NCBI RefSeq assembly: GCF_000317555.1
Contig: NC_019745.1
Span: 3,162,001 to 3,226,000, forward strand
Source: Gloeocapsa sp. PCC 7428
Lineage (GTDB): Bacteria > Cyanobacteriota > Cyanobacteriia > Cyanobacteriales > Chroococcidiopsidaceae
Direction of reading: 5' to 3'
DNA length: 64,000 nucleotides
Shown here: piece by piece, positions 1 to 64,000 of the stretch
How positions within the stretch are numbered: position 1 is the stretch's first letter
How the letters are laid out: every line of letters starts with the position of its first letter
Program-made: the position numbers and the translations under genes
Notes under the pieces: model-generated
What the model was told of the DNA's origin: nothing
Database searches by the model: none
The model's input: only the letters and a program-made list of their open reading frames with translations

Positions 1-2
1 AT

Positions 3-1946
3 GAGTTGGTGGAGATGGAGTTTGGTACAGGGTGCGTTAAGGTGACTCCGGCGCACGATCCGAATGATTTTGAGATGGGTAAGCGACACGATTTGCCGTT
101 TATCAACATCATGAACAAGGACGGTACGCTCAATGAAAATGCGGGACCGTTTCAAGGGCAAGATCGGTTTGTGGCGCGGAAGAATGTCGTACAGCAGCTA
201 GAAACTGACGGGGTTTTAGTCAAGGTAGAAGAGTATAAACATACCGTACCGTATAGCGATCGCGGTAAAGTTCCTGTAGAACCTTTACTTTCAACGCAGT
301 GGTTTGTCAAAATTCGCCCACTGGCAGATCGAACGCTGGAATTTCTTGATCAACGCAATTCGCCAGAGTTTATTCCACAGCGCTGGACGAAAGTTTATCG
401 CGACTGGCTAGTTAATCTCAAAGATTGGTGTATCTCGCGTCAGTTGTGGTGGGGACATCAAATTCCTGCTTGGTACGCTGTTAGTGAAACGAATGGGGAA
501 ATTACGGATGCAACGCCGTTTGTCGTGGCGCGCAGTGCAGCGGAGGCACAAGAGAAAGCTACTGCACAATTTGGAGAAAATGTCAAGTTAGAACAAGACC
601 CTGATGTTTTAGATACGTGGTTTTCTTCAGGATTATGGCCATTTTCGACTTTGGGCTGGCCTGAGCAAACTCGCGATTTGGAGTTTTATTACCCGACGTC
701 TACGTTGGTTACAGGCTTTGACATCATTTTCTTCTGGGTGGCGCGGATGACGATGATGGCAGGACATTTTACCGGACAAATGCCATTCAAGGATGTGTAT
801 ATCCACGGCTTGGTGCGCGATGAAAATAATAAGAAAATGTCGAAGTCGGCAAATAATGGCATTGATCCCTTGATTTTAATTGATAAATATGGTACAGATG
901 CACTTCGCTACACCTTAATTAAAGAAGTCGCAGGCGCGGGACAAGATATTCGACTCGAATACAATCGCAAAACGGATGAATCAGTTTCAGTCGAAGCATC
1001 GCGTAACTTTGCGAATAAGCTGTGGAATGCGGCGCGGTTTGTGATGATGAACTTGGATGGACAAACACCACAACAACTCCTCGCTCCTCGCTCCTCGCTC
1101 CTCGCTCCTGAACTAAGCGATCGCTGGATTCTGTCGCGGTTCTATCAAGTTGTGCAACAAACGAGTGATTATATCGATAAATATGGATTAGGAGAAGCTG
1201 CGAAGGGACTTTACGATTTCATTTGGGGTGATTTCTGCGATTGGTACATTGAACTTGTGAAATCGCGTCTGCAAAACAAATCGACAACAGCTTCGCGACA
1301 AGTTGCACAACAAACTCTAGCTTATATTTTAGAAGGAATTCTACAACTGCTGCATCCATTTATGCCGCATATTACTGAGGAAATTTGGCACACGCTGACG
1401 CAAGCAGATACAAATCAATTTTTAGCATTGCGATCGTATCCAGAGGTCGATCGAAACCTCATCGATCCAGAGTTGGAACAACGGTTTGATTTACTCATTG
1501 GTACTATCCGCACAATTCGGAATCTACGTGCTGAAGCGGATATTAAGCCTGGAGTTAAAGTCACCGCTTTTTTACAAAGTGAAAGCGCTCATGAGCGCGA
1601 AATTTTGACACAAGGACAATCTTACATTCAGGAATTAGCGAAAGTAGAAACATTAAAGATTACGGCTACTGTCGAGCAAGTTGAATCGGTAATTGCTGGG
1701 GTTATTGGTACGATCCAAGTACTCATTCCGCTTACAGGTGTTGTTGATGTGGAAGCGCTGCGGGCTAAGCTTAAAAAAGATATTGCGAAGCTTGAAGCTG
1801 AAGTCACAGCACTCGCTGCACGGCTGAATAATCCTAATTTTGTGAATAAAGCTCCGGCTGAAGTTGTTCAAGGTGCAAGAGAAGCGCTTGCGGAAGCCCA
1901 AACACAGCTACAGATTCTTCAAGAACGGCTGCGGCGTTTGGCTTAA
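3..1946 (+). CDS. valS: Valine--tRNA ligase, C-terminal two thirds (5' end outside window)
   Basis: Class I aminoacyl-tRNA synthetase that charges tRNA-Val with valine in the cytoplasm. The frame is open to the window edge, so the N-terminal part with the HIGH motif is missing. Visible parts are the end of the editing/CP1 region ([19 protein letters not shown] at the start), the KMSKS ATP-binding loop (nt 834-848, followed by ANNGIDP), the anticodon-binding alpha-helical domain (about nt 1110-1600, from [10 protein letters not shown]) and the C-terminal coiled-coil arm typical of ValS (about nt 1735-1946). A heptamer repeat array lies in frame at nt 1077-1109 and encodes the linker [12 protein letters not shown]. 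The TTG at nt 6 is not the real start. Confidence 0.97.
1077..1109 (+). repeat. Heptanucleotide tandem array (CTCCTCG) inside valS
   Basis: Four exact copies of CTCCTCG (1077-1104) followed by a partial fifth. It reads through in frame between the catalytic core and the anticodon-binding domain of ValS. The pattern matches the STRR (short tandemly repeated repetitive) heptamer class known from cyanobacteria. Confidence 0.85.
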
Positions 1947-2143
1947 TGTTTCTTGTTTTTTAACGAACCACAGAGTTACAAAGAACACTAAAAAATGAAT
2001 AAGGAGAGGTTTTTAGAAATGATTTGGGTACTTTCTAGATACAATTTTACTCACCTTCGTTTGTAACTCATATACTATAGCAATGGTCAACAAGGTAGGA
2101 AATTATAGAAGCTGAGAATCGTTGCCTCAACTAGCTTTTATTT

Positions 2144-2171
2144 CTGACCTCTGACCTCTAACCTCTGAACT
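2144..2171 (+). repeat. Heptamer STRR array upstream of a coding start
   Basis: Four degenerate CTGACCT units that end 12 nt before the ATG at 2184. The array sits in a 237-bp spacer that otherwise holds a CACAGAG-like repeat fragment (about 1967-1990) and an ACTATAG-flanked stretch (about 2073-2100) that resembles the spacer near 22280-22375. I see no gene in the spacer. Confidence 0.75.
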
Positions 2172-2183
2172 CTACTATAGGCA

Positions 2184-2624
2184 ATGCGACATTTGGCTCA
2201 GGTGCAAAAACACCAATTATCTGGTAGGTTGAATCTTCGGTTACTGGCGGTTCAAGAAGCCGAGTACACCTGGGCAATTCTTACTGAGGAAAAAGTCATT
2301 CCTCCGGCTGAGGTGTTAAAAAGTTCTGATGCTGAACAACTGCACGAAGGGTTACTTGTTTTATTAGAATTATCTCCTACAGGAGAAATTAAGCACATCG
2401 AAAATGCGACGAATTGGGTGCTGGAGTTGGTCAAAACTTATTTAACGAGTGGCATTACTCCAGCGTTTTTGCAGCAGGAAACCGAAAGAGCAGAACAGTG
2501 GCGACAAACTTTAACTTTACAAACTCAAGAATTAGCACGGCGATCGCTCGAAGTAGAAGCACGTCGCGAACAAATTCAAGCGTTGGAAGAAAGTTTGAAG
2601 CGCGAACGCGAAGGGGAAAATTGA
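2184..2624 (+). CDS. Conserved cyanobacterial hypothetical protein with C-terminal coiled coil
   Basis: 146 aa, function not recognised. The N-terminal ~90 residues look like a small globular alpha/beta domain with repeated aliphatic strands (LNLRLLAVQEAEYTWAIL, LLVLLELSPTGEIKHI). Residues about 100-146 are strongly charged and Gln/Glu/Arg-rich with heptad spacing (ARRSLEVEARREQIQALEES), which predicts a coiled coil. There is no signal peptide or membrane segment, so it is likely cytoplasmic. It stands alone downstream of valS, with a heptamer repeat array just before the ATG and a palindromic repeat after the stop. Confidence 0.7.
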   Translation: MRHLAQVQKHQLSGRLNLRLLAVQEAEYTWAILTEEKVIPPAEVLKSSDAEQLHEGLLVLLELSPTGEIKHIENATNWVLELVKTYLTSGITPAFLQQETERAEQWRQTLTLQTQELARRSLEVEARREQIQALEESLKREREGEN

Positions 2625-2715
2625 GTAGCTACAAATCCTCCACAAAACGCAGACGCTAAGTGTGACGAGCCACACTGAATGAAGACGGTGTTTTGAGAGG
2701 ATAAAACGTGGCGTA

Positions 2716-2766
2716 GTCCGCGTAGGCGGACTTTGTTCACTAGCCGTGAATTTATTCGCTAGGCTA
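2716..2766 (+). repeat. Double-hairpin palindromic repeat
   Basis: First hairpin: GTCCGC-GTAG-GCGGAC (2716-2731). Second hairpin: TAGCC...GGCTA enclosing GTGAAT/ATTCGC (2742-2766, one G-T wobble). The arrangement resembles dispersed GTCCGC(N4)GCGGAC repeats I remember from Nostoc-type genomes. It lies between convergent genes and could also stop transcription, but has no T tract. Confidence 0.6.
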
Positions 2767-2768
2767 TC

Positions 2769-4799
2769 TTATGTTTTAGCTGGAACAGGAGCGATCGCAG
2801 GTCTTTTAACTTGACCGTTAGTGTAGGCTGGTTCGGGCGAAACTAATACTTCTCGAATCAAACGAGCGATCGCGCGTTGGGCTAAACGGCTAGCAACTTG
2901 TTGACCCATGCGTTGTAATTCAGGTTTCAACAAAAGTTGTGGAATCTGGGGCGCGATTTTGGCGGCGTCAAAGCCTTGTGTTTCTTGTAGGATATTCCAC
3001 ACGCGTTTAATGTGTTCTAGCGTTTGTTCTTGCTCAACGGGGGCGTTGGGTGCTTCTTCAATTGCCCACGCGAGGCGGTTGGCTAGAGGCGCTTTGAGAA
3101 TGCGATCGCGTAGGTTACTTGTGACGTTGTGTAAGGTATTTTGACCTAAAGCATCAATACCTTTGACAATTTCATCGACGAGGTTATTGCGAATAAAAGC
3201 ACCGCGTTCGGATGAGAGAAACTCGATTGTTTGATCTAAAACTTGATTGAAATCGTATTCTTGGCTACTACGCGCGTTGCGTAATAAGTTTTCTAACCGA
3301 TTCCAACGGAAACGACCATCGCGAAATAGAAGATCGCGTAACGATGCGCGTAATTCGGGTGCTGGATCGGTGAGTAACCGCTTCGCAACGTATGGATAAG
3401 CTGCACTGAGAACTTTAAAGTTGGGGTCGATGTTAATCGCAATTCCTTCTAGCGTTACCAACGACCTAATAATCAAGGCATAGTACGCTGGGACACGGAA
3501 GGGATACTCATACATTAACGCCGATAGCTCATCAGTAATATTTTTAATATTTAATTCAGCAACACTCGCGCCTAAAGCATTGTTAAAGACACGCGCTAAC
3601 GCTGGAATAATCGGAGTTAAATCGGTATCTGGAGTCAAAAAGTCGAGTTTGACATAATCGTGGGCTAAACCTTCAAAGTCACGGTTAACCATGTGGACGA
3701 TCGCTTCGATCAAACCATAGCGTTGATGCGGTTTAATCTCGCTCATCATGCCAAAGTCGAGATATGCTAATTTGCCATCAGGAGTCGCTAATAAGTTACC
3801 TGGATGCGGATCGGCGTGGAAAAAGCCGTGTTCGAGTAATTGGCGTAGCGAACATTGAACGCCGACTTCAACGAGATAACGCGCATCGATTCCTTGCGCG
3901 CGAATTGCTTCAGCTTGAGTTAACTTTGTGCCGACGATCCATTCCATCGTCAGGACGCGACGCTGCGTATACTGCCAATAAATCTTGGGAACGTAGATAT
4001 CTTTGATATGACCGTAAAGCTGGGTGAAGCGTTCGGCGTTTTCGCCTTCTTGGATGTAATCCATCTCTTCAAAAATGCGATAGCCGAATTCATCCAAAAT
4101 CGCGACTAAATCGCTGCGCACGCGCTTGATATTCTTATTTGCCCACGCTGCGATGCGGCGTAATATATAAAGGTCTACGGTGATGCACTCGCGTAAGTCA
4201 GGGCGTTGAACTTTGACGGCGACTGTTTCGCCTGTTTTTAATTTGCCTTTGTAAACTTGTCCTAAAGAAGCAGCCGCAAGTGGTTGTGGTGATAATTCGG
4301 CGTAGATGTTTTCGGGGCGATCGCCGAGTTCTTCTTCGATGAATTGGTACGCAATTTCGTTCGGGAAAGGCGGAAGTTGGTCTTGTAGCTGTGTTAACTC
4401 TTCTAAATATAATGGCGGAACTAAATCAGGTCGAGTAGATAGTGCTTGACCAATTTTGATATACGCAGGTCCCAAGCGAGTTAGCAGTTCGCGTAACTGA
4501 ATTGCCCGACGCTGTTGATTTTCGACGGCGCGGTTACGTTGGCGATCCCACCATAAACCGAACGCAAAGCTGAGAATGGGAAATATGACTCTGAAGATTC
4601 GCCCTAGGACTTCGAGTGGTCTATGACGAAAATATTCGGCTATTTCAACAGGGTCGTAGCGCAGCGTTTCTGGTTCGACAACACTGGGAAGAACGGTATG
4701 ATATGATGGTCGCTCCTCTACGACGGTTAGGTCATTTACTTGCATAGCTGGAGTAATTACAGGCTCATTAAGTTGTGAAGAGTAGTATTTTCCGTTCAT
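2769..4799 (-). CDS. ABC1/AarF/UbiB-family atypical kinase
   Basis: 676 aa protein of the ABC1 (AarF/UbiB/ADCK) family of atypical protein kinase-like ATPases, which support quinone/prenyl-lipid metabolism in membranes. Family hallmarks are intact: the KxGQ motif (YIKIGQALSTRPD, near residue 112), an Ala-rich nucleotide loop (LAAASLGQVYKGKL), VAVKVQRPDL with the catalytic Lys, a catalytic-loop-like HADPHPGNLL and a DFG-like LDFGMM. The C-terminal ~200 residues are an ABC1-specific helical extension. Cyanobacteria carry several such paralogues, so the exact substrate cannot be assigned. It is divergent from recN, with a 283-bp spacer between them. Confidence 0.93.
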   Translation of the reverse strand: MNGKYYSSQLNEPVITPAMQVNDLTVVEERPSYHTVLPSVVEPETLRYDPVEIAEYFRHRPLEVLGRIFRVIFPILSFAFGLWWDRQRNRAVENQQRRAIQLRELLTRLGPAYIKIGQALSTRPDLVPPLYLEELTQLQDQLPPFPNEIAYQFIEEELGDRPENIYAELSPQPLAAASLGQVYKGKLKTGETVAVKVQRPDLRECITVDLYILRRIAAWANKNIKRVRSDLVAILDEFGYRIFEEMDYIQEGENAERFTQLYGHIKDIYVPKIYWQYTQRRVLTMEWIVGTKLTQAEAIRAQGIDARYLVEVGVQCSLRQLLEHGFFHADPHPGNLLATPDGKLAYLDFGMMSEIKPHQRYGLIEAIVHMVNRDFEGLAHDYVKLDFLTPDTDLTPIIPALARVFNNALGASVAELNIKNITDELSALMYEYPFRVPAYYALIIRSLVTLEGIAINIDPNFKVLSAAYPYVAKRLLTDPAPELRASLRDLLFRDGRFRWNRLENLLRNARSSQEYDFNQVLDQTIEFLSSERGAFIRNNLVDEIVKGIDALGQNTLHNVTSNLRDRILKAPLANRLAWAIEEAPNAPVEQEQTLEHIKRVWNILQETQGFDAAKIAPQIPQLLLKPELQRMGQQVASRLAQRAIARLIREVLVSPEPAYTNGQVKRPAIAPVPAKT

Positions 4800-5082
4800 G
4801 AATCTCTAACCGCTGTAGCGGAACTATGTTAATAATTGTAACAATTTTTGCGATAAACTTCACGTTTCAGTTTTTTACGAAAGATACAGCAGTTGCGGCT
4901 GTGAATGAATCGCCAATCTATTTAAGCAATTCGCCAGAAGGCATTTATGAAATTTTGGTAGCAAAATCGGCGATGGCGCAAAAAAAAGATCGATCGAGCT
5001 TGTCGCGTGTTCCTCATAATGAAAGATAGTGTCCTCTAGATTGTCAGCTTGCGGCATCTGCCCTCACGGTGAATTCAACATT
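4800..5082. other. Divergent spacer between the ABC1 kinase gene and recN
   Basis: 283 bp holding the promoters of both divergent genes. A 67-codon ORF at 4826-5029 is open, but its composition and lack of recognisable features do not support a gene. No repeat array or RNA gene was seen. Confidence 0.4.
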
Positions 5083-6810
5083 ATGTTAATCTGCCTGCGG
5101 ATCGAAAACTTTGCGTTGATTGACCAGCTAGAACTAGACTTTGGCGCTGGTTTAAATGTATTAACGGGCGAAACTGGTGCAGGAAAATCAATTATTTTGG
5201 ATGCGATCGATGCGGCGTTGGGCGGTAAAGTTTCTAGTCGCGTGATTCGCACCGGAACAAGTCGGGCGTTGGTAGAAGCAACGTTTAAACTCGACGCGAA
5301 GATGATTTCTTGGTTGACGGCGCAAGAAATTGAGCTAATCGATGAAGATTGTATTGTCTGTAGTCGCGAAATGACGACAACCGGCGGTAACCTCCGTAGT
5401 CGCTCGCGAGTTAATGGTATTCTTGTCAATCGTCAATTGATGGCAGAATTGCGCGATCGCATCGTCGAAATTACCGCACAAGGGCAAACAGTACAAGTTG
5501 GACAACCCGCGCAAGTTCGTGATTGGCTGGATGCTTACGGTGGTAAGGCGCATTTTCAACAGCGCGAAATTGTTACCGCAGCTTTTGCAGATTATCAGCA
5601 AGCAAAAAACGTCCTCGAAAAACGGCGACAATCAGAACGCGATCGCTTGCAACAACTTGATTTACTTACATATCAAGTCCAAGAACTCAAAACCGCAAAT
5701 CTCACCGAAGCGGATGAATTTGAACAACTCGAACAAGAACGCCAGCGTCTCAGTCACGTTGTCGAGTTGCAGCAATTGAGTTACCAAGTTTACCAAGCTT
5801 TGTATCAAAACGACGATGACGCACCTGCGGGTGCTGATTTACTTGCGCAATCGGAAGCAAAGTTAACCGATATGGTACAGTATGATGCGCAGTTACAGCC
5901 GATTTTAGATTTGGTAAGTGAAGCTTTAGCCGCTGTCACCGAGGCTGGGCGACAAATTAATGCTTATGGTGAAAGTTTAGAAGCCGATCCGCAGCGACTT
6001 GTTGAAGTTGAAGAACGCATTCGCGAACTCAAGCAAATTTGTCGGAAGTATGGTCCGACATTACCCGATGCGATCGCTTACTATCAAAAAATCGCCGCCG
6101 AATTAGAAGAACTCAATAGCAGCGAATACTCGGTTGAAGCTTTAGAACAACAAGAACAAAAATATCTCCAGAAATTAAATCAAGCTTGTCATAAATTAAC
6201 CGATCTGCGTCAAACTGCGGCAGCACAACTCGAAGCGCGGTTGATTGCAGAACTTAAACCCTTAGCAATGGAAAAGGTACAGTTCCAAGTGGAAGTATCG
6301 GCGACATCTCCTACGGCGATGGGCGCAGACAAAATCACGTTCTTGTTTAGCCCAAACCCAGGCGAACCATTACAACCGCTAACGGCGATCGCATCAGGGG
6401 GTGAAATGAGCCGCTTTTTATTAGCATTAAAGTCGTGTTTCTCCGAAGCTGACGCTACAGAAACATTGATTTTTGACGAAATTGATGTCGGCGTTTCCGG
6501 AAGAGTCGCACAGGCGATCGCCGAGAAATTACATCAACTGAGTCAACACAATCAAGTATTATGTGTGACGCACCAACCTTTAGTCGCCGCAATGGCAGAT
6601 CGACATTTTCGTGTCGATAAACACGTGGTTGAGGAGACGTCGGCGACAACTGCTGACTTACGGACAATTGTTCGCGTCACTGCGCTTGATAACTTCACAA
6701 CTCGCCGCGAAGAACTCGCAACGCTTGCGGGTGGCAAATCAGCACATGATGCGATCGCGTTTGCTGAATCGCTACTCACTCAAGCTGCACAACGTCGCGT
6801 ACTTTTGTAG
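5083..6810 (+). CDS. recN: DNA repair protein RecN
   Basis: SMC-like ATPase that acts early in recombinational repair of double-strand breaks. 575 aa, the usual length. N-terminal Walker A GETGAGKS near residue 30, a long central coiled coil (about residues 150-370, rich in Gln/Glu heptads), the ABC signature SGGEMSR near residue 440 and Walker B LIFDEIDVGVSG shortly after. The open frame extends upstream to a GTG at 5029, but homology begins at MLICLRIENFALIDQ, so the ATG at 5083 is chosen. Confidence 0.95.
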   Translation: MLICLRIENFALIDQLELDFGAGLNVLTGETGAGKSIILDAIDAALGGKVSSRVIRTGTSRALVEATFKLDAKMISWLTAQEIELIDEDCIVCSREMTTTGGNLRSRSRVNGILVNRQLMAELRDRIVEITAQGQTVQVGQPAQVRDWLDAYGGKAHFQQREIVTAAFADYQQAKNVLEKRRQSERDRLQQLDLLTYQVQELKTANLTEADEFEQLEQERQRLSHVVELQQLSYQVYQALYQNDDDAPAGADLLAQSEAKLTDMVQYDAQLQPILDLVSEALAAVTEAGRQINAYGESLEADPQRLVEVEERIRELKQICRKYGPTLPDAIAYYQKIAAELEELNSSEYSVEALEQQEQKYLQKLNQACHKLTDLRQTAAAQLEARLIAELKPLAMEKVQFQVEVSATSPTAMGADKITFLFSPNPGEPLQPLTAIASGGEMSRFLLALKSCFSEADATETLIFDEIDVGVSGRVAQAIAEKLHQLSQHNQVLCVTHQPLVAAMADRHFRVDKHVVEETSATTADLRTIVRVTALDNFTTRREELATLAGGKSAHDAIAFAESLLTQAAQRRVLL

Positions 6811-7079
6811 GTAAGCGATTTGCCAACTAGCAAATAATCTTATCTGTAGCAATCCCAAAATCATTGTGAATTAAAACGCATTTTAGGATTAAGTAGTGAA
6901 AAAATCCAATTAGATTAAATTTGAGATTGTCGCAGAGGTCAGGGGGCAGAGGAATAATTCGTTCTGTCTTGTCTCCTCTTTAATTAGTATCCAAATAAGT
7001 TATTAGTCGTGTAAACGTTGCAAGTTGGTGCATCTACAGTTGCTTGTTTGTATGAGAAAACAAAGGTATAAACTTAAAT

Positions 7080-8999
7080 ATGGTTCTTACCCCAGATCCA
7101 GGTAGTACGCTGGGTACAGCTTATGGACTTTCAACACTAAGTGGTAGAAGTGATGTGTTGAGTGATGCAGTCGGCACATCTGACCCCAACGACTATTTTC
7201 GGTTCAGTCTTAGTGCATCGAGTAGTAGTCTGAGGGTGTTATTAAGTGGCTTGAGCGCAAATGCCGATTTGCAAGTCATACGCGATGCGAACTTTAATCG
7301 AACTGTTGATCCAGGCGAAGTCATTAGTAGCTCAACACGCACTGGTACAGCATCCGAGCAGATCAATCTCTCAAATTTGGCAGCAGGTGACTACTATGTT
7401 CGAGTTTACCAAGTTAGTGGTGACACAAACTATAACCTGACATTAGTTTCCGATGCTGCGGGTGCAACAATGGCAACAGCGCGTAACATAGGAACACCTC
7501 CTACAAACTTTACCAATACTTATAGAGATTTTGTCGGAAATACAGGAACAGGAGTTACTGACACAGCAGATGTTTATCGCTTCAATGTGACAACTCGCAG
7601 CAATTTGAATGCGTTTCTAACCGATGCAGGAACCAATGCGAACGTTCAACTTCTAAACAGTAACGGTAATTTCATTCAGAGTGCGCTCAACGGGTTTGAT
7701 GGGGCAACTCCAGCACAAACGATCGCTCGATTCATCAATCCAGGTACTTACTTTCTGCGCGTGACTCCGACGGGTACAAACAGTACCAATTACACACTCA
7801 AAATTGCTACGCCTCCAATAAGTTCTAGCTTAGAGTGGGTCAAGCAGTTAGGTACAACTTCTAATTTTGACAACGCAACAGATGTAGCGGTAGATGGTTC
7901 TGGTAATACTTATGTTGTGGGTTATACCACTGGTCAGTTACTAGGTAATAATGCAGGTTTTGCGGATGGCTTTCTGGCAAAGTATAACAGTGGCGGTACG
8001 TTACAGTGGATTCGAGAGATTGAGACTCGGACTAACGATTATGTTAATGCGGTTGCGGTAGATGGATCTGGCAACGTCTACATTGGGGGAAAGGGATCGA
8101 GTGCTGCTGTTGCTGCTAATGTCTCTGGAGATGCTTTTATTGCCAAGTATGATGGCAATGGTAATCAAACTTGGTTACGACGACTTGGCGCAACGATCGG
8201 GTTGGGTGGACTTGCGCAAGTCAACGATCTCACTGTAGATGCTGCGGGTAATCTCTACGTAACAGGAAGAACCGCGAATAGTGGTAGTACCAACTTTGAT
8301 GCTTTTGTTGGCAAATATCGCACGAGCAATGGTGCAACGCAATGGTTTAAGCGTGTAGGAACTCCAAATTCTAATGCTTGGGATGAAGGATATGGAATTG
8401 CTGTCGATCGCACAGGTGCAGTCTACATTAGCGGACAAACTGCGGGAAATCTAGGTACGACAAATGCGGGAAGCTATGATGCTTTCTTAATTAAGTACAA
8501 CAGCACGGGTACTCAGCAATGGATTCGCCAATTTGGTCTAAGCAGTAATGATTCGGGCAATGGAGTTGCCGTTGACGCGAGTGGTAATGTGTATGTTACA
8601 GGCAATTCTTTTGGCAACCTAGGCGGTACAGGAACCGGTCAAAGTTACTTGACCAAATTCGGTAGCAATGGATCGCGCCTTTGGACAACTCAATTTGGGG
8701 GAAATTTGCCTACTGGTGCATCTGATGTCAAAGTTGACGCCAGCGGTAACATCTATGTAGCTGGTGCGAGTCAGAATTCATTTGGTAGCACGAGTTACGG
8801 AACTTGGGATGCTTATTTCTTGCAGTTTAACAGTAATGGCGTGATGCAACAGGGAACAACGCTTGGGACAACTTCTACAGATAGCGCGTCTGATATTGCT
8901 TTGGATAGCTTAGGGAATGTCTATATTACTGGTACTACGTTTGGGACACTCGCAGATGCAAGTGCAGGTGGTACAGATGTCTTCGTTGCTAAGTTTTAA
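7080..8999 (+). CDS. Surface/secreted protein: two PPC-like domains plus seven-bladed SBBP propeller
   Basis: 639 aa, Ser/Thr/Asn/Gly-rich. Residues about 5-125 and 130-245 each read as a bacterial pre-peptidase C-terminal (PPC)-type beta sandwich (DPNDYFRFSL, LAAGDYYVRVYQVSGDTNYNLTL; then DVYRFNVTT, PGTYFLRVTPTGTNSTNYTL). From residue ~255 there are seven repeats ending in VDGSGNxYVxGxT-like SBBP (beta-propeller) motifs, enough to close one propeller. No signal peptide is visible at the Met used, so export is probably by a non-Sec route, or the start is misplaced. No catalytic domain was recognised. Adhesive or scaffolding roles are typical guesses for such proteins. Confidence 0.85.
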   Translation: MVLTPDPGSTLGTAYGLSTLSGRSDVLSDAVGTSDPNDYFRFSLSASSSSLRVLLSGLSANADLQVIRDANFNRTVDPGEVISSSTRTGTASEQINLSNLAAGDYYVRVYQVSGDTNYNLTLVSDAAGATMATARNIGTPPTNFTNTYRDFVGNTGTGVTDTADVYRFNVTTRSNLNAFLTDAGTNANVQLLNSNGNFIQSALNGFDGATPAQTIARFINPGTYFLRVTPTGTNSTNYTLKIATPPISSSLEWVKQLGTTSNFDNATDVAVDGSGNTYVVGYTTGQLLGNNAGFADGFLAKYNSGGTLQWIREIETRTNDYVNAVAVDGSGNVYIGGKGSSAAVAANVSGDAFIAKYDGNGNQTWLRRLGATIGLGGLAQVNDLTVDAAGNLYVTGRTANSGSTNFDAFVGKYRTSNGATQWFKRVGTPNSNAWDEGYGIAVDRTGAVYISGQTAGNLGTTNAGSYDAFLIKYNSTGTQQWIRQFGLSSNDSGNGVAVDASGNVYVTGNSFGNLGGTGTGQSYLTKFGSNGSRLWTTQFGGNLPTGASDVKVDASGNIYVAGASQNSFGSTSYGTWDAYFLQFNSNGVMQQGTTLGTTSTDSASDIALDSLGNVYITGTTFGTLADASAGGTDVFVAKF

Positions 9000-9054
9000 T
9001 ACAGCATGAGAACTGTGTAGCACAAACACGGAATCGGCTTGTTGATCATCGTCA

Positions 9055-9630
9055 TTACCTCCATAAGAAAAACGGTCGATCGTTACCGTAGAAGTGAAAC
9101 CGCCCAAAGCCGAGAAATTGACCGTGGGCTTTTTCGCCTGGGGGAAACGCTGTAACGCCAAAAAGATAAACGCCAGAGAATAACGGATTGCGGACAGGAC
9201 GTAAGCCGATTGTAATTGTTCTTCCTGGCGCAACTGGCGGGTCAAATGTGACATTAACAGTTCTCGTTTCGCGATCGCGCGTGACTTCGCCTAAAGTTAA
9301 TTGTGTACCTCGGCGATCGCGTGTTCCTTCAAACGCACGGGTGTCATCAAGTTTAAAGCGGATATTATCGCTTCCGTCTCGTTGCGTAATTGTGACTCTT
9401 TGCAGCGGTTCACCAGCATTCGCTGGAACATTAACTGTGAAGTAGTATGTTGCACCCCAAGCGCTAACGCCTTTGAATGTCGTTGTCGCAGCAACTAAAT
9501 CTGGTGGCTGTACAAAGTAAACTGTACCTCTCAACTGAACTGCTTGCGCCACTCGTGGAGTGATTCCACTTATTCCTGTCATTAAGATGAGTGTTGTGCT
9601 AAGTAAAACACTCGGATTTAGCAAATTCAT
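9055..9630 (-). CDS. DUF2808 family exported protein
   Basis: 191 aa. An N-terminal hydrophobic signal peptide (VLLSTTLILMTGISGIT, ending about PRVAQA-V) precedes a cyanobacteria-typical DUF2808 domain with the characteristic AGEPLQRVTITQ, PPVAPGRTITIGLRPVRNP and GVYLFGVTAFPPG segments. The function of the family is unknown; members are periplasmic or secreted. It stands alone, with its 3' end facing the propeller gene. Confidence 0.88.
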   Translation of the reverse strand: MNLLNPSVLLSTTLILMTGISGITPRVAQAVQLRGTVYFVQPPDLVAATTTFKGVSAWGATYYFTVNVPANAGEPLQRVTITQRDGSDNIRFKLDDTRAFEGTRDRRGTQLTLGEVTRDRETRTVNVTFDPPVAPGRTITIGLRPVRNPLFSGVYLFGVTAFPPGEKAHGQFLGFGRFHFYGNDRPFFLWR

Positions 9631-9824
9631 GACTTTAATGTTGTTCTGAGCGCTCTTTTATTAATTATGACTTGAATAGCATTTTTAATAATTCTTATTT
9701 AAACTTTCGTAAATAGATAAAAAGTACTTTTGCGCTGCATCTCCAAAGTTTTAAAAGATATTTCATATTTATGTCATAACAAATTCGTTAAGCTAAAAAT
9801 ATAAAAGTAAATCAAGGCAATTAT

Positions 9825-10316
9825 ATGACTGTTTCTAGTATTCAATTCAAGCGTTCTGTTTGGCAGAACGTTGTCATCTTAACTCTGGGATTCTGGCTAA
9901 GTAGTAGCCTCATTTTAGATTGGGTAATTATGCCCAGTTTATATATTTCTGGAATGATGACTCAAGCTGGATTTACGACAGCAGGCTACTTGATTTTCTG
10001 GAATTATAATCGCATCGAACTATTAGCAGCAGCTTTGGTAGTGACTGGGGTTTTAGTGTTAAACAAAACACAATTTACCGAAGATAATTGGCGACGCGGT
10101 ACAACGATTTTAGCTTTACTCTTACTAGCTGTACCTTTGTTTGCTACTTACTTTTTAACTCCACAAATGTCTGCAACAGGATTACAGTTGAATTTGTTTG
10201 ACTCAGCAACCGAGGTTCCTACGACAATGAACCTGTTACACGCAGGCTACTGGGTATTAGAAGCTGTAAAATTTATTGCTGGTGGTACTCTTTTGTGGTG
10301 GGGAATCCGCAGATAA
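9825..10316 (+). CDS. Small four-helix integral membrane protein (DUF4149-like)
   Basis: 163 aa with about four transmembrane helices: residues 15-38 (VVILTLGFWLSSSLILDWVI), 60-80, 92-112 and 140-160. The pattern (WLGSSLVLDWVVMPxLY-like first helix, Asn/Arg in NYNRIELLAAAL) resembles the DUF4149/TMEM205-type family, but I hold this assignment loosely. Function unknown. A 195-bp AT-rich upstream region and a weak AAGG ribosome site precede the ATG. Confidence 0.75.
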   Translation: MTVSSIQFKRSVWQNVVILTLGFWLSSSLILDWVIMPSLYISGMMTQAGFTTAGYLIFWNYNRIELLAAALVVTGVLVLNKTQFTEDNWRRGTTILALLLLAVPLFATYFLTPQMSATGLQLNLFDSATEVPTTMNLLHAGYWVLEAVKFIAGGTLLWWGIRR

Positions 10317-10371
10317 GTTGAATTAAATGAGTATGCGTGCAAGAAAGTCTCCTACACTAAGTAAGGGACTT

Positions 10372-10665
10372 TTAGTTTTCTTCGTTGTGAGATAACTCAG
10401 AGTTGTACCACAAGCGAATGCCAAGAAAGGTAAATCCTACCGCCGCGAGTATTTTTGTTGTTTTTACAGGTAATAGTTCAGCAGCCCATCCACCGGCTAA
10501 AGCACCGAGTAAGCTAGTTAATAATAGCGCGGCTGCTGTCCCCAGAAAGACTGCACGGGGAAATTGAGAACGTCCGCTGAGGGCGATCGCCGCTAATTGG
10601 CTTTTGTCGCCGAGTTCGGATAAAAATACCGTGATAAAACTTAGCCCAAGTAAATTCCAATCCAT
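10372..10665 (-). CDS. Half-size GDT1/TMEM165 (UPF0016) cation transporter, second subunit
   Basis: 97 aa with three transmembrane helices and the family signature E-x-G-D-K-S (SELGDKSQLAAIAL). Full-length GDT1/Mnx proteins have two such halves; here each half is a separate gene. The family exports Mn2+ (or exchanges Mn2+/Ca2+ for H+). In Anabaena 7120 a comparable two-gene pair has been described as hemi manganese exchangers Hmx1/Hmx2 (from memory). The ATG at 10665 (MDWNLLGLSF) is preferred over the upstream non-ATG at 10707, which would overlap the preceding gene. Confidence 0.88.
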   Translation of the reverse strand: MDWNLLGLSFITVFLSELGDKSQLAAIALSGRSQFPRAVFLGTAAALLLTSLLGALAGGWAAELLPVKTTKILAAVGFTFLGIRLWYNSELSHNEEN

Positions 10666-10688
10666 TTTTTGAACCCTAAACAGCGAGA

Positions 10689-11090
10689 CTACTGCACGAC
10701 GTCCCAAAGCAGCATCATGGAAATCAAGAGTAAACTAGCACTTGCAAGTTTTTCTACAGTTCGGGGTGCAATGCGAGTTGCAATCCAGCACCCTAAGAGA
10801 ACACCTAGTAAACTTGTGATGACCATTGCTACCGCTGCGCCACTAAAGACAATCCAAGGAGATTGAGATTCAGCACTCATCAAGAGCGTGGATAGTTGTG
10901 TTTTATCGCCAAACTCGGCTAAAAATATCGTGACGAAGGTTGTTGCGAATACTGTCCATGAAGATTGCGCGGAAGCTGAATGCGATTGTGTCTCCGTTAT
11001 CGTATCGTTAGGATTTTCAACGGCGATTGCAATATGCTCAGGTTCGAGTTCAGATTCTTCAAGTAACTGGGTGGGTAATTCAATTTTCAC
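10689..11090 (-). CDS. Half-size GDT1/TMEM165 (UPF0016) cation transporter, first subunit
   Basis: 133 aa: a hydrophilic acidic N-terminus (about 45 residues, ELEPEHIAIAVENPND) followed by three transmembrane helices and the signature AEFGDKTQL. It is the partner of the downstream half-gene (23-bp gap) and presumably forms a heteromeric Mn2+ exporter in a cell or thylakoid membrane. The acidic tail is unusual compared with its partner and may be regulatory. No yybP-ykoY-like manganese riboswitch was recognised in the 94-bp upstream spacer. Confidence 0.9.
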   Translation of the reverse strand: MKIELPTQLLEESELEPEHIAIAVENPNDTITETQSHSASAQSSWTVFATTFVTIFLAEFGDKTQLSTLLMSAESQSPWIVFSGAAVAMVITSLLGVLLGCWIATRIAPRTVEKLASASLLLISMMLLWDVVQ

Positions 11091-11184
11091 AGGTATTCAA
11101 AACGTCGCAGCGCTTTCATATTTTTTTCATTTTCTCTGATCTTTGTTACAAAAATCAACCCCACGTTCGCAGGAATGTGAGAAA

Positions 11185-11535
11185 TTAGTCTTTAATAGCT
11201 TGCTCGAAGCGCAACATTTCCAGGCTGCGATCGCCGTAAACGCCACTAATTTGCTGCTGACAGCATTCGATGGCAAAATCATCTAATTCTTCTGGGAGAA
11301 TGTCGTACATATCTTGAAATATTGCAGGTTCTACGCGGCAAAAGCGCGGACGATTTGGGTAAATGCGGCATTCGCGTGTCACGTGGTTGTAGTTGATACA
11401 CCAGCCGTCTGCACCAACCATACTCAAATAGAGTTCGAGTTCTGCGGGTGATAAATAATCTTCAATATCTGGACGCTCTGCTGGGTCAAGATTACAGCAG
11501 GCTCCACATTGCTTTACACAACGCCAGGTAGCCAT
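11185..11535 (-). CDS. YkgJ-family cysteine cluster protein (UPF0153)
   Basis: 116 aa. The N-terminal CxxxCGACC motif (CVKQCGACCNLDP) plus later cysteines in CINY, CRIYPNRPRFCRVEP and ECC give the conserved Zn- or Fe-S-binding pattern of the YkgJ family. The biochemical role is not known. It starts 204 bp upstream of, and divergent from, psb30. The start ATG is the only one in the frame before the cysteine motif. Confidence 0.9.
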   Translation of the reverse strand: MATWRCVKQCGACCNLDPAERPDIEDYLSPAELELYLSMVGADGWCINYNHVTRECRIYPNRPRFCRVEPAIFQDMYDILPEELDDFAIECCQQQISGVYGDRSLEMLRFEQAIKD

Positions 11536-11739
11536 AAGTCAAATTTGGGCTATGATTTTTCTTGCACTTCGAGTTTAACGATTTTATTCGGTGAGTCAGT
11601 AGTATGAGAAAGCGGCAATGATTGTTTGTTGTTTTTTATAGATTTATTAAGTTAGTTAAATCGAGTCATCGTCATCCAGGTAAGATCGAGTGCGGAGCTT
11701 TATCTGAGTTACTGATTCGGCTAGGTAATGGGAGGAAAA

Positions 11740-11880
11740 ATGGACGTTGTATCTGGAATTTTTGAGGGACTCAGCACTTTTCAATGGGAAACCTTTTTTC
11801 AGCTAGTCAGTGTTGCGCTGATCATGCTTGCTGGTCCAATTATTATCTTTATTTTGGCAGCACGCGGCGGCAATATGTAG
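11740..11880 (+). CDS. psb30: Photosystem II protein Psb30 (Ycf12)
   Basis: 46 aa single-helix subunit of the photosystem II core in the thylakoid membrane, found near PsbJ/PsbK/PsbZ. The protein ends with the family-diagnostic segment VALIMLAGPIIIFILAARGGNM (split here as VALIMLAGPIII / FILAARGGNM). The ATG is preceded by a strong GGGAGG (11730-11735). The N-terminal ~18 residues (MDVVSGIFEGLSTFQWET) are longer than in shorter Psb30 versions, a known variation among cyanobacteria. It is monocistronic. It confirms that the organism is oxygenic. Confidence 0.93.
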   Translation: MDVVSGIFEGLSTFQWETFFQLVSVALIMLAGPIIIFILAARGGNM

Positions 11881-11890
11881 AAGGAGTCAA

Positions 11891-12030
11891 GAAGGCAGAA
11901 GGTGGTTATGTATCTCCATAAATAAATTTAGGAGATTTAACTTTTGATATACTCCGTTTGTTTTTCATAAATAGATTTAGGGGCTTGCAACCATGAAGCG
12001 AGAGTAAAAATAAATTTTCCTTCTGCCTTC
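11891..12030. repeat. 140-bp element with perfect 12-bp terminal inverted repeats
   Basis: GAAGGCAGAAGG at 11891-11902 and its exact reverse complement CCTTCTGCCTTC at 12019-12030 bound an AT-rich core without an ORF. It has MITE-like architecture. It lies in the 368-bp spacer 11881-12248, which also contains a heptamer-like CTAGTGA/CTAGTCA stretch (about 12154-12180) and no gene that I can see. Confidence 0.6.
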
Positions 12031-12248
12031 CTCAATCCTTCTTCGGTTAGCGATCGCCCTCTTATTCCTCACTCAATTATTCAAATTTAAAAACAAAAGA
12101 TAACAGCAGCGTGCAGTATTAATGATGTCAAATCCAGTTGATTGGTGATAAAAAACTAGTGACTAGTCACTAGTTACTAACGACTAATCTAGTTATTACC
12201 AGAGATAATATGGTTGCTTTGATCTGTTAAGTTATGACGCTATCGAAG

Positions 12249-12806
12249 CTACAAGTTTCTAATAATTCTACAAGGATTTCCTGCTGCAACGACGTTAGCA
12301 GGAATATTTTTGGTAACAATGCTTCCTGCGCCAATTGTGGTGTTGTTTCCAATTGTGACTCCTGGACAAATAATTGCTCCACCGCCGATCCAAACGTCAT
12401 CGCCAATTGCGATCGGTGCAGCCATCTCCAAACCTGATCTTCTCATTTCTGGATCGAGAGGATGATACGCTGTGTAGATTTGTACTTTAGGAGCAAGCAA
12501 TACATTGTTACCAAGATAAACTTTATTGCAGTCTAAGATAATGCAATCGTAATTAATATATAAATTCTCTTTAGCATAAATGTGACAACCATAATCGCAA
12601 TGAAAGGGCGGCTTAACCTCAAAAACTTGACCGACTGATCCAAAAAGATGTTGCACAATCTCGCGCCGTTTTTCGCGCTCCTCAGGAAGTGACACATTGA
12701 AAGTATGCAAGAGATTTTGTGCTTTTTTGTGCATACTTTCAAGCTCAGGATCAATGGCGATGTATGGCTCATTTGCCAACATTTTCTCGCGTGCTGATTT
12801 GTTCAT
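12249..12806 (-). CDS. Maltose/galactoside O-acetyltransferase-type hexapeptide enzyme
   Basis: 185 aa left-handed beta-helix acetyltransferase that moves acetyl from acetyl-CoA to a sugar hydroxyl (Maa/LacA/NodL group). Evidence: N-terminal Maa-type cap (SAREKMLANEPYIAIDPEL), substrate segment PPFHCDYGCHIYAKENLYIN, catalytic His in YTAYHPLDPE, and hexapeptide coils IGDDVWIGGGAIICPGVTIG / NNTTIGAGSIV with the terminal NPCRII. The ATG at 12806 sits 5 nt after the stop of the VOC gene, so the two are probably co-transcribed. A TTG at 12818 would overlap that stop and is less likely. Confidence 0.92.
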   Translation of the reverse strand: MNKSAREKMLANEPYIAIDPELESMHKKAQNLLHTFNVSLPEEREKRREIVQHLFGSVGQVFEVKPPFHCDYGCHIYAKENLYINYDCIILDCNKVYLGNNVLLAPKVQIYTAYHPLDPEMRRSGLEMAAPIAIGDDVWIGGGAIICPGVTIGNNTTIGAGSIVTKNIPANVVAAGNPCRIIRNL

Positions 12807-12811
12807 CTTGA

Positions 12812-13480
12812 TTACCAACTGATAGCAAGCGGTAATTCAGGTCGAAAATCTGCCTGTTTTCCTTGCTGTTCGTCATCAAAACCAAGTTCTACAAAATATT
12901 CTGTTCCTAAACGAACTTTGAGTTGATTCGTGTTAACCATTGCTTGCATCTCTGGCGAAAGGCTATTCGCAGCAGGACTCACTAATTCTACACGAGTTAT
13001 TTCGCGTAACCCTACAGAATCGTTGAGAGGTTGTGAGTTCTCAGCAGGATAATGATCTGGACGTTGACCAAATGGAATTTGAAAAAGCATTGGTTCAGTC
13101 AACACGTCGCTATTTGTTCCTACCCGATACTCATCCGTTTCAGGTAGATAAGGTGGACGATATACCCAACTGGAAAAAGCAACAGTATCTCCCGAATCCG
13201 TGCAGCGCAGACAGAAACCAAACGGACAAGCACCATTGTTGCGATCGCGCCACCGTTCCCAAAGGCAAGTGGGAGCAAGTGGCTCAGATTTGGCTTCTTC
13301 AGGATTGTGAATCCATAACAGTTCCAAAATGGCGTTGTGAAAGAAAAAACGGCGATTGGCTGTACCTTGCCCAGGATGGGTGTTAGACGAGCCTTCAATT
13401 AAACCGAATGATGCTAAACGATTCGCCTCATCAGCCCCGACATCAGTACAAATAAAAAGATGGTCGAATTCAAATGCCAT
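12812..13480 (-). CDS. Glyoxalase-like (VOC superfamily) protein
   Basis: 222 aa. The start MAFEFDHLFICTDVGADEANRLASFGL is a vicinal-oxygen-chelate opening strand with the metal-ligand His in FDHLFI. GQGTANRRFFFHNAILELLWIHNPEEA is the second module with a metal-ligand Glu, as in the glyoxalase-like family PF13468. The substrate is unknown. It is upstream of and tightly linked to the acetyltransferase gene. Confidence 0.82.
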   Translation of the reverse strand: MAFEFDHLFICTDVGADEANRLASFGLIEGSSNTHPGQGTANRRFFFHNAILELLWIHNPEEAKSEPLAPTCLWERWRDRNNGACPFGFCLRCTDSGDTVAFSSWVYRPPYLPETDEYRVGTNSDVLTEPMLFQIPFGQRPDHYPAENSQPLNDSVGLREITRVELVSPAANSLSPEMQAMVNTNQLKVRLGTEYFVELGFDDEQQGKQADFRPELPLAISW

Positions 13481-13546
13481 ATGGATGCTGCTTGAGAGGG
13501 AACTTACGCAACACTAATAACCTAAGTCACCTAACAACAGAATAAT

Positions 13547-15592
13547 TCACTTAGGTAACTGATTTAAAGCAGTATACGCGGCGATGACTAATTGGTGAAA
13601 GTGCGATCGCGTGATATCAACTTGTTGGGCTGTTTCGCGCTTCGTACCTAAAAATCCTGTGGAATCTCCTTGCGCGATCGCCAATATTTGACCTTGATCG
13701 TTTTTTATGCGCAATTCAGCCGTTGAACTACTTGCAAATATGCCACAGATATAACGGCGTTGATTGTAATAGAATACAGCTTTTGAAGATGGCGATGCGG
13801 TTTTAATGGGTTGTGTTGGTAGGCGCACGCCAACTAATTCAAGTTCAATTGTTGTGTTACCGTTCCAGGTATTTTCGCGCAAGCAGTAGGCAATATCGAT
13901 GCGTGGTGGTAGTGGAAAATAATCGCCCCATCTCCAGGCGATCGCATTCACCTCAAACCGCTGCGTACGTTCATTGTGTGCTAGTTTCAGTTTGATGTGT
14001 CCTTTACCGACAATTCGCTGTTCGACAACCTCGACATTTGCTGTCCAAAATAGCGGATTAGGATTATCAATACCGCAAGGATGCAGCGCGTCTAATTGCT
14101 TGTAAAGTTGACGATCAATTTGACTTAAGTTTGCTTGTGCATCAATTTTGAGCAGTGGCTTGAGGTGTTCAACTTGCAAGCATTGATGGGCAAATTCCCG
14201 CAACCGCGATCGCAGCGCGGTTAAGTTTTCCGCAGGTAAAGAAAAGCCCCCAGCAGCTTTGTGTCCGCCAAATTTACCTAATAAGTTTTGACAAAACTCT
14301 AAAGCGGCAAAAACATGAAATTCGGGAATTCCTCGCGCGGAACCACGAATATGATGTTCGTCTTCATACGTACCAATAAACACAGGAACGCCGTAGCGTT
14401 CGACTAAGCGCGATGCAACGATCCCGATAACACCATGATGCCAATCGGCTTGCACAACGACTAAAACGCGTTCTTCTAGTAAATCGATTTGGTTTTGTTC
14501 AATATAGGCGATCGCTTCTTGTTCGATTTGTTCGCATAATTGTTGACGATGCTGATTAATTTGTTCGCACTGCATCGCGCGTTCTAGCGCAATTCCCATA
14601 TCGTCTGTTGTCAGTAAATCTATGACAATTTGCGGATCGGCAATGCGCCCTACAGCATTAATTCTTGGACCTAGACGAAAACCGATATCATCAGGCTTGA
14701 GCGATTTTGCATTGACGGCGCTATTCGTGTTATTTTGTACGCCTGCAACTTGAATTAAAGCTTGCACTCCGGCTAGTTGTGATTGCGGAAGTAACCCTAA
14801 GCCACGCTTTACCCAGCGACGATTAACACCGGTTAAGGGGGCGAGATCTGCGATTGTACCGAGGGTAAATAACTCAAGCAGAGGTTTGACTAATCCGGCG
14901 ATTTGTCCTAATTTTTGTGCCAGCGAGACAGCCAGAATGTAAGCAACGCCCACGCCTGCAAGTCCGCGATATGGCGAAGATTCTGGAATGAGTTTGGGGT
15001 TAAGGATTGCGTTAGCTGGGGGTAGTTGTTGGGGGATGTCGTGATGATCGGTGACAATCACTTTGAGATCGAGTTCTCTAGCTTTGGCGATCGCATCGTA
15101 AGCGGAAATCCCGTTATCGACGGTGAGAATTAACTCGACGCCTTCACGCTTGAATTCTTCCACAATGCGCTGATTGATGCCATAGCCTTCGTGCATCCGG
15201 CTAGGAATCGCGTAATCAACGTTTGCACCCAACCAGCGTAGCGATCGCAGTAATAACGCAGTACTTGTCATTCCATCGGCGTCGTAGTCGCCACAAATTG
15301 CGATTTTTTGCTGATGTGCGATCGCACTGTGCAACAACTCAACACTCAACGCCAGATCGGAAAATTCCTCTAAGGGGGAAGGAAGGATTTGCGATTCGGG
15401 TTCTAGAAATGCTTGTGCTTGTTCGAGTGTTTCTATACCACGATTAGCCAGTAATTGACCGACAATCGGCGATAGTTGGGTAGCCTCAGCCAGCTTCTGG
15501 GCGAGTTCCGTTTGTTCCGAATAAATTTGCCAGCGCTGAGTTGGTAGACGCTGGGAACGATGAGACGATTTTGTATTAGAGCGATTTAGCAC
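13547..15592 (-). CDS. recJ: Single-stranded-DNA-specific exonuclease RecJ
   Basis: 5'-3' ssDNA exonuclease of mismatch and recombinational repair, a DHH phosphoesterase. 681 aa. Visible motifs: ICGDYDADGMTSTALL (motif I), VDNGISAYDA (motif II), VTDHHDIPQQLP (the DHH motif), RINAVGRIADP and, in the DHHA1 part, FGGHKAAGGFSL. The OB-fold and a C-terminal cyanobacterial extension of about 120 residues (from IELELVGVRLP) complete the protein. Downstream on the same strand is the VOC gene, 66 bp away. Confidence 0.95.
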   Translation of the reverse strand: MLNRSNTKSSHRSQRLPTQRWQIYSEQTELAQKLAEATQLSPIVGQLLANRGIETLEQAQAFLEPESQILPSPLEEFSDLALSVELLHSAIAHQQKIAICGDYDADGMTSTALLLRSLRWLGANVDYAIPSRMHEGYGINQRIVEEFKREGVELILTVDNGISAYDAIAKARELDLKVIVTDHHDIPQQLPPANAILNPKLIPESSPYRGLAGVGVAYILAVSLAQKLGQIAGLVKPLLELFTLGTIADLAPLTGVNRRWVKRGLGLLPQSQLAGVQALIQVAGVQNNTNSAVNAKSLKPDDIGFRLGPRINAVGRIADPQIVIDLLTTDDMGIALERAMQCEQINQHRQQLCEQIEQEAIAYIEQNQIDLLEERVLVVVQADWHHGVIGIVASRLVERYGVPVFIGTYEDEHHIRGSARGIPEFHVFAALEFCQNLLGKFGGHKAAGGFSLPAENLTALRSRLREFAHQCLQVEHLKPLLKIDAQANLSQIDRQLYKQLDALHPCGIDNPNPLFWTANVEVVEQRIVGKGHIKLKLAHNERTQRFEVNAIAWRWGDYFPLPPRIDIAYCLRENTWNGNTTIELELVGVRLPTQPIKTASPSSKAVFYYNQRRYICGIFASSSTAELRIKNDQGQILAIAQGDSTGFLGTKRETAQQVDITRSHFHQLVIAAYTALNQLPK

Positions 15593-15818
15593 AGTTACAC
15601 GACACGCAACTCGCCAAATATTTTAACTCTTAGTCGCTTTACTTTAAAATTTTTCTTTGGCTCAGTCTTTAAATTTCACCCAGTTCTTATATTTTATTGT
15701 TAAAACAGAACTTAAGTGCAGCCGATTGAGGTGACTTAAAATTCTTACTTTTTAGCTATTTTTTAAGCAATATCCATCAATAATAATATTCATCACTATC
15801 TGAGCCAGAATATTCGCA

Positions 15819-16022
15819 ATGAAACAGCAAGATCAAAATATAAAAAATACAGATACATATAACACCTTTGAACGTATATTTTATCTTTTTGTTCTTATTT
15901 GTATTAGTTTACTCGGATTAATTGTTGTTTTACCTTTATTTTTAATAAAACAAGTTATTAATATTAGCAAATTCATTCTAAATCACGACCAATCAAACAA
16001 CGATACTCCCCCTCAAGATTAG
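15819..16022 (+). CDS. Small single/double-helix membrane protein, hypothetical
   Basis: 67 aa: a polar N-terminus (MKQQDQNIKNTDTYNTFERI), a long hydrophobic segment about residues 20-48 (FYLFVLICISLLGLIVVLPL) and a polar, Pro/Asp-rich tail. No family was recognised. It is supported only by its clean membrane-protein pattern in an otherwise empty 770-bp spacer; base composition is AT-rich, like the spacer. Confidence 0.45.
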   Translation: MKQQDQNIKNTDTYNTFERIFYLFVLICISLLGLIVVLPLFLIKQVINISKFILNHDQSNNDTPPQD

Positions 16023-16097
16023 TATCTTTTCAATAAGAGTCACCATATTTTATAATTTTTAATATGCGTCAGATTGAAGGTGTTATATAAATCACTA

Positions 16098-16194
16098 ATA
16101 CTATTTCACTAAATAAGAACTACAGTTAATTTCTCCCTCTGCCCCCTCTGCACTTCTGCTACCCATTTGTAGCAATTTTAAAGTGAAATGGTAT
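16098..16194. repeat. 97-bp MITE-like repeat, copy 1
   Basis: The termini are 13-bp inverted repeats, ATACTATTTCACT (16098-16110) and AGTGAAATGGTAT (16182-16194), with one mismatch. The core carries an AAATAAGAACTACA block, a CTCTGC-rich tract and a TTTGTAGCAAT block. A second copy lies at 21821-21908. The flanking spacer 16023-16367 holds no gene. Confidence 0.72.
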
Positions 16195-16367
16195 AAACCG
16201 CCGGCATGAAGAGAATTGCGAATGAATTTGCCACTCAAGAAAAGAAAGTCCACCAATTTAGAGTTATGAGTTAAGAAAATTCTTGAGAATTCAAAACTCA
16301 AAACTTAAAGTTCATAACTCTTGAAACTTTGCTTGGATAGCCCCGAAGAAAGTCGGAGGTTTACTAT

Positions 16368-18611
16368 TTACAAAGGCTGGTTTAGCTCAGTCAATTCTAA
16401 CCATTGAGGGTTATTAGCCATTAAAGCAGTAGCTGAGGCGCAATTCAAAGATCTTGCGAAGAGATATCCTTGACCAAATTCACAGCCTAAAGTTCTTAGT
16501 ACTGAAAATTGTTCAGGTGTTTCCACACCTTCTGCGACTACATTCATTCCTAAAATATGCGCAAGCGTCGTAATTGTGCGGACAATTTCATAGTTTTCAC
16601 CATTGGAATGCATTCCACTCACAAAAGAGCGATCTATTTTCAAACTATTTATCGGAAACCGATGTAAATAGCTTAAAGATGAATAACCTTGACCAAAATC
16701 ATCAATACTTAACTGAATTCGTCGCGACCTAATTTCTAGTAAAGTCCGAACGGTTTCTTGTGCATACTCAATCAGTGTACTTTCAGTAATTTCTAATTGT
16801 AAGTAACTGCCATCCAATCCAGTTTCAGTTAAAACTCGGTCGATTTGGTGAATAAAATTTGGTTCTCTAATTTGTTGTCCAGCGATATTAACACTTAATT
16901 TAAGCGGCATCAAATGCGGAAATTGTGCTTGCCAAACGTGAAGCTGACGACAAGCTTCTTGTAGCACCCATTCGCCGATAGTCACAATCAAGCCAATATC
17001 TTCAGCGACAGAAATAAAATTTGTGGGGGAGATTAGCCCGCGTTGAGGATGTCGCCACCGAATTAATGCTTCAAAACCTGTTAATTTACCTGTCGTTAAC
17101 GAAATGATTGGTTGGTAGTGGAGGCAAAACTCCTGACGTTCTAACGCTTGTCGTAGATCGCTTTCTAAGCGTAAGAGTTTTAGAGTTTTTTGATACATTT
17201 CTTGGTCAAAGATGGCGTATCGTGCCTTACCTTGTTCTTTAGCTTGATACATGGCGATATCAGCATCGCGGAGTAAATCTTGTGCTTCAAGATAGCTTGG
17301 CGAAGAGAGGGCAATTCCGATACTTGCACTCGAAAAAATTGTGTGGTTTTCGAGTTGGAATGGTGCGGTGAGTTGTGCTTGGAGTCGCTCGGCAATGCGG
17401 ATCGCATCTGTGATATCTTTGATATCGTCGAGGAGAATTGTAAATTCATCACCACCAAACCGAGCAATTGTATCAGTAGAGCGTAAGCATTGTTGAAGCA
17501 GATCGGCGATCGCACATAATAATTGATCGCCTAAAGTATGACCTAAACTATCATTAACAACCTTAAAGCGATCTAAGTCGATAAAAAGTACCGCAAATAA
17601 ATAATTAGTATTGCGCTTGGCGCGGTGTAACGCGCTTTCTAAGCGTTCCATAAATAAATTGCGATTGGGTAAACCCGTTAACGCATCGTGCAAGGCATCG
17701 TACACTAATTGTTCCTCGGCTTGCTTGCGGCGTGTAATATCGTAAACAATGCCATCGAGGCGAACAGCAACACCATTTTCGTAGATAACGCGGCTACGAG
17801 TACTCACCCATCGTACACGACCATCAGGTTGTAAAATTCGATACTCTAACTCGGCACTGCCTTGTTGAAGTAGCATTTGATGCGATCGCTCAACTTTGCG
17901 GCGATCTTCTGGATGCACCGCTTCTAACCACAAATTGGGATTCTCAAAAAATTCAGCAACAGGACGACCATAAACTTTTTGCGCAGCCGGATTGAGATAA
18001 AAAAGCTTGCGGGTTTTTGGACAAACTGACCACACAACTTCTTCTAGGGAATTTAAAATACTTTCAAGTCGTTCTTCACTTTCTTGTAGCCGTTTTTCTG
18101 CAAGTTTGCGTTCTCCGATTTCGCGTTGTAGCTGTTGGTTAGCTGCTTGTAGTTGTAAAGTACGCTGTTGAATGCGTTGTTCGAGTTGGGTATTGAGTTG
18201 AGAAATTTCTGCTTTGGCACTTCGCAGCGCAATCTGACTTTGAACGCGGGCTAAAACTTCTGCAATCTCAAACGGTTTCGTAATGTAATCTACTCCGCCG
18301 ACTTCAAAAGCTTTGACTTTATCAAGCACATCATCCGAAGCACTCAAGAAAACCACTGGAATATCGCGCGTTGTGGGCGAAGCTTTCAGGCGACGACAAA
18401 CTTCGTAGCCATCAAGATCGGGCATTTTGATATCGAGGAGAATCACATCGGGTGGGGCGGTATTAGCTCCCATCAATGCCATAGCACCATTCTTCGCACA
18501 GCGGACTTGATAGCCTTGTCCTAACAAAGTTTTGGACAAGACGCGCAGGTTTTCAGGAACATCGTCAACGATTAAAATTGTGCGTGATGCATCAAGGGGA
18601 GAGCTATTCAT
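16368..18611 (-). CDS. Response regulator with PAS, GGDEF and EAL domains (c-di-GMP turnover)
   Basis: 747 aa cytoplasmic regulator. REC domain about 11-130 (TILIVDDVPENL, phosphoacceptor Asp in VILLDIKMPD, Lys in YITKPF), coiled coil 140-175, PAS/PAC 185-300, GGDEF about 305-470 with an intact ARFGGDEF active site, and EAL about 480-740 with intact EALIRW. Both c-di-GMP synthase and phosphodiesterase motifs look functional. Its start codon overlaps the stop of the upstream hybrid kinase by 4 bp (ATGA), so the kinase is its likely partner. Confidence 0.94.
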   Translation of the reverse strand: MNSSPLDASRTILIVDDVPENLRVLSKTLLGQGYQVRCAKNGAMALMGANTAPPDVILLDIKMPDLDGYEVCRRLKASPTTRDIPVVFLSASDDVLDKVKAFEVGGVDYITKPFEIAEVLARVQSQIALRSAKAEISQLNTQLEQRIQQRTLQLQAANQQLQREIGERKLAEKRLQESEERLESILNSLEEVVWSVCPKTRKLFYLNPAAQKVYGRPVAEFFENPNLWLEAVHPEDRRKVERSHQMLLQQGSAELEYRILQPDGRVRWVSTRSRVIYENGVAVRLDGIVYDITRRKQAEEQLVYDALHDALTGLPNRNLFMERLESALHRAKRNTNYLFAVLFIDLDRFKVVNDSLGHTLGDQLLCAIADLLQQCLRSTDTIARFGGDEFTILLDDIKDITDAIRIAERLQAQLTAPFQLENHTIFSSASIGIALSSPSYLEAQDLLRDADIAMYQAKEQGKARYAIFDQEMYQKTLKLLRLESDLRQALERQEFCLHYQPIISLTTGKLTGFEALIRWRHPQRGLISPTNFISVAEDIGLIVTIGEWVLQEACRQLHVWQAQFPHLMPLKLSVNIAGQQIREPNFIHQIDRVLTETGLDGSYLQLEITESTLIEYAQETVRTLLEIRSRRIQLSIDDFGQGYSSLSYLHRFPINSLKIDRSFVSGMHSNGENYEIVRTITTLAHILGMNVVAEGVETPEQFSVLRTLGCEFGQGYLFARSLNCASATALMANNPQWLELTELNQPL

Positions 18612-21385
18612 AACGAGGATGGCTGAGCTAAGTCGATAATTTGATCAAAGTCAAAGTTATTTACTTTTTGTTGCAATGCTTGTGCTAGGAATGCATAATC
18701 TGTAGGAATTTCTGTAATGAGTTGTGCTATTGTTTCAGCGTCAAGTTTCGCTGCTGCATCGTGCAGTTGCGCGATCCACGCAGTTGGCATCACAAAGTTG
18801 AGGTTGTCAGCATTTAGCACGTAACCTGGGGCTACTTCTTGCAGCGTTTCGCGAATTGAACGTGGATTTTCATAAATATAACGGACACCAAGATGTTGCT
18901 TGAGCTTTTCCCAAATAACTTCTTCGCGAAACGGCTTACGAATAAAATCATCGCAACCTGTTGCTAAGACAGTTGCTCGTTCTTGCTCAAACGCACTAGC
19001 CGTGAAAGCAACAATAATTGTTGATTGACCTTTTGGTTGGGATTTAATATATTGAGTTGCTTCATAGCCATCGACAATCGGCATCCGCATATCCATCAAG
19101 ATGAAGTGTGGTTCCCAGATGTTCCACAGCGCGATCGCGTCTTGACCATTTTCAGCTTCGCGTACCTCAAACCCAATGTTAGTTAGCGTTTGTTTCAGAA
19201 TACGGCGCATCGCTAAGTGATCGTCAACGACTAAAATCCGATACTGTGGTTGTCCTGGCTCTAAACCAATAACGCGTTGAGTCTCAGTTTCTTGTGATGT
19301 AGCTTCGGCGAGTTCAACGGGAATATCGAACTGGAAAATCGTGCCTTTTCCTAACTTGCTACTGAGTGTAATTGCGCCTCCCATTAGTTGAACAAATTTG
19401 TGCGTGATCGCTAAACCTAACCCTGTTCCTTGTTCGGATTTTCGCCCTGTTTCCGTTTGCACAAAAGGTTTAAATAGCATTTCGGTTTCATGCGCTGCGA
19501 TTCCTATTCCCGTATCTTCTACCTCAAAATGTAGTGTTGTTTGTGGAGTGGGCTTTGGTGTTGTATCTTGATTCTCTACGGTTGTTACGCGCAAAAACAC
19601 ATAGCCTTCTTGTGTAAATTTAATCGCATTGCCGACAAGATTAATCAGAATCTGGCGTAGTTTGATTTCGTCTGAATTAATGTAGCGAGGGACTTCTAAG
19701 GTATGCTCAATTTGTAGCTGTAAGCCTTTTAACTGAGCTTTGCAGGAGAACATTTCTTCAATTGTATCTAAAAGGCTATATAGGTCAAAGTTTTTTTTAT
19801 TTAATGTAATACGACCTGCCTCAATTTTTGCCATATCAAGAACGTCATTAATTAATGTCAGCAAGTGTTCGCCACTGCGATTAATAATTTTTAGATTTTC
19901 TCGTTGTTCAGCGGTGAGGGAGGCGTCTTGATTCATCAATGTTGTAAAGCCAAGAACTGCATTTAAAGGAGTACGCAATTCATGACTCATGTTAGCAAGA
20001 AATTCACTTTTAGCACGATTCGCAGCTTCGGCAGCTTGTTTAGCTTCGTTGAGTTGGGCTGTGCGTTTTTCTACTCTTGTTTCTAGCTGTTCAAAGGATT
20101 CTTTGAGTTGTAATGCCATCCGATTAAATGACTGCGATAAGACATCCAGTTCTCTGACTCCTTTAATCTCAACTTTTTGGTCTAAATCTCCATAGGCGAT
20201 CGCTTTGCTAGCTGCGCTGAGTTCTCGAATCGGCTGGGTAATCCATCGCGAGGTCAACATTCCTAAAAGCGTAGCCAGTAGCATTGCTAATAAACAAAAA
20301 ATAATTGTTATTTTTGTATTTTCATTAATCTGTGCCATGAAGTCAGATTCAGGCACAACCACCACCACTAACCAATCAAGTCCAAGTGTGTCTTTCCACG
20401 GTGTTACGTGGACAAAATGACGTTCATTATTGTACTGAAAATTTAGTTCCTGGCTAATACTAATTGTGGTAAAGCCGTTAAATTCATTGTATAAATACTT
20501 TGCTGTTGCTCGAATTAATACATCTTGACTTTGTAAAACATTGAGTCTTTGGGCTTTGCCTTGAAGAAGTGTAAATGGTTTTTCTGTACTCGAACTAGCA
20601 ATTAACTTGCCATCATGCTCAATAATAAAAATTTTTGCTGAAGGACTGATATCTAAACTCCGAATAAAATTACTAATCTTAGTTAGTAAGAAATCTGCTG
20701 CAAACACACCAATGAGTTTTTTGTCTTGATCGTAAATTGGATGACTTGCTGAAATTAACAAGTGACCTGCCGGATCGTTCCAGGTATATACTGGACTCCA
20801 CACAGGTTTTCCTGCTTTGACCGCATACGTATACCAAGATTCCCTCAACGGTTGATAGTTGTCATATACTCTTAAAACTCGCGTGCGATCGCCCTGATTA
20901 TCCGTTGCGTAAGTGTATGCTTTTCCTTGAGTACGCGACGAGAGTTCATCAATAGTTACGCCCTTACCATCTAAATATCGCCCAGATGCAACCAGTTCAC
21001 CTGTCGTGAGCGCATAACCGATGTAGCTAACATCATACACCTGCATCTGTTTCCAAAGGTAACGTCCTGCTGTGTCAAAGTTTTGTAAGTCTAATATTCC
21101 CAGTTGAATGGCATCAATATTCAGCTGATTAATTTCCTGAGGAGTTGATAGATAGCTATCTAGATGCTGTGTCACAAGACGATTGACTTTATCCATCAAC
21201 TGATACGCCAAGTCGTTGACTGCTTGTTGTCCATTACGCAGCGAGAAATATCCAACAATTCCTACAACTGTAAAAATTTGTAGTATAAAAGGTACAATAA
21301 GCAATCGATGTAATGTAACTCCACCAGACTTGTGCGCCTTACTATTCGGTATTTTCAGCAATAGGTTTGGTTTCAGCACCCTCAT
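18608..21385 (-). CDS. Hybrid sensor histidine kinase (Cache-HAMP-HisKA-HATPase-REC)
   Basis: 925 aa membrane kinase. TM1 about residues 28-50, an extracytoplasmic double-Cache sensor about 55-350 (WSPVYTWNDPAGHLLISASHP region, FAADFLLTKIS), TM2 about 355-378, HAMP about 378-430, HisKA with H-box ANMSHELRTPLNAVLG near residue 465, HATPase_c with N box LVGNAIKFTQ, G1 DTGIGI and G2 GTGLGL, then a REC domain (RILVVDDHLAMRR, FILMDMRMPIVDGYEA) and an 85-residue tail. Translationally coupled to the downstream GGDEF-EAL regulator. The ligand is unknown. Confidence 0.94.
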   Translation of the reverse strand: MRVLKPNLLLKIPNSKAHKSGGVTLHRLLIVPFILQIFTVVGIVGYFSLRNGQQAVNDLAYQLMDKVNRLVTQHLDSYLSTPQEINQLNIDAIQLGILDLQNFDTAGRYLWKQMQVYDVSYIGYALTTGELVASGRYLDGKGVTIDELSSRTQGKAYTYATDNQGDRTRVLRVYDNYQPLRESWYTYAVKAGKPVWSPVYTWNDPAGHLLISASHPIYDQDKKLIGVFAADFLLTKISNFIRSLDISPSAKIFIIEHDGKLIASSSTEKPFTLLQGKAQRLNVLQSQDVLIRATAKYLYNEFNGFTTISISQELNFQYNNERHFVHVTPWKDTLGLDWLVVVVVPESDFMAQINENTKITIIFCLLAMLLATLLGMLTSRWITQPIRELSAASKAIAYGDLDQKVEIKGVRELDVLSQSFNRMALQLKESFEQLETRVEKRTAQLNEAKQAAEAANRAKSEFLANMSHELRTPLNAVLGFTTLMNQDASLTAEQRENLKIINRSGEHLLTLINDVLDMAKIEAGRITLNKKNFDLYSLLDTIEEMFSCKAQLKGLQLQIEHTLEVPRYINSDEIKLRQILINLVGNAIKFTQEGYVFLRVTTVENQDTTPKPTPQTTLHFEVEDTGIGIAAHETEMLFKPFVQTETGRKSEQGTGLGLAITHKFVQLMGGAITLSSKLGKGTIFQFDIPVELAEATSQETETQRVIGLEPGQPQYRILVVDDHLAMRRILKQTLTNIGFEVREAENGQDAIALWNIWEPHFILMDMRMPIVDGYEATQYIKSQPKGQSTIIVAFTASAFEQERATVLATGCDDFIRKPFREEVIWEKLKQHLGVRYIYENPRSIRETLQEVAPGYVLNADNLNFVMPTAWIAQLHDAAAKLDAETIAQLITEIPTDYAFLAQALQQKVNNFDFDQIIDLAQPSSL

Positions 21386-21820
21386 ATATTTAATAAGTTT
21401 AGTAATAAATTATACTTCGCCAAAACAACATACTTCATTACAGTTATTACATAAAAAATGTTGACATCAAGACGAAACTAGCTGTTAGCTGTTTACATTA
21501 CTCTCTTGTCTGAAGCATTGATTGAACACATTCTTTTTTTAGATAAGTGTCAGTAGTTTTTAATAGCATAATTGATAGATTTTCAGTAAAACTTACTAGT
21601 TTTTACGGGAATTTGGCGATCGCATACAACAGAGAGAGCTTAAAACCAATAAGTGTGAGTGTTATTGGCAATGATGCGTACAGCTTTATCTGTAGATTTT
21701 CGCATCCTATCTACTTATAAAAGCCATAAATTCCTAGCACATCCGTAATTATGCTGAAAAATTAGACTTCGCATTTGAGCAGCTTAAGAATTGTCTAATT
21801 CTACAAAAGTATTAGGGGTT

Positions 21821-21908
21821 ACACCATTTCATTAAATAAAAACTACAAATCATTTTTTTTCTGCACCTGAAGCTGCCTATTTGTAGCGACTTCAAAGTGA
21901 AATGGTAC
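21821..21908. repeat. MITE-like repeat, copy 2
   Basis: ACACCATTTCATT (21821-21833) and AGTGAAATGGTAC (21896-21908) form the inverted ends. The internal AAATAAAAACTACA and ATTTGTAGCGACTTCAAAG blocks match copy 1 at 16098-16194. It is slightly shorter because the CTCTGC tract is reduced. Confidence 0.72.
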
Positions 21909-22351
21909 TACACTTTTCCAGGTTGGATAATTAAAAAGAGGTAATCAATAAACCTCTAGCACTTAGCTTTTACCGAATGCAAGTGCGTAATTAACTACCA
22001 ATTGTTTAGTGTTAATAATTCTCAGTTTGAAGTCATGCTGAGTTTCAATTTCTTAGCGAAAATCAAGAATAATTACTAAATTACTCACTTTTAAGCTTTG
22101 ATTCAAGATAGCTTAATACTAAACACTCATGCCTATAATTTGGCACTTAGTCGCTATTAATTAAGTTAATAAATAATAGAAACTTTCATCGAACACCAGC
22201 CAATAGCCAATCGCTAGTCTAAGATAGCGATTAATTACTAATCTTATATTTTCACCACTTACTGATCGTGTATTTAGCAACTATAGCCCTAGTCAATAAA
22301 GTTAGGACACTATAAATGTTCACAGTGATTTCTCTAACTAGAGCTTAACCG

Positions 22352-22369
22352 TGACCTCTGACCTCTGAC
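22352..22369 (+). repeat. TGACCTC heptamer array downstream of sbcD
   Basis: Two exact TGACCTC units and a partial third, followed by CTATAG, ending 18 nt past the sbcD stop. It is the same heptamer as at 2144 and 32896. Confidence 0.6.
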
Positions 22370-22387
22370 GCTATAGTTAGGTCGTCT

Positions 22388-23707
22388 TTAAAGTAAGCGC
22401 AGTTGACGATCTGTAATGTTTGTAGCTTCTTGGCTGCTAGCGGCTGCGTTGTCTGTGCTATTTGGATCTAGATTGAACCATTCTTCAGTATCACCCGCTA
22501 GCAACTTGTGTGCAGCTTCTAACATCGGGGCTGAGATATCTTTAAGGTCTTCCCGATTGTTTAAATAAGTTCTCAAGGCTTCTATCGGGTCAATCGTGTT
22601 ACTTGTTCCTAGTTCGGGTACGCGTGGACGTGCGAGTTGGCTAATTAATTCGGGTTGAATGGTGTAAGTATGCGCTGGGCTTAATGTTTGATGCAACAAT
22701 GCTGTATCGATTTGGTCTAGTTGTTCAGAACGTAGCTTATAAATAAGACGCACAACAGCGTCATCAATATTTTTTTGTGCGATCGCCTTTAATATTTTTG
22801 CTTGCGGATCAGCAGCATTCGAGACATCTACATCAATTGTGCAGAATGTGCGCACAGGTAAAGGACAAAATTCCCACTGCACTTTACCGCGTTCGACTTC
22901 GACGATTACATAGCCTTTATCTTCTTTTTCCTCGCTAAAATCTACGCGTTCAATACTTCCTGGGTAAATAATCGGCGGGTCATTTGATTTATTCAAGTTC
23001 TGGTGGCGATGGACGTGTCCTAACGCGACGTAATCAAAACAAGGACGAGTGAGTAAGGATAGCGGTACTGTGAAGCCTTTACCAACAGCTAAAAAGCGTT
23101 CAGCACCGTAAGACGCATTATCAACCATGAGATGCCCTAATAACACCGTTGGTACTTCTGGGTTAAGGCTACGAATTTCACCTTCGAGGGCGACACGCAG
23201 GCGATCAATAAGTAGTTGATTAACTTCAGCTAAAGACAATCCTTCGGTTTCGGGGCGCGTTAGCAGCGTTGAACGCGTTAGCCAAGGTAGCGAAATCACT
23301 TGAATTGGACCATTACGCGTTTGGATGTGGTGCGTCATGAGGCGATCGCCAACAATAAATCCTGGTACACCCAAAGTTCGATAAATACACAAACTCGCCC
23401 CGCCTTGTCCTTGCGAGTGTTGGTCGTGATTACCGACTAATAAAACTGTGGGAATTTGCGCATCGACCAAGCGGCGAAACTGACTCGCAAATTTTTCTTG
23501 GACAAACGGTGGTGGAGTTGCATCGGGAAACGCATCGCCACCAAAAACAACAAGGTCAACCGGTTCTGAGATCGCACGGTCAATACACCGCGCCAAAGTC
23601 TTGACAAAATCCTCTAATCGTGTATTAGTTCCTGTTTGAGGGTCAATGCGTCCGTGGGAGAAGCTACTCCCCATATGAATATCGGATAGGTGGAGGATTT
23701 TTAGCAT
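22388..23707 (-). CDS. sbcD: Nuclease SbcCD subunit D (Mre11-like)
   Basis: 439 aa metallophosphoesterase, the nuclease subunit that with SbcC cleaves DNA hairpins and processes breaks. Metal-binding motifs are intact: LSDIHMGS, VVFGGDAFPD, LVGNHDQHS, LLGHLMVDN and ALGHVHRHQ. The ~170-residue C-terminal region is longer and more diverged than in E. coli SbcD. No sbcC is adjacent, so the partner must lie elsewhere. An SbcD is notable in a genome with many small palindromes. Confidence 0.9.
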   Translation of the reverse strand: MLKILHLSDIHMGSSFSHGRIDPQTGTNTRLEDFVKTLARCIDRAISEPVDLVVFGGDAFPDATPPPFVQEKFASQFRRLVDAQIPTVLLVGNHDQHSQGQGGASLCIYRTLGVPGFIVGDRLMTHHIQTRNGPIQVISLPWLTRSTLLTRPETEGLSLAEVNQLLIDRLRVALEGEIRSLNPEVPTVLLGHLMVDNASYGAERFLAVGKGFTVPLSLLTRPCFDYVALGHVHRHQNLNKSNDPPIIYPGSIERVDFSEEKEDKGYVIVEVERGKVQWEFCPLPVRTFCTIDVDVSNAADPQAKILKAIAQKNIDDAVVRLIYKLRSEQLDQIDTALLHQTLSPAHTYTIQPELISQLARPRVPELGTSNTIDPIEALRTYLNNREDLKDISAPMLEAAHKLLAGDTEEWFNLDPNSTDNAAASSQEATNITDRQLRLL

Positions 23708-23761
23708 AAGTGGCTAGTTGTTACTGGTGGGTGGTGAGTGGTGAGTTATATAAAACACTAT

Positions 23762-23796
23762 TCCTCTGCTTCCTCTGCTTTCTCTGCTCCCCTGCT
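23762..23796 (+). repeat. Nine-mer tandem repeat (TCCTCTGCT)
   Basis: Two exact and one near-exact TCCTCTGCT units (23762-23788) running into CCCCTGCTCC, in the spacer between cysH and sbcD. It shares the CTCTGC tract found in the MITE-like repeats. Confidence 0.6.
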
Positions 23797-23818
23797 CCTT
23801 CAACTCCCTGACCTCTGA

Positions 23819-24544
23819 TCAGATATGAATTCCGCATTCAGTTTTACCCATACCGCGCCAGCGTCCTGCGCGTTCGTCTTCGCCTTCAGCGACGGGGGTG
23901 GTGATTGGTTCGTCGCCGATGCTGGGATAACCTTGGTCGTGGAGTGGGTTGTAAATGACATTGTGTTGGAAAACATAATTCCAGGAATCTTTACGCGTCC
24001 AACTTGCCAAAGGATTCACCTTAAGACGCTGTTGGGCATCTAATTCAAATACTGGCATATCGGCACGGGTCACAGCTTGGTCGCGACGTCGTCCCGTAAT
24101 CCAAGCAACGGTGTTGAGTTCCTCCAAACCACGCTGCAAAGGTTCAATTTTTGTGACGTGGTGAAATTTCTCGATATCTTTGTTCCACAAGGCTTCACCA
24201 TATTTAGCGGCAAATGCTTCCCGCGTGTTTACATCAGGAGTTTTATAGATGCGCAAGTCAAGGTTGTACGTTTCCTTCGCTTTGGCAACAAATTCTAATG
24301 ATTGGGGAAAGTGATGTAACGTGTCGAGAAAAATGACTGGAACTGCGTGCTTGAGGTCGCGGTATAAGATATCAGTGATGACCATATCATCAACATTAAA
24401 GGCACTCGTTTGCACTAGTCCCTTTACAATATGCTCAACGCACCAAGCTAAAATCTCTCTTGGATGAGCAGTATCAAATCTCTGGTTAAGTTGATCTAAA
24501 TCAAAACTATCAGTCTGCGTCTGAGATTCGGTCGAAAAGCTCAT
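23819..24544 (-). CDS. cysH: Phosphoadenylyl-sulfate (PAPS) reductase
   Basis: 241 aa. Reduces PAPS to sulfite with thioredoxin/glutaredoxin in assimilatory sulfate reduction. Seen: PP-loop region (PVIFLDTLHHFPQSLEF), the arginine-rich WITGRRRDQAVTR substrate motif and the C-terminal nucleophile Cys in KTECGIHI. The extra CC and CxxC cysteines of APS reductases are absent, so PAPS is the expected substrate. A divergent glutaredoxin-like gene lies 111 bp away and could supply reductant (inference). Confidence 0.93.
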   Translation of the reverse strand: MSFSTESQTQTDSFDLDQLNQRFDTAHPREILAWCVEHIVKGLVQTSAFNVDDMVITDILYRDLKHAVPVIFLDTLHHFPQSLEFVAKAKETYNLDLRIYKTPDVNTREAFAAKYGEALWNKDIEKFHHVTKIEPLQRGLEELNTVAWITGRRRDQAVTRADMPVFELDAQQRLKVNPLASWTRKDSWNYVFQHNVIYNPLHDQGYPSIGDEPITTPVAEGEDERAGRWRGMGKTECGIHI

Positions 24545-24655
24545 GTCAATTCTTTGGTTATTTCTCCTACATCCAGAATATCTAAATATGGCATGGGTGA
24601 AAGCTTTTGATTTTTTACGTCGAGCCTTTGTTTTTTATAAAGTAGTTTCTCTAAA

Positions 24656-24928
24656 ATGCGATTAATCTTATACAGTAAGCCAGGGTGCCATTTGTGTGAG
24701 GGATTGGAGGAAAAATTGGCACAAATTCACTCATTCAGCTTCGATTTGGAAGTACGAGACATTACAACTCGTGCAGATTGGGTTGAGACGTATCAGTATG
24801 AAGTTCCAGTCCTGTGTCAGGACAACAATGGCAAAGAAACGCAAATTCCTCGTCCTTCCCCCCGCGCCAGTGTGTCGCAGTTGGAGCAATTGCTACAGAA
24901 ATATCTCAAAACTCATGATTCAGAGTAA
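24656..24928 (+). CDS. Glutaredoxin-family (DUF836-type) thiol protein
   Basis: 90 aa thioredoxin-fold protein with an N-terminal redox motif CHLC in LILYSKPGCHLCEGLEEKL and a cis-Pro in YEVPVLC. It matches the small glutaredoxin-like DUF836 group rather than classical CPYC glutaredoxins. Divergent from cysH and followed by a repeat-rich spacer before murE. Confidence 0.88.
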   Translation: MRLILYSKPGCHLCEGLEEKLAQIHSFSFDLEVRDITTRADWVETYQYEVPVLCQDNNGKETQIPRPSPRASVSQLEQLLQKYLKTHDSE

Positions 24929-24944
24929 AGGATGTGTGTTTGTG

Positions 24945-25040
24945 GCAGCGGTCAGGGGTCTGAGGTCAGAGGGGCAAGGCGGTGCCTTATGTGTAGCGGT
25001 CAGGGGTCAGAGGGGCAAGGCGGTGCCTTGCCCGTACAGG
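24945..25040. repeat. Heptamer-like direct repeats with a perfect hairpin
   Basis: Two copies of an AGCGGTCAGGGGTC ... GGGGCAAGGCGGTGCCTT block (about 24950-24990 and 24995-25033). The second ends in a perfect hairpin GGGCAAGGC-GGT-GCCTTGCCC (25013-25033). It lies 66 bp upstream of murE on the transcribed side. No T tract follows, so it is not an obvious terminator. Confidence 0.65.
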
Positions 25041-25098
25041 GGTCAGCGGGTGAGTGATTTTGGGGTCTTTTGAGTTTTTGTTGTGAGGAGTTGATGCC

Positions 25099-26619
25099 AT
25101 GAAATTGCGCGAATTGTTGAAAAATATTGCAAGTGTTGTCGAAGTACCCCAACACGCAGCAATCGATACGGAAGTTACGGGGTTAAAAACAAACTCTCAT
25201 GCTTGTCAAGCAGGAGATCTGTTTATTGGAATGCCAGGGACGCGAGTTGATGGCGGCGAATTTTGGCAAAGTGCGATCGCATCGGGCGCGATCGCCGCGT
25301 TAATTTCCACCGATGCGGCAAAAAAACAGCCCGTGACAACGGATGCTTGTGTCATTGTGGCAACTGATATGGTAGAAGCCTGCGCCTCTTCGGCTGCGGC
25401 TTTTTATGGCTACCCTGCAAAACAACTCAAACTTGTAGGGGTGACGGGTACGAATGGCAAAACGACAACAACGCACCTCATTGAATTTTTTCTGACGCAA
25501 GCGCAATTTCCCACTGCATTGATGGGAACTCTCTACACGCGATGGCAAGGTTATGAGCAAACCGCAACGCACACTACACCCTTCGCCGTCGAACTTCAGC
25601 AGCAACTAGCCGCAGCCCGTGACGCGGGTTGTCAGTGGGGCGTGATGGAAGTGAGTTCCCATGCTTTAGCCCAAGGGCGGGTGATGGGCTGTCCGTTTGA
25701 AGTTGGGGTGTTCACAAATTTAACGCAAGACCACCTTGACTTCCACAAGGATATGGAAGATTATTTTGCGGCGAAAGCACTGTTATTTAGCCCTGATTAT
25801 CTTCAAGGACGCGCGGTGATTAATGCGGATGATGCTTACGGACAAAGACTCATTGCACAAATACCTGCGCAGCAACTATGGCGCTATAGCGTCCACAATG
25901 CGGAGGGATCTGATTTTTGGACGAGCGATCTAAACTATGAACCGACGGGTGTGAGTGGAATGCTGCATACACCCAAAGGAGATATTGCGTTTCGTTCGCC
26001 TTTAGTCGGCGAGTACAACCTTTCAAATATGTTGGCATCTGTTGCCGCAGCGTTACACCTGGGTGTAGATTTAGAATTAATTGCCCAAGCTTTACCAAAA
26101 TTTACGGAAGTTCCTGGGCGGATGGAACGCGTGCAAATCGATGCCAAGCAAGATATTAGCGTGATTGTCGATTACGCGCACACACCTGATAGTTTAGAAA
26201 ATTTACTCAAAGCCTCGCGACCGTTTATTCCAGGTAAGATGATCTGCGTGTTTGGTTGTGGTGGCGATCGCGATCGCACGAAGCGTCCGAAAATGGGAGC
26301 AATTGCCGCGCAACTTGCAGATATCGCGGTTGTCACGTCAGATAACCCGCGTACTGAAGACCCCGAACGCATTTTGCAAGATATTTTAGCCGGAATTCCC
26401 AAAACCGTACAGCCAAAAGTAATCGGCGATCGCGCGAGTGCGATTCGTACAGCGATCCTCGAAGCCCAACCAGGAGATGGCGTACTTATTGCGGGGAAAG
26501 GTCACGAAGACTACCAAATTTTAGGAACAGAAAAAATCCACTTTGACGATCGCGAACAAGCAAGATTTGCTTTGCAAGAAAGACACAACGCCCAAATGAT
26601 GCAAGGGAGTGGTGGTTAG
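25099..26619 (+). CDS. murE: UDP-N-acetylmuramoyl-L-alanyl-D-glutamate--2,6-diaminopimelate ligase
   Basis: 506 aa cytoplasmic Mur ligase that adds the third residue of the peptidoglycan stem peptide. ATP loop VTGTNGKTTTTH near residue 115, Mur central-domain motifs (EVSSHALAQGR, FTNLTQDHLDFH) and the meso-diaminopimelate recognition motif DNPR in SDNPRTEDPERIL. The DNPR sequence predicts A2pm rather than Lys in the wall. Single gene, preceded by TGAGGAG 8 nt before the ATG. Confidence 0.96.
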   Translation: MKLRELLKNIASVVEVPQHAAIDTEVTGLKTNSHACQAGDLFIGMPGTRVDGGEFWQSAIASGAIAALISTDAAKKQPVTTDACVIVATDMVEACASSAAAFYGYPAKQLKLVGVTGTNGKTTTTHLIEFFLTQAQFPTALMGTLYTRWQGYEQTATHTTPFAVELQQQLAAARDAGCQWGVMEVSSHALAQGRVMGCPFEVGVFTNLTQDHLDFHKDMEDYFAAKALLFSPDYLQGRAVINADDAYGQRLIAQIPAQQLWRYSVHNAEGSDFWTSDLNYEPTGVSGMLHTPKGDIAFRSPLVGEYNLSNMLASVAAALHLGVDLELIAQALPKFTEVPGRMERVQIDAKQDISVIVDYAHTPDSLENLLKASRPFIPGKMICVFGCGGDRDRTKRPKMGAIAAQLADIAVVTSDNPRTEDPERILQDILAGIPKTVQPKVIGDRASAIRTAILEAQPGDGVLIAGKGHEDYQILGTEKIHFDDREQARFALQERHNAQMMQGSGG

Positions 26620-26675
26620 TAGTTAGTGGCTAGTGACTAGTGCGCGAGTTTTGAGTTACCCCTCATTTTATTCTT

Positions 26676-26732
26676 CCTCTGCACCTCTGCTGCCTCTGCT
26701 TCCCCTAGGTAGCAACTTTAAAGCAAAACAAT
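26676..26732. repeat. Partial/degenerate third copy of the MITE-like repeat
   Basis: A CCTCTGC tract followed by GTAGCAACTTTAAAG, matching the right half of the 16098 and 21821 repeats. The left terminus is not recognisable. It ends 10 nt before the start of the next kinase gene. Confidence 0.45.
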
Positions 26733-26742
26733 ATTACTCACT

Positions 26743-28113
26743 ATGGATTCGCTTTATAAGTCTATTCTCAACGTAGAACCGCCCCCGCAACTTTTAGCTG
26801 TCAGCCCTGCAACTTTGCTTTCATTAGTCAGGGCGACAATAGATGTCCTGATTGAACATCAAATTCCAGCGACGCTATGGCTCAAGCTACCACCAGGTGA
26901 AATTTGGCACGCAGAAATTCAGCGTTACCACAGCCAAGTACAGCAGCCGCATACTACATACATGATTCTTCCCCAAGGCGGCGACAATGCTGACAAATTC
27001 AAGTTTCCTAACGTTCCCATTCCGCTTAAACTAAATAATCAGTTGCGTCGAGAATATTTTTTGGCGATCGCCGCTAGCGATTTTTGTGGTCTCATCCTTG
27101 CATACCGACTCGGACCAAAGCAGCGACAACAGAAACTCAAAGAAAATGCATCCCCGACTGCAATCCGCAAAAAACCGCCTTTAGTTGCGTTTTACTCGTT
27201 TGAAGGACGTGTGATTCAACCAGTACTTAATAGTCTTAAAAGCATTAGTCAATCAGCTACGTTAACTCTAGAAGTTCCAGCAATTCCTGAACCGTTATTT
27301 TTAAATCAAATCTTAACTAAGCAAATTCATCACCAAGAACAAATTCGCAGTCGGACTAAATTACGCCGCGATCGCGCACTTAATAAAGCTACTCGGACGA
27401 AAAAGCAAAGTAGTTTTTCTTTAAAAGATGAGTTTGTAAGTGAGTTGTGTCAAGAACTGCGGACACCTTTAGCGCATATGAAAATGGCACTCAGTTTACT
27501 CAATTCTCCGCAACTTAAACCTGCACAAAAACAAAGGTATTTGCAAGTACTTAGTACAGAATGCGATCGCCAAAACTCGCTCATTAATGGTTTATCAGAC
27601 TTAATCCAGCTTGAACGTGCGGTACAAACACCTTTAGAATCAGTGCGCTTAAGTGAAATTGTCCCTGGTGTTGTCAGTACATATCAGCCATTGGCAACCG
27701 AAAAAGGCATTATGCTTGCTTACACCGTACCTGAGGATTTACCTTCCGTTTCTTGTGTGAGTGCTTGGCTTAAACAAATTGTGATTAACTTATTGCACAA
27801 CAGCATCAAGTTTACTCCTACTAACGGTCAAGTTTGGGTGCGATCGCGTCTGCAAGGCGATTTTGTCCAACTCGAATTTCGCGACACAGGTATTGGTATT
27901 GCACCGAGTGAAATTCCTAAGATCTTCGATCGCTTCTATCGCGTCCGCCCCGCCGCTGGTGAAGATGGTAGTGGTGCAGGGCTAGGCTTAACCATTGTGC
28001 AACAACTTCTCTTACGCTGTGGTGGCTCGATCTCAGTCAAAAGCCGCTTGGGAGAAGGTTCGACTTTTAATGTGCTTTTACCTGTAGATACTTCTGACAG
28101 GTCGGGAAGTTGA
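26743..28113 (+). CDS. Sensor histidine kinase-like protein lacking the phosphoacceptor His
   Basis: 456 aa, soluble. The N-terminal ~190 residues form a sensor module I read as DICT-like (REYFLAIAASDFCGLILAYR; PLVAFYSFEGRVIQP). The dimerisation/H-box reads SELCQELRTPLAHM: Gln (codon CAA at 27451) stands where HisKA has His. The catalytic domain looks intact: N box LLHNSIKFTP, G1 DTGIGI, F box FDRFYR, G2 GAGLGLTI. It should bind ATP but cannot autophosphorylate at the usual position. It is on the opposite strand to a second kinase (28935-30431) with a similar N-terminal module. I have a vague memory of cyanobacterial relatives sharing CQELRTPL, so the change may be conserved rather than a mutation. 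Confidence 0.85.
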   Translation: MDSLYKSILNVEPPPQLLAVSPATLLSLVRATIDVLIEHQIPATLWLKLPPGEIWHAEIQRYHSQVQQPHTTYMILPQGGDNADKFKFPNVPIPLKLNNQLRREYFLAIAASDFCGLILAYRLGPKQRQQKLKENASPTAIRKKPPLVAFYSFEGRVIQPVLNSLKSISQSATLTLEVPAIPEPLFLNQILTKQIHHQEQIRSRTKLRRDRALNKATRTKKQSSFSLKDEFVSELCQELRTPLAHMKMALSLLNSPQLKPAQKQRYLQVLSTECDRQNSLINGLSDLIQLERAVQTPLESVRLSEIVPGVVSTYQPLATEKGIMLAYTVPEDLPSVSCVSAWLKQIVINLLHNSIKFTPTNGQVWVRSRLQGDFVQLEFRDTGIGIAPSEIPKIFDRFYRVRPAAGEDGSGAGLGLTIVQQLLLRCGGSISVKSRLGEGSTFNVLLPVDTSDRSGS

Positions 28114-28124
28114 AGGCGTAGGGG

Positions 28125-28169
28125 AGCCAGTGTCGTGCGGAGGTTCCCTCCTTTGAGTGCAAGTGGCGT
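28125..28169 (+). repeat. 45-bp palindromic repeat (AGCCASTG...CAAGTGGCGT family), copy 1
   Basis: Starts AGCCAGTG, has a GGAGG/CCTCC central hairpin and ends GCAAGTGGCGT, preceded by GGGG. A homologous 44-bp copy lies at 41908-41951, nested in another repeat. The 28114-28282 spacer also has a CCGGCGCGC...GCGAA repeat remnant. Confidence 0.7.
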
Positions 28170-28282
28170 GAGCAGAAGGGATGGGGTGAGTGCGAAACAG
28201 AAAGTTATAAGGGTTGAGTTAAAAAAATCTATTAATAATTGCCTCCGGCGCGCTTACGCGAACAAAACTCAAAATTAATCAC

Positions 28283-28873
28283 TCACTCCTCGCCCCTAGC
28301 CCCACGCTCCTCATTTGGTATGCGCCAGTAAATACTATTCTCGCGTTGCATGAATTGATAGCCGATCAGTTCGCGACGTAGTGTGGCGCAGTCTTCGTGG
28401 TAGCGCTTGAGGATAGTATTAACTTTAATTTCAGGGTACTTGACTCCTGTTTCAAATTGGTTTACTAACCACTTGAGAATGACAACGCGCTTTCTGCGAC
28501 TTGCCGGAATTTCTTTGAGTCGTCCATCAACGAGAAAGTTTTGCAATACTTTACGTTCCCAGGCTTCGCCTTCGATATTTTCAGCTAACGAAGCAATCTG
28601 CTTTGGCGAAAAAATCTCTTTGCTGATACCTTGCAAAGCTTCAGTGTCTAGCTGATACAGATGGGTATTTCCTTCAGCGCGCATTTTTACCAACTGCAAC
28701 TCTTTGAGCTTATTGAGATGATGCGATACCGTTGGTTCTTTCAATTGCAGTAATACAGCTAATTCTTCCACACTGCATTCTCGATTCGCTAGAATCCCCA
28801 GCATCTTCAATCGACTTTCGTCGGCTAGCACTTTAAAAAAGCGCAGCAGCGATCGCATGATATCTTGTTCCAT
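28283..28873 (-). CDS. ArsR-family transcriptional regulator with DUF2087 domain
   Basis: 196 aa. Residues 8-85 are a winged helix-turn-helix of ArsR type (LADESRLKMLGILANR, ELAVLLQLKEPTVSHHLNKL recognition helix, wing region EGNTHLYQLD). Residues about 115-185 are a DUF2087 domain (IPASRRKRVVILKWLVNQF ... YHEDCATLRRELIGYQFMQR). No CxC-type metal site is visible, so the signal is unknown. The last residues NEERGARGEE are encoded by a heptamer array. A perfect palindrome 6 nt upstream of the ATG is a likely autoregulatory operator. It follows the 28935-30431 kinase gene on the same strand (61-bp gap). Confidence 0.92.
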   Translation of the reverse strand: MEQDIMRSLLRFFKVLADESRLKMLGILANRECSVEELAVLLQLKEPTVSHHLNKLKELQLVKMRAEGNTHLYQLDTEALQGISKEIFSPKQIASLAENIEGEAWERKVLQNFLVDGRLKEIPASRRKRVVILKWLVNQFETGVKYPEIKVNTILKRYHEDCATLRRELIGYQFMQRENSIYWRIPNEERGARGEE

Positions 28874-28878
28874 TTCTC

Positions 28879-28900
28879 TAATTAGACCGATATCTAATTA
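28879..28900. promoter_or_regulatory. Probable ArsR operator (8-6-8 perfect palindrome)
   Basis: TAATTAGA, 6-nt spacer CCGATA, TCTAATTA. The palindrome ends 6 nt before the start codon of the ArsR-DUF2087 gene and covers its ribosome-binding region. Length and symmetry fit a dimeric winged-helix repressor; autorepression is inferred. Confidence 0.7.
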
Positions 28901-28934
28901 AAAGTTTATCGAATGAGTTGTCGTTTTGCTAGGT

Positions 28935-30431
28935 CTAACTGCAATATTCGGTCTGCTTAACGTCCAATGGTAAGAAAATCGTTAAAACTTCGCCTTCGTG
29001 CGGGCGTTGGCGCACGATGAGTTTACCGCCAATTGCTTGAAACAGCTGCTTAGTAGCTGTAATGTTCAAACTAATAGTGCCTGTTTCGGGTTGAAACGTG
29101 AGTAACTGCCCTAGTGACTTGCGAATCGGTGGAACTGTAGATTGTTGTCCTTTATCGTTTTCGCCTAGCTGAGACTTAGGCAACAATTGCAACTTTAACT
29201 GATCTCCCGCAGGAATAACTTGCACTTGGATATGGCTTCCTGGCGGTAAGCTGCGCGTAAAGTTTTCAATTAGCCCTGTTAATACTTGATCCAGCATTTT
29301 TGGATCGCTAACGACGGTTGGTAGCTGCTGCTGCGGTAAAACAACATCCAAAGTCAAGTTACGCCGACTCGCTTGTTTTTGCCAACGCGGAACACTTTGC
29401 TGTAGTACCTGCGTTAATGACATCGCCGTTAAATAAGTACCTGAGTGCTTAGCAGTACACTTTTCTAGTTCTGCTGCACGAAATAAAAGTTCCATGCGGT
29501 CGATTTGCTCGGTACACTCATGGTCAATGATTTCTAACCGTTTGAGCGCATCAGTCGCCAAGTCGCGGCGCTTGAGGAGCAAGCGAGTCAATGTCCGAAT
29601 CGTTGTTAACGGTGTCCGCACTTCATGCGCAAATGCTTGCAGTAACTCTACATCGGAGCGCGGTGCGGAGGAACCAAGTTCCGAGTTATGATTTCGGATT
29701 GCACTATCACGCACTTCTTCGTGTGGCACTTCTGGCATATGCCGCAACAGCAAGCGACTAAAGTGCATGACTGTTTGGTAATCTGGCGCGATGGGATAAT
29801 ATTGTTGAACTAATTTATCAAGATGTAATACTGACTCAGAAGTTGTCAGCGCGGCTCTTGCTCGCAGCGCATACCACGCTTGTTCAACGACTTCTGGTTC
29901 AAACGAAAATAAAAATATTGGTACGCCACCGTTTTCGGCTAAAACCATCACAAAGCTAAACTGTGCGGTTAACACTAAACAAAACTGTTCCTGTGCTAGC
30001 GGATCTCCAGGAAGCAACGGTAATGGAATTCCTGATTCGGCAGCTAATTGTAAAGTTTTGTGTGCCGCAACGCAAGTAACATCTGCTGGAAGTAGTTGAT
30101 GCTGCCAAGAATCTTTAGTAAAAGTCCACGCGGGTAGCTTGCTAATAAGTTGGGGATTGGCGATCGCTGGTGCAAAACTTGCCAACACAACTCCTTGCGG
30201 CGATGCACTGCAATTCTCATCAACCGTGTCTTGAAGAAGTGTTTGTCGTAGTAGGTTCTCTAAGGCGGCGATCGCAACGTGCCATTGCTGCGCTGCTTTG
30301 ACAGGCTTATCTGCCAAAGTACATTCTTCGCTAGTTGGAGACACTAGGCAAGAATTGCTACCATAGCCGCCGTGCTGTGCGTCGTTGCTCGCTAGTATTT
30401 CACTCAGTGTTGGGATTATCCATTTGCGCAC
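28935..30431 (-). CDS. Sensor histidine kinase-like protein with a degenerate ATPase domain
   Basis: 498 aa, soluble. The N-terminal ~230 residues include a module similar in pattern to that of the 26743-28113 protein (QFCLVLTAQFSFVMVLAENGG; IFLFSFEPEVVEQAW), DICT-like in my reading. The H-box is intact (QAFAHEVRTPLTTIR, His near residue 269, codon at 29625-29627). The C-terminal domain keeps an N-box-like LIENFTRSLPPG but the DxGxG G1 box is replaced by LLPKSQLGEN and G2 by ETGTISLNIT, so ATP binding is doubtful. Upstream of and probably co-transcribed with the ArsR gene. Confidence 0.85.
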   Translation of the reverse strand: MRKWIIPTLSEILASNDAQHGGYGSNSCLVSPTSEECTLADKPVKAAQQWHVAIAALENLLRQTLLQDTVDENCSASPQGVVLASFAPAIANPQLISKLPAWTFTKDSWQHQLLPADVTCVAAHKTLQLAAESGIPLPLLPGDPLAQEQFCLVLTAQFSFVMVLAENGGVPIFLFSFEPEVVEQAWYALRARAALTTSESVLHLDKLVQQYYPIAPDYQTVMHFSRLLLRHMPEVPHEEVRDSAIRNHNSELGSSAPRSDVELLQAFAHEVRTPLTTIRTLTRLLLKRRDLATDALKRLEIIDHECTEQIDRMELLFRAAELEKCTAKHSGTYLTAMSLTQVLQQSVPRWQKQASRRNLTLDVVLPQQQLPTVVSDPKMLDQVLTGLIENFTRSLPPGSHIQVQVIPAGDQLKLQLLPKSQLGENDKGQQSTVPPIRKSLGQLLTFQPETGTISLNITATKQLFQAIGGKLIVRQRPHEGEVLTIFLPLDVKQTEYCS

Positions 30432-30957
30432 CAGTACTCACCCCTTCAACTCGCCATTGCTTGTAGTGCTTTAATCTTGATCTCAATACATAAGATATCG
30501 AGATTTGGTCTTCAAGGGCAGTCGTAGAACCGAACTCATGAGTCGCAATTTCCGTTGAGGCTAGCTGTTTTCTTCAATAACTAATTAGTTCGCGCAAGTA
30601 AGCTTTAGTTTAATACATTCTTGTTTCAGCTATCTTTATGTATGTCAAGGCAGCGAATTAAATGCTTTTCAATTTACATATCTTTTGTTTTGAAATAAAC
30701 ATATAAGTTATAATTTGCTATGCATTAATAATTATTTTGCACTCTAAAATTACTTTATTTACAGTTGGTTTTGCAGTCAAGCTAAAGGTTTTATTTGCAC
30801 ATTAAAGATAAAACAAAAACAACAATCTCTAAAAAGCTATTAATTTTTTATATTTTATTGTATTTCCTTAGATTGATGATGTCCTAGGAATTAATTTGAT
30901 AGAAATTCAAGTATCACATCATATAAATTCTTGCAACCATAAGTCAGGTGGTAAAAA
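30432..30957. other. 526-bp AT-rich intergenic region
   Basis: Separates two divergent genes, the sensor kinase and the stress protein, and must hold both promoters. No repeat array, RNA gene or strong inverted repeat was recognised. Confidence 0.4.
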
Positions 30958-31626
30958 ATGGTAAATGATCTAAAAAGACGTGCAATTGGTGTATTTTCGA
31001 GTTATTTAGATGCAGAACAAGCAATCAATGATCTACGCGATCGCGGTTTTTCTATAGACAACATTTCGATCATTGCCCGCGACGAAGCAACTCAAGACGA
31101 AATCGCTGGAATTGATGTGAACGACACCTTTGATAATAAAGCCGGTGAAGGGGCAACAGCCGGAGCCTTGACAGGTGGTGTATTGGGAGGAATTACAGGC
31201 TTACTTGTTGGTTTGGGTAGTCTTGTCGTTCCTGGTGTAGGTCCAGTATTATTTGCTGGAGAAGTCGCTTCAGCTTTAACGAGTGCGATCGCCGGAGGTG
31301 CAGTTGGTGCTGCAACGGGCGGTTTACTCGGTGCATTGCTTGGTTTAGGTATTCCCGAAGAACGAGCAAGAATCTACAATGAACAAGTTGCTGGTGGTGG
31401 TTATTTAGTCATTGTGGATGGTACGACACAAGACATCATCAACGCCGAAGCAATTTTAATGAATCGAGGCATTCAAGAGTTTGGCGTGTATGATATTCCA
31501 GCCGCTACTGAGGTTCAAAATCTTGATGACAATACAACACCCAAAGTAACTCGCAGTACAGAATACACCGAGCCTGTTAGTGACGATCCTAAGGTTGTCA
31601 TTGTCGATCGTCGCGAGCAGATTTAG
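30958..31626 (+). CDS. General stress protein (YflT/GSP17M-type domain) with glycine-zipper core
   Basis: 222 aa. The N-terminus is a small alpha/beta domain ([34 protein letters not shown]) as in Bacillus YflT/GSP17M heat-induced proteins. Residues about 60-130 form two Gly-zipper hydrophobic hairpins ([39 protein letters not shown]) that probably insert in a membrane. A second alpha/beta segment and an acidic tail follow. The start has a good AGGTGG ribosome site. The 3' end overlaps the convergent bioF gene by 29 bp. Confidence 0.85.
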
Positions 31627-32794
31627 GTGAAATTATGTCGATGGCGCTCAAAACATCGACAAGTTGCTTGATATGAGCAAACGTATGCGTCGCCATCAGT
31701 GAAAGCCGAATCCGGCTTGTGGGTACTGTAGGCGGGCGAATGGCTGGCGCAAAAATCCCTGCATCTTGCAAAGAATGAGCCGCAGTTAAAGCACTCGCGG
31801 GACTAGGTAATAATAAGCAAAGAATTGCAGATTCAGACGGTAGTAATTTTAAGTGTGGTAACTGTTGATGTAAGAGGAGCTTCAAGTTATCAATATTACG
31901 CCACAACTGTTGACGCCGTTCGGGTTCCTGCTGAATAATGCAAATCGCTGCTAAAGCTGCTGCCGTATTTGCAGGTGAAAGCGCAGTAGTGTATATCCAA
32001 CTAGGAGCGCGATTGCGCAAGAAATCAATTAATATTTTGCTTCCAGCAACATAGCCGCCTAAACTTCCTAACGCTTTACTGAGCGTACCAACTTGAATTA
32101 GCTGGCGTTGTGTACAGCCGAAGTGTTCTACACACCCAGCACCACTCCCCAATACCCCAGTTGCATGAGCTTCATCGACTAACAACATACAATTGTAATG
32201 TTCTGCTAAATCGAGTAGCTCTGGTAAAGGACATAAATCGCCATCCATGCTAAAAACACTATCGGTGATAATTAGACAGCGACGATAGCGATCGCGTTGT
32301 TGAAGATGCGTTAGGAGCGATACCAGATCGCAATGCGAATATTCAATCACCGTTGCACCGCTGAGAATTGCCCCATTTTTTAACGATGAGTGATTGTATT
32401 GATCTGATAAAATCAAATCGCGTTTACCGACAATTGCCGAAATGACACCAATATTGGCAAGATAGCCTGAACTAAAGACAAGAGCATCTTCAGTTTGTTT
32501 GAGCGAGGCGATCGCGCCTTCTAATTCACGGTGTAATTCGCGATGTCCGCTGAGTAACCGCGACCCTGTACTACCTGTACCATAGGTTTGTGTTGCCGCA
32601 ATCGCAGCTTGAATCAAGCGATCGTCACTGGCTAATCCGAGGTAATCATTACTGGCAAAATTGATAAGCGATCGCCCATGCATTTGTACAATAGCTCCCG
32701 AACGACCCTGAATCGTCTGCACAGTACGATACCAATCAGCTTTGTGGATAGTAGCAAGAGATTGTTCAATCCAGTCGTAAGCGTCACTCTGCAT
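31598..32794 (-). CDS. bioF: 8-amino-7-oxononanoate synthase (biotin synthesis)
   Basis: 398 aa PLP enzyme that condenses pimeloyl thioester with L-alanine in the first committed step of the biotin ring pathway. Seen: [12 protein letters not shown] near residue 45, [33 protein letters not shown] with the PLP Asp, and the PLP-lysine motif [13 protein letters not shown]. It is single here, with no other bio genes in the window. The C-terminal codons overlap the convergent stress-protein gene. Confidence 0.93.
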
Positions 32795-32895
32795 TCTGAT
32801 TCAAATTTTGATTACTATTGTTCATGGAGCGCTTCAGTGAAAATTCGCCAATTGCAGGCAAAAATGCTCGCATCATTAGTCATTCATCACTATAG

Positions 32896-32928
32896 CCCCT
32901 GACCTCTGACCTCTGACCCCTGACCCCT
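32896..32928 (+). repeat. TGACCTC/TGACCCC heptamer array abutting a start codon
   Basis: About four and a half units (CCCTGACCTCTGACC... to ...CTGACCCC), ending 4 nt before the ATG of the ABC ATPase at 32933 and preceded by CTATAG. No Shine-Dalgarno is visible between the array and the ATG. Confidence 0.75.
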
Positions 32929-32932
32929 TTTT

Positions 32933-33916
32933 ATGCCCATCATTTCGGCTGAATACTTAAGTAAAGTTTATCCTGTCGCTGTCAAAGAACCTGGACTAAA
33001 AGGAACCATACAACACTTTTTTCGCCGCACCTACCGCATGGTAGAAGCCGTCAAACAAGTTTCCTTTGAGATTGAATCAGGCGAAGTTGTTGGCTTTTTG
33101 GGGGCAAATGGTGCAGGTAAAACTACTACGCTTAAAATGCTGACAGGTTTAATTCACCCTTCAGCAGGGCGCGTGCGAGTAGCTGGATACATCCCTTTTC
33201 AACGCAAACCTGGGTTTTTAAAACAAATTACGCTTGTCATGGGGCAAAAGCAGCAGTTAATTTGGGATTTACCCGCACTAGACACATTAAAGATCAACGC
33301 GGCAATCTATAACCTTTCAGATAAAGAATACCGTCAGCGTGTCGGCGAACTCACAGAAATGTTGTCACTGCAAGGTAAGTTAAACCAACCTGTGCGCAAA
33401 CTGTCGCTGGGCGAACGCATGAAAGCCGAACTGATGGCAGCATTATTACATCAACCCAAAGTACTATTTTTAGACGAACCAACGCTAGGACTTGATGTTA
33501 ACGCCCAAGTGGGAGTACGCAAATTTTTACGCGAATACAACCAAAGATATGACGCGACAATTCTGTTAACCAGTCACTACATGGCAGATATTAGCGCATT
33601 GTGCAAACGTGTACTTGTTATCCACCAAGGACAATTGATTTACGATGGCAGTTTAGAAGGACTTATCGATCGATTTGCCCCTTACCGCGAAGTGCAGGTA
33701 GAACTCGCGCACCCTTTACCCGAAGCAAAGCTGATGCATTACGGTGAAATTAAGTCTGTAGAAGGACAATCAGCACGTTTTTTAGTGCAACGCGAAGCCT
33801 TAACCCGTACCGTCGCCCAAATTTTGGCAGAGTTAGAAGTCATCGACTTAACTGTCACCGATCCACCCGTCGAAGAAGTCATCGGTCGTGTATTTAGCGC
33901 TGGTGGTGTGTCATGA
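32933..33916 (+). CDS. ABC-2 type exporter, ATP-binding subunit
   Basis: 327 aa cytoplasmic ATPase. Walker A GANGAGKTT near residue 62, Q loop in MGQKQQLIWDL, signature LSLGERMKAEL, Walker B VLFLDEPTLGLD, H loop LTSHYM. The ~90 C-terminal residues are the DrrA-like extension of ABC-2 ATPases. It overlaps the permease gene that follows (ATGA, 4 bp). The substrate is unknown. The ATPase directly follows a heptamer array and lacks a visible ribosome site. Confidence 0.93.
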   Translation: MPIISAEYLSKVYPVAVKEPGLKGTIQHFFRRTYRMVEAVKQVSFEIESGEVVGFLGANGAGKTTTLKMLTGLIHPSAGRVRVAGYIPFQRKPGFLKQITLVMGQKQQLIWDLPALDTLKINAAIYNLSDKEYRQRVGELTEMLSLQGKLNQPVRKLSLGERMKAELMAALLHQPKVLFLDEPTLGLDVNAQVGVRKFLREYNQRYDATILLTSHYMADISALCKRVLVIHQGQLIYDGSLEGLIDRFAPYREVQVELAHPLPEAKLMHYGEIKSVEGQSARFLVQREALTRTVAQILAELEVIDLTVTDPPVEEVIGRVFSAGGVS

Positions 33917-34701
33917 ATTCAATCTTCAAAAAAGCCCGAGTTCTGCTTACCAGCTACTACGCATATATGCTCGAATACCGCGCCGAGCTATTTTTATGGG
34001 CTTTGTCTGGTAGTCTACCACTCATTTTAATGGGAGTGTGGACACAAGCGGCTCAAAGCGGACAATTTGGGCTAAGTCCTGAAGATTTTGCGCGTTACTT
34101 TCTTACAGTTTTTGTTGTCCGACAATTTACTGTTGTTTGGGTAATTTATGAATTTGAGAAAGAAGTTGTTGAAGGAAAACTGTCACCAAGATTATTACAA
34201 CCGCTCGATCCGGTATGGCACCATGTCGCCTCGCATCTTTCTGAAAGATTAGCACGTCTGCCGTTTGCTTTATTATTGGTAGCCTTATTTTTCTTTCTTT
34301 ATCCGCAAGCTATTTGGATACCAAGCCTAAGTAATATTCTACTATTTGTAGTGACAGTAATTTTTGCGTTTATTCTTCGATTTCTCATTCAATACACATT
34401 TGCTTTATTTGCCTTTTGGACAGAAAGAGCCAACGCAATTGAAAATTTTTGGTTTTTATTTTATCTCTTCTTTTCCGGTTTAATTGCACCGTTAGAAATG
34501 TTTCCAGAAAATATACGCAACGTATTACTTTGGACGCCATTTCCTTATTTGATTGATTTTCCAGCATCGCTATTAATTGGTTTATCTGTGAATGTGTTAC
34601 AAGGATTTTTAGTGATGCTAGGTTGGATTGCGTTATTTTTTGTTGTCAATCGCTGGCTGTGGCGAAGAGGATTAAAACAGTATTCGGGAATGGGTGCGTA
34701 A
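33913..34701 (+). CDS. ABC-2 family permease (first of two)
   Basis: 262 aa membrane protein with about six transmembrane helices (strong ones near residues 28-48, 112-130, 138-158, 170-190, 222-245). The topology and motifs (FLTVFVVRQFTVVWVIYEFEKEVVEGKLSPRLLQPLDPVW) fit the ABC2_membrane_6 (PF06182) group, whose operons usually encode one ATPase and two permeases. Only this permease is adjacent here; a related one is at 43254-44039. Confidence 0.9.
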   Translation: MNSIFKKARVLLTSYYAYMLEYRAELFLWALSGSLPLILMGVWTQAAQSGQFGLSPEDFARYFLTVFVVRQFTVVWVIYEFEKEVVEGKLSPRLLQPLDPVWHHVASHLSERLARLPFALLLVALFFFLYPQAIWIPSLSNILLFVVTVIFAFILRFLIQYTFALFAFWTERANAIENFWFLFYLFFSGLIAPLEMFPENIRNVLLWTPFPYLIDFPASLLIGLSVNVLQGFLVMLGWIALFFVVNRWLWRRGLKQYSGMGA

Positions 34702-34777
34702 TTGCGCTTTTAATTGAGGCGATCGCCGCACAAGTATAAAGTGAAATACAATAAAGGCACTAACTTAAAGAGGGACA

Positions 34778-35503
34778 ATGCTAGCACCTGATCTCAAGTA
34801 ATCCCTACCTACCAGTGAAGAACTACCTTGTTCTGATGATACGCCTGTGGATAATGTAGGCGTTTCGCCGTCGCGAAGCGAGGATCAAAACTTTTTGCCC
34901 AATGTCCTGCTGTTTGTATTGAAGATGATTTGGGCAAATCGCAACGATTGGTTCTTCGGCGTGGATATGGGAATTTATTACACTAAGGGTACAAATATCA
35001 GACTACCTGTGATTCCTGATGGTTTTTTGAGTTTGGGTGTAGAACGTTGGAAGCCTAAGCGTCAAGGGCGAGGACGCTTGAGTTATGTAATGTGGGAAGA
35101 AAATGAAATTCCACCGATTTTGACGTTAGAGTTGGTTTCACATACCTACGGCAATGAATATGACGAAAAGATGGAGATCTACGCTCGTTTAGGTGTATTG
35201 TATTACATCATTTATAATTCATTTTGGCGAAGAGATTGCCATCAACCTTTTGAAGTGTACAAGCTGGTAAATGGTAAATATCAGTTGCAAAGTGGTGAAC
35301 CTTATTGGATGTCAGAGGTAGGTTTGGGAATTGGTCGCTATACAATGCCGTTGGAACCAACACAGCAAGAAGGGTTAGCATGGTAGGATCAGCAAGGAAA
35401 TCGTTATTTAACAGCAGAAGGGCGATCGCAACAAGCACAACAACGCGCCGAAAGACTCGCGTAACGACTACGAGAATTAGGTGAAGACCCCGATCAATTA
35501 TAA
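34778..35503 (+). pseudogene. Decayed Uma2-family (DUF820) endonuclease gene
   Basis: The ATG at 34778 (MLAPDLK) is followed by an in-frame TAA (34799-34801). Translation-quality homology continues (SLPTSEELPCSDDTPVDN, then DQNFLPNVLL, FFGVDMGIYY, LELVS, YDEKMEIYARLGVLYYII). Further in-frame stops are TAG 35384-35386 and TAA 35462-35464, and the natural end is TAA 35501-35503 (RLRELGEDPDQL). A 27-bp palindromic insert (34856-34882) adds nine residues, VGVSPSRSE. The family is a PD-(D/E)XK-fold nuclease-like group abundant in cyanobacteria. The longest intact frame (34847-35386) is not a full gene. Confidence 0.82.
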
Positions 35504-35557
35504 AAATTAGGTTGCTTCAGTGACTGCCTAAATGTAGTAACACAACAGTTATTGATC

Positions 35558-35962
35558 TCACGATTTCATTAACTGTGTATCGAGTTCTGAATACTGAGAA
35601 AACAAGCCGTCAATACTCGCTAGCTTTGCTTCATAAATAAGCACTGTAGCGATAATTAAACGGTCAAAAGGGTCTTTATGTACAGGTGATAAGTTGACTG
35701 CTTGATAGGCGATTTTGGCAGTTAGTGGAAATAATGAAATACCTGTTGGTTCCAAAGCATCTTGAAGCCAAAGCTCAACACTACAAGGCAATTTTAGCCG
35801 CCCTTTTTGCTGTGCTAAAGCGACTTCATAGCAGGATACAGGTGAAATTCCAACTCGATCAGCCGTTTCAATTATCTCTCGCCAGTGAGATGGAAATAGC
35901 TCAAATTCTTGGGTAACAAACCAAACCCAAATATGAGTATCCAAAACAATTACTTGAGACAT
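35558..35962 (-). CDS. PIN-domain ribonuclease toxin (VapC-like)
   Basis: 134 aa. PIN fold with the acidic metal-binding residues visible: D in VIVLDTHIWVWF, E in SCYEVALA and D in HKDPFDRLIIATVL, ending in SIDGLFSQY. Predicted RNase toxin of a type II toxin-antitoxin module. The start ATG (35962) overlaps the antitoxin stop by 13 nt; an in-frame TTG 6 nt earlier is possible. Confidence 0.88.
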   Translation of the reverse strand: MSQVIVLDTHIWVWFVTQEFELFPSHWREIIETADRVGISPVSCYEVALAQQKGRLKLPCSVELWLQDALEPTGISLFPLTAKIAYQAVNLSPVHKDPFDRLIIATVLIYEAKLASIDGLFSQYSELDTQLMKS

Positions 35963-36171
35963 TCCCAATCTTGTTCTTCAATCACAGAACTCACCAAATC
36001 ACCCAAGGTTTCACCTTTACCTGCAATGGAAGCAGGAGGAGTACGGCGCTTCACTCGTGGTGTGGTATCCTCTAAAATCGTCACAATTACACGAGCAGAT
36101 GATAGTTTTGGCTCATCCCCTAGCCATTTTAGCTGACCGTTCTCAATCGTCGCTTCGTAGCTTTTAAGCAT
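35950..36171 (-). CDS. Antitoxin of the PIN-domain module
   Basis: 73 aa, first gene of the overlapping pair. The N-terminal MLKSYEATIENGQLKWLGDEPKLSSARVIVTILED matches the small beta-rich antitoxin pattern common upstream of cyanobacterial PIN toxins. The basic middle (RVKRRTPP) and acidic C-terminus (SSVIEEQDWECLK) would bind the toxin. DNA-binding autorepression is typical of such modules but was not shown here. Confidence 0.8.
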   Translation of the reverse strand: MLKSYEATIENGQLKWLGDEPKLSSARVIVTILEDTTPRVKRRTPPASIAGKGETLGDLVSSVIEEQDWECLK

Positions 36172-36289
36172 TGTTTTGTCAAAATCTTAAAGTATAACTT
36201 TGCAGCTATTTCCAGTTTACTCCTGACTGTTGTCAAAAATTTTAGCGAAGCACTGCTTGACTTTAATAGGATGAGGAAAATGCGATCGC

Positions 36290-36603
36290 GTAGTGTGTGC
36301 AAAGCACAATCGCGCATCACTTCCCTACCGTTACCTGTCCTCGAAAACCTCAGCGTTGGCGTAGCCTGCGCTTTGCGCATAGCTTTATTAGATTTTACTA
36401 ATTTGTCTGATTTAGAAAATTGGTTAGCACAAAATGTACAGTAACGAGTACAAATCATAATGTTGGGACTGAATTTATTTGAAGAACCTCGCGCCATTCG
36501 CGAAGCAAAAGATGAGGGGCGACAAGAGGCGATCGCTCTGTCCACAAACCCTGATCGGTTTTGCCGTCTTGTAGAGAAACGCCCCTCTTTTCAGAATTAT
36601 TGA
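36290..36603 (+). pseudogene. Remnants of Rpn/PD-(D/E)XK transposase-like gene with DUF4351 tail
   Basis: Two in-frame pieces. The first, about 36320-36444, reads LPVLENLSVGVACALRI ALLDFTNLSDLENWLAQ and stops; it resembles a DUF4351 C-terminus, with a palindromic repeat (36358-36383, hairpin TGCGC-TTT-GCGCA) replacing its normal sequence. The second, 36460-36603, reads MLGLNLFEEPRAIREAKDEG then drifts out of homology; it resembles the region just before DUF4351 in Rpn proteins. The order is scrambled relative to a normal gene, so this is decay. The remaining spacer to 36788 holds only HIP1 octamers. Confidence 0.55.
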
Positions 36604-36788
36604 GCGCGATCGCTCACCTCGTTAGCTGAATAAAAGGCGATCGCACAAGCAGCCTTCACAGAGATATTATTCTACTGGGTATGGTGTAATTTTTTGGGTT
36701 GTTATTTGGGGGAGTAATGTTGAAACGTAGACTAATCGAGATTAACTATATTAAAATTCATAGTGATTTTTCAAAAAAAGTAGAAGTT

Positions 36789-37784
36789 TTATGTACCTTC
36801 TGGTAAGTATTTAAACAAGTCATCCAATACTTTATTCGCTCCTAATATGCCTGCTGCACTCCAAACTTCTTGATTGACAACATAGGCTCGATTATTTTTG
36901 ATAGCTTTTAAGTTTCTAAATATTGGATGTTGAAAATAGAAGCTTGATGGTCTTTCAGCAATATTTATGATAAATAGGATATCAGCATCATACTCACGAA
37001 TCGTTTCAATGCTGAGTGGTGGTTTCATCAAATTTCTATCACTAGACAGAAACTTGTAGCGCAACCCAATATCATTAAAAATACTAGGAATTAAAGAATT
37101 CATTTGATTGTTAATTGTATAAATGACATCCTCACCATAAAAAATTACAGCGATCTCTAACTGCTGCAACTGCCTCCCTAATTTTTCCCTCAACTGATTA
37201 ATTCGTTCTTCATATTCTTTTAGAATTTCCTCTGATCTTGATTCTTGATTAAGTAATTTAGCAATATAGCGAAGGTTTTGTTTAAAGAAAGCTTGGTCTG
37301 TGGATATAAGATCCGAAAATGGAGAAGGCACTGAAACAGTGGGTGCGATCGCTGATAATGATTCATATAGATGAGCGTCGAGGGATAATAAGATCAAGTC
37401 AGGTTTGAGCAGTAGAATTTTTTCAAAGGAAGGTTGATAGACATTCCCAACATACTCAGCACCTGCAACTGCATCAAGCGATGCACCAAAGAGACTTTGC
37501 TTTCCTTTGTTTAGAATATCGTAGCTAGTATATCCAACGGGCTTGATACCGAGAGCGATGAGGGCATCAAGATTGTTTTCAGGAGATAATGTAACAATAC
37601 GCTGTGGTTTCAGTGGAACGCAAGTTTCGCCAAAGTCGTGCTGGATGATTCGGCACTCAGCAGAAGGCTTCAAGGAGATATCAGGTCTTTGGGTAAAAGT
37701 TTGGTGACAAGCTGTAATTAAGAGTAAGGCAAAAGTCATTAGTAAGAACAGCTTAACTAGACGACATGACTGTTTTTTCATCAT
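36789..37784 (-). CDS. Iron-siderophore ABC transporter substrate-binding lipoprotein
   Basis: 331 aa. The signal peptide ends in a lipobox (LLLITAC, Cys about residue 26), so it is a periplasmic lipoprotein. The body is a FecB/FhuD-type (Peripla_BP_2) binding protein: PQRIVTLSPENNLDALIALGIKPVGYT, LKPDLILL, TVSVPSPF. It hands a ferric siderophore to an inner-membrane ABC permease, which is not encoded in the window. Third gene of the minus-strand block regulator - TonB receptor - lipoprotein (139-bp gap to the receptor gene). Confidence 0.92.
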   Translation of the reverse strand: MMKKQSCRLVKLFLLMTFALLLITACHQTFTQRPDISLKPSAECRIIQHDFGETCVPLKPQRIVTLSPENNLDALIALGIKPVGYTSYDILNKGKQSLFGASLDAVAGAEYVGNVYQPSFEKILLLKPDLILLSLDAHLYESLSAIAPTVSVPSPFSDLISTDQAFFKQNLRYIAKLLNQESRSEEILKEYEERINQLREKLGRQLQQLEIAVIFYGEDVIYTINNQMNSLIPSIFNDIGLRYKFLSSDRNLMKPPLSIETIREYDADILFIINIAERPSSFYFQHPIFRNLKAIKNNRAYVVNQEVWSAAGILGANKVLDDLFKYLPEGT

Positions 37785-37923
37785 TTTGACTATGCTAAAG
37801 CCCTAACTGGGAACTGGAATCAATAGAAAACCTCTAGCTTGGTAAAAGTCAATGAAACTCTGGCAAATACTTAAATTGTTTACACCAAGTTGTACTTACA
37901 GATCTGCACCAAGCTAGAATAAA

Positions 37924-40485
37924 TTAAAATTCCCAGGAAAGAGTTCCCTGCACAGTAAATGGGTCTCCTAAATAAACATTGTTCCTACCATTAGCTGAGG
38001 CAAAATACTCAACATCAAATAAATTTTTGAGGTTTAGAGCGGCTCGGAAGTTATTTCGTGTATAAAATATTGCGGCATCTGTGCGAACGTAGCTGGGTAA
38101 TTGAAAGGAGTTATCTAGATCGCCTTGCCGTTCTCCAGCATAAAAGACACCTAGACCAAAGCCCAGCCCTTGCAGGCTTCCAGACTGTAGTTCGTAGGTA
38201 GTCCATAAATTGAAAGAAGTCCTCGGCGTATTATTCAATTGATTGCCAACAGGTAGAGTGTTATCTTCAGTAATTTCTGCATCAATTAGTGCGAAGCCTG
38301 CAAAAATGTTCCATCCAGGTAAAATTTCGCCGGATAAATCTAGCTCAACGCCTTGGCTGCGCTGCTCACCCGTCTGAATAGAAAGTAAAGGATTGTTTGG
38401 ATCGGTGGTTACAACATTAGTACGAGTTAAATTGAACAACGCAAGTGTTGCTGAAAGTCTGTCGGTGATATCTGCTTTTACACCAATCTCGTACTGTGTG
38501 CCTCGCTCTGGTTTGAATTGACTACTGATATCAACTGCTCTGCCTTGTGCTGGAGAGAATGAGCGGCTATAACTTGCATAGAGTGCAATGGGTTCAATGG
38601 GTTGGTAAACAATTCCAATCCGTGGACTAAAAGCCTGTTCTTGCTGAGACGCACGTTGGAAAAAGGGAACAAAAGCAGCTTCTTGCTCTACAATATCAAA
38701 GCGTCCACCGAGAAGCACTTTCAGATTTTCTGCCAGAGTCATTTGGTCTTGCAGGTACAACCCTAGCCCCTGGGTTAGGAATCTTGCATCTTGATCAGGT
38801 ATTGGATCTGACAAATCCGCTAAAGTAATTGCTCCGTAGACAGGATTAAAAACGTCGATTGCAGGCAGGATTCCTTCGATGCCATCAGTATAACGAAGGT
38901 CTTCTCTATAAAGGTTAAACCCTGCTACTAGTTGATGTTGAATACTGCCAGTTGAAAACTCTCCAGCTACATAGTTGTCTAGTTGATAGCTTTCAAGAAA
39001 ATTGTCAGACTGGATATAGAGCCTGGGCTGTTCTCGTTTATTGTCTAAAAAACTTAGAGGGACATTTACCCTAACATTTTCTTTCCAAAACACGGTTTGG
39101 AGGCTACTACGAACTTGCCAGTTTTCGCTAAACCGATATTCAAGATCGTAGCCAATCCGGTACAGGTCGGTATCATCATCATTTTCTAATGAAGGCTCAC
39201 CTCTATAGCGGTTTCTAGGAATTTCACCGTTGGGGTTTGGGAGTACACTTCCTTCTGCTGGAAGACCATAATCTGTTTTTGTTCCAGTAATTCTTTGGTA
39301 TTCAGCATCGAACGTTAGTCTTGTTTGCTCACCAATTTGCCAGGTTAAACTAGGTGCCACAAGGTAAGTTTGTCGCTCGAAAAAGTCAATAAAGCTTCCG
39401 GTGGTATTCGCACTGGCATTCAAACGGTACAAAACGGTTATGTTATCATCTGTGCTTTCATCGAGCGGTCCAGATAAATCAATTGAACCCCGATAGGTAT
39501 TGAAACTACCGACGGTAGCCTCAATTGAATAAAATGGTTCTCGTAGAGGTTTTTTGGTGATGATATTAGCTGCTCCTCCTAGGGTTCCTAAACCAAAGAG
39601 AACGGAAGCTGGTCCTTTGAGGACTTCAACACGCTCAATATTATCGGAGACGGTGTAGCTGTAGTCAGCCCCCAAGGTATCTGGAGATCCGTTTCTCAGG
39701 ACTTCAAGTTCAAATCCCCGACTGTTAAAAAAATTGGAAACTGAACGAGGCGATCTAAATGACCCTGTTATGCCTGGTACATTTTCTAAAATTTCTCCTA
39801 GACGGTTGGCATTTTGATCTCTAATTACTTCCTGTGGCACAACTTGAATCGATTGGGGAATATCGCGCAGTGGGGTATCGGTTCTGGTTCCTACACTAGC
39901 ACTTGACGGGTTATAGCCCTCATCTTGCTCCCCTGTCACTACTATTTGAATTTCATCTTCCTCTACCGATATATTTTCTGTATCCGGTGATACACTTAAC
40001 ACCAATCCCTGCACATCAGGTTGTACCTCAGCCACAGGTGGCGCATCGGTTCCTGTAATCGCTACCTGTACTCGCTCACCAGGCATTGTCACCGTTACTA
40101 GCGCAATTCCCGCCGTTGGTTCAGCCGCAGAAAATTCTTCTAGCAGCACTGCATTGGAAATATCTACAATCAAAGTATTGCCCGTTACTGTTGTCGTTGG
40201 TGTTGCCAGTTCGCCAGTGGTTTGTAGCACCACTTCTAACCCTGTTTCCGTCTGGTACACTCGAACTGCGGTAATCTCAACAAGCGATCGCACAATTTGG
40301 GCTTGCCATTCGGCAATTGTCCTTGCAGGCTGCTTGATTTCGGTACGCGATGCCTCAACATCTACAACCCGTTCCGTCTGTGCCGCAGCAGGCGACATTA
40401 ATCCTACAGCAACCAGCCACAAACCCACGCCCCACGACAGTCGAAACACAATTGATCGCACCTTCACCACACTCCAGTTCTGCAA
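37924..40485 (-). CDS. TonB-dependent siderophore receptor with N-terminal AMIN domain
   Basis: 853 aa outer-membrane receptor. Signal peptide (cleavage after PAAAQ), AMIN domain about residues 70-175 (AVRVYQTETGLEVVLQTTGE), TonB-box-like EIQIVVTGEQ about 185-195, plug about 205-310 (TPLRDIPQSIQVVPQEVIRDQ, VEVLKGPASVLFGLGTLGGAANIITKKPL split across the plug), then a 22-strand barrel ending in an aromatic terminus (SWEF). The AMIN fusion is typical of cyanobacterial siderophore receptors and probably contacts peptidoglycan. Regulated, by inference, by the PchR-like gene 61 bp upstream. Confidence 0.94.
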   Translation of the reverse strand: MQNWSVVKVRSIVFRLSWGVGLWLVAVGLMSPAAAQTERVVDVEASRTEIKQPARTIAEWQAQIVRSLVEITAVRVYQTETGLEVVLQTTGELATPTTTVTGNTLIVDISNAVLLEEFSAAEPTAGIALVTVTMPGERVQVAITGTDAPPVAEVQPDVQGLVLSVSPDTENISVEEDEIQIVVTGEQDEGYNPSSASVGTRTDTPLRDIPQSIQVVPQEVIRDQNANRLGEILENVPGITGSFRSPRSVSNFFNSRGFELEVLRNGSPDTLGADYSYTVSDNIERVEVLKGPASVLFGLGTLGGAANIITKKPLREPFYSIEATVGSFNTYRGSIDLSGPLDESTDDNITVLYRLNASANTTGSFIDFFERQTYLVAPSLTWQIGEQTRLTFDAEYQRITGTKTDYGLPAEGSVLPNPNGEIPRNRYRGEPSLENDDDTDLYRIGYDLEYRFSENWQVRSSLQTVFWKENVRVNVPLSFLDNKREQPRLYIQSDNFLESYQLDNYVAGEFSTGSIQHQLVAGFNLYREDLRYTDGIEGILPAIDVFNPVYGAITLADLSDPIPDQDARFLTQGLGLYLQDQMTLAENLKVLLGGRFDIVEQEAAFVPFFQRASQQEQAFSPRIGIVYQPIEPIALYASYSRSFSPAQGRAVDISSQFKPERGTQYEIGVKADITDRLSATLALFNLTRTNVVTTDPNNPLLSIQTGEQRSQGVELDLSGEILPGWNIFAGFALIDAEITEDNTLPVGNQLNNTPRTSFNLWTTYELQSGSLQGLGFGLGVFYAGERQGDLDNSFQLPSYVRTDAAIFYTRNNFRAALNLKNLFDVEYFASANGRNNVYLGDPFTVQGTLSWEF

Positions 40486-40546
40486 TCATCTATTGCAAAT
40501 ATTTCTTATTCCGTACTGAAGTGTAAAAAAACTAAAGCGATCGCGT

Positions 40547-41530
40547 CTATCCCAAAACTGCCTTTTTACCCGCCAAACATTCACGCGGACTCAAACCAAA
40601 CTGTCGCTTAAACACAGCCGCAAAATGCCCTAAATGCTCGTAGCCTACCATATTGGCAACTTCCGCCACGGTATAATCACCAGCGCGTAACAGATGTTCT
40701 GCGTGTTCCATCCGTCGCCGCATCAAGTAGCCTAGTACCGAAGTTTTGAATAACGCCTGAAAACCGCGATGCAATGTGCGTTCGCTTACGCCCACCTGCT
40801 GCGCCAGTTGCGGAATCAACGGCGGATTTTCAAATTCAGCCGTCAAGATCGCTTTCGCTTGATGCAAACAGTCGATTGTGGCAGATTTGAGCGCAGGAAA
40901 AACCACAGATAAACCGCGATCGCCCAAAACATCCTCTAGCAGCAACGACAGCAATTCCAGCACTTTTGCTTGCAGATACAACCGCTGCATTTCACCTGTA
41001 AACGGTGAATGAACAATTTGCCACGCAATCTTTTGTATGGCTAAAGTCACTGTTGGCAAAAATGACGGTTTCCACTCATTTGTGCGAATCATCAGGTCCA
41101 AAATTGCCGCCTGTCTGGGATCGCCAACAAACAAATCTGCTAGCAATTCGGGTTCTATATGCACGTCTACAAGCAGAAATGGCTGCGATCGCTTTGACCA
41201 CCCCACACTCGCAGGTGCAATCCCACTACCAGATAGATAACAGCGTCTACCACCGAAAAGGGCATACTCCGAATTGTAAGTAGCCCCAGTCAAAAAGAGC
41301 ATAAATTGCACTTCATGCTCATGCACCGATTCTTTGCAGATCACATCATCACGATACCGATAATGGGAGATTTCTAAATCTATTCCCGAAGATAGTTGTA
41401 TTTCCCGAAAAAAACCTTGCCCTAGTTTTTCCGAAAATTTGTAGCGCGTCTCAAATGCATCCAAGTTGCCCGTAGCAGGGTAGTAATCAAGTAGTTCATG
41501 CCACTGTTCTATCGAAAAAACGAGAGTCAT
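40547..41530 (-). CDS. AraC-family regulator, PchR-like
   Basis: 327 aa. The N-terminal ~200 residues are a ligand-binding region of the type seen in siderophore regulators (HEHEVQFMLFLTGATYNSEY). The C-terminal ~100 residues hold two helix-turn-helix motifs (IPQLAQQVGVSERTLHRGF; VAEVANMVGYEHLGHFAAVF) and the signature FKRQFGLSPRECL. PchR-type regulators activate receptor genes when the ferric siderophore is sensed. Its position before the receptor and lipoprotein supports that role. Confidence 0.93.
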   Translation of the reverse strand: MTLVFSIEQWHELLDYYPATGNLDAFETRYKFSEKLGQGFFREIQLSSGIDLEISHYRYRDDVICKESVHEHEVQFMLFLTGATYNSEYALFGGRRCYLSGSGIAPASVGWSKRSQPFLLVDVHIEPELLADLFVGDPRQAAILDLMIRTNEWKPSFLPTVTLAIQKIAWQIVHSPFTGEMQRLYLQAKVLELLSLLLEDVLGDRGLSVVFPALKSATIDCLHQAKAILTAEFENPPLIPQLAQQVGVSERTLHRGFQALFKTSVLGYLMRRRMEHAEHLLRAGDYTVAEVANMVGYEHLGHFAAVFKRQFGLSPRECLAGKKAVLG

Positions 41531-41569
41531 CGGTAGGTGATTAGCAACAGTGCTAGCTAATAGTAGAAA

Positions 41570-41604
41570 TTAGCAATAATTTAACACTAATTCGCCATTG
41601 CTAA
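41570..41604. promoter_or_regulatory. Inverted repeat upstream of the PchR-like gene
   Basis: TTAGCAAT (41570-41577) and ATTGCTAA (41597-41604), a perfect 8-bp inverted pair with a 19-bp spacer. Another TTAGCAA lies at 41541-41547, all within 75 bp upstream of the AraC start. Possible operator or autoregulatory site; binding is inferred only. Confidence 0.45.
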
Positions 41605-41650
41605 ATGGGAGTATGATGTGCCCCTAGCCTCGTGAACAAAAGTTTTATCC

Positions 41651-41975
41651 TTATCTTCTCCCCCAATTTTGGGCTACAGTGTACACATAAATCTGACCGG
41701 CTTCGATTCGAGGCTTTTCAGCCCCCTAAATCCCCCACATGTGGGGACTTTGAGCATCTCGGTTCCCCAGAATTGGAGGCTAGGAGGCAGTTTGCTAGAG
41801 ACTTGACTGAATTAAGATCACTTGTGTATGTACCGTAGCCAATTTTAGGTGCGAGTGAGAAGGGGGTAGAGAGAACTGAATTTTTTCAAAGTCCCCCACG
41901 TGTGGGGAGCCACTGCGTTGCGGAGGTGTCCTCCGTTGTAGCAAGTGGCGTGGATTTAGGGGGCTACCAGAGATG
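41651..41975. repeat. Mosaic of inverted C/G-rich repeats
   Basis: Spacer 41605-42021 has no gene. It holds repeat X (41720-41753: AGCCCCCTAAATCC, then CCCCACATGTGGGG palindrome, GACTTTGA), a reverse-oriented copy Y (41886-41964), and a TCCCCCAATTTTGGG fragment (about 41659-41673). Copy Y is split by the 44-bp palindromic element at 41908-41951. The C5TAAATC5 pattern matches repeats common in Nostoc-type genomes (from memory). Confidence 0.7.
41908..41951 (+). repeat. 44-bp palindromic repeat (AGCCASTG...CAAGTGGCGT family), copy 2, nested
   Basis: AGCCACTGCGTTGC, GGAGG-TGT-CCTCC hairpin, GCAAGTGGCGT. Homologous to 28125-28169. It interrupts repeat Y between GGGG (41904-41907) and GGATTTAGGGGGCT (41952-41965), so it inserted after Y was in place. 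Confidence 0.72.
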
Positions 41976-42051
41976 AAATTGCTTAACGATTCATACATTG
42001 CAGCAATGCCTCTAAGCTAAAATGAGGCTACCTCCGCAAACCTCACCAGCT

Positions 42052-42639
42052 ATGAGCTATACCTCACCCAAACTGCTAACTTTTGAGGAATTTATAGCCT
42101 CATACGGGGATAACCCGTGCTATGAACTCATTGATGGAGAACTACGTGACGTGGAACCTACAGGTCCTCATGAAGAAGTTGCAGGAAGCATTGCTGGTAG
42201 AATTTATGCGGAAATTCTGCGTTCTAATTTAAACTGGTTAATTCCCAAAACGTGTTTAATTAAGCCACCTGCTGCTTCAGCAACAGCGGCGCTACGTCCA
42301 GATATCATAGTTTTAGATCGAGCAAAGCTTAATACCGAACCACTGTGGCAAAAAGAACCGATTATTTGTAACGGTAGTACAATTAAACTTGTTGCTGACG
42401 TTGTTAGTAGTAATTGGCAAGATGACTACGCACGAAAAGTAGAGGAATATGCTTTTCTTGACATTCCAGAGTATTGGATTGTAGACTTTCGCGGTCTAGG
42501 TGGCTTACAATTCATCGGCAAGCCCAAACAACCAACTTTAACTGTTTGTCAACTCATTGATGGTGCATACCAGCAGACACAATATCGCTTAAAAGTGCGA
42601 TCGCCTCTAATTTCTTTCCTGACTTGCAATTTACACTAG
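42052..42639 (+). CDS. Uma2-family (DUF820) endonuclease-like protein
   Basis: 195 aa, intact. PD-(D/E)XK-like core: YELIDGELRDVEPTGPHE, LRPDIIVLDR (Asp), KLVADVVSSNWQDDY (E/D position altered to D), RKVEEYAFLDIPEYWIVDF. Such genes are highly amplified in cyanobacteria and their function is unproven. The ATG at 42052 (MSYTSPKLLTFEEF) fits the family start; an ATG at 42022 would add ten residues. Confidence 0.88.
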   Translation: MSYTSPKLLTFEEFIASYGDNPCYELIDGELRDVEPTGPHEEVAGSIAGRIYAEILRSNLNWLIPKTCLIKPPAASATAALRPDIIVLDRAKLNTEPLWQKEPIICNGSTIKLVADVVSSNWQDDYARKVEEYAFLDIPEYWIVDFRGLGGLQFIGKPKQPTLTVCQLIDGAYQQTQYRLKVRSPLISFLTCNLH

Positions 42640-42708
42640 AAGCGAGCGTACCGCAATAAAGGAACTAGTATTGATTTAAAGCGATCGCTCAAGCACTTTC
42701 TTCATAAC

Positions 42709-42972
42709 TCACTTATCCTGACTAGCAAGCTTCCACGATCGCCCTTGGCAATACACATACCCATCTTTAATACAAACACCAGCAAGTTTTTGCATTAACA
42801 TCAAAGCTTCTTGCCGTTCTTCATCAGTTAAATAATCATCACCATGCATTCCACTAGGACAAGACCTAGGATCGCCGCCTGCATCCAAATAGCGCTGCCG
42901 ACCTAATGCTACAATTTCAGCTAGTCTTGCGTCTTGTTGCTGTTCAGTTTGTTTCATCATTCCGATATCCAT
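42709..42972 (-). CDS. Small conserved hypothetical, downstream partner of an overlapping pair
   Basis: 87 aa, Gln/Glu-rich helix at the N-terminus (KQTEQQQDARLAEIVALGRQRYLDAGG) then DDYLTDEERQEALMLMQKL and a Cys-containing C-terminus (CIKDGYVYCQGRSWKL). Family not known to me. The start ATG (42972) overlaps the upstream gene by 16 nt; an ATG at 42960 would give an ATGA-type overlap. The organisation resembles a toxin-antitoxin bicistron, but neither protein has a recognisable toxin fold. Confidence 0.6.
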   Translation of the reverse strand: MDIGMMKQTEQQQDARLAEIVALGRQRYLDAGGDPRSCPSGMHGDDYLTDEERQEALMLMQKLAGVCIKDGYVYCQGRSWKLASQDK

Positions 42973-43160
42973 TCACCAGGGACAATATCGCCGTTTGGCA
43001 GCAAATAAGCTCTTGGTAAGACAGAGCTAGCAGTTATGATTAACCAAATACCTGTATTTTCATCATAAAGTCTAAATTGAAGCAAATCTAAAGTTTCCAA
43101 AGCATTCAAGATTAAGTATTGTGCGTCTGTAGGTTCCACTATCAATAAATCAACTTCCAC
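42957..43160 (-). CDS. Small conserved hypothetical, upstream partner of the pair
   Basis: 67 aa, acidic, beta-rich looking (VDLLIVEPTDAQYLILNALE, WLIITASSVLPRAYLLPNGDIVPGEW). No family recognised. Divergent from the permease gene at 43254, and overlapping the next small gene. The short size and tight coupling support co-expression. Confidence 0.55.
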   Translation of the reverse strand: MEVDLLIVEPTDAQYLILNALETLDLLQFRLYDENTGIWLIITASSVLPRAYLLPNGDIVPGEWISE

Positions 43161-43253
43161 TTCCCTATGTGCGATTTTACACTAGGCAATACAGCTAACT
43201 GTGCAACTGCCACAATTGAAAATGAACCACAAACACTATAAAAAACTTGATTC

Positions 43254-44039
43254 GTGATAAAACGTTATTTTGATGTATTACAGCTATTATGGGGTGCGGC
43301 GATCGCCGCTGAATTAGAGTATCGAATTAACTTCATCTTGGCGACGCTCACAAGCCTTGGTAATCTTGCGGGCAGTTTGTTTAGTCTATTTCTTTTCTAC
43401 CGAACTGGTTACACATTTCAAGGATGGGTGTGGGAAGAAGCGCTAATTGTCCTTGCGATCTTTACGATATTACAGGGATTTTCTAGTACCTTCTTAGCAC
43501 CTAACCTCAACAGCATCGTTAACCACGTACAACAAGGCACACTAGACTTTATCTTACTCAAACCAATCAGTAGTCAGTTTTGGCTTTCTAGCCATACACT
43601 TTCACCTTGGGGATTACCAGATATCATCTTTGGCGGTATTCTCATCAGTTACGCAGGCGGAAGATTGAGTTTAACACCACAAGACTACTTACTCAGTGCC
43701 ATTCCTTTGCTATTTGGACTTGCTAGCCTCTACAGCCTGTGGTTTATGCTGGGCGCGACAAGTATTTGGTTTGTCAAAATCTACAACGTTACAGAAGTTC
43801 TCAGAGGCTTGCTAGAAGCGGGAAGATTCCCCATTGTCGCGTATCCTGTTGCTTACCGCTTTTTCTTTACATTCGTTGTTCCCGTCACGTTTTTAACAAC
43901 AGTTCCCGCCGAAACGATGTTAGGGCGCGTTGAGTTAGGCTGGGTTATCGGTGCAGGTGTACTCGCGTTAGCTTTGTTATATATTGCTAGAATTTTCTGG
44001 AATTTTGCGCTGCGTTTTTACACCAGTGCTTCTAGCTAA
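43254..44039 (+). CDS. ABC-2 family permease (second, detached)
   Basis: 261 aa, six predicted transmembrane helices (near residues 25-50, 62-82, 115-135, 140-170, 185-210, 225-248). Motifs such as YRINFILATLTSLGNLAGSLFSLFLFYRTG, QQGTLDFILLKPISSQF and LRGLLEAGRFPIVAYP (each within PF06182 ABC2_membrane_6) mark it as the second permease type of three-gene exporters. The first permease and ATPase are at 32933-34701. The GNAT pseudogene begins 9 bp downstream. Confidence 0.9.
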   Translation: MIKRYFDVLQLLWGAAIAAELEYRINFILATLTSLGNLAGSLFSLFLFYRTGYTFQGWVWEEALIVLAIFTILQGFSSTFLAPNLNSIVNHVQQGTLDFILLKPISSQFWLSSHTLSPWGLPDIIFGGILISYAGGRLSLTPQDYLLSAIPLLFGLASLYSLWFMLGATSIWFVKIYNVTEVLRGLLEAGRFPIVAYPVAYRFFFTFVVPVTFLTTVPAETMLGRVELGWVIGAGVLALALLYIARIFWNFALRFYTSASS

Positions 44040-44048
44040 ATAAATCAT

Positions 44049-44544
44049 ATGCAAATTCGTCCTGCTGAAGTTACTGATATCTCCGCAGTTCTACCCATGG
44101 TTGCATCAATCTGCGCTTTGCACGAAACTTGGGACAGTGCGAAATATAGCTTCTTACCCAACCCGCAACAGCGTTATAAACAATGGTTAATCGCGCAGGC
44201 TAAAAATGACAAAAGCGTTTTTTTAGTCGCTGAAGATCCCCAAACAAAGCAATTAGGAGCGTTTTTAATTGGTATTGTAGAGCGAGAAATCCCGATTTAT
44301 CGACTACGCGAATTTGGCTTCATTCACGATTTATGGGTAGAACCACAGTATCGCCATGCTGGAGTTGCAAAGCAAATGGTGATGTTGGCAATTCAGCATT
44401 TTCAACGCATCGGAAACAAGGGTTTGGCATTGCCAAACCCTTAGTCGTTTGGATACTGCGGCAGTTAACAAAGCAGGGCGGCGGTTATTTAGCGCGTGCG
44501 GTTTTCGAGTAAGCACCGTGGAGATGTTAATCGAGTTGAGATGA
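44049..44544 (+). pseudogene. GNAT N-acetyltransferase gene split by a palindromic repeat
   Basis: The first part (44049-44417) encodes a GNAT core: MQIRPAEVTDISAVLPMV, FLVAEDPQTKQLGAFLIG, FIHDLWVEPQYRHAGVAKQMV (acetyl-CoA loop). A hairpin repeat at 44418-44442 ends the frame at TAG 44442-44444. In the +1 frame, 44446-44544 resumes with the missing C-terminus RLDTAAVNKAGRRLFSACGF and terminates at TGA 44542-44544. The shift of one base fits an insertion of about 22 bp. The truncated protein lacks the last beta strands. Probably nonfunctional. Confidence 0.9.
44418..44442. repeat. 25-bp hairpin repeat inside the GNAT gene
   Basis: Perfect 12-bp arms AAGGGTTTGGCA / TGCCAAACCCTT with a single central T. 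Same family as 44732-44755. Confidence 0.88.
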
Positions 44545-44730
44545 TGACGCAGGAGATTGGTCGTACCGACGTGATGACGCAGGAGATTGGTCGTACCGAC
44601 GTGATGACGCAGGAGATTGGTCGTACCGACGTGATGACGCAGGAGATTGGTCGTACCGACGTGATGACACAGGAGATTGGTAGTATCGACGTGATGACGC
44701 AGGAGATTGGTCGTACCGACGTGATGACGC
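44541..44730 (+). repeat. 30-bp minisatellite, six units plus a partial seventh
   Basis: Six 30-bp units from 44541, each reading (R)TGATGACGC AGGAGATTGG TCGTACCGAC. The fifth (44661-44690) differs at three bases, the first at one. It starts at the last codon and stop of the broken GNAT gene and runs into a hairpin. It is open on both strands (10-residue repeat VMTQEIGRTD on +), but I regard that as a by-product of a 30-bp period. No spacers, so it is not CRISPR. Confidence 0.9.
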
Positions 44731-44731
44731 A

Positions 44732-44755
44732 GGGGCTTGGCACTGCCAAGCCCTT
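44732..44755. repeat. Hairpin repeat closing the minisatellite
   Basis: GGGCTTGGCA-C-TGCCAAGCCC (44733-44753), a perfect 10-bp stem, flanked by AG and TTA as in the copy within the GNAT gene. The two copies bracket the GNAT tail and minisatellite. Confidence 0.85.
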
Positions 44756-44856
44756 ACAGTGATGTATCAAGGATTTACCGCCAGATAGAGGTATTCAAGT
44801 TGGAGTTTTGATCATCTAAGGAAAGTATCATCACCCATTATGTTAGGAGATTACCA

Positions 44857-45726
44857 ATGCAAACAACACAACTCGGCAATACTGATGTGACAATCAGCGC
44901 GATTGGTTTGGGGGGAATGCCAATGTCTTTGAGTAGCAGACCTCCAGAGTCGCAAGCAATTGAGGTCATTCATCGCGCTTTGGATTTGGGCGTGACGCTG
45001 ATTGATACGGCAGATTCTTATTGTAAAGATGAGTCGGATAAGCACCACAACGAGCGATTAATTGCGAAAGCTTTACAGCAGTATGAAGGCGACACAAGTA
45101 AGGTGACAGTTGCGACGAAGGGCGGCTTGATGCGTCCTAATGGCAATTGGACACGTAATGGTAATCCAGCACACTTGCGCGAGACAATTCGAGTCAGTTT
45201 TGAGGCGTTGGGTGGCGATAAACCAATTGATGTTTGGCAATATCATGCACCTGATCCTAATTACACTATTGAGGAAGCACTCACACCCGCCAAAGAAGCT
45301 GTAGAATCCGGTTTAATCCGCTTTGTTGGTGTTTCTAACTTTTCAGTAGACCAAATCAAGCAAGCGCGAGATGTTGTCGAGATTGTCTCCGTCCAAAATC
45401 AATACAATCCTTGGCATCGTCAGCCGGAATTTGATGGGGTTTTAGAATACTGTGCAAACGAAGGTTTGACGTTTTTACCTTGGAGTCCTTTAGGTGGAAG
45501 TCGGCGCGTCAGTCGTTTAGAAGATATTCCCGCGATCGCCAATCTCGCTAAAGAAAAAGGTGTTTCAGTCTACGCAATTGTTCTCGCCTGGCTGCGTGCT
45601 AAGTCGCCGTGCGTTGTCCCTATTCCTGGCGCAAGTAAGGTTGCAAGTATTGAAGACTCAACTGCATCGCTCGATGTAACTTTATCAGAACCTGAAATTC
45701 TGCAAGTAGACCAAGCTTCGGCTTAA
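44857..45726 (+). CDS. Aldo/keto reductase family protein
   Basis: 289 aa (beta/alpha)8 NADPH-dependent oxidoreductase. Seen: GLGGMPMSL at the barrel start, LIDTADSY with the catalytic Asp and Tyr, VTVATKGG with the Lys, DVWQYHAPDP with His, and IRFVGVSNFS. The C-terminal SPCVVPIPGASK gives the cofactor site. Substrate unknown. A good AGGAG site lies 9 nt upstream of the ATG. Confidence 0.92.
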   Translation: MQTTQLGNTDVTISAIGLGGMPMSLSSRPPESQAIEVIHRALDLGVTLIDTADSYCKDESDKHHNERLIAKALQQYEGDTSKVTVATKGGLMRPNGNWTRNGNPAHLRETIRVSFEALGGDKPIDVWQYHAPDPNYTIEEALTPAKEAVESGLIRFVGVSNFSVDQIKQARDVVEIVSVQNQYNPWHRQPEFDGVLEYCANEGLTFLPWSPLGGSRRVSRLEDIPAIANLAKEKGVSVYAIVLAWLRAKSPCVVPIPGASKVASIEDSTASLDVTLSEPEILQVDQASA

Positions 45727-45759
45727 AAAACATGGAAAGGGGAATTCCCTTTTCCTCGC

Positions 45760-47463
45760 CTACAGTTCTCCAAAACTATAGATTTTCTGCGTTTCCAACT
45801 CATGACATACGCTAGAAGGTAATTGATCTGCGCTTAACTTTTGTCGATCTAGCTGCACTTGCAAGTTAGCTAAAGGATCGCTACCGGAAGAAACTAAAAA
45901 TTCGAGTTGGCGAATGTAAGGTAAAGTAACTAAATCATCTAGAATCCGCGCGATCGCTTCCACGTAAGGATGGTTGCCATTACGATACCAATCTGGTGCA
46001 GCAAGGTGTGCTTGGTCTAATCCCAAATGAACCGTCAGCGAAGGTTTGCCAAAAAGAGCGATCGCCACAGGTCTTGCTTCTTCTTGTAGCAACAAGTTAT
46101 GCGTTTTGACAATATGACGAACTTTCTCTAATCGCTCATAGCGTTCTGTTACCGAGTTGAGTTCATCGCGCCAGTGAATTGCGACTGTGACAAGATACGT
46201 TTGCAACAACATATGACCTAGCTTTTGCGCTTTAGTTGCTAGGTAGTTTGAGTTGTAGTCTGTCGCTTCAATCAGTAACGGGACGCGATCGACAACTTCC
46301 AAACCATAGCCTTTTAATCCAGCAATCTTGCGTGGATTATTGGTAATTAGGCGAATTTGATGAATACCTAAATCCATCAACATTTGTGCGCCCATCCCGT
46401 AGTTACGCAAATCCGCAGGAAAGCCCAAGCGTTCGTTTGCTTCCACCGTATCCAAGCCTAGATCTTGCAACGAGTAAGCTTTTAACTTGTTAATCAGTCC
46501 AATTCCGCGTCCTTCCTGTCGTAGGTAAACGACAACACCACTCCCCGCGTTTTCGATCATTTTCAACGCCGCTTGCAATTGCATCCGACAATCACAGCGC
46601 AGCGAACCCAAAGCATCGCCCGTTAAGCATTCCGAGTGCATCCGCACCATCACAGGTTGGTCAGCAAAAGTCGCAGGATCGCCTTTGACAATCGCAACGT
46701 GTTCGGAGTTATCGAGAGTGTGGCGATAGCCGTAGATTTGGAAATGTCCAAATTGAGTGGGTAATTGCGTCACCGTTTCACGACGTACCAGGCGATCGTG
46801 CTTCAGGCGGTAACTGATGAGATCCGCAATACTGATAATTTTTAAATCGTGACGCTTGGCATATTCGATCAACTGTGGTAAGCGCGCCATTGAGCCATCA
46901 TTATTTTGAATTTCGCAGATAACTCCTGCTGGATAAAGTCCGGCTAAACGTGCTAAATCTACCGCAGCTTCGGTATGACCCGCGCGTTTTAATACACCAC
47001 CTTCGCGCGCGCGAATGGGGAAAATATGACCAGGACGGCGTAAATCTTCAGGACGTGTTGCAGGATTAATCGCTACTTGAATTGTACGGGCGCGGTCTTC
47101 GGCGGAAATCCCTGTACTCACACCCAAGTGTGGCGCAGCATCAATACTAATCGTAAACGCGGTTTGGTTGGTAAAGGGAGTATTGTGACTTTCTGGGATG
47201 GGGATGGTGCTAACCATTAAGGGCAAATCTAATTCATCTAGGCGATCGCCCATCATCGCTAGACAAATCAACCCCCGCGCTTCCACCGCCATAAAATTAA
47301 TCGTACTTGGCGTGGCAAATTGCGCAGCGCAGATCAAATCACCCTCATTTTCGCGGCTTTCGTCATCCACCACCACGAGACAACGACCAGCTTTGAGGTC
47401 TGCTAACGCGGCTTCGATTGAGTCAAACTGAAACGGATGAGAGGTGGTTTTAGGCTGCTGCAC
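45760..47463 (-). CDS. ribBA: RibBA: DHBP synthase / GTP cyclohydrolase II
   Basis: 567 aa bifunctional enzyme of the two entry reactions of riboflavin synthesis. Residues about 15-215: 3,4-dihydroxy-2-butanone 4-phosphate synthase ([39 protein letters not shown]). Residues about 220-415: GTP cyclohydrolase II with the Zn site [15 protein letters not shown] and [26 protein letters not shown]. An additional ~140-residue C-terminal region (from about 425) matches neither catalytic domain. No FMN riboswitch was recognised upstream. Confidence 0.95.
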
Positions 47464-47858
47464 AGATAAGTAAACCGTAAACTTTTTTAAAGGAAGCTTT
47501 TAAATTGATTGTAGCTCTAGATTGGAGTCAAGCACATTTTATTAGAACATGATTTACAGGCGATTAGCTTGATGATTGGTAATAGGTCATGGGTAATTGG
47601 AAATTGAGTTTGATTTAAGTAGGTAAAAGTAGCCACAAGTTGAAAGCTGCCACAGATAATTGGTCATCGACAGTTTTCTCTAGCTTTTGTTGAGCTAAGT
47701 GTCTCATTACCGATTACCAAACGCTATCAAAATCTAGTTACTAGCCACTTTTCCAAAATTTGCCAAAATTGATGCGCCCAAACTTCTGTTTTAGTACTAC
47801 AATGCAGCGAAAGCTTATCAGTTTTTACCCATTTGTAAGTGTATAGGAATTTTGCATC
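47464..47858. other. 395-bp divergent spacer between ribBA and argC
   Basis: Contains degenerate heptamer-like blocks (GGTAATAGGTCATGGGTAATTGG near 47578-47600 in pieces, ATTACCGATTACCA near 47706-47719), probably decayed repeats. Both promoters lie here. No RNA gene seen. Confidence 0.45.
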
Positions 47859-48917
47859 ATGGGCGATATGGGGCGCGTTTCCGTCGGAATTGTCGGCGCT
47901 TCAGGCTATGGCGGGGTGCAGCTAGTACGACTTTTACAGGATCATCCCAAAGTCGAACTAGCGTACTTGGGCGGCGAGAGTAGTGCGGGCAAAACCTTTG
48001 CCGACCTTTACCCGCATTTAGCGCATCAGGTTGACCTCGCAATTGAGCCAGTAGAAGCCAGCACAATTGCGGCTCGTTGTCAAGTAGTATTTCTATCGCT
48101 GCCAAACGGTCTTGCCTGTCAAATTACACCCACTTTAATAGAAAAAGGGTTAATGGTACTCGATTTGAGTGCCGATTATCGGTTTTTTGATTTAGAAACT
48201 TATAAAAATTGGTATGGAACTGAACGCAGCGATCGCCAAATTGCCGCGAAGGCAGTGTATGGCTTACCCGAACTGTACCGCGATCGCATTGCTGATAGCC
48301 AACTCATCGGCTGTCCTGGATGCTATCCTACCGCGAGTTTACTAGCACTTGCTCCTCTACTCAAGCAAGGGTTAATTGTTCCTGAAACGGCGATTATTGA
48401 CGCAAAATCGGGGACTTCGGGCGGCGGACGTCAAGCAAAAACAGGGTTATTACTTGCTGAAGCCGATAATTCGTTAGCAGCCTACGGTGTCGCGCGCCAC
48501 CGCCATATTCCAGAAATCGAGCAAATTTGCAGTGATTTAGCTGGTCATGAAGTGATGGTACAGTTTACCCCGCATTTGATTCCGATGGTACGCGGCATTT
48601 TGGCAACAGTGTACGCAACGTTACGCGACCCTGGGTTAGTCCGCGACGACTTGATTACAATTTTCAAAGCCTTTTATCGTAATTGTCCTTGGGTCACGAT
48701 CTGCAATAGCGGCGTATATCCACAAACGAAATGGGCGTGTGGCAGCAATTTATGCTACATCGGCATCGAAGTTGACCAACGCACAGGTAGAGCGATCGTC
48801 ATGTCCGCGATTGATAACTTAATCAAAGGTCAAGCAGGTCAAGCAATTCAGTGCTTAAACATTATGATGGGCTGGGAAGAAACGCTAGGATTACCAAGAC
48901 TAGCATTTTATCCTTAA
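47859..48917 (+). CDS. argC: N-acetyl-gamma-glutamyl-phosphate reductase
   Basis: 352 aa. NADPH-dependent third step of arginine synthesis. Rossmann start [18 protein letters not shown], active-site Cys in [15 protein letters not shown] (near residue 151), [11 protein letters not shown] and the C-terminal H-H region ([26 protein letters not shown]). The start could be the ATG at 47859 or 47868. Single gene, no other arg genes adjacent. Confidence 0.95.
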
Positions 48918-48922
48918 AGAAG

Positions 48923-48950
48923 GGTGAGAGGTGAGGGGTGAGAGGCTAAG
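48923..48950 (+). repeat. GGTGAGR heptamer array
   Basis: GGTGAGA, GGTGAGG, GGTGAGA, GGCTAAG: four heptamers just after the argC stop. A CCCTGCT-type stretch follows at about 48970-49000, before the eno stop, so two different heptamer types sit between convergent genes. Confidence 0.7.
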
Positions 48951-49002
48951 AGAACATCATATGATTTCTCTCCTGCTCCTTGTCTCCCCTGCTCCCCTGC
49001 TC

Positions 49003-50310
<1,308 letters not shown>

Positions 50311-50573
50311 TTAATTATGGGTAATGGGTAATGGCTCCAAGATTTCAATAACCAATTTCAATCACCAATGACCAATTACCAACTTTGTCAATTTATTGAT
50401 GCTACGGTCAAGTTTGATAGTTAGGATAGGGGTTTAGATCACTTTTTCGGGTTGAGCGATCGGACTCTTGTCATAAGTTCTATCCTCCTAGCTTACGCCG
50501 CACTCGTTGCATCACTCCTCTAGACGTGCTTGCTGCGCTCTTTACAATGAAAAAAGGACATCAGGAGTTTGTC

Positions 50574-51008
50574 ATGAGATTACTACACACAATGTTACGC
50601 GTTGGTAACTTGGAAGAATCGTTGAAATTCTACTGTGATATTTTAGGCATGAAACTGCTGCGGAAAAAAGATTATCCTGGCGGCGAGTTTACGTTAGCAT
50701 TTGTCGGGTACGGCGATGAGTCAGATCATACCGTCTTGGAACTGACATATAACTGGGGTACGGATAAATATGACTTAGGTGATGCTTATGGTCATATTGC
50801 CATTGGTGTTGATGATATTTATGGCACTTGCGAGGAAATCAAAGCCCGTGGCGGTAAAGTTGTCCGCGAACCTGGACCGATGAAACACGGCTCGACAGTG
50901 ATTGCTTTTGTAGAAGATCCCAACGGGTATAAAGTCGAACTTATTCAACTGGGTACTCAAGGAACTACAGAACAAAAGGCAGAACAACCACAGTTAGTAT
51001 CTCAGTAG
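50574..51008 (+). CDS. gloA: Lactoylglutathione lyase (glyoxalase I)
   Basis: 144 aa metalloenzyme of the VOC fold that isomerises the methylglyoxal-glutathione adduct. [20 protein letters not shown] with the first His ligand, [12 protein letters not shown] with Glu, [12 protein letters not shown] with the second His, and [14 protein letters not shown] with the second Glu. The ATG at 50574 follows TCAGGAG by 7 nt; homology begins here, not at the upstream ATG 50526. The C-terminal ~15 residues are a Gln-rich tail. Confidence 0.94.
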
Positions 51009-51017
51009 TACTTCACG

Positions 51018-52592
51018 ATGCCAAAGTGGTGGACTGCTTGGTACTGGTTAACTGGAATGACAAGTTGGGGAGTGTTGAGCCAAACTGTACCAGTTAGCGC
51101 CAACTCTGTGCCGCTGGTACAGACACAAATCCGATGTGCGGTTGCTAGTTGTCAGGAGATTTCACCTGAAAGGGCAAATCAAAGAGAAGCCTCGATGACA
51201 CGCATCCCTGCTGTGAGTGAGTTAGTTGATGAAATAGCACCAAGCGATTGGGAAGTGCAAGCGATGCTTTCGCTGGCTTCGCGCTATGGTGTTCTAGTTG
51301 GGTTGAGCGATCGCACTTTTCGCGGCGATCGCCCACTTTCGCGTTATGAATTGGCGGCAGCACTTAATCAAGTTCTCAATCAAGTCAATACACTCATCGC
51401 CAGCAAAGCGATGCAAGTAAGTAAAGAAGATTTGATAACCCTACAACGGTTGCAAAGAGAATACAATTCGGTATTACAAGAAACGCACACTCGGCTTGAA
51501 ACGATCCAGAGTCGCACAAACCTCTTAGAGTCTAGCCAGTTTTCTACCACGACAAAGCTTAATGGTGAAGTCATTCTGGGTTTTACCGATGGTACGGATG
51601 CAAACGCTACGGTAGTTTCTCGACAGCGACTGAATTTATTAACAAGTTTTGCAAGTCGCGATATGCTGCTGACACAACTCGAAGCGGGTAATCGCGGACA
51701 AGATGCGATCGCTGTCGCGCACAACCGCGAACAAAATCTTTTGGGAACAAGTGGTTTACTCGCAGATGGTGGTGGCTTAGAGTACGTGGAGATTAATGAT
51801 AATCTGCGGTTGCGGCGACTTTATTACACGTTTCGTCCGAGTACCGACTTAGCAGTTACACTAGGAGCAAAAATGTCTCCGAGTGATTTTATTGACCGCA
51901 ATCGCTCCGCAAATAATCCTGCTGTTGATTTTAGCTCTAGCTTTTTGATTAATAATCCGTTGATTATCCAAAATCAGATTGACCGCGAAGGTGGCGCAGG
52001 TGCAGCGATGGCGTGGAATATCAACGGTGGTGCGTTTACAGTGCGATCGCTTTACATCGCGGCGGATAGTCATCAACCTAATTCAACAACCCTTACTCAA
52101 GGAGGATTGTTTAGCGATCGCTATCAAGGCAGTGTGGAAGTGGAATATTCTTCTAGCGCTAACTTAGCCGTACGACTGCAATATACTGACGCTGTGATTA
52201 ACAACACCGATATTCAAGCTGCGGGGATCAACGCTGAATATGCTTTCAATCGCAATGCTGCGGTTTATGGACGCTTCGGCTTTGGCAGCTATCAAGGCTT
52301 CAACACTGCCATAGAACAAGAACTTGACCTGAACCCTAGCGCGTGGGCAGTTGGTTTAACCGTACGCAATTTAGCGATTCCTGGAACAATTGCGGGAATT
52401 GCGTTTGGTCAACCTTTTATCGAAAGCGATCTAGGTAATGCTACTCAAACAAACGTCGAAGCGTTCTACAATTTGACTCTAAGCGAAAATATTAGTGTTA
52501 CTCCTGCCCTGCAACTCGTGAAATACGCAAATAACGACCGTTCCAGCGGCACCATTTGGCAAGGTACTCTGCGCACAGTATTTTCTTTTTAA
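51018..52592 (+). CDS. SLH-domain outer-membrane porin (iron uptake porin type)
   Basis: 524 aa. Signal peptide (cleavage near VSANS), an SLH domain about residues 75-135 (DWEVQAMLSLASRYGVLVGLSDRTFRGDRPLSRYELAAALNQ in pieces), a coiled coil about 140-180 that spans the periplasm, then an OprB-type beta barrel of about 330 residues ending in a terminal Phe (LRTVFSF). Cyanobacterial SLH-OprB porins carry inorganic ions and link the outer membrane to peptidoglycan. The ATG follows the gloA stop by 9 bp, so the genes may be co-transcribed. Confidence 0.92.
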   Translation: MPKWWTAWYWLTGMTSWGVLSQTVPVSANSVPLVQTQIRCAVASCQEISPERANQREASMTRIPAVSELVDEIAPSDWEVQAMLSLASRYGVLVGLSDRTFRGDRPLSRYELAAALNQVLNQVNTLIASKAMQVSKEDLITLQRLQREYNSVLQETHTRLETIQSRTNLLESSQFSTTTKLNGEVILGFTDGTDANATVVSRQRLNLLTSFASRDMLLTQLEAGNRGQDAIAVAHNREQNLLGTSGLLADGGGLEYVEINDNLRLRRLYYTFRPSTDLAVTLGAKMSPSDFIDRNRSANNPAVDFSSSFLINNPLIIQNQIDREGGAGAAMAWNINGGAFTVRSLYIAADSHQPNSTTLTQGGLFSDRYQGSVEVEYSSSANLAVRLQYTDAVINNTDIQAAGINAEYAFNRNAAVYGRFGFGSYQGFNTAIEQELDLNPSAWAVGLTVRNLAIPGTIAGIAFGQPFIESDLGNATQTNVEAFYNLTLSENISVTPALQLVKYANNDRSSGTIWQGTLRTVFSF

Positions 52593-52631
52593 TTAAATCC
52601 AATTTCCACGCCCAAATCGTAAATCGTCAAA

Positions 52632-55292
52632 ATGCAGCCTACCGATCCTAGTAAGTTCACTGATAAAGCTTGGGAAGCCATCGTTCAATCGCAAGATGTC
52701 ACACGTCGCTTCCAACAACAACAGATGGAAGTCGAACATCTGATGATCGCCCTATTGGAAGACCAAAAAGGGATAGCACACAGGTTTCTCAATCGATCCG
52801 GTGTCGAAGCTTCACAAGTTCTTCAACAACTCGAAGCTTTTACAAAACGCCAACCTAAGTTTTTGGGAAAAGCTGACCAACTGTATCTCGGTCGCGCCCT
52901 CGATGTCATGCTCGACCGCGCTGAGGCGGCTAGAGTGACAATGGAAGACAGCCTGATTTCGGTTGAACATTTTCTGCTAGCCTTTGCCGATGATGAGCGA
53001 ATCGGTCGCCGTTTGTTTCGAGGTTTGAACTTAGATAAAGCAAAATTAGAAGCGGCAATCAAAGCAGTCCGAGGCAGTCAAAAAGTTACCGATCCCACTC
53101 CTGAAGCCCGTTATGAAGCTTTAACCAAATATGGGCGCGACCTCACCGAACAGGCAAAAGCTGGTAAACTTGACCCAGTGATTGGACGCGATGACGAAAT
53201 TCGGCGGGTGATTCAGGTATTATCGCGTCGTAGTAAGAATAACCCTGTGTTAATTGGCGAACCTGGTGTCGGTAAAACCGCGATCGCCGAAGGTTTAGCG
53301 CAACGGATTATTAACGGCGATGTTCCCGAATCGTTGAAAGACCGTCAATTAATTGCCTTAGATATAGGTAGCTTGATTGCAGGTGCTAAATATCGTGGTG
53401 AATTTGAAGACCGCTTGCGTTCCGTATTGCGCGAAGTTACCGACTCCAACGGTCAAATTGTCTTATTTATCGACGAATTGCATACCGTTGTTGGTACGGG
53501 TGGAACGACGCAAGGCGCGATGGATGCAGGAAATTTACTTAAACCCATGCTCGCACGCGGCGAACTGCGTTGTATTGGCGCAACAACTTTAGACGAGTAC
53601 CGTAAATATATTGAAAAAGATGCGGCTTTAGAACGCCGTTTTCAACAAGTTTTTGTCGATCAACCCTCAGTAGAAACAACGATCTCAATTTTGCGGGGAC
53701 TCAAGCAACGCTACGAGGTGCATCACAGCGTTAAAATCACCGATTCAGCCCTCGTTGCAGCGGCGACACTTTCCAATCGTTATATCAGCGATCGCTTCTT
53801 ACCCGATAAAGCCATCGATTTAGTCGATGAAGCAGCGGCGCAATTGAAAATGGAAATCACCTCAAAGCCATCAGAAGTTGAAGCAATCGATCGACGGTTG
53901 ATGCAGCTAGAAATGGAAAAGTTGTCAGTTGCAGGTGAAGACCAACGCGCGGCGAAGAATCGCGAACGTTTAGAACGCATTGAGCAAGAAATTACTGCAC
54001 TCAAAACAAAACAGCAAGAACTCAACGCGCAATGGCAAGGTGAAAAACAACTCCTTGATGCGATTAGTGCTTTAAAGAAAGAAGAAAATGCACTACAAGT
54101 CCAAATCGAACAAGCTGAACGCGCGTACGATTTGAATAAAGCGGCGCAGCTAAAGTATGGAAAACTCGAAGGAGTCCGCCGCGATCGCGAAGCCAAAGAA
54201 ACGATGCTGATCGATTTGCAAGCACGTGGTTCAACACTGCTGCGCGAAGAAGTCACCGAAGCCGATATTGCAGAAATTGTGGCCAAATGGACGGGAATTC
54301 CCGTTAACCGCCTCTTAGCATCCGAACGGCAAAAACTTTTGCAACTCGAAAGTCATTTACACGAACGCGTCATCGGGCAATCCGAAGCCGTATCAGCGGT
54401 ATCAGCCGCAATTCGGCGCGCGCGCGCCGGAATGAAAGACCCTGGTCGTCCGATTGGTTCGTTCTTGTTTATGGGACCTACAGGGGTAGGAAAAACCGAG
54501 TTAGCTCGTGCTTTAGCCGAGTTTCTCTTTGATTCGGACGATGCTTTAGTACGCTTGGATATGTCTGAGTACATGGAAAAGCATTCGGTTTCGCGCTTAG
54601 TCGGCGCGCCTCCAGGGTATGTTGGATACGAAGAGGGGGGACAACTTTCCGAAGCAATTCGTCGCCGTCCTTATTCGGTTGTGCTATTTGATGAAGTCGA
54701 AAAAGCTCACCCAGACGTTTTCAATATCTTGTTGCAAGTCCTTGATGATGGGCGGATTACCGATTCGCAAGGACGATTAGTCGATTTTCGCAACACCGTG
54801 ATTGTGATGACGAGTAATATCGGTAGCGAACATATTCTAGATGTGTCCGGTGACGATAGCAAGTACGGAATTATGCACAAACGCGTCATGGATGCGTTGC
54901 GATCGCACTTTCGTCCGGAGTTTCTTAATCGCGTTGATGACATTATTCTGTTCCATACGCTCAACCGCAGCGAACTCGGACAAATTATTCGCATTCAACT
55001 CAAGCGCGTCCAAAGACTTTTAGCCGAACAAAAACTTGGGTTAGAGTTAACTCCAGCGGCTGAAGCGCATTTAGTTGACGTTGGTTACGATCCAGTGTAT
55101 GGTGCGCGTCCTTTAAAACGTGCCATCCAGCGTGAACTGGAAAATCCACTTGCGACTAAATTGTTAGAAAATGCGTTTGATGAAGGAGAAACAATTCTAG
55201 TTGACTATCACGATGGTAGTCTAACTTTTAATTCGCAAGGAAAAGCTCAGAGCGATCGCTCAGTACTTACCGAAGCAACTCGCACAAATTAA
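52632..55292 (+). CDS. clpB: ATP-dependent chaperone ClpB
   Basis: 886 aa AAA+ disaggregase that works with DnaK. Clp_N repeats at residues 1-145, AAA1 with Walker [14 protein letters not shown] near residue 207 and Walker [12 protein letters not shown], middle coiled coil about 410-525 (ClpB-type, distinguishing it from ClpC), AAA2 with Walker [14 protein letters not shown] near residue 614 and Walker [12 protein letters not shown], and the C-terminal D2-small domain. Full length. A rho-independent terminator follows at 55314-55349. Confidence 0.97.
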
Positions 55293-55313
55293 TTCAATTC
55301 AACTCGAATACTT

Positions 55314-55349
55314 AATAGGCTTTGGGGAAAACCACGAGCCTATTTTTTT
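55314..55349 (+). terminator. Rho-independent terminator after clpB
   Basis: AATAGGCT (55314-55321) and AGCCTATT (55337-55344) with inner TGG/CCA pairing, followed by seven T. Located 21 nt past the clpB stop. Confidence 0.85.
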
Positions 55350-55551
55350 GGCATATTTAAGCAATACAACGCTGATTTTTTGAGATATTGCTAGTCTTAA
55401 CACTTTACATTTTCACAAAATATTTAGATAAAACACTCATTATTCACGCATTCTTTACGGTTTCATCCATAACCTCCGCATTAGTATAGGTACGTAGAAA
55501 GTTAACTTTACGAATTACGCCTAGCTGTCATAAAAAACTATAGGAAAACCT

Positions 55552-56325
55552 ATGAAAGCGGTAATACTAGCAGGGGGATTGGGGACAAGGATCAGTGAAG
55601 AGACAACAATCAAACCAAAGCCAATGGTGGAGATTGGGGGAAAGCCAATCCTGTGGCACATCATGAAAATCTATGCAGCGCACGGGATAAACGATTTCAT
55701 CATTTGCTGCGGATACAAAGGATATGTCATTAAAGAATATTTCGCGAATTACTTTCTGCACATGTCCGACGTGACATTTGATATGCGATTCAATCAAATG
55801 AACGTCCACTGCGGGTATGCCGAACCGTGGCGCGTGACATTAGTCGATACGGGCGAAGCGACGATGACGGGCGGTAGACTCAAGCGCGTCAAAGAACACG
55901 TGGGTAATAGTACATTCTGCTTCACCTACGGCGACGGCGTCAGCAACGTCAACATCACGCGCTTAATCGAATTTCACCGTCAACAAAAAACGCAAGCAAC
56001 ACTCACCGCCGTGCAACCGCCAGGCAGATTTGGCGCGATTTGTCTAGCCGAAGAACAAACAAAAATTACATCATTCAAAGAAAAACCAGGTGGTGACGGC
56101 GCGTGGATCAACGGCGGTTACTTTGTCCTCGAACCGGAAGTGATCGACTACATCGCCGATGACACTACAGTGTGGGAACAACAACCACTCGAAAAACTCG
56201 CGCATCTCGAACAGCTATCCGCGTACAAACACGACGGGTTCTGGCAACCAATGGATACACTGCGCGACAAGAACTATCTCGAAGACTTGTGGAAAAAAGG
56301 TACTGCACCTTGGAAAGTGTGGTAG
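55552..56325 (+). CDS. rfbF: Glucose-1-phosphate cytidylyltransferase
   Basis: 257 aa. Makes CDP-glucose from CTP and glucose-1-phosphate. Nucleotidyltransferase signature [28 protein letters not shown] at the N-terminus, plus [40 protein letters not shown] and [17 protein letters not shown]. First gene of the 55552-60490 operon (52 bp to the next gene). CDP-glucose normally feeds RfbG (4,6-dehydratase), which is absent here. Confidence 0.95.
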
Positions 56326-56377
56326 TCCGCAGCCGCGTTCACGAATTCAAACCATTCAACACAATACACTAAGCTTC

Positions 56378-57595
56378 ATGTACGACTTTGCAATCATTGG
56401 TGGTGGAATCGTTGGATTAGCAACAGCAAAAGCGATTGGCAAGCGTTATCCAAAGGCTCAAATTGTTGTCATCGAGAAAGAAGCCACGATCGCCAGCCAC
56501 CAAACCGGAAACAATAGTGGCGTGATTCACTCAGGAATCTATTACAAACCAGGCAGTTTCAAAGCAAAATTCTGCCGCGACGGCAGCCGTTCGATGGTAG
56601 AATTCTGCCGCGAACATGGCATTGCACACGAAGTCTGCGGCAAAGTGATTGTTGCCACGCAAGCTGAAGAACTCCCCCGACTTGAAAATTTGTATCAACG
56701 CGGAATTGAAAACGGTCTCAAGCTTGAAAAACTCACTTCAGAACAAGCGCGTGAGATTGAACCGCACGTGCAATGCATCGCAGGCATCCGCGTGTTTACA
56801 ACAGGGATTGTCAACTATCGGCAAGTTGCGCAGAAATACGTCGAACTTGTCAGCGCGCAAGGCGGCGAACTGCGACTCGGCACAAAAGTCACCAAGATCG
56901 AGACGCGCAGTGACGTTACCATACTGACAACGAACAAAGGTACGATTTCAACACGCTTTGTGATTAATTGTGCGGGACTATTTAGCGATCGCATCGCCCG
57001 TCTAGGAAAAACCGATCCGCAAGCGAAAATTGTGCCATTTCGCGGCGAATACTACGAACTCACCCCCGAAAAACGGTATTTGGTCAAACACTTGATTTAT
57101 CCGGTGCCGAATCCCAACTTCCCATTTTTGGGCGTACATTTCACGCGGATGATTGATGGTAGCGTCCATGCTGGACCGAATGCTGTCTTAAGTCTCAAGC
57201 GTGAAGGATATCACAAAACGGATATCAATGTGCGCGATTTGAGTGAGGTTCTAACATATCCTGGATTTTGGAAGTTGGCAGCAAAACACGCGGATGAAGG
57301 CATCAAAGAGATGATTCGTTCGGTGTCGAAAGCGGCGTTTGTGCAAAGTTTGCAGCAGTTGATACCGGAGGTAACAGCGAATGATGTTGTACCAACACAC
57401 GCAGGGGTACGCGCGCAAGCACTGCAAGCAGACGGCAAGTTAGTTGATGACTTTTTGATTGTGCCTGGCGATCGCGCACTGCACGTATGTAATGCACCGT
57501 CTCCGGCGGCGACGTCTTCGTTGGAAATTGGCAAGGCGATCGCCAATGCGATTCCCCAACAATCACATCTCGAATCGACATTAGTTCAAGTTTAG
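56378..57595 (+). CDS. lhgO: FAD-dependent L-2-hydroxyglutarate oxidase-like protein (LhgO)
   Basis: 405 aa. FAD-binding start MYDFAIIGGGIVGLATAKAI, then NNSGVIHSGIYYKPGSFKA and CGKVIVATQAEE, substrate region FRGEYYELTPEKRYLVKHLIYPVP and VGPNAV-like HAGPNAVLSLKREGY, and the C-terminal GVRAQAL...DFLIVPGDRALHVCNAPSPAATSSLEIG. LhgO normally oxidises L-2-hydroxyglutarate to 2-oxoglutarate; in a sugar-nucleotide operon its substrate may differ. The long open frame from 56159 overlaps rfbF, so the ATG at 56378 is chosen. Confidence 0.9.
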   Translation: MYDFAIIGGGIVGLATAKAIGKRYPKAQIVVIEKEATIASHQTGNNSGVIHSGIYYKPGSFKAKFCRDGSRSMVEFCREHGIAHEVCGKVIVATQAEELPRLENLYQRGIENGLKLEKLTSEQAREIEPHVQCIAGIRVFTTGIVNYRQVAQKYVELVSAQGGELRLGTKVTKIETRSDVTILTTNKGTISTRFVINCAGLFSDRIARLGKTDPQAKIVPFRGEYYELTPEKRYLVKHLIYPVPNPNFPFLGVHFTRMIDGSVHAGPNAVLSLKREGYHKTDINVRDLSEVLTYPGFWKLAAKHADEGIKEMIRSVSKAAFVQSLQQLIPEVTANDVVPTHAGVRAQALQADGKLVDDFLIVPGDRALHVCNAPSPAATSSLEIGKAIANAIPQQSHLESTLVQV

Positions 57596-57606
57596 GATTT
57601 CTGATA

Positions 57607-58635
57607 ATGAAAATACTCGTTACTGGTACTGAAGGGTATCTTGGCTCGCTATTGGCTCCTATGCTAATGGAAGCTGGACATGAAGTTATTGCCGTAGATA
57701 CTGGATTCTACAAAGCTGGTTGGCTATACAATGGCACTGACCTCACGGCAAAAACGCTCAACAAAGACATTCGCCAAATCACAATCGAAGACTTGCAAGG
57801 TGTAGAAGCCATCGTCCACATGGCAGAGTTGTCAAACGACCCCACCGGACAACTCGCACCGCATATCACCTACGAAATTAACCACAAAGGTTCAGTACGT
57901 TTAGCCGAACTCGCCAAAGCCGCAGGAGTGCGACGCTTTATGTATATGTCGTCATGCAGCGTGTACGGCGTTGCTACAGGCGTTGATGTCACCGAAGAAT
58001 CACCCGTCAATCCACAAACTGCCTATGCCGAGTGCAAAACGCTCGTTGAACGGGACGTGCAAGCACTTGCAGACGATGATTTTTCGCCTACCTTCATGCG
58101 CAATGCTACCGCGTTTGGTGCTTCGCCCAGAATGCGTTTTGATATCGTATTGAATAACCTCGCGGGGCTAGCGTGGACAACGAACGAAATCAAAATGACG
58201 AGTGATGGCACTCCTTGGCGTCCTTTAGTTCATGCACTTGATATTTGTCAGGCAATTATCTGTGCGGTAGAAGCACCGCGCGACATTGTGCATAACCAAA
58301 TTTTCAATGTTGGAGATACTGCACATAACTACCGCGTCAAAGAAATTGCAGAGATTATTGCAGATGTCTTTCCCAATTGCCAAGTGAGTTTTGGGGACAA
58401 TGGTGCCGACAACCGCAGCTACCGTGTTTCCTTCGAGAAAATCAACACTACACTACCAGGATTCAAATGCGAATGGGATGCTGTGCGTGGGGCACAACAA
58501 CTATATAACTTGTTTACTCAAATTGATATGTCAGAAGAAACCTTTTTATTCCGAGGTTTCACTCGCTTAAAACAATTGGAATACTTAATGCGCACGCAAC
58601 AAATCGATAAAGATTTCTATTGGAGAAAAGCATGA
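57607..58635 (+). CDS. NAD-dependent epimerase/dehydratase (extended SDR)
   Basis: 342 aa. Rossmann TGTEGYLGSLLAP near residue 8, VHMAELSNDPTGQ, MSSCSVYG with the Ser and the catalytic YAECK (YxxxK). The extended SDR fold indicates action on a nucleotide sugar. It does not look like RfbG (CDP-glucose 4,6-dehydratase). The C-terminal FTRLKQLEYLMRTQQIDKDF is typical of SDRs in exopolysaccharide clusters. Its stop overlaps the next gene by 4 bp. Confidence 0.9.
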   Translation: MKILVTGTEGYLGSLLAPMLMEAGHEVIAVDTGFYKAGWLYNGTDLTAKTLNKDIRQITIEDLQGVEAIVHMAELSNDPTGQLAPHITYEINHKGSVRLAELAKAAGVRRFMYMSSCSVYGVATGVDVTEESPVNPQTAYAECKTLVERDVQALADDDFSPTFMRNATAFGASPRMRFDIVLNNLAGLAWTTNEIKMTSDGTPWRPLVHALDICQAIICAVEAPRDIVHNQIFNVGDTAHNYRVKEIAEIIADVFPNCQVSFGDNGADNRSYRVSFEKINTTLPGFKCEWDAVRGAQQLYNLFTQIDMSEETFLFRGFTRLKQLEYLMRTQQIDKDFYWRKA

Positions 58636-59177
58636 GATTTATTGAAACCTCACTCAAAGGCGCATACATCATTGATTTAGAAGAAAAACCTGACCATCGT
58701 GGCTTCTTTGCCCGCACCTATTGCGCTGAAGAATTCGCCGCGCATGGACTCAAAGCCACCGTCGCCCAATGCAACTTATCGTTTAACCATTACAAAGGAA
58801 CACTGCGCGGAATGCACTATCAAGTCTTCCCTGCGTGTGAAACGAAACTTGTGCGTTGTATCGCTGGGGCAATTTATGACGTGATTGTCGATATGCGCCC
58901 CGACTCACCGACGTATTTGCAACATATCGGTGTCGAGTTAACTGCGCAAAATCGTCGCGCGTTGTATGTCCCAGAGATGTTTGCGCACGGATATCAAGCA
59001 CTCACGGATGGTGCGGAAGTTGTTTATCAGGTGGGCGAGTTTTACACTCCTGGGTATGAGCGCGGGTTGCGTTATGATGACCCTGTTTTAGCGATTGATT
59101 GGCCGTTACCTGTCAGTGAGATTTCTGCCAAAGATGCTTCTTGGGCTTTGTTGGAACAGACCGTTGTAGGAGTATAG
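58632..59177 (+). CDS. dTDP-4-dehydrorhamnose 3,5-epimerase family protein (RmlC-like cupin)
   Basis: 181 aa. RmlC double-stranded beta helix with DHRGFFARTYC, NHYKGTLRGMHYQ (catalytic His), FAHGYQALTDGAEVVYQVGEFYTP (catalytic Tyr) and YDDPVLAIDWPLP. The ATG at 58632 overlaps the SDR stop (ATGA), with GGAGAA upstream. An epimerase in an rfbF operon suggests that a CDP-sugar, not only a dTDP-sugar, is processed; this is inference. Confidence 0.9.
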   Translation: MRFIETSLKGAYIIDLEEKPDHRGFFARTYCAEEFAAHGLKATVAQCNLSFNHYKGTLRGMHYQVFPACETKLVRCIAGAIYDVIVDMRPDSPTYLQHIGVELTAQNRRALYVPEMFAHGYQALTDGAEVVYQVGEFYTPGYERGLRYDDPVLAIDWPLPVSEISAKDASWALLEQTVVGV

Positions 59178-59179
59178 AA

Positions 59180-60490
59180 ATGATAATAATTGATAAAGCA
59201 CTAAAAGAACGCGCAGCAGCAGGAAACCCAATTCGCGTCGGGATGATCGGCGCAGGCTTCATGGGTAGGGGGATTGCCAACCAAATCATCAACTCCGTCC
59301 CAGGAATGGAACTGGTAGCAATTGCCAACCGCAACATCGAAAAAGCAATTCGCGCCTACAGCGAAGCCGGAATTGACAACATCCACACTGTCAGCAGCAT
59401 CAATCAACTCGAAGACGCAATTCACACAAACCGCTACGCCGTCACCGATGATGCACTGCTACTATGTCAAGCCGACGGCATCGATGCGCTGATTGAAGTG
59501 ACTGGTGCAATCGAATTTGGCGCGCGCGTCGTCATGGAAGCGATCGCCCACCACAAACACGTGATTTTGATGAACGCCGAACTCGACGGCACAATCGGAC
59601 CAATCCTCAAAGTGTATGCGGACAAAGCCGGAGTCATTTTGAGTGCGTGCGATGGCGACCAACCTGGTGTCGAGATGAACTTGTATCGGTTCGTACAAAG
59701 CATTGGTTTACGACCACTATTGTGCGGCAACATTAAAGGATTGCAAGACCCATACCGCAACCCGACAACGCAAGCCGGATTTGCGCAACGCTGGGGACAA
59801 AACCCGACGATGGTCACAAGCTTTGCCGATGGCACGAAAATCTCGTTTGAACAAGCAATTGTCGCTAACGCCACGGGTATGAAGGTTGCACAGCGGGGAA
59901 TGTTGGGCTACAACTTCACGGGTCATGTGGATGAGATGACTTGCATGTACGACATCGACCAATTGCAAGAACTCGGCGGGATTGTCGATTACGTTGTCGG
60001 TGCGAAGCCAGGTCCTGGGGTGTTTGTGTTGGCAACGCACTCCGACCCGAAACAACGGCATTATCTCAATCTGTACAAATTAGGTGAAGGTCCGCTGTAT
60101 AGCTTCTATACTCCTTACCACTTGTGTCACTTTGAAGTACCGCTATCGGTGGCGCGCGCGGTGTTGTTTGGCGATCGCGTCTTATCACCACTTGCCGGTC
60201 CTGTGGTTGAGGTGGTGACGACCGCCAAGATTGACCTCAAAGCAGGGGAAACACTTGACGGCATTGGTGAGTATATGACGTATGGTCAGTGTGAGAATGC
60301 AGACGTTGTCCAAGCACAGCGCCTGTTACCGATGGGCTTAGCGGAAGGTTGTCGCTTGAAGCGCGATTTACCTAAGGACGCGGTCTTGACGTATGATGAT
60401 GTTGAATTGCCTCCAGGCCGTCTTTGTGACGAGTTGCGTGCCGAACAAGATGCCTTATTTGCTTCTCGTCTTCCTCTTGCTGTTGGTTAA
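59180..60490 (+). CDS. Homoserine-dehydrogenase-like oxidoreductase with SAF domain
   Basis: 436 aa. N-terminal NAD(P)-binding fold (RVGMIGAGFMGRGIANQI near residue 17), a central alpha/beta domain (ALIEVTGAIEFGARV, NAELDGTIGPILKVYADKAGV, DGDQPGVEMNLYRFV) and a C-terminal SAF domain (about residues 345-415, KIDLKAGETLDGIGEYMTYGQ). This arrangement occurs in several bacterial sugar-modification clusters with unknown substrate. The ATG at 59180 lies 2 nt after the RmlC-like stop. Last gene of the operon. Confidence 0.88.
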   Translation: MIIIDKALKERAAAGNPIRVGMIGAGFMGRGIANQIINSVPGMELVAIANRNIEKAIRAYSEAGIDNIHTVSSINQLEDAIHTNRYAVTDDALLLCQADGIDALIEVTGAIEFGARVVMEAIAHHKHVILMNAELDGTIGPILKVYADKAGVILSACDGDQPGVEMNLYRFVQSIGLRPLLCGNIKGLQDPYRNPTTQAGFAQRWGQNPTMVTSFADGTKISFEQAIVANATGMKVAQRGMLGYNFTGHVDEMTCMYDIDQLQELGGIVDYVVGAKPGPGVFVLATHSDPKQRHYLNLYKLGEGPLYSFYTPYHLCHFEVPLSVARAVLFGDRVLSPLAGPVVEVVTTAKIDLKAGETLDGIGEYMTYGQCENADVVQAQRLLPMGLAEGCRLKRDLPKDAVLTYDDVELPPGRLCDELRAEQDALFASRLPLAVG

Positions 60491-60693
60491 AACTAGAAAC
60501 TAAGTCAGCATAATAATTCCTGCATGAAGCAGTTAGTAACTTAAGTTACAGCTATCAAGCTTATATCACCATTCCTAGATTAATCACTGAAACTTCTGTG
60601 TAAAGTGTGCAAGGTTGCATAGTTAGCTCACCTAAATTCAGACTTCAGCCTCTGAGAAGCAGGAATTTGTGCGGGAAGTTTATTAAAAATTAC

Positions 60694-60724
60694 ATTCCAC
60701 GATACTAAATCGTGGAATTTTTTT
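60694..60724 (+). terminator. Rho-independent terminator after the CDP-sugar operon
   Basis: Perfect 10-bp stem ATTCCACGAT-ACTAA-ATCGTGGAAT (60694-60718) followed by a run of T (60718-60724). It lies 204 bp past the stop of the SAF gene; no gene is in between. Confidence 0.92.
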
Positions 60725-61246
60725 CATCAGTTTTTAAATTTTGAGAAAGTTTTAGTAAAGTACTGTTTACTTTAAGCTACTGCAAGTAATACACTACAAG
60801 GTTAGCTTGGCGTATATAAAATAGAAAACTTTCATTTTCTGGGACTTTATTTAAAATCAGTATCAACACATGAATACTAAGTCTCCAAGATGGAATTTTA
60901 CTAAGGTAAAAATACAGATTGTATAATGAGTTTTTAAGGTTCACTTTACACTTTCATTACAAAAATCCCACTTTCTAAAAAGAAAGTATGGAGAAAGTGT
61001 TGAAAAGTGTCCGTATTTTTAACATTCATATAACATAAAGACAAGAAGACAAAGTTTAAGTTCGTCATCAAAGTGTTAATCCATTTCCTGAAAGTCTGGC
61101 TAAAACATATCCCTACCAGTTAGACGTACAATTTTCACATACAAAAATGCAATGAGCTAAAGCCATAAATAATACGATTTAGTTTAGCTCTAATATTTGA
61201 TATTGAAACGACATAAGGCTGTTTAGGAACAGTAAAGGATTTTTCA
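60725..61246. other. AT-rich upstream region of the chain-length gene
   Basis: 522 bp without a convincing ORF. It includes a perfect 7-bp hairpin ACTTTCT-AAAA-AGAAAGT (60970-60987) with neighbouring GAAAGT/AAAGTGT half-motifs (to about 61008), a possible regulator site. The promoter of the 61247 gene must lie here. Confidence 0.45.
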
Positions 61247-62713
61247 ATGACTAAAGCTCTATCCTCGTACTCACTCTCAAAATCAACGAATAAAAATAAC
61301 CGCTGGTCGTATTATTTATTGATCGCTTTAATAGCAAATGCCGCTATTTGGGGGTCTGCATTGCTATTCGTTAAACTTAAAAACCCTGTATATACTAGCA
61401 CTTCTACAGCTACTCTACCGGAAACAAAATCAGCTGCCAATGTTAACCTACCAAATATTGGGCAAGCTTATTATGAAAACTCTTCACCCTATGCAAATAG
61501 CTCCATACAAGATCCAAGAGAAACTTACAAAATTATTGCTGAAAGTGAACCAGTATTAAGAGCAGCAGCAAGCCAGGTTAATCTGCCTTTAGAGGATTTT
61601 GGCAAACCCAGAGTTAAAATTGTACTGAATACAACTCTGATGACGTTTGACTTTAAAGGAGCAACACCAGAAGAAGCTAGAAATAAATCTCTAGCATTTC
61701 ACCAAGCATTTCAAACTAGACTCAATCAGCTAAGAGCAAAAGAAATTGCCCAACAGGACAAGGGCTTCCAAAGTACGCTCGATTCAGCAAAGCAAAAGCT
61801 ACAAGATGCACAACAAAAACTCTCAGCATTTAAAGCTAACTCTGGATTAGTATCTAATGAGCAGCTGAGAGATCTTTCTGCTAATATCGAACAATTAAGA
61901 AGACAAAAAGCAGAAGTTTCGGCGCAACAACAGCAGATTAGTTCTCGTGTAGGTCAATTATCAGCCAATTTAAATATATCTTCTCAACAAGCTGCGGATG
62001 CTTTTGCATTGCAATCTGACCAAATATTTCAGCAGAATTTAAAAGATTATAGTGATGCTAGTGCTTCTTTAACTTTACTTAACGCGAAATTTTTACCCGA
62101 TCATCCGACTGTAATTGAACAACAAGCAAAACGAGATGCATCGCGAACAGCTTTCTTATCTCGAAGTCAAGAGTTGTTGGGGCGATCTGTGGATGAGCAA
62201 GCAGTACAACAATATGCACTCAATCAAGCTAATTCTCAATCAGCACGGGAAGCACTCTTCCAAGGGTTAGTTGCATCACAAGCCGAACAACGAGGACTAA
62301 AAGCTCAAGCTCAAGAAATAGATAGACAAATTGCAATCCTTGAAAATAGGCTGAAAAATTTAGCACAAAATGAGTCTACTTTAGATGCTCTGAAGCGAGA
62401 CGTACAAATTGCAGAAGCAGTATTTTCTTCTACTCTAACTAAGCTTGATATTAGCCGAGCTAATGCATTTGGCTCCTACCCTCTCATTCAAATGCTCTCA
62501 GAACCCACGCTTGCAGAAAGTCCAAGTGGACCAAAACCAGAGTTAGTTTTGTTAGGTGCAGCGCTAGGCTCTCTATTTATTAATACTGGGATAACACTTC
62601 TTTATCTACGTAAACCTAAATCTAAAGCATTCAGAAAAGAGTTAGAAACACTTGAACTACAACAACCTGTTCTAGGTTTTAATGAGAGTAATATCAGCAG
62701 CCCTTTCCTATAA
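61247..62713 (+). CDS. Wzz/GumC-type polysaccharide chain-length or export protein
   Basis: 488 aa. N-terminal TM helix about residues 24-44 (YYLLIALIANAAIWGSALLF), a Wzz-like first periplasmic domain (NPVYTSTSTATLPE), a very long Gln/Ala-rich coiled coil (about 165-410), and a second TM helix about 440-458 (LVLLGAALGSLFINTGITLL). No C-terminal tyrosine kinase domain, so a separate kinase would be needed. It starts the second polysaccharide block. The tail includes a hydrophilic 30-residue cytoplasmic segment. Confidence 0.88.
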   Translation: MTKALSSYSLSKSTNKNNRWSYYLLIALIANAAIWGSALLFVKLKNPVYTSTSTATLPETKSAANVNLPNIGQAYYENSSPYANSSIQDPRETYKIIAESEPVLRAAASQVNLPLEDFGKPRVKIVLNTTLMTFDFKGATPEEARNKSLAFHQAFQTRLNQLRAKEIAQQDKGFQSTLDSAKQKLQDAQQKLSAFKANSGLVSNEQLRDLSANIEQLRRQKAEVSAQQQQISSRVGQLSANLNISSQQAADAFALQSDQIFQQNLKDYSDASASLTLLNAKFLPDHPTVIEQQAKRDASRTAFLSRSQELLGRSVDEQAVQQYALNQANSQSAREALFQGLVASQAEQRGLKAQAQEIDRQIAILENRLKNLAQNESTLDALKRDVQIAEAVFSSTLTKLDISRANAFGSYPLIQMLSEPTLAESPSGPKPELVLLGAALGSLFINTGITLLYLRKPKSKAFRKELETLELQQPVLGFNESNISSPFL

Positions 62714-62825
62714 AGCAAGTGCTTCTACTGCTTTTTGTTAATTGTAAAATTCTATAAAAAAGCAGCTTGAGGCAGGTAGATAGTATGAATTAGAACCTGC
62801 CCTGCTTTTAAGTTCAGTAGGAAAG

Positions 62826-63824
62826 ATGAAAAAACTTAAAAAGTACCTGGCTCTTTTTTTATTAAGTTATCTTTTGATTATAGGAACAATATTTATATGG
62901 TTTGATACTAAATCTTCGGCAGGATCATCTAATTGGCTGCATGTAGATGGCATACATATTAAAGATATACATAATAACAAAGTTGTTTTACGGGGTGTAT
63001 CACTTCCTGATTTAGCTCACTATGACTTTAGAGGTAAAATAGGAAAATCACCTGTTGAACTAATTGAACTGTTAACCGATCATAAACAAGGGTGGTATTC
63101 TACAGTAGTTAGATTGCCGGTCTATCCTATTTGGAAGTTAGGCTATAATTCCAATCCTAAACGGTATTATGAAAACTATATTAAGCCTGCTGTTGACAAG
63201 TGTGTAGAACGGAAAATTTATTGCATTATAGATTGGCACTATATAGATGACCCTACGAATTTAGATGCTGAAACACGTACTTTCTGGGCTGATATTGCCC
63301 CAAAGTATAAGAGTTATCCTAATGTGCTATTTGAAGTGTTTAATGAAAACTCAACTGATATGAGTTGGGCTGCCTGGAAAAATATTGTTCAACCTTGGGT
63401 TGACCTTATCCGTTCTTATGCTCCTAATAATTTAATTTTGGTAGGAGCACCGCATTATGCTCAACATCTATATGATGCTCCCAGCAATCCAATTAAAGGA
63501 AAAAATATTGTTTATGTAGGTCATATATATCCTGGTTTAGAACAAAAATTATGGGATAAATGGATTTTTAATGTAGCGGATAAAATTCCTCTATTTATTA
63601 CAGAGTGGGGATTCCGCAACGGTGCTGATTATCCTACGAGTGGAACAGTGACTAGTTTTGGCATTCCCCTAAAGAAGAAATTAGAAAAATATAATTTAAG
63701 TTGGACTTGTTGGGTTGCTGACCACTCTTGGCAGCCAGAAATGTTTGATAAAGATTGGAACCTGTTAGTTGGAGAAAACTATATGGGTGGGTTTGTTCAA
63801 GATTACCTGTTGAGTAAGAATTAA
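62826..63824 (+). CDS. Secreted glycoside hydrolase family 5 (cellulase-like)
   Basis: 332 aa. Signal anchor or peptide at residues 7-27 (YLALFLLSYLLIIGTIFIW), then a GH5 (beta/alpha)8 barrel: HVDGIHIKDIHNNKVVLRGVS, STVVRLPVYPIWK, IIDWHY, VLFEVFNENS (catalytic acid Glu after Asn), and LFITEWGFRNG (nucleophile Glu). Located in a polysaccharide export region, so it may trim or release the same polymer. The NEN sequence replaces the usual NEP, which is tolerated. Preceded by AGGAAAG 4 nt upstream of the ATG. Confidence 0.9.
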   Translation: MKKLKKYLALFLLSYLLIIGTIFIWFDTKSSAGSSNWLHVDGIHIKDIHNNKVVLRGVSLPDLAHYDFRGKIGKSPVELIELLTDHKQGWYSTVVRLPVYPIWKLGYNSNPKRYYENYIKPAVDKCVERKIYCIIDWHYIDDPTNLDAETRTFWADIAPKYKSYPNVLFEVFNENSTDMSWAAWKNIVQPWVDLIRSYAPNNLILVGAPHYAQHLYDAPSNPIKGKNIVYVGHIYPGLEQKLWDKWIFNVADKIPLFITEWGFRNGADYPTSGTVTSFGIPLKKKLEKYNLSWTCWVADHSWQPEMFDKDWNLLVGENYMGGFVQDYLLSKN

Positions 63825-63883
63825 GCAAGACAGAGCTTTTATTTCTTAAATTCTGTAAGTTCATTATGACTGGAAAGATATAA

Positions 63884-64000
63884 ATGAAACCCCTCAATTT
63901 TGAAGAAAAATTGGTTTGGTACACAATTATTGGCACTTATGGCTTATACATTTTCGGAGCACAGCCAATTGTCATACCTATAGTAGCTTGGATATTAGTA
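63884..64000 (+). CDS. Probable O-antigen polymerase/ligase-type membrane protein, N-terminus
   Basis: 39 residues visible before the window ends: MKPLNFEEKLVWYTIIGTY, GLYIFGAQPIVIPIVAWILV. The charged start followed by a paired hydrophobic segment resembles the N-terminus of Wzy/WaaL-type polymerases of cyanobacterial exopolysaccharide clusters. The context (chain-length protein, GH5) supports this. Only a fragment, so low certainty. Confidence 0.55.
   Translation, partial: MKPLNFEEKLVWYTIIGTYGLYIFGAQPIVIPIVAWILV

Follow-up and report, generated by a model that had tools for sequence, protein, structure and literature searches.

In the RetS-GacS system, one kinase is regulated through heterodimerisation with another. 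In Rhodobacter sphaeroides, the ATP-binding function and the phospho-acceptor histidine lie on separate proteins of the CheA3/CheA4 pair (PMC3591291), and DivL of Caulobacter, which carries PAS sensors, has a tyrosine in place of the histidine and binds ATP weakly (PMC4211667). The Synechocystis kinase Hik34 (slr1285) has been described as a soluble protein with a HisKA domain only and without recognisable ATP-binding motifs (PMC4390874). The literature also reports that Hik34 alone autophosphorylates (PMC4390874, PMC3264485) and leaves this activity without a recognisable ATP-binding motif as an oddity.

Here, we analyse two neighbouring kinase genes, hereafter P1 and P2, in a window of 64,000 nucleotides from the cyanobacterium Gloeocapsa sp. 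PCC 7428, and find that they carry complementary lesions, each conserved throughout its own family. The features of the locus, in window positions, are:

24656..24928, forward strand: glutaredoxin-like gene, a member of the same conserved block as murE
25099..26619, forward strand: murE, in most of the compared loci the gene immediately preceding P1
26743..28113, forward strand: P1, a DICT-HisKA-HATPase_c protein of 456 aa with Gln237 and intact ATP-binding motifs
26749..27108, forward strand: DICT sensory domain of P1, residues 3-122 (Pfam PF10069, E=1.8e-31)
27451..27453, forward strand: CAA codon for Gln237 of P1, at the phospho-acceptor position
27763..28089, forward strand: HATPase_c domain of P1, residues 341-449, with the invariant N353, D381 and G383 (E=5.7e-27)
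28283..28873, reverse strand: gene for an ArsR-type HTH and DUF2087 protein, between P1 and P2
28935..30431, reverse strand: P2, a Hik34-like kinase of 498 aa with His269 kept and a CA domain without DxGxG
28962..29306, reverse strand: degenerate CA domain of P2, residues 376-490
29625..29627, reverse strand: His269 codon of P2 (HEVRTPL), computed from the start at 30431 and residue 269

An earlier note, made from the letters alone, had read P1 as a kinase with Gln for the phospho-acceptor His and with the N, G1, F and G2 boxes kept, and the open reading frame and the sequence agree. Gln237 stands in the H-box context CQELRTPL, and P1 thus lacks the histidine expected of a HisKA kinase; the boxes of the ATP site are whole (N, LLHNSIKF; G1, DTGIGI; F, FDRFYR; G2, GAGLGL). 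What the note had said of P2, namely its position, a His269 in HEVRTPL, a lost DxGxG box and a weak G2, was likewise confirmed in the sequence.

The missing histidine is a property of the whole P1 family. Across 161 orthologues the position holds Gln in 148, Leu in 4, Arg in 4, Glu in 2 and His in only 3, so that one outcome named in the note as refuting its reading, homologues of P1 usually carrying His, does not hold; the three histidines are sporadic reversions. Parsimony places only 5 changes at this position on a tree of 134 taxa with a length of 30.5 substitutions per site, and a control sample of 28 other kinases from the same genome has His in 28/28. N353, D381 and G383 are invariant (161/161), G385 and the G2 glycines are kept in 131/134, and DHp matches CA in conservation (0.71 versus 0.70). 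The residue following the His position is acidic (E or D) in 129/134 orthologues, E238 itself being present in 128/134, and T, S or N is retained four residues on, at position 241, in 123/134. The DICT domain (PF10069) scored above the cut-off in 20/20 members. The P1 lesion is therefore ancient, family-wide and beyond chance, and the ATP site is under strong constraint. That Gln237 is a sequencing error, or the mark of a dying gene in decay, is hardly credible: the prevalence of Gln among the orthologues and the strong constraint on DHp and CA speak against it, nothing was found in its favour, and the family data refute it. A literature search for cyanobacterial kinases without the His found none and returned only plant phytochromes; P1 apparently represents a large, hitherto undescribed family of His-less kinases.

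The lesion of P2, too, is ancient, family-wide and beyond chance. P2 homologues occur in 274/291 cyanobacterial genomes, normally in single copy, and keep the phospho-acceptor His in 108/109 sequences, with G1 absent, and in 80/80 of the named loci. Opposite G1 in the alignment P2 has LLPKSQLGEN, and its G2 segment reads ETGTISLNITATK; the DxGxG and G2 boxes are absent in all sequences displayed, and a conserved FQPETGxxSLNLxxTK block stands in for the F/G2 region of the CA domain. HATPase_c matches P2 with E=0.0087 only, below the curated cut-off. Among 50 family members HisKA was detected in 50/50, and HATPase_c weakly in 23/50 with no match in the remainder.

These properties match the published description of Hik34. 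P2 is soluble, with no transmembrane segment (best 19-residue hydropathy 1.5), its His-bearing HisKA is its only recognised kinase domain, it has no recognised ATP-binding motif, and it is near-universal in cyanobacteria. P2 is thus probably the heat-stress kinase Hik34, an assignment made by match to that description and not to the slr1285 sequence; the named-genome scan for P2 covered 80 cyanobacterial loci, with no Synechocystis among them. The published accounts, in the portions available to us, differ in mentioning neither a DICT-type domain nor a His-less neighbour. In an examination of ndhCKJ synteny, ndhC lay near P2 in two genomes (G303 and G319).

The earlier note had also claimed that the two proteins share similar N-terminal modules. 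A profile-profile comparison of the N-termini gave 96% probability and E=1.2e-9, over exactly the segments the note had quoted. P1 is thereby tied to the DICT-domain kinases (PF10069) directly, its own domain scoring above the cut-off, and P2 through profile kinship to the P1 domain, its own DICT match being sub-threshold only. The genome encodes only four above-threshold DICT proteins; its two other DICT kinases keep the His, are longer and have a region between DICT and HisKA. By its kinase core, P1 clusters with two further kinases from this genome and not with P2, and the AU test does not reject a tree that unites the P1 and P2 cores (p 0.43).

We examined whether the two genes travel together. 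P1 is nearly always accompanied by P2: only 4 of about 217 P1-bearing genomes have no P2 match, and three of those are fragmented. The converse fails, with P2 lacking P1 in about half of cyanobacterial genomes, so that P2 cannot need P1 everywhere, and the co-occurrence that the note had proposed to score holds in one direction only. Covariation of rates was rejected as a pair-specific signal, since in a mirror-tree analysis the partial correlation of distances was lower for P1-P2 (0.48) than for P1 with the control MurE (0.62).

Adjacency of the pair is far above chance. Within one family, both genes are present in 88 genomes, and in 45 of these P1 and P2 are neighbours within 2.4 kb, against a chance expectation of about 0.08, all 45 being convergent; they also lie within 20 kb in 25/134 loci from nine families. 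However, linkage to P2 is no rarer for murE than for P1 (21 versus 20-22 of 80 loci), so the adjacency may be just old gene order, and linkage was downgraded as direct proof of shared function after this control. The ArsR-DUF2087 gene between the two, which the note had pointed out, is present here and at 0/80 related loci, making it a local insertion outside the conserved pair. As the note had also said, no response regulator adjoins P1 or P2; the closest receiver domain observed belongs to a hybrid kinase at 18608-21385.

Set beside the described systems, the pair is like CheA3/CheA4 in placing the ATP-binding part in one protein, P1, and the His part in the other, P2. It differs in that CheA3/CheA4 is of CheA type, lacks whole domains and forms an obligate pair, whereas P1 and P2 are of HisKA type, have lost motifs, and many genomes carry P2 but no P1. 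DivL shares with P1 a HisKA-type build in which the His is replaced and the DHp/CA fold is kept, and the structural matches of both models include it near the top. P1 differs in having Gln and a DICT domain and in keeping every ATP-binding motif, from which good binding of ATP is predicted, in contrast to DivL. PDB 7n0e, which we take to be the RetS-GacS structure, is also among the structural matches; the sensors of that system differ from those of P1 and P2, and contact between P1 and P2 is putative.

We tentatively favour a role for P1 as an ATP-bound, His-less regulator acting in trans, with P2 and the Hik34-Rre1 route as its best candidate pathway. P1 would be a soluble DICT sensor that keeps the DHp helices and ATP-binding domain but could not phosphorylate itself in the usual way, and P2 would be a Hik34-type kinase with the His retained and the ATP-binding domain remodelled. 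The target of P1 may be a His-bearing partner kinase or that partner's response regulator, reached through DHp/CA contacts by heterodimerisation, trans-phosphorylation of His269 or regulator dephosphorylation; the candidate output for the pair is Hik34-Rre1, with chaperone and heat-stress control. The common pathway, the P1-P2 contact and every catalytic step are what we infer from sequence. The earlier note had offered a trans-phosphorylating heterodimer or a pseudokinase regulator. Its complementary lesions proved to be conserved and its genes linked, obligate pairing and pair-specific covariation were not supported, and the pseudokinase-regulator version survives better than an obligate heterodimer.

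A split kinase is a special case of regulation in trans, treated apart here as the note's own claim. ATP bound by P1 would phosphorylate His269 of P2, within a heterodimer or between homodimers, and P2 would hand the phosphoryl group on to Rre1. Complementary family-wide lesions, the strictly kept ATP motifs of P1, the convergent neighbourhood and the rarity of P1 without P2 all favour it, and CheA3/CheA4 is a biochemical precedent (PMC3591291). It nevertheless seems quite unlikely, given that P2 so often lacks P1, that P1 has reverted to His three times, and that a sister grouping of the two cores is neither supported nor rejected. Moreover, autophosphorylation by the second kinase alone, which the note had named as a refutation, is reported for Hik34 (PMC4390874, PMC3264485), and P2 is probably Hik34. 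A somewhat unlikely alternative is that P1 is a pseudokinase that only dephosphorylates a response regulator or senses its phosphorylation, with ATP or ADP as cofactor, and that would oppose a His-bearing kinase that need not be P2. The phosphatase-motif residues E and T/N, which P1 retains, a DHp conserved as much as the CA, closest structures that are HK853-regulator complexes and DivL, and the precedent of DivL, which lacks the His and binds a regulator (PMC4211667), argue for it. No cognate regulator is adjacent, however, His-less EnvZ-type mutants may sequester rather than dephosphorylate (PMC8971529), and DivL has poor ATP binding and no phosphatase activity, contrary to what the intact motifs of P1 would lead one to expect. 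It is also possible, if doubtful, that P1 and P2 are functionally independent and that their adjacency is a persisting old block, cysH-grx-murE-P1 with P2, in which case the partner of P1 may be a different His-bearing protein, or P1 may take part in control related to murE. The equal frequency of murE-P2 linkage, the place of P1 directly 3' of murE in most loci, the unlinked state of the two genes in about half of genomes and the persistence of P2 after P1 loss all fit independence; against it, two oppositely lesioned DICT-type kinases would be adjacent by coincidence in a genome with so few DICT proteins.

Regulation of P2 by P1 would give the Hik34 oddity a concrete partner candidate, ATP-competent and with a gene that often lies tail-to-tail with that of P2. 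A split HisKA kinase spanning the phylum, in which P1 phosphorylates or licenses Hik34 in trans, looks improbable; if true, it would join two DICT signals ahead of the chaperone response. The opposite lesions make help or control of P2 by P1 testable, and the three natural His reversions in P1 are ready-made comparisons.

The window encodes two linked kinase-like proteins, P1, which combines DICT, HisKA and HATPase_c domains, and P2, a Hik34-like kinase, with a third gene between them:

26743-28113, + strand, P1, 456 aa
28283-28873, - strand, ArsR-DUF2087 gene, between P1 and P2
28935-30431, - strand, P2, 498 aa

In Pfam searches all three P1 domains scored over the cut-off, as did HisKA in P2, where HATPase_c and DICT fell under it. 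The earlier note described P1 as lacking the H-box His and P2 the DxGxG box, and this description is accurate: the expected His of P1 is replaced by Gln237 (codon CAA at 27451), and P2 carries His269 with LLPKSQLGEN at the DxGxG position. The similarity it had seen between their N-terminal modules also held, as profile-profile comparison of the two regions gave 96% probability (E=1.2e-9; cross-domain controls ≤2%), pairing REYFLAIAASDFCGLILAYR with EQFCLVLTAQFSFVMVLAE.

The loss in P1 is a property of its family. Orthologues are found in 134/291 genomes of the class and in 90 of the 118 genomes of one large family, taken to be Nostocaceae partly from named relatives. The residue at the His position (n=161) is Gln in 148, Leu in 4, Arg in 4, Glu in 2 and His in 3, with ATP-site residues N353, D381 and G383 invariant in 161/161, and G385 and the G2 glycines kept in 131/134. 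A tree built from 134 kinase cores with the His site excluded, 30.5 in total length, requires only five changes at that site. The His-bearing orthologues (L028, L359, L384) are reversions each isolated among Gln relatives, indicating that His can return and is tolerated. Conservation is equal in DHp (0.71) and CA (0.70) and lower in the DICT region (0.46). Other kinases sampled in the source genome have the His in 28/28 cases, both other DICT kinases included, and a literature search covering few subscription journals turned up no account of a DICT kinase family in which loss of the His is conserved. In some genomes (L174, L176, L177, L179) P1 appears as a core of ~250-300 aa without DICT, and G014 has only short ORFs for P1 and P2 alike (L171 and L225). 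Another odd-G1-box kinase of the source genome, L350 (G000:C1:4318024-4318743), is PAS-type and, together with one other kinase, the nearest to P1 in the tree; it keeps His and the F/G2 boxes, with an insertion and SVKNQAEI replacing DxGxG.

The P2 family is near-universal (relatives in 274/291 genomes) and without ATP motifs. His is present in 108/109 aligned members; DxGxG is absent from all sequences displayed, which span many families and share the block FQPETGxxSLNLxxTKNLFQALGGKL. HisKA matches 50/50 members and HATPase_c 23/50, weakly, and the modelled fold is a kinase core. Published accounts describe Synechocystis Hik34 as unique among 47 kinases, with HisKA only and lacking ATP-binding motifs and a transmembrane segment, and nonetheless autophosphorylating in vitro (PMC4390874; also PMC3264485). 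P2 matches that description on every point tested, and we strongly infer that it is Hik34, matched by published description rather than by the slr1285 sequence. One P2 relative (L234:109-2763, + strand) lies at the end of an open reading frame of 885 residues, which exceeds the usual length by several hundred, and is a possible fusion.

Both genes were located in 88 genomes of the 118-genome family and lie ≤2.4 kb apart in 45, all 45 convergent (smallest gap 25 bp), versus a chance expectation of ~0.08. Across the class they are ≤20 kb apart in 25/134 loci, in nine families; P1 lies ≤8 kb from P2 in 20/80 named P2 loci, with no His among the readable copies. As a control we counted all window neighbours in these 80 loci, finding P1 in 22 and MurE in 21 (looser threshold), glutaredoxin in 17 and CysH in 11, so that P1-P2 adjacency is part of an old block. 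The ArsR-DUF2087 gene occurs in 0/80 and elsewhere sits between P1 and P2 only in the sister genome, and is thus a local insertion.

The lesions are thus confirmed and on much firmer ground than before, and the P1/P2 heterodimer that they had suggested is partly supported. Each family has truly lost its complementary part, but three observations weigh against an obligate pair: roughly half of genomes have P2 and no P1, Hik34 is reported to autophosphorylate alone, and we found no tree covariation specific to P1-P2. P1 without P2 turned up in four genomes, three fragmented (G261, G279, G288) and one 95% complete (G312); this rarity is expected if P1 serves P2, and P2 near-universality alone also predicts roughly that much. 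Of the phosphatase motif, P1 retains the acidic residue and, for the most part, the Thr, so that it may as well be directed at a regulator as trans-phosphorylate a partner. We therefore favour, tentatively and at somewhat under even chances, the reading that P1 binds ATP and, lacking the His, would regulate in trans; the leading candidate is the Hik34 pathway. Rival readings partly overlap with this one, and confidences in them are not meant to add to one.

Control through heterodimerisation is known from RetS-GacS; PDB 7n0e is one of the structural matches. CheA3/CheA4, in which one kinase is divisible between proteins (PMC3591291), resembles the complementary loss in P1/P2, and DivL, a kinase turned regulator that binds ATP poorly (PMC4211667), is His-less like P1.

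Elsewhere in the window, 18608-21385 (- strand) encodes a dCache-HAMP-HisKA-HATPase_c-receiver hybrid kinase with intact motifs, and at 36789-40485 (- strand) a periplasmic-binding-protein-like gene adjoins a TonB-dependent-receptor-like gene, apparently a putative iron-siderophore uptake locus.
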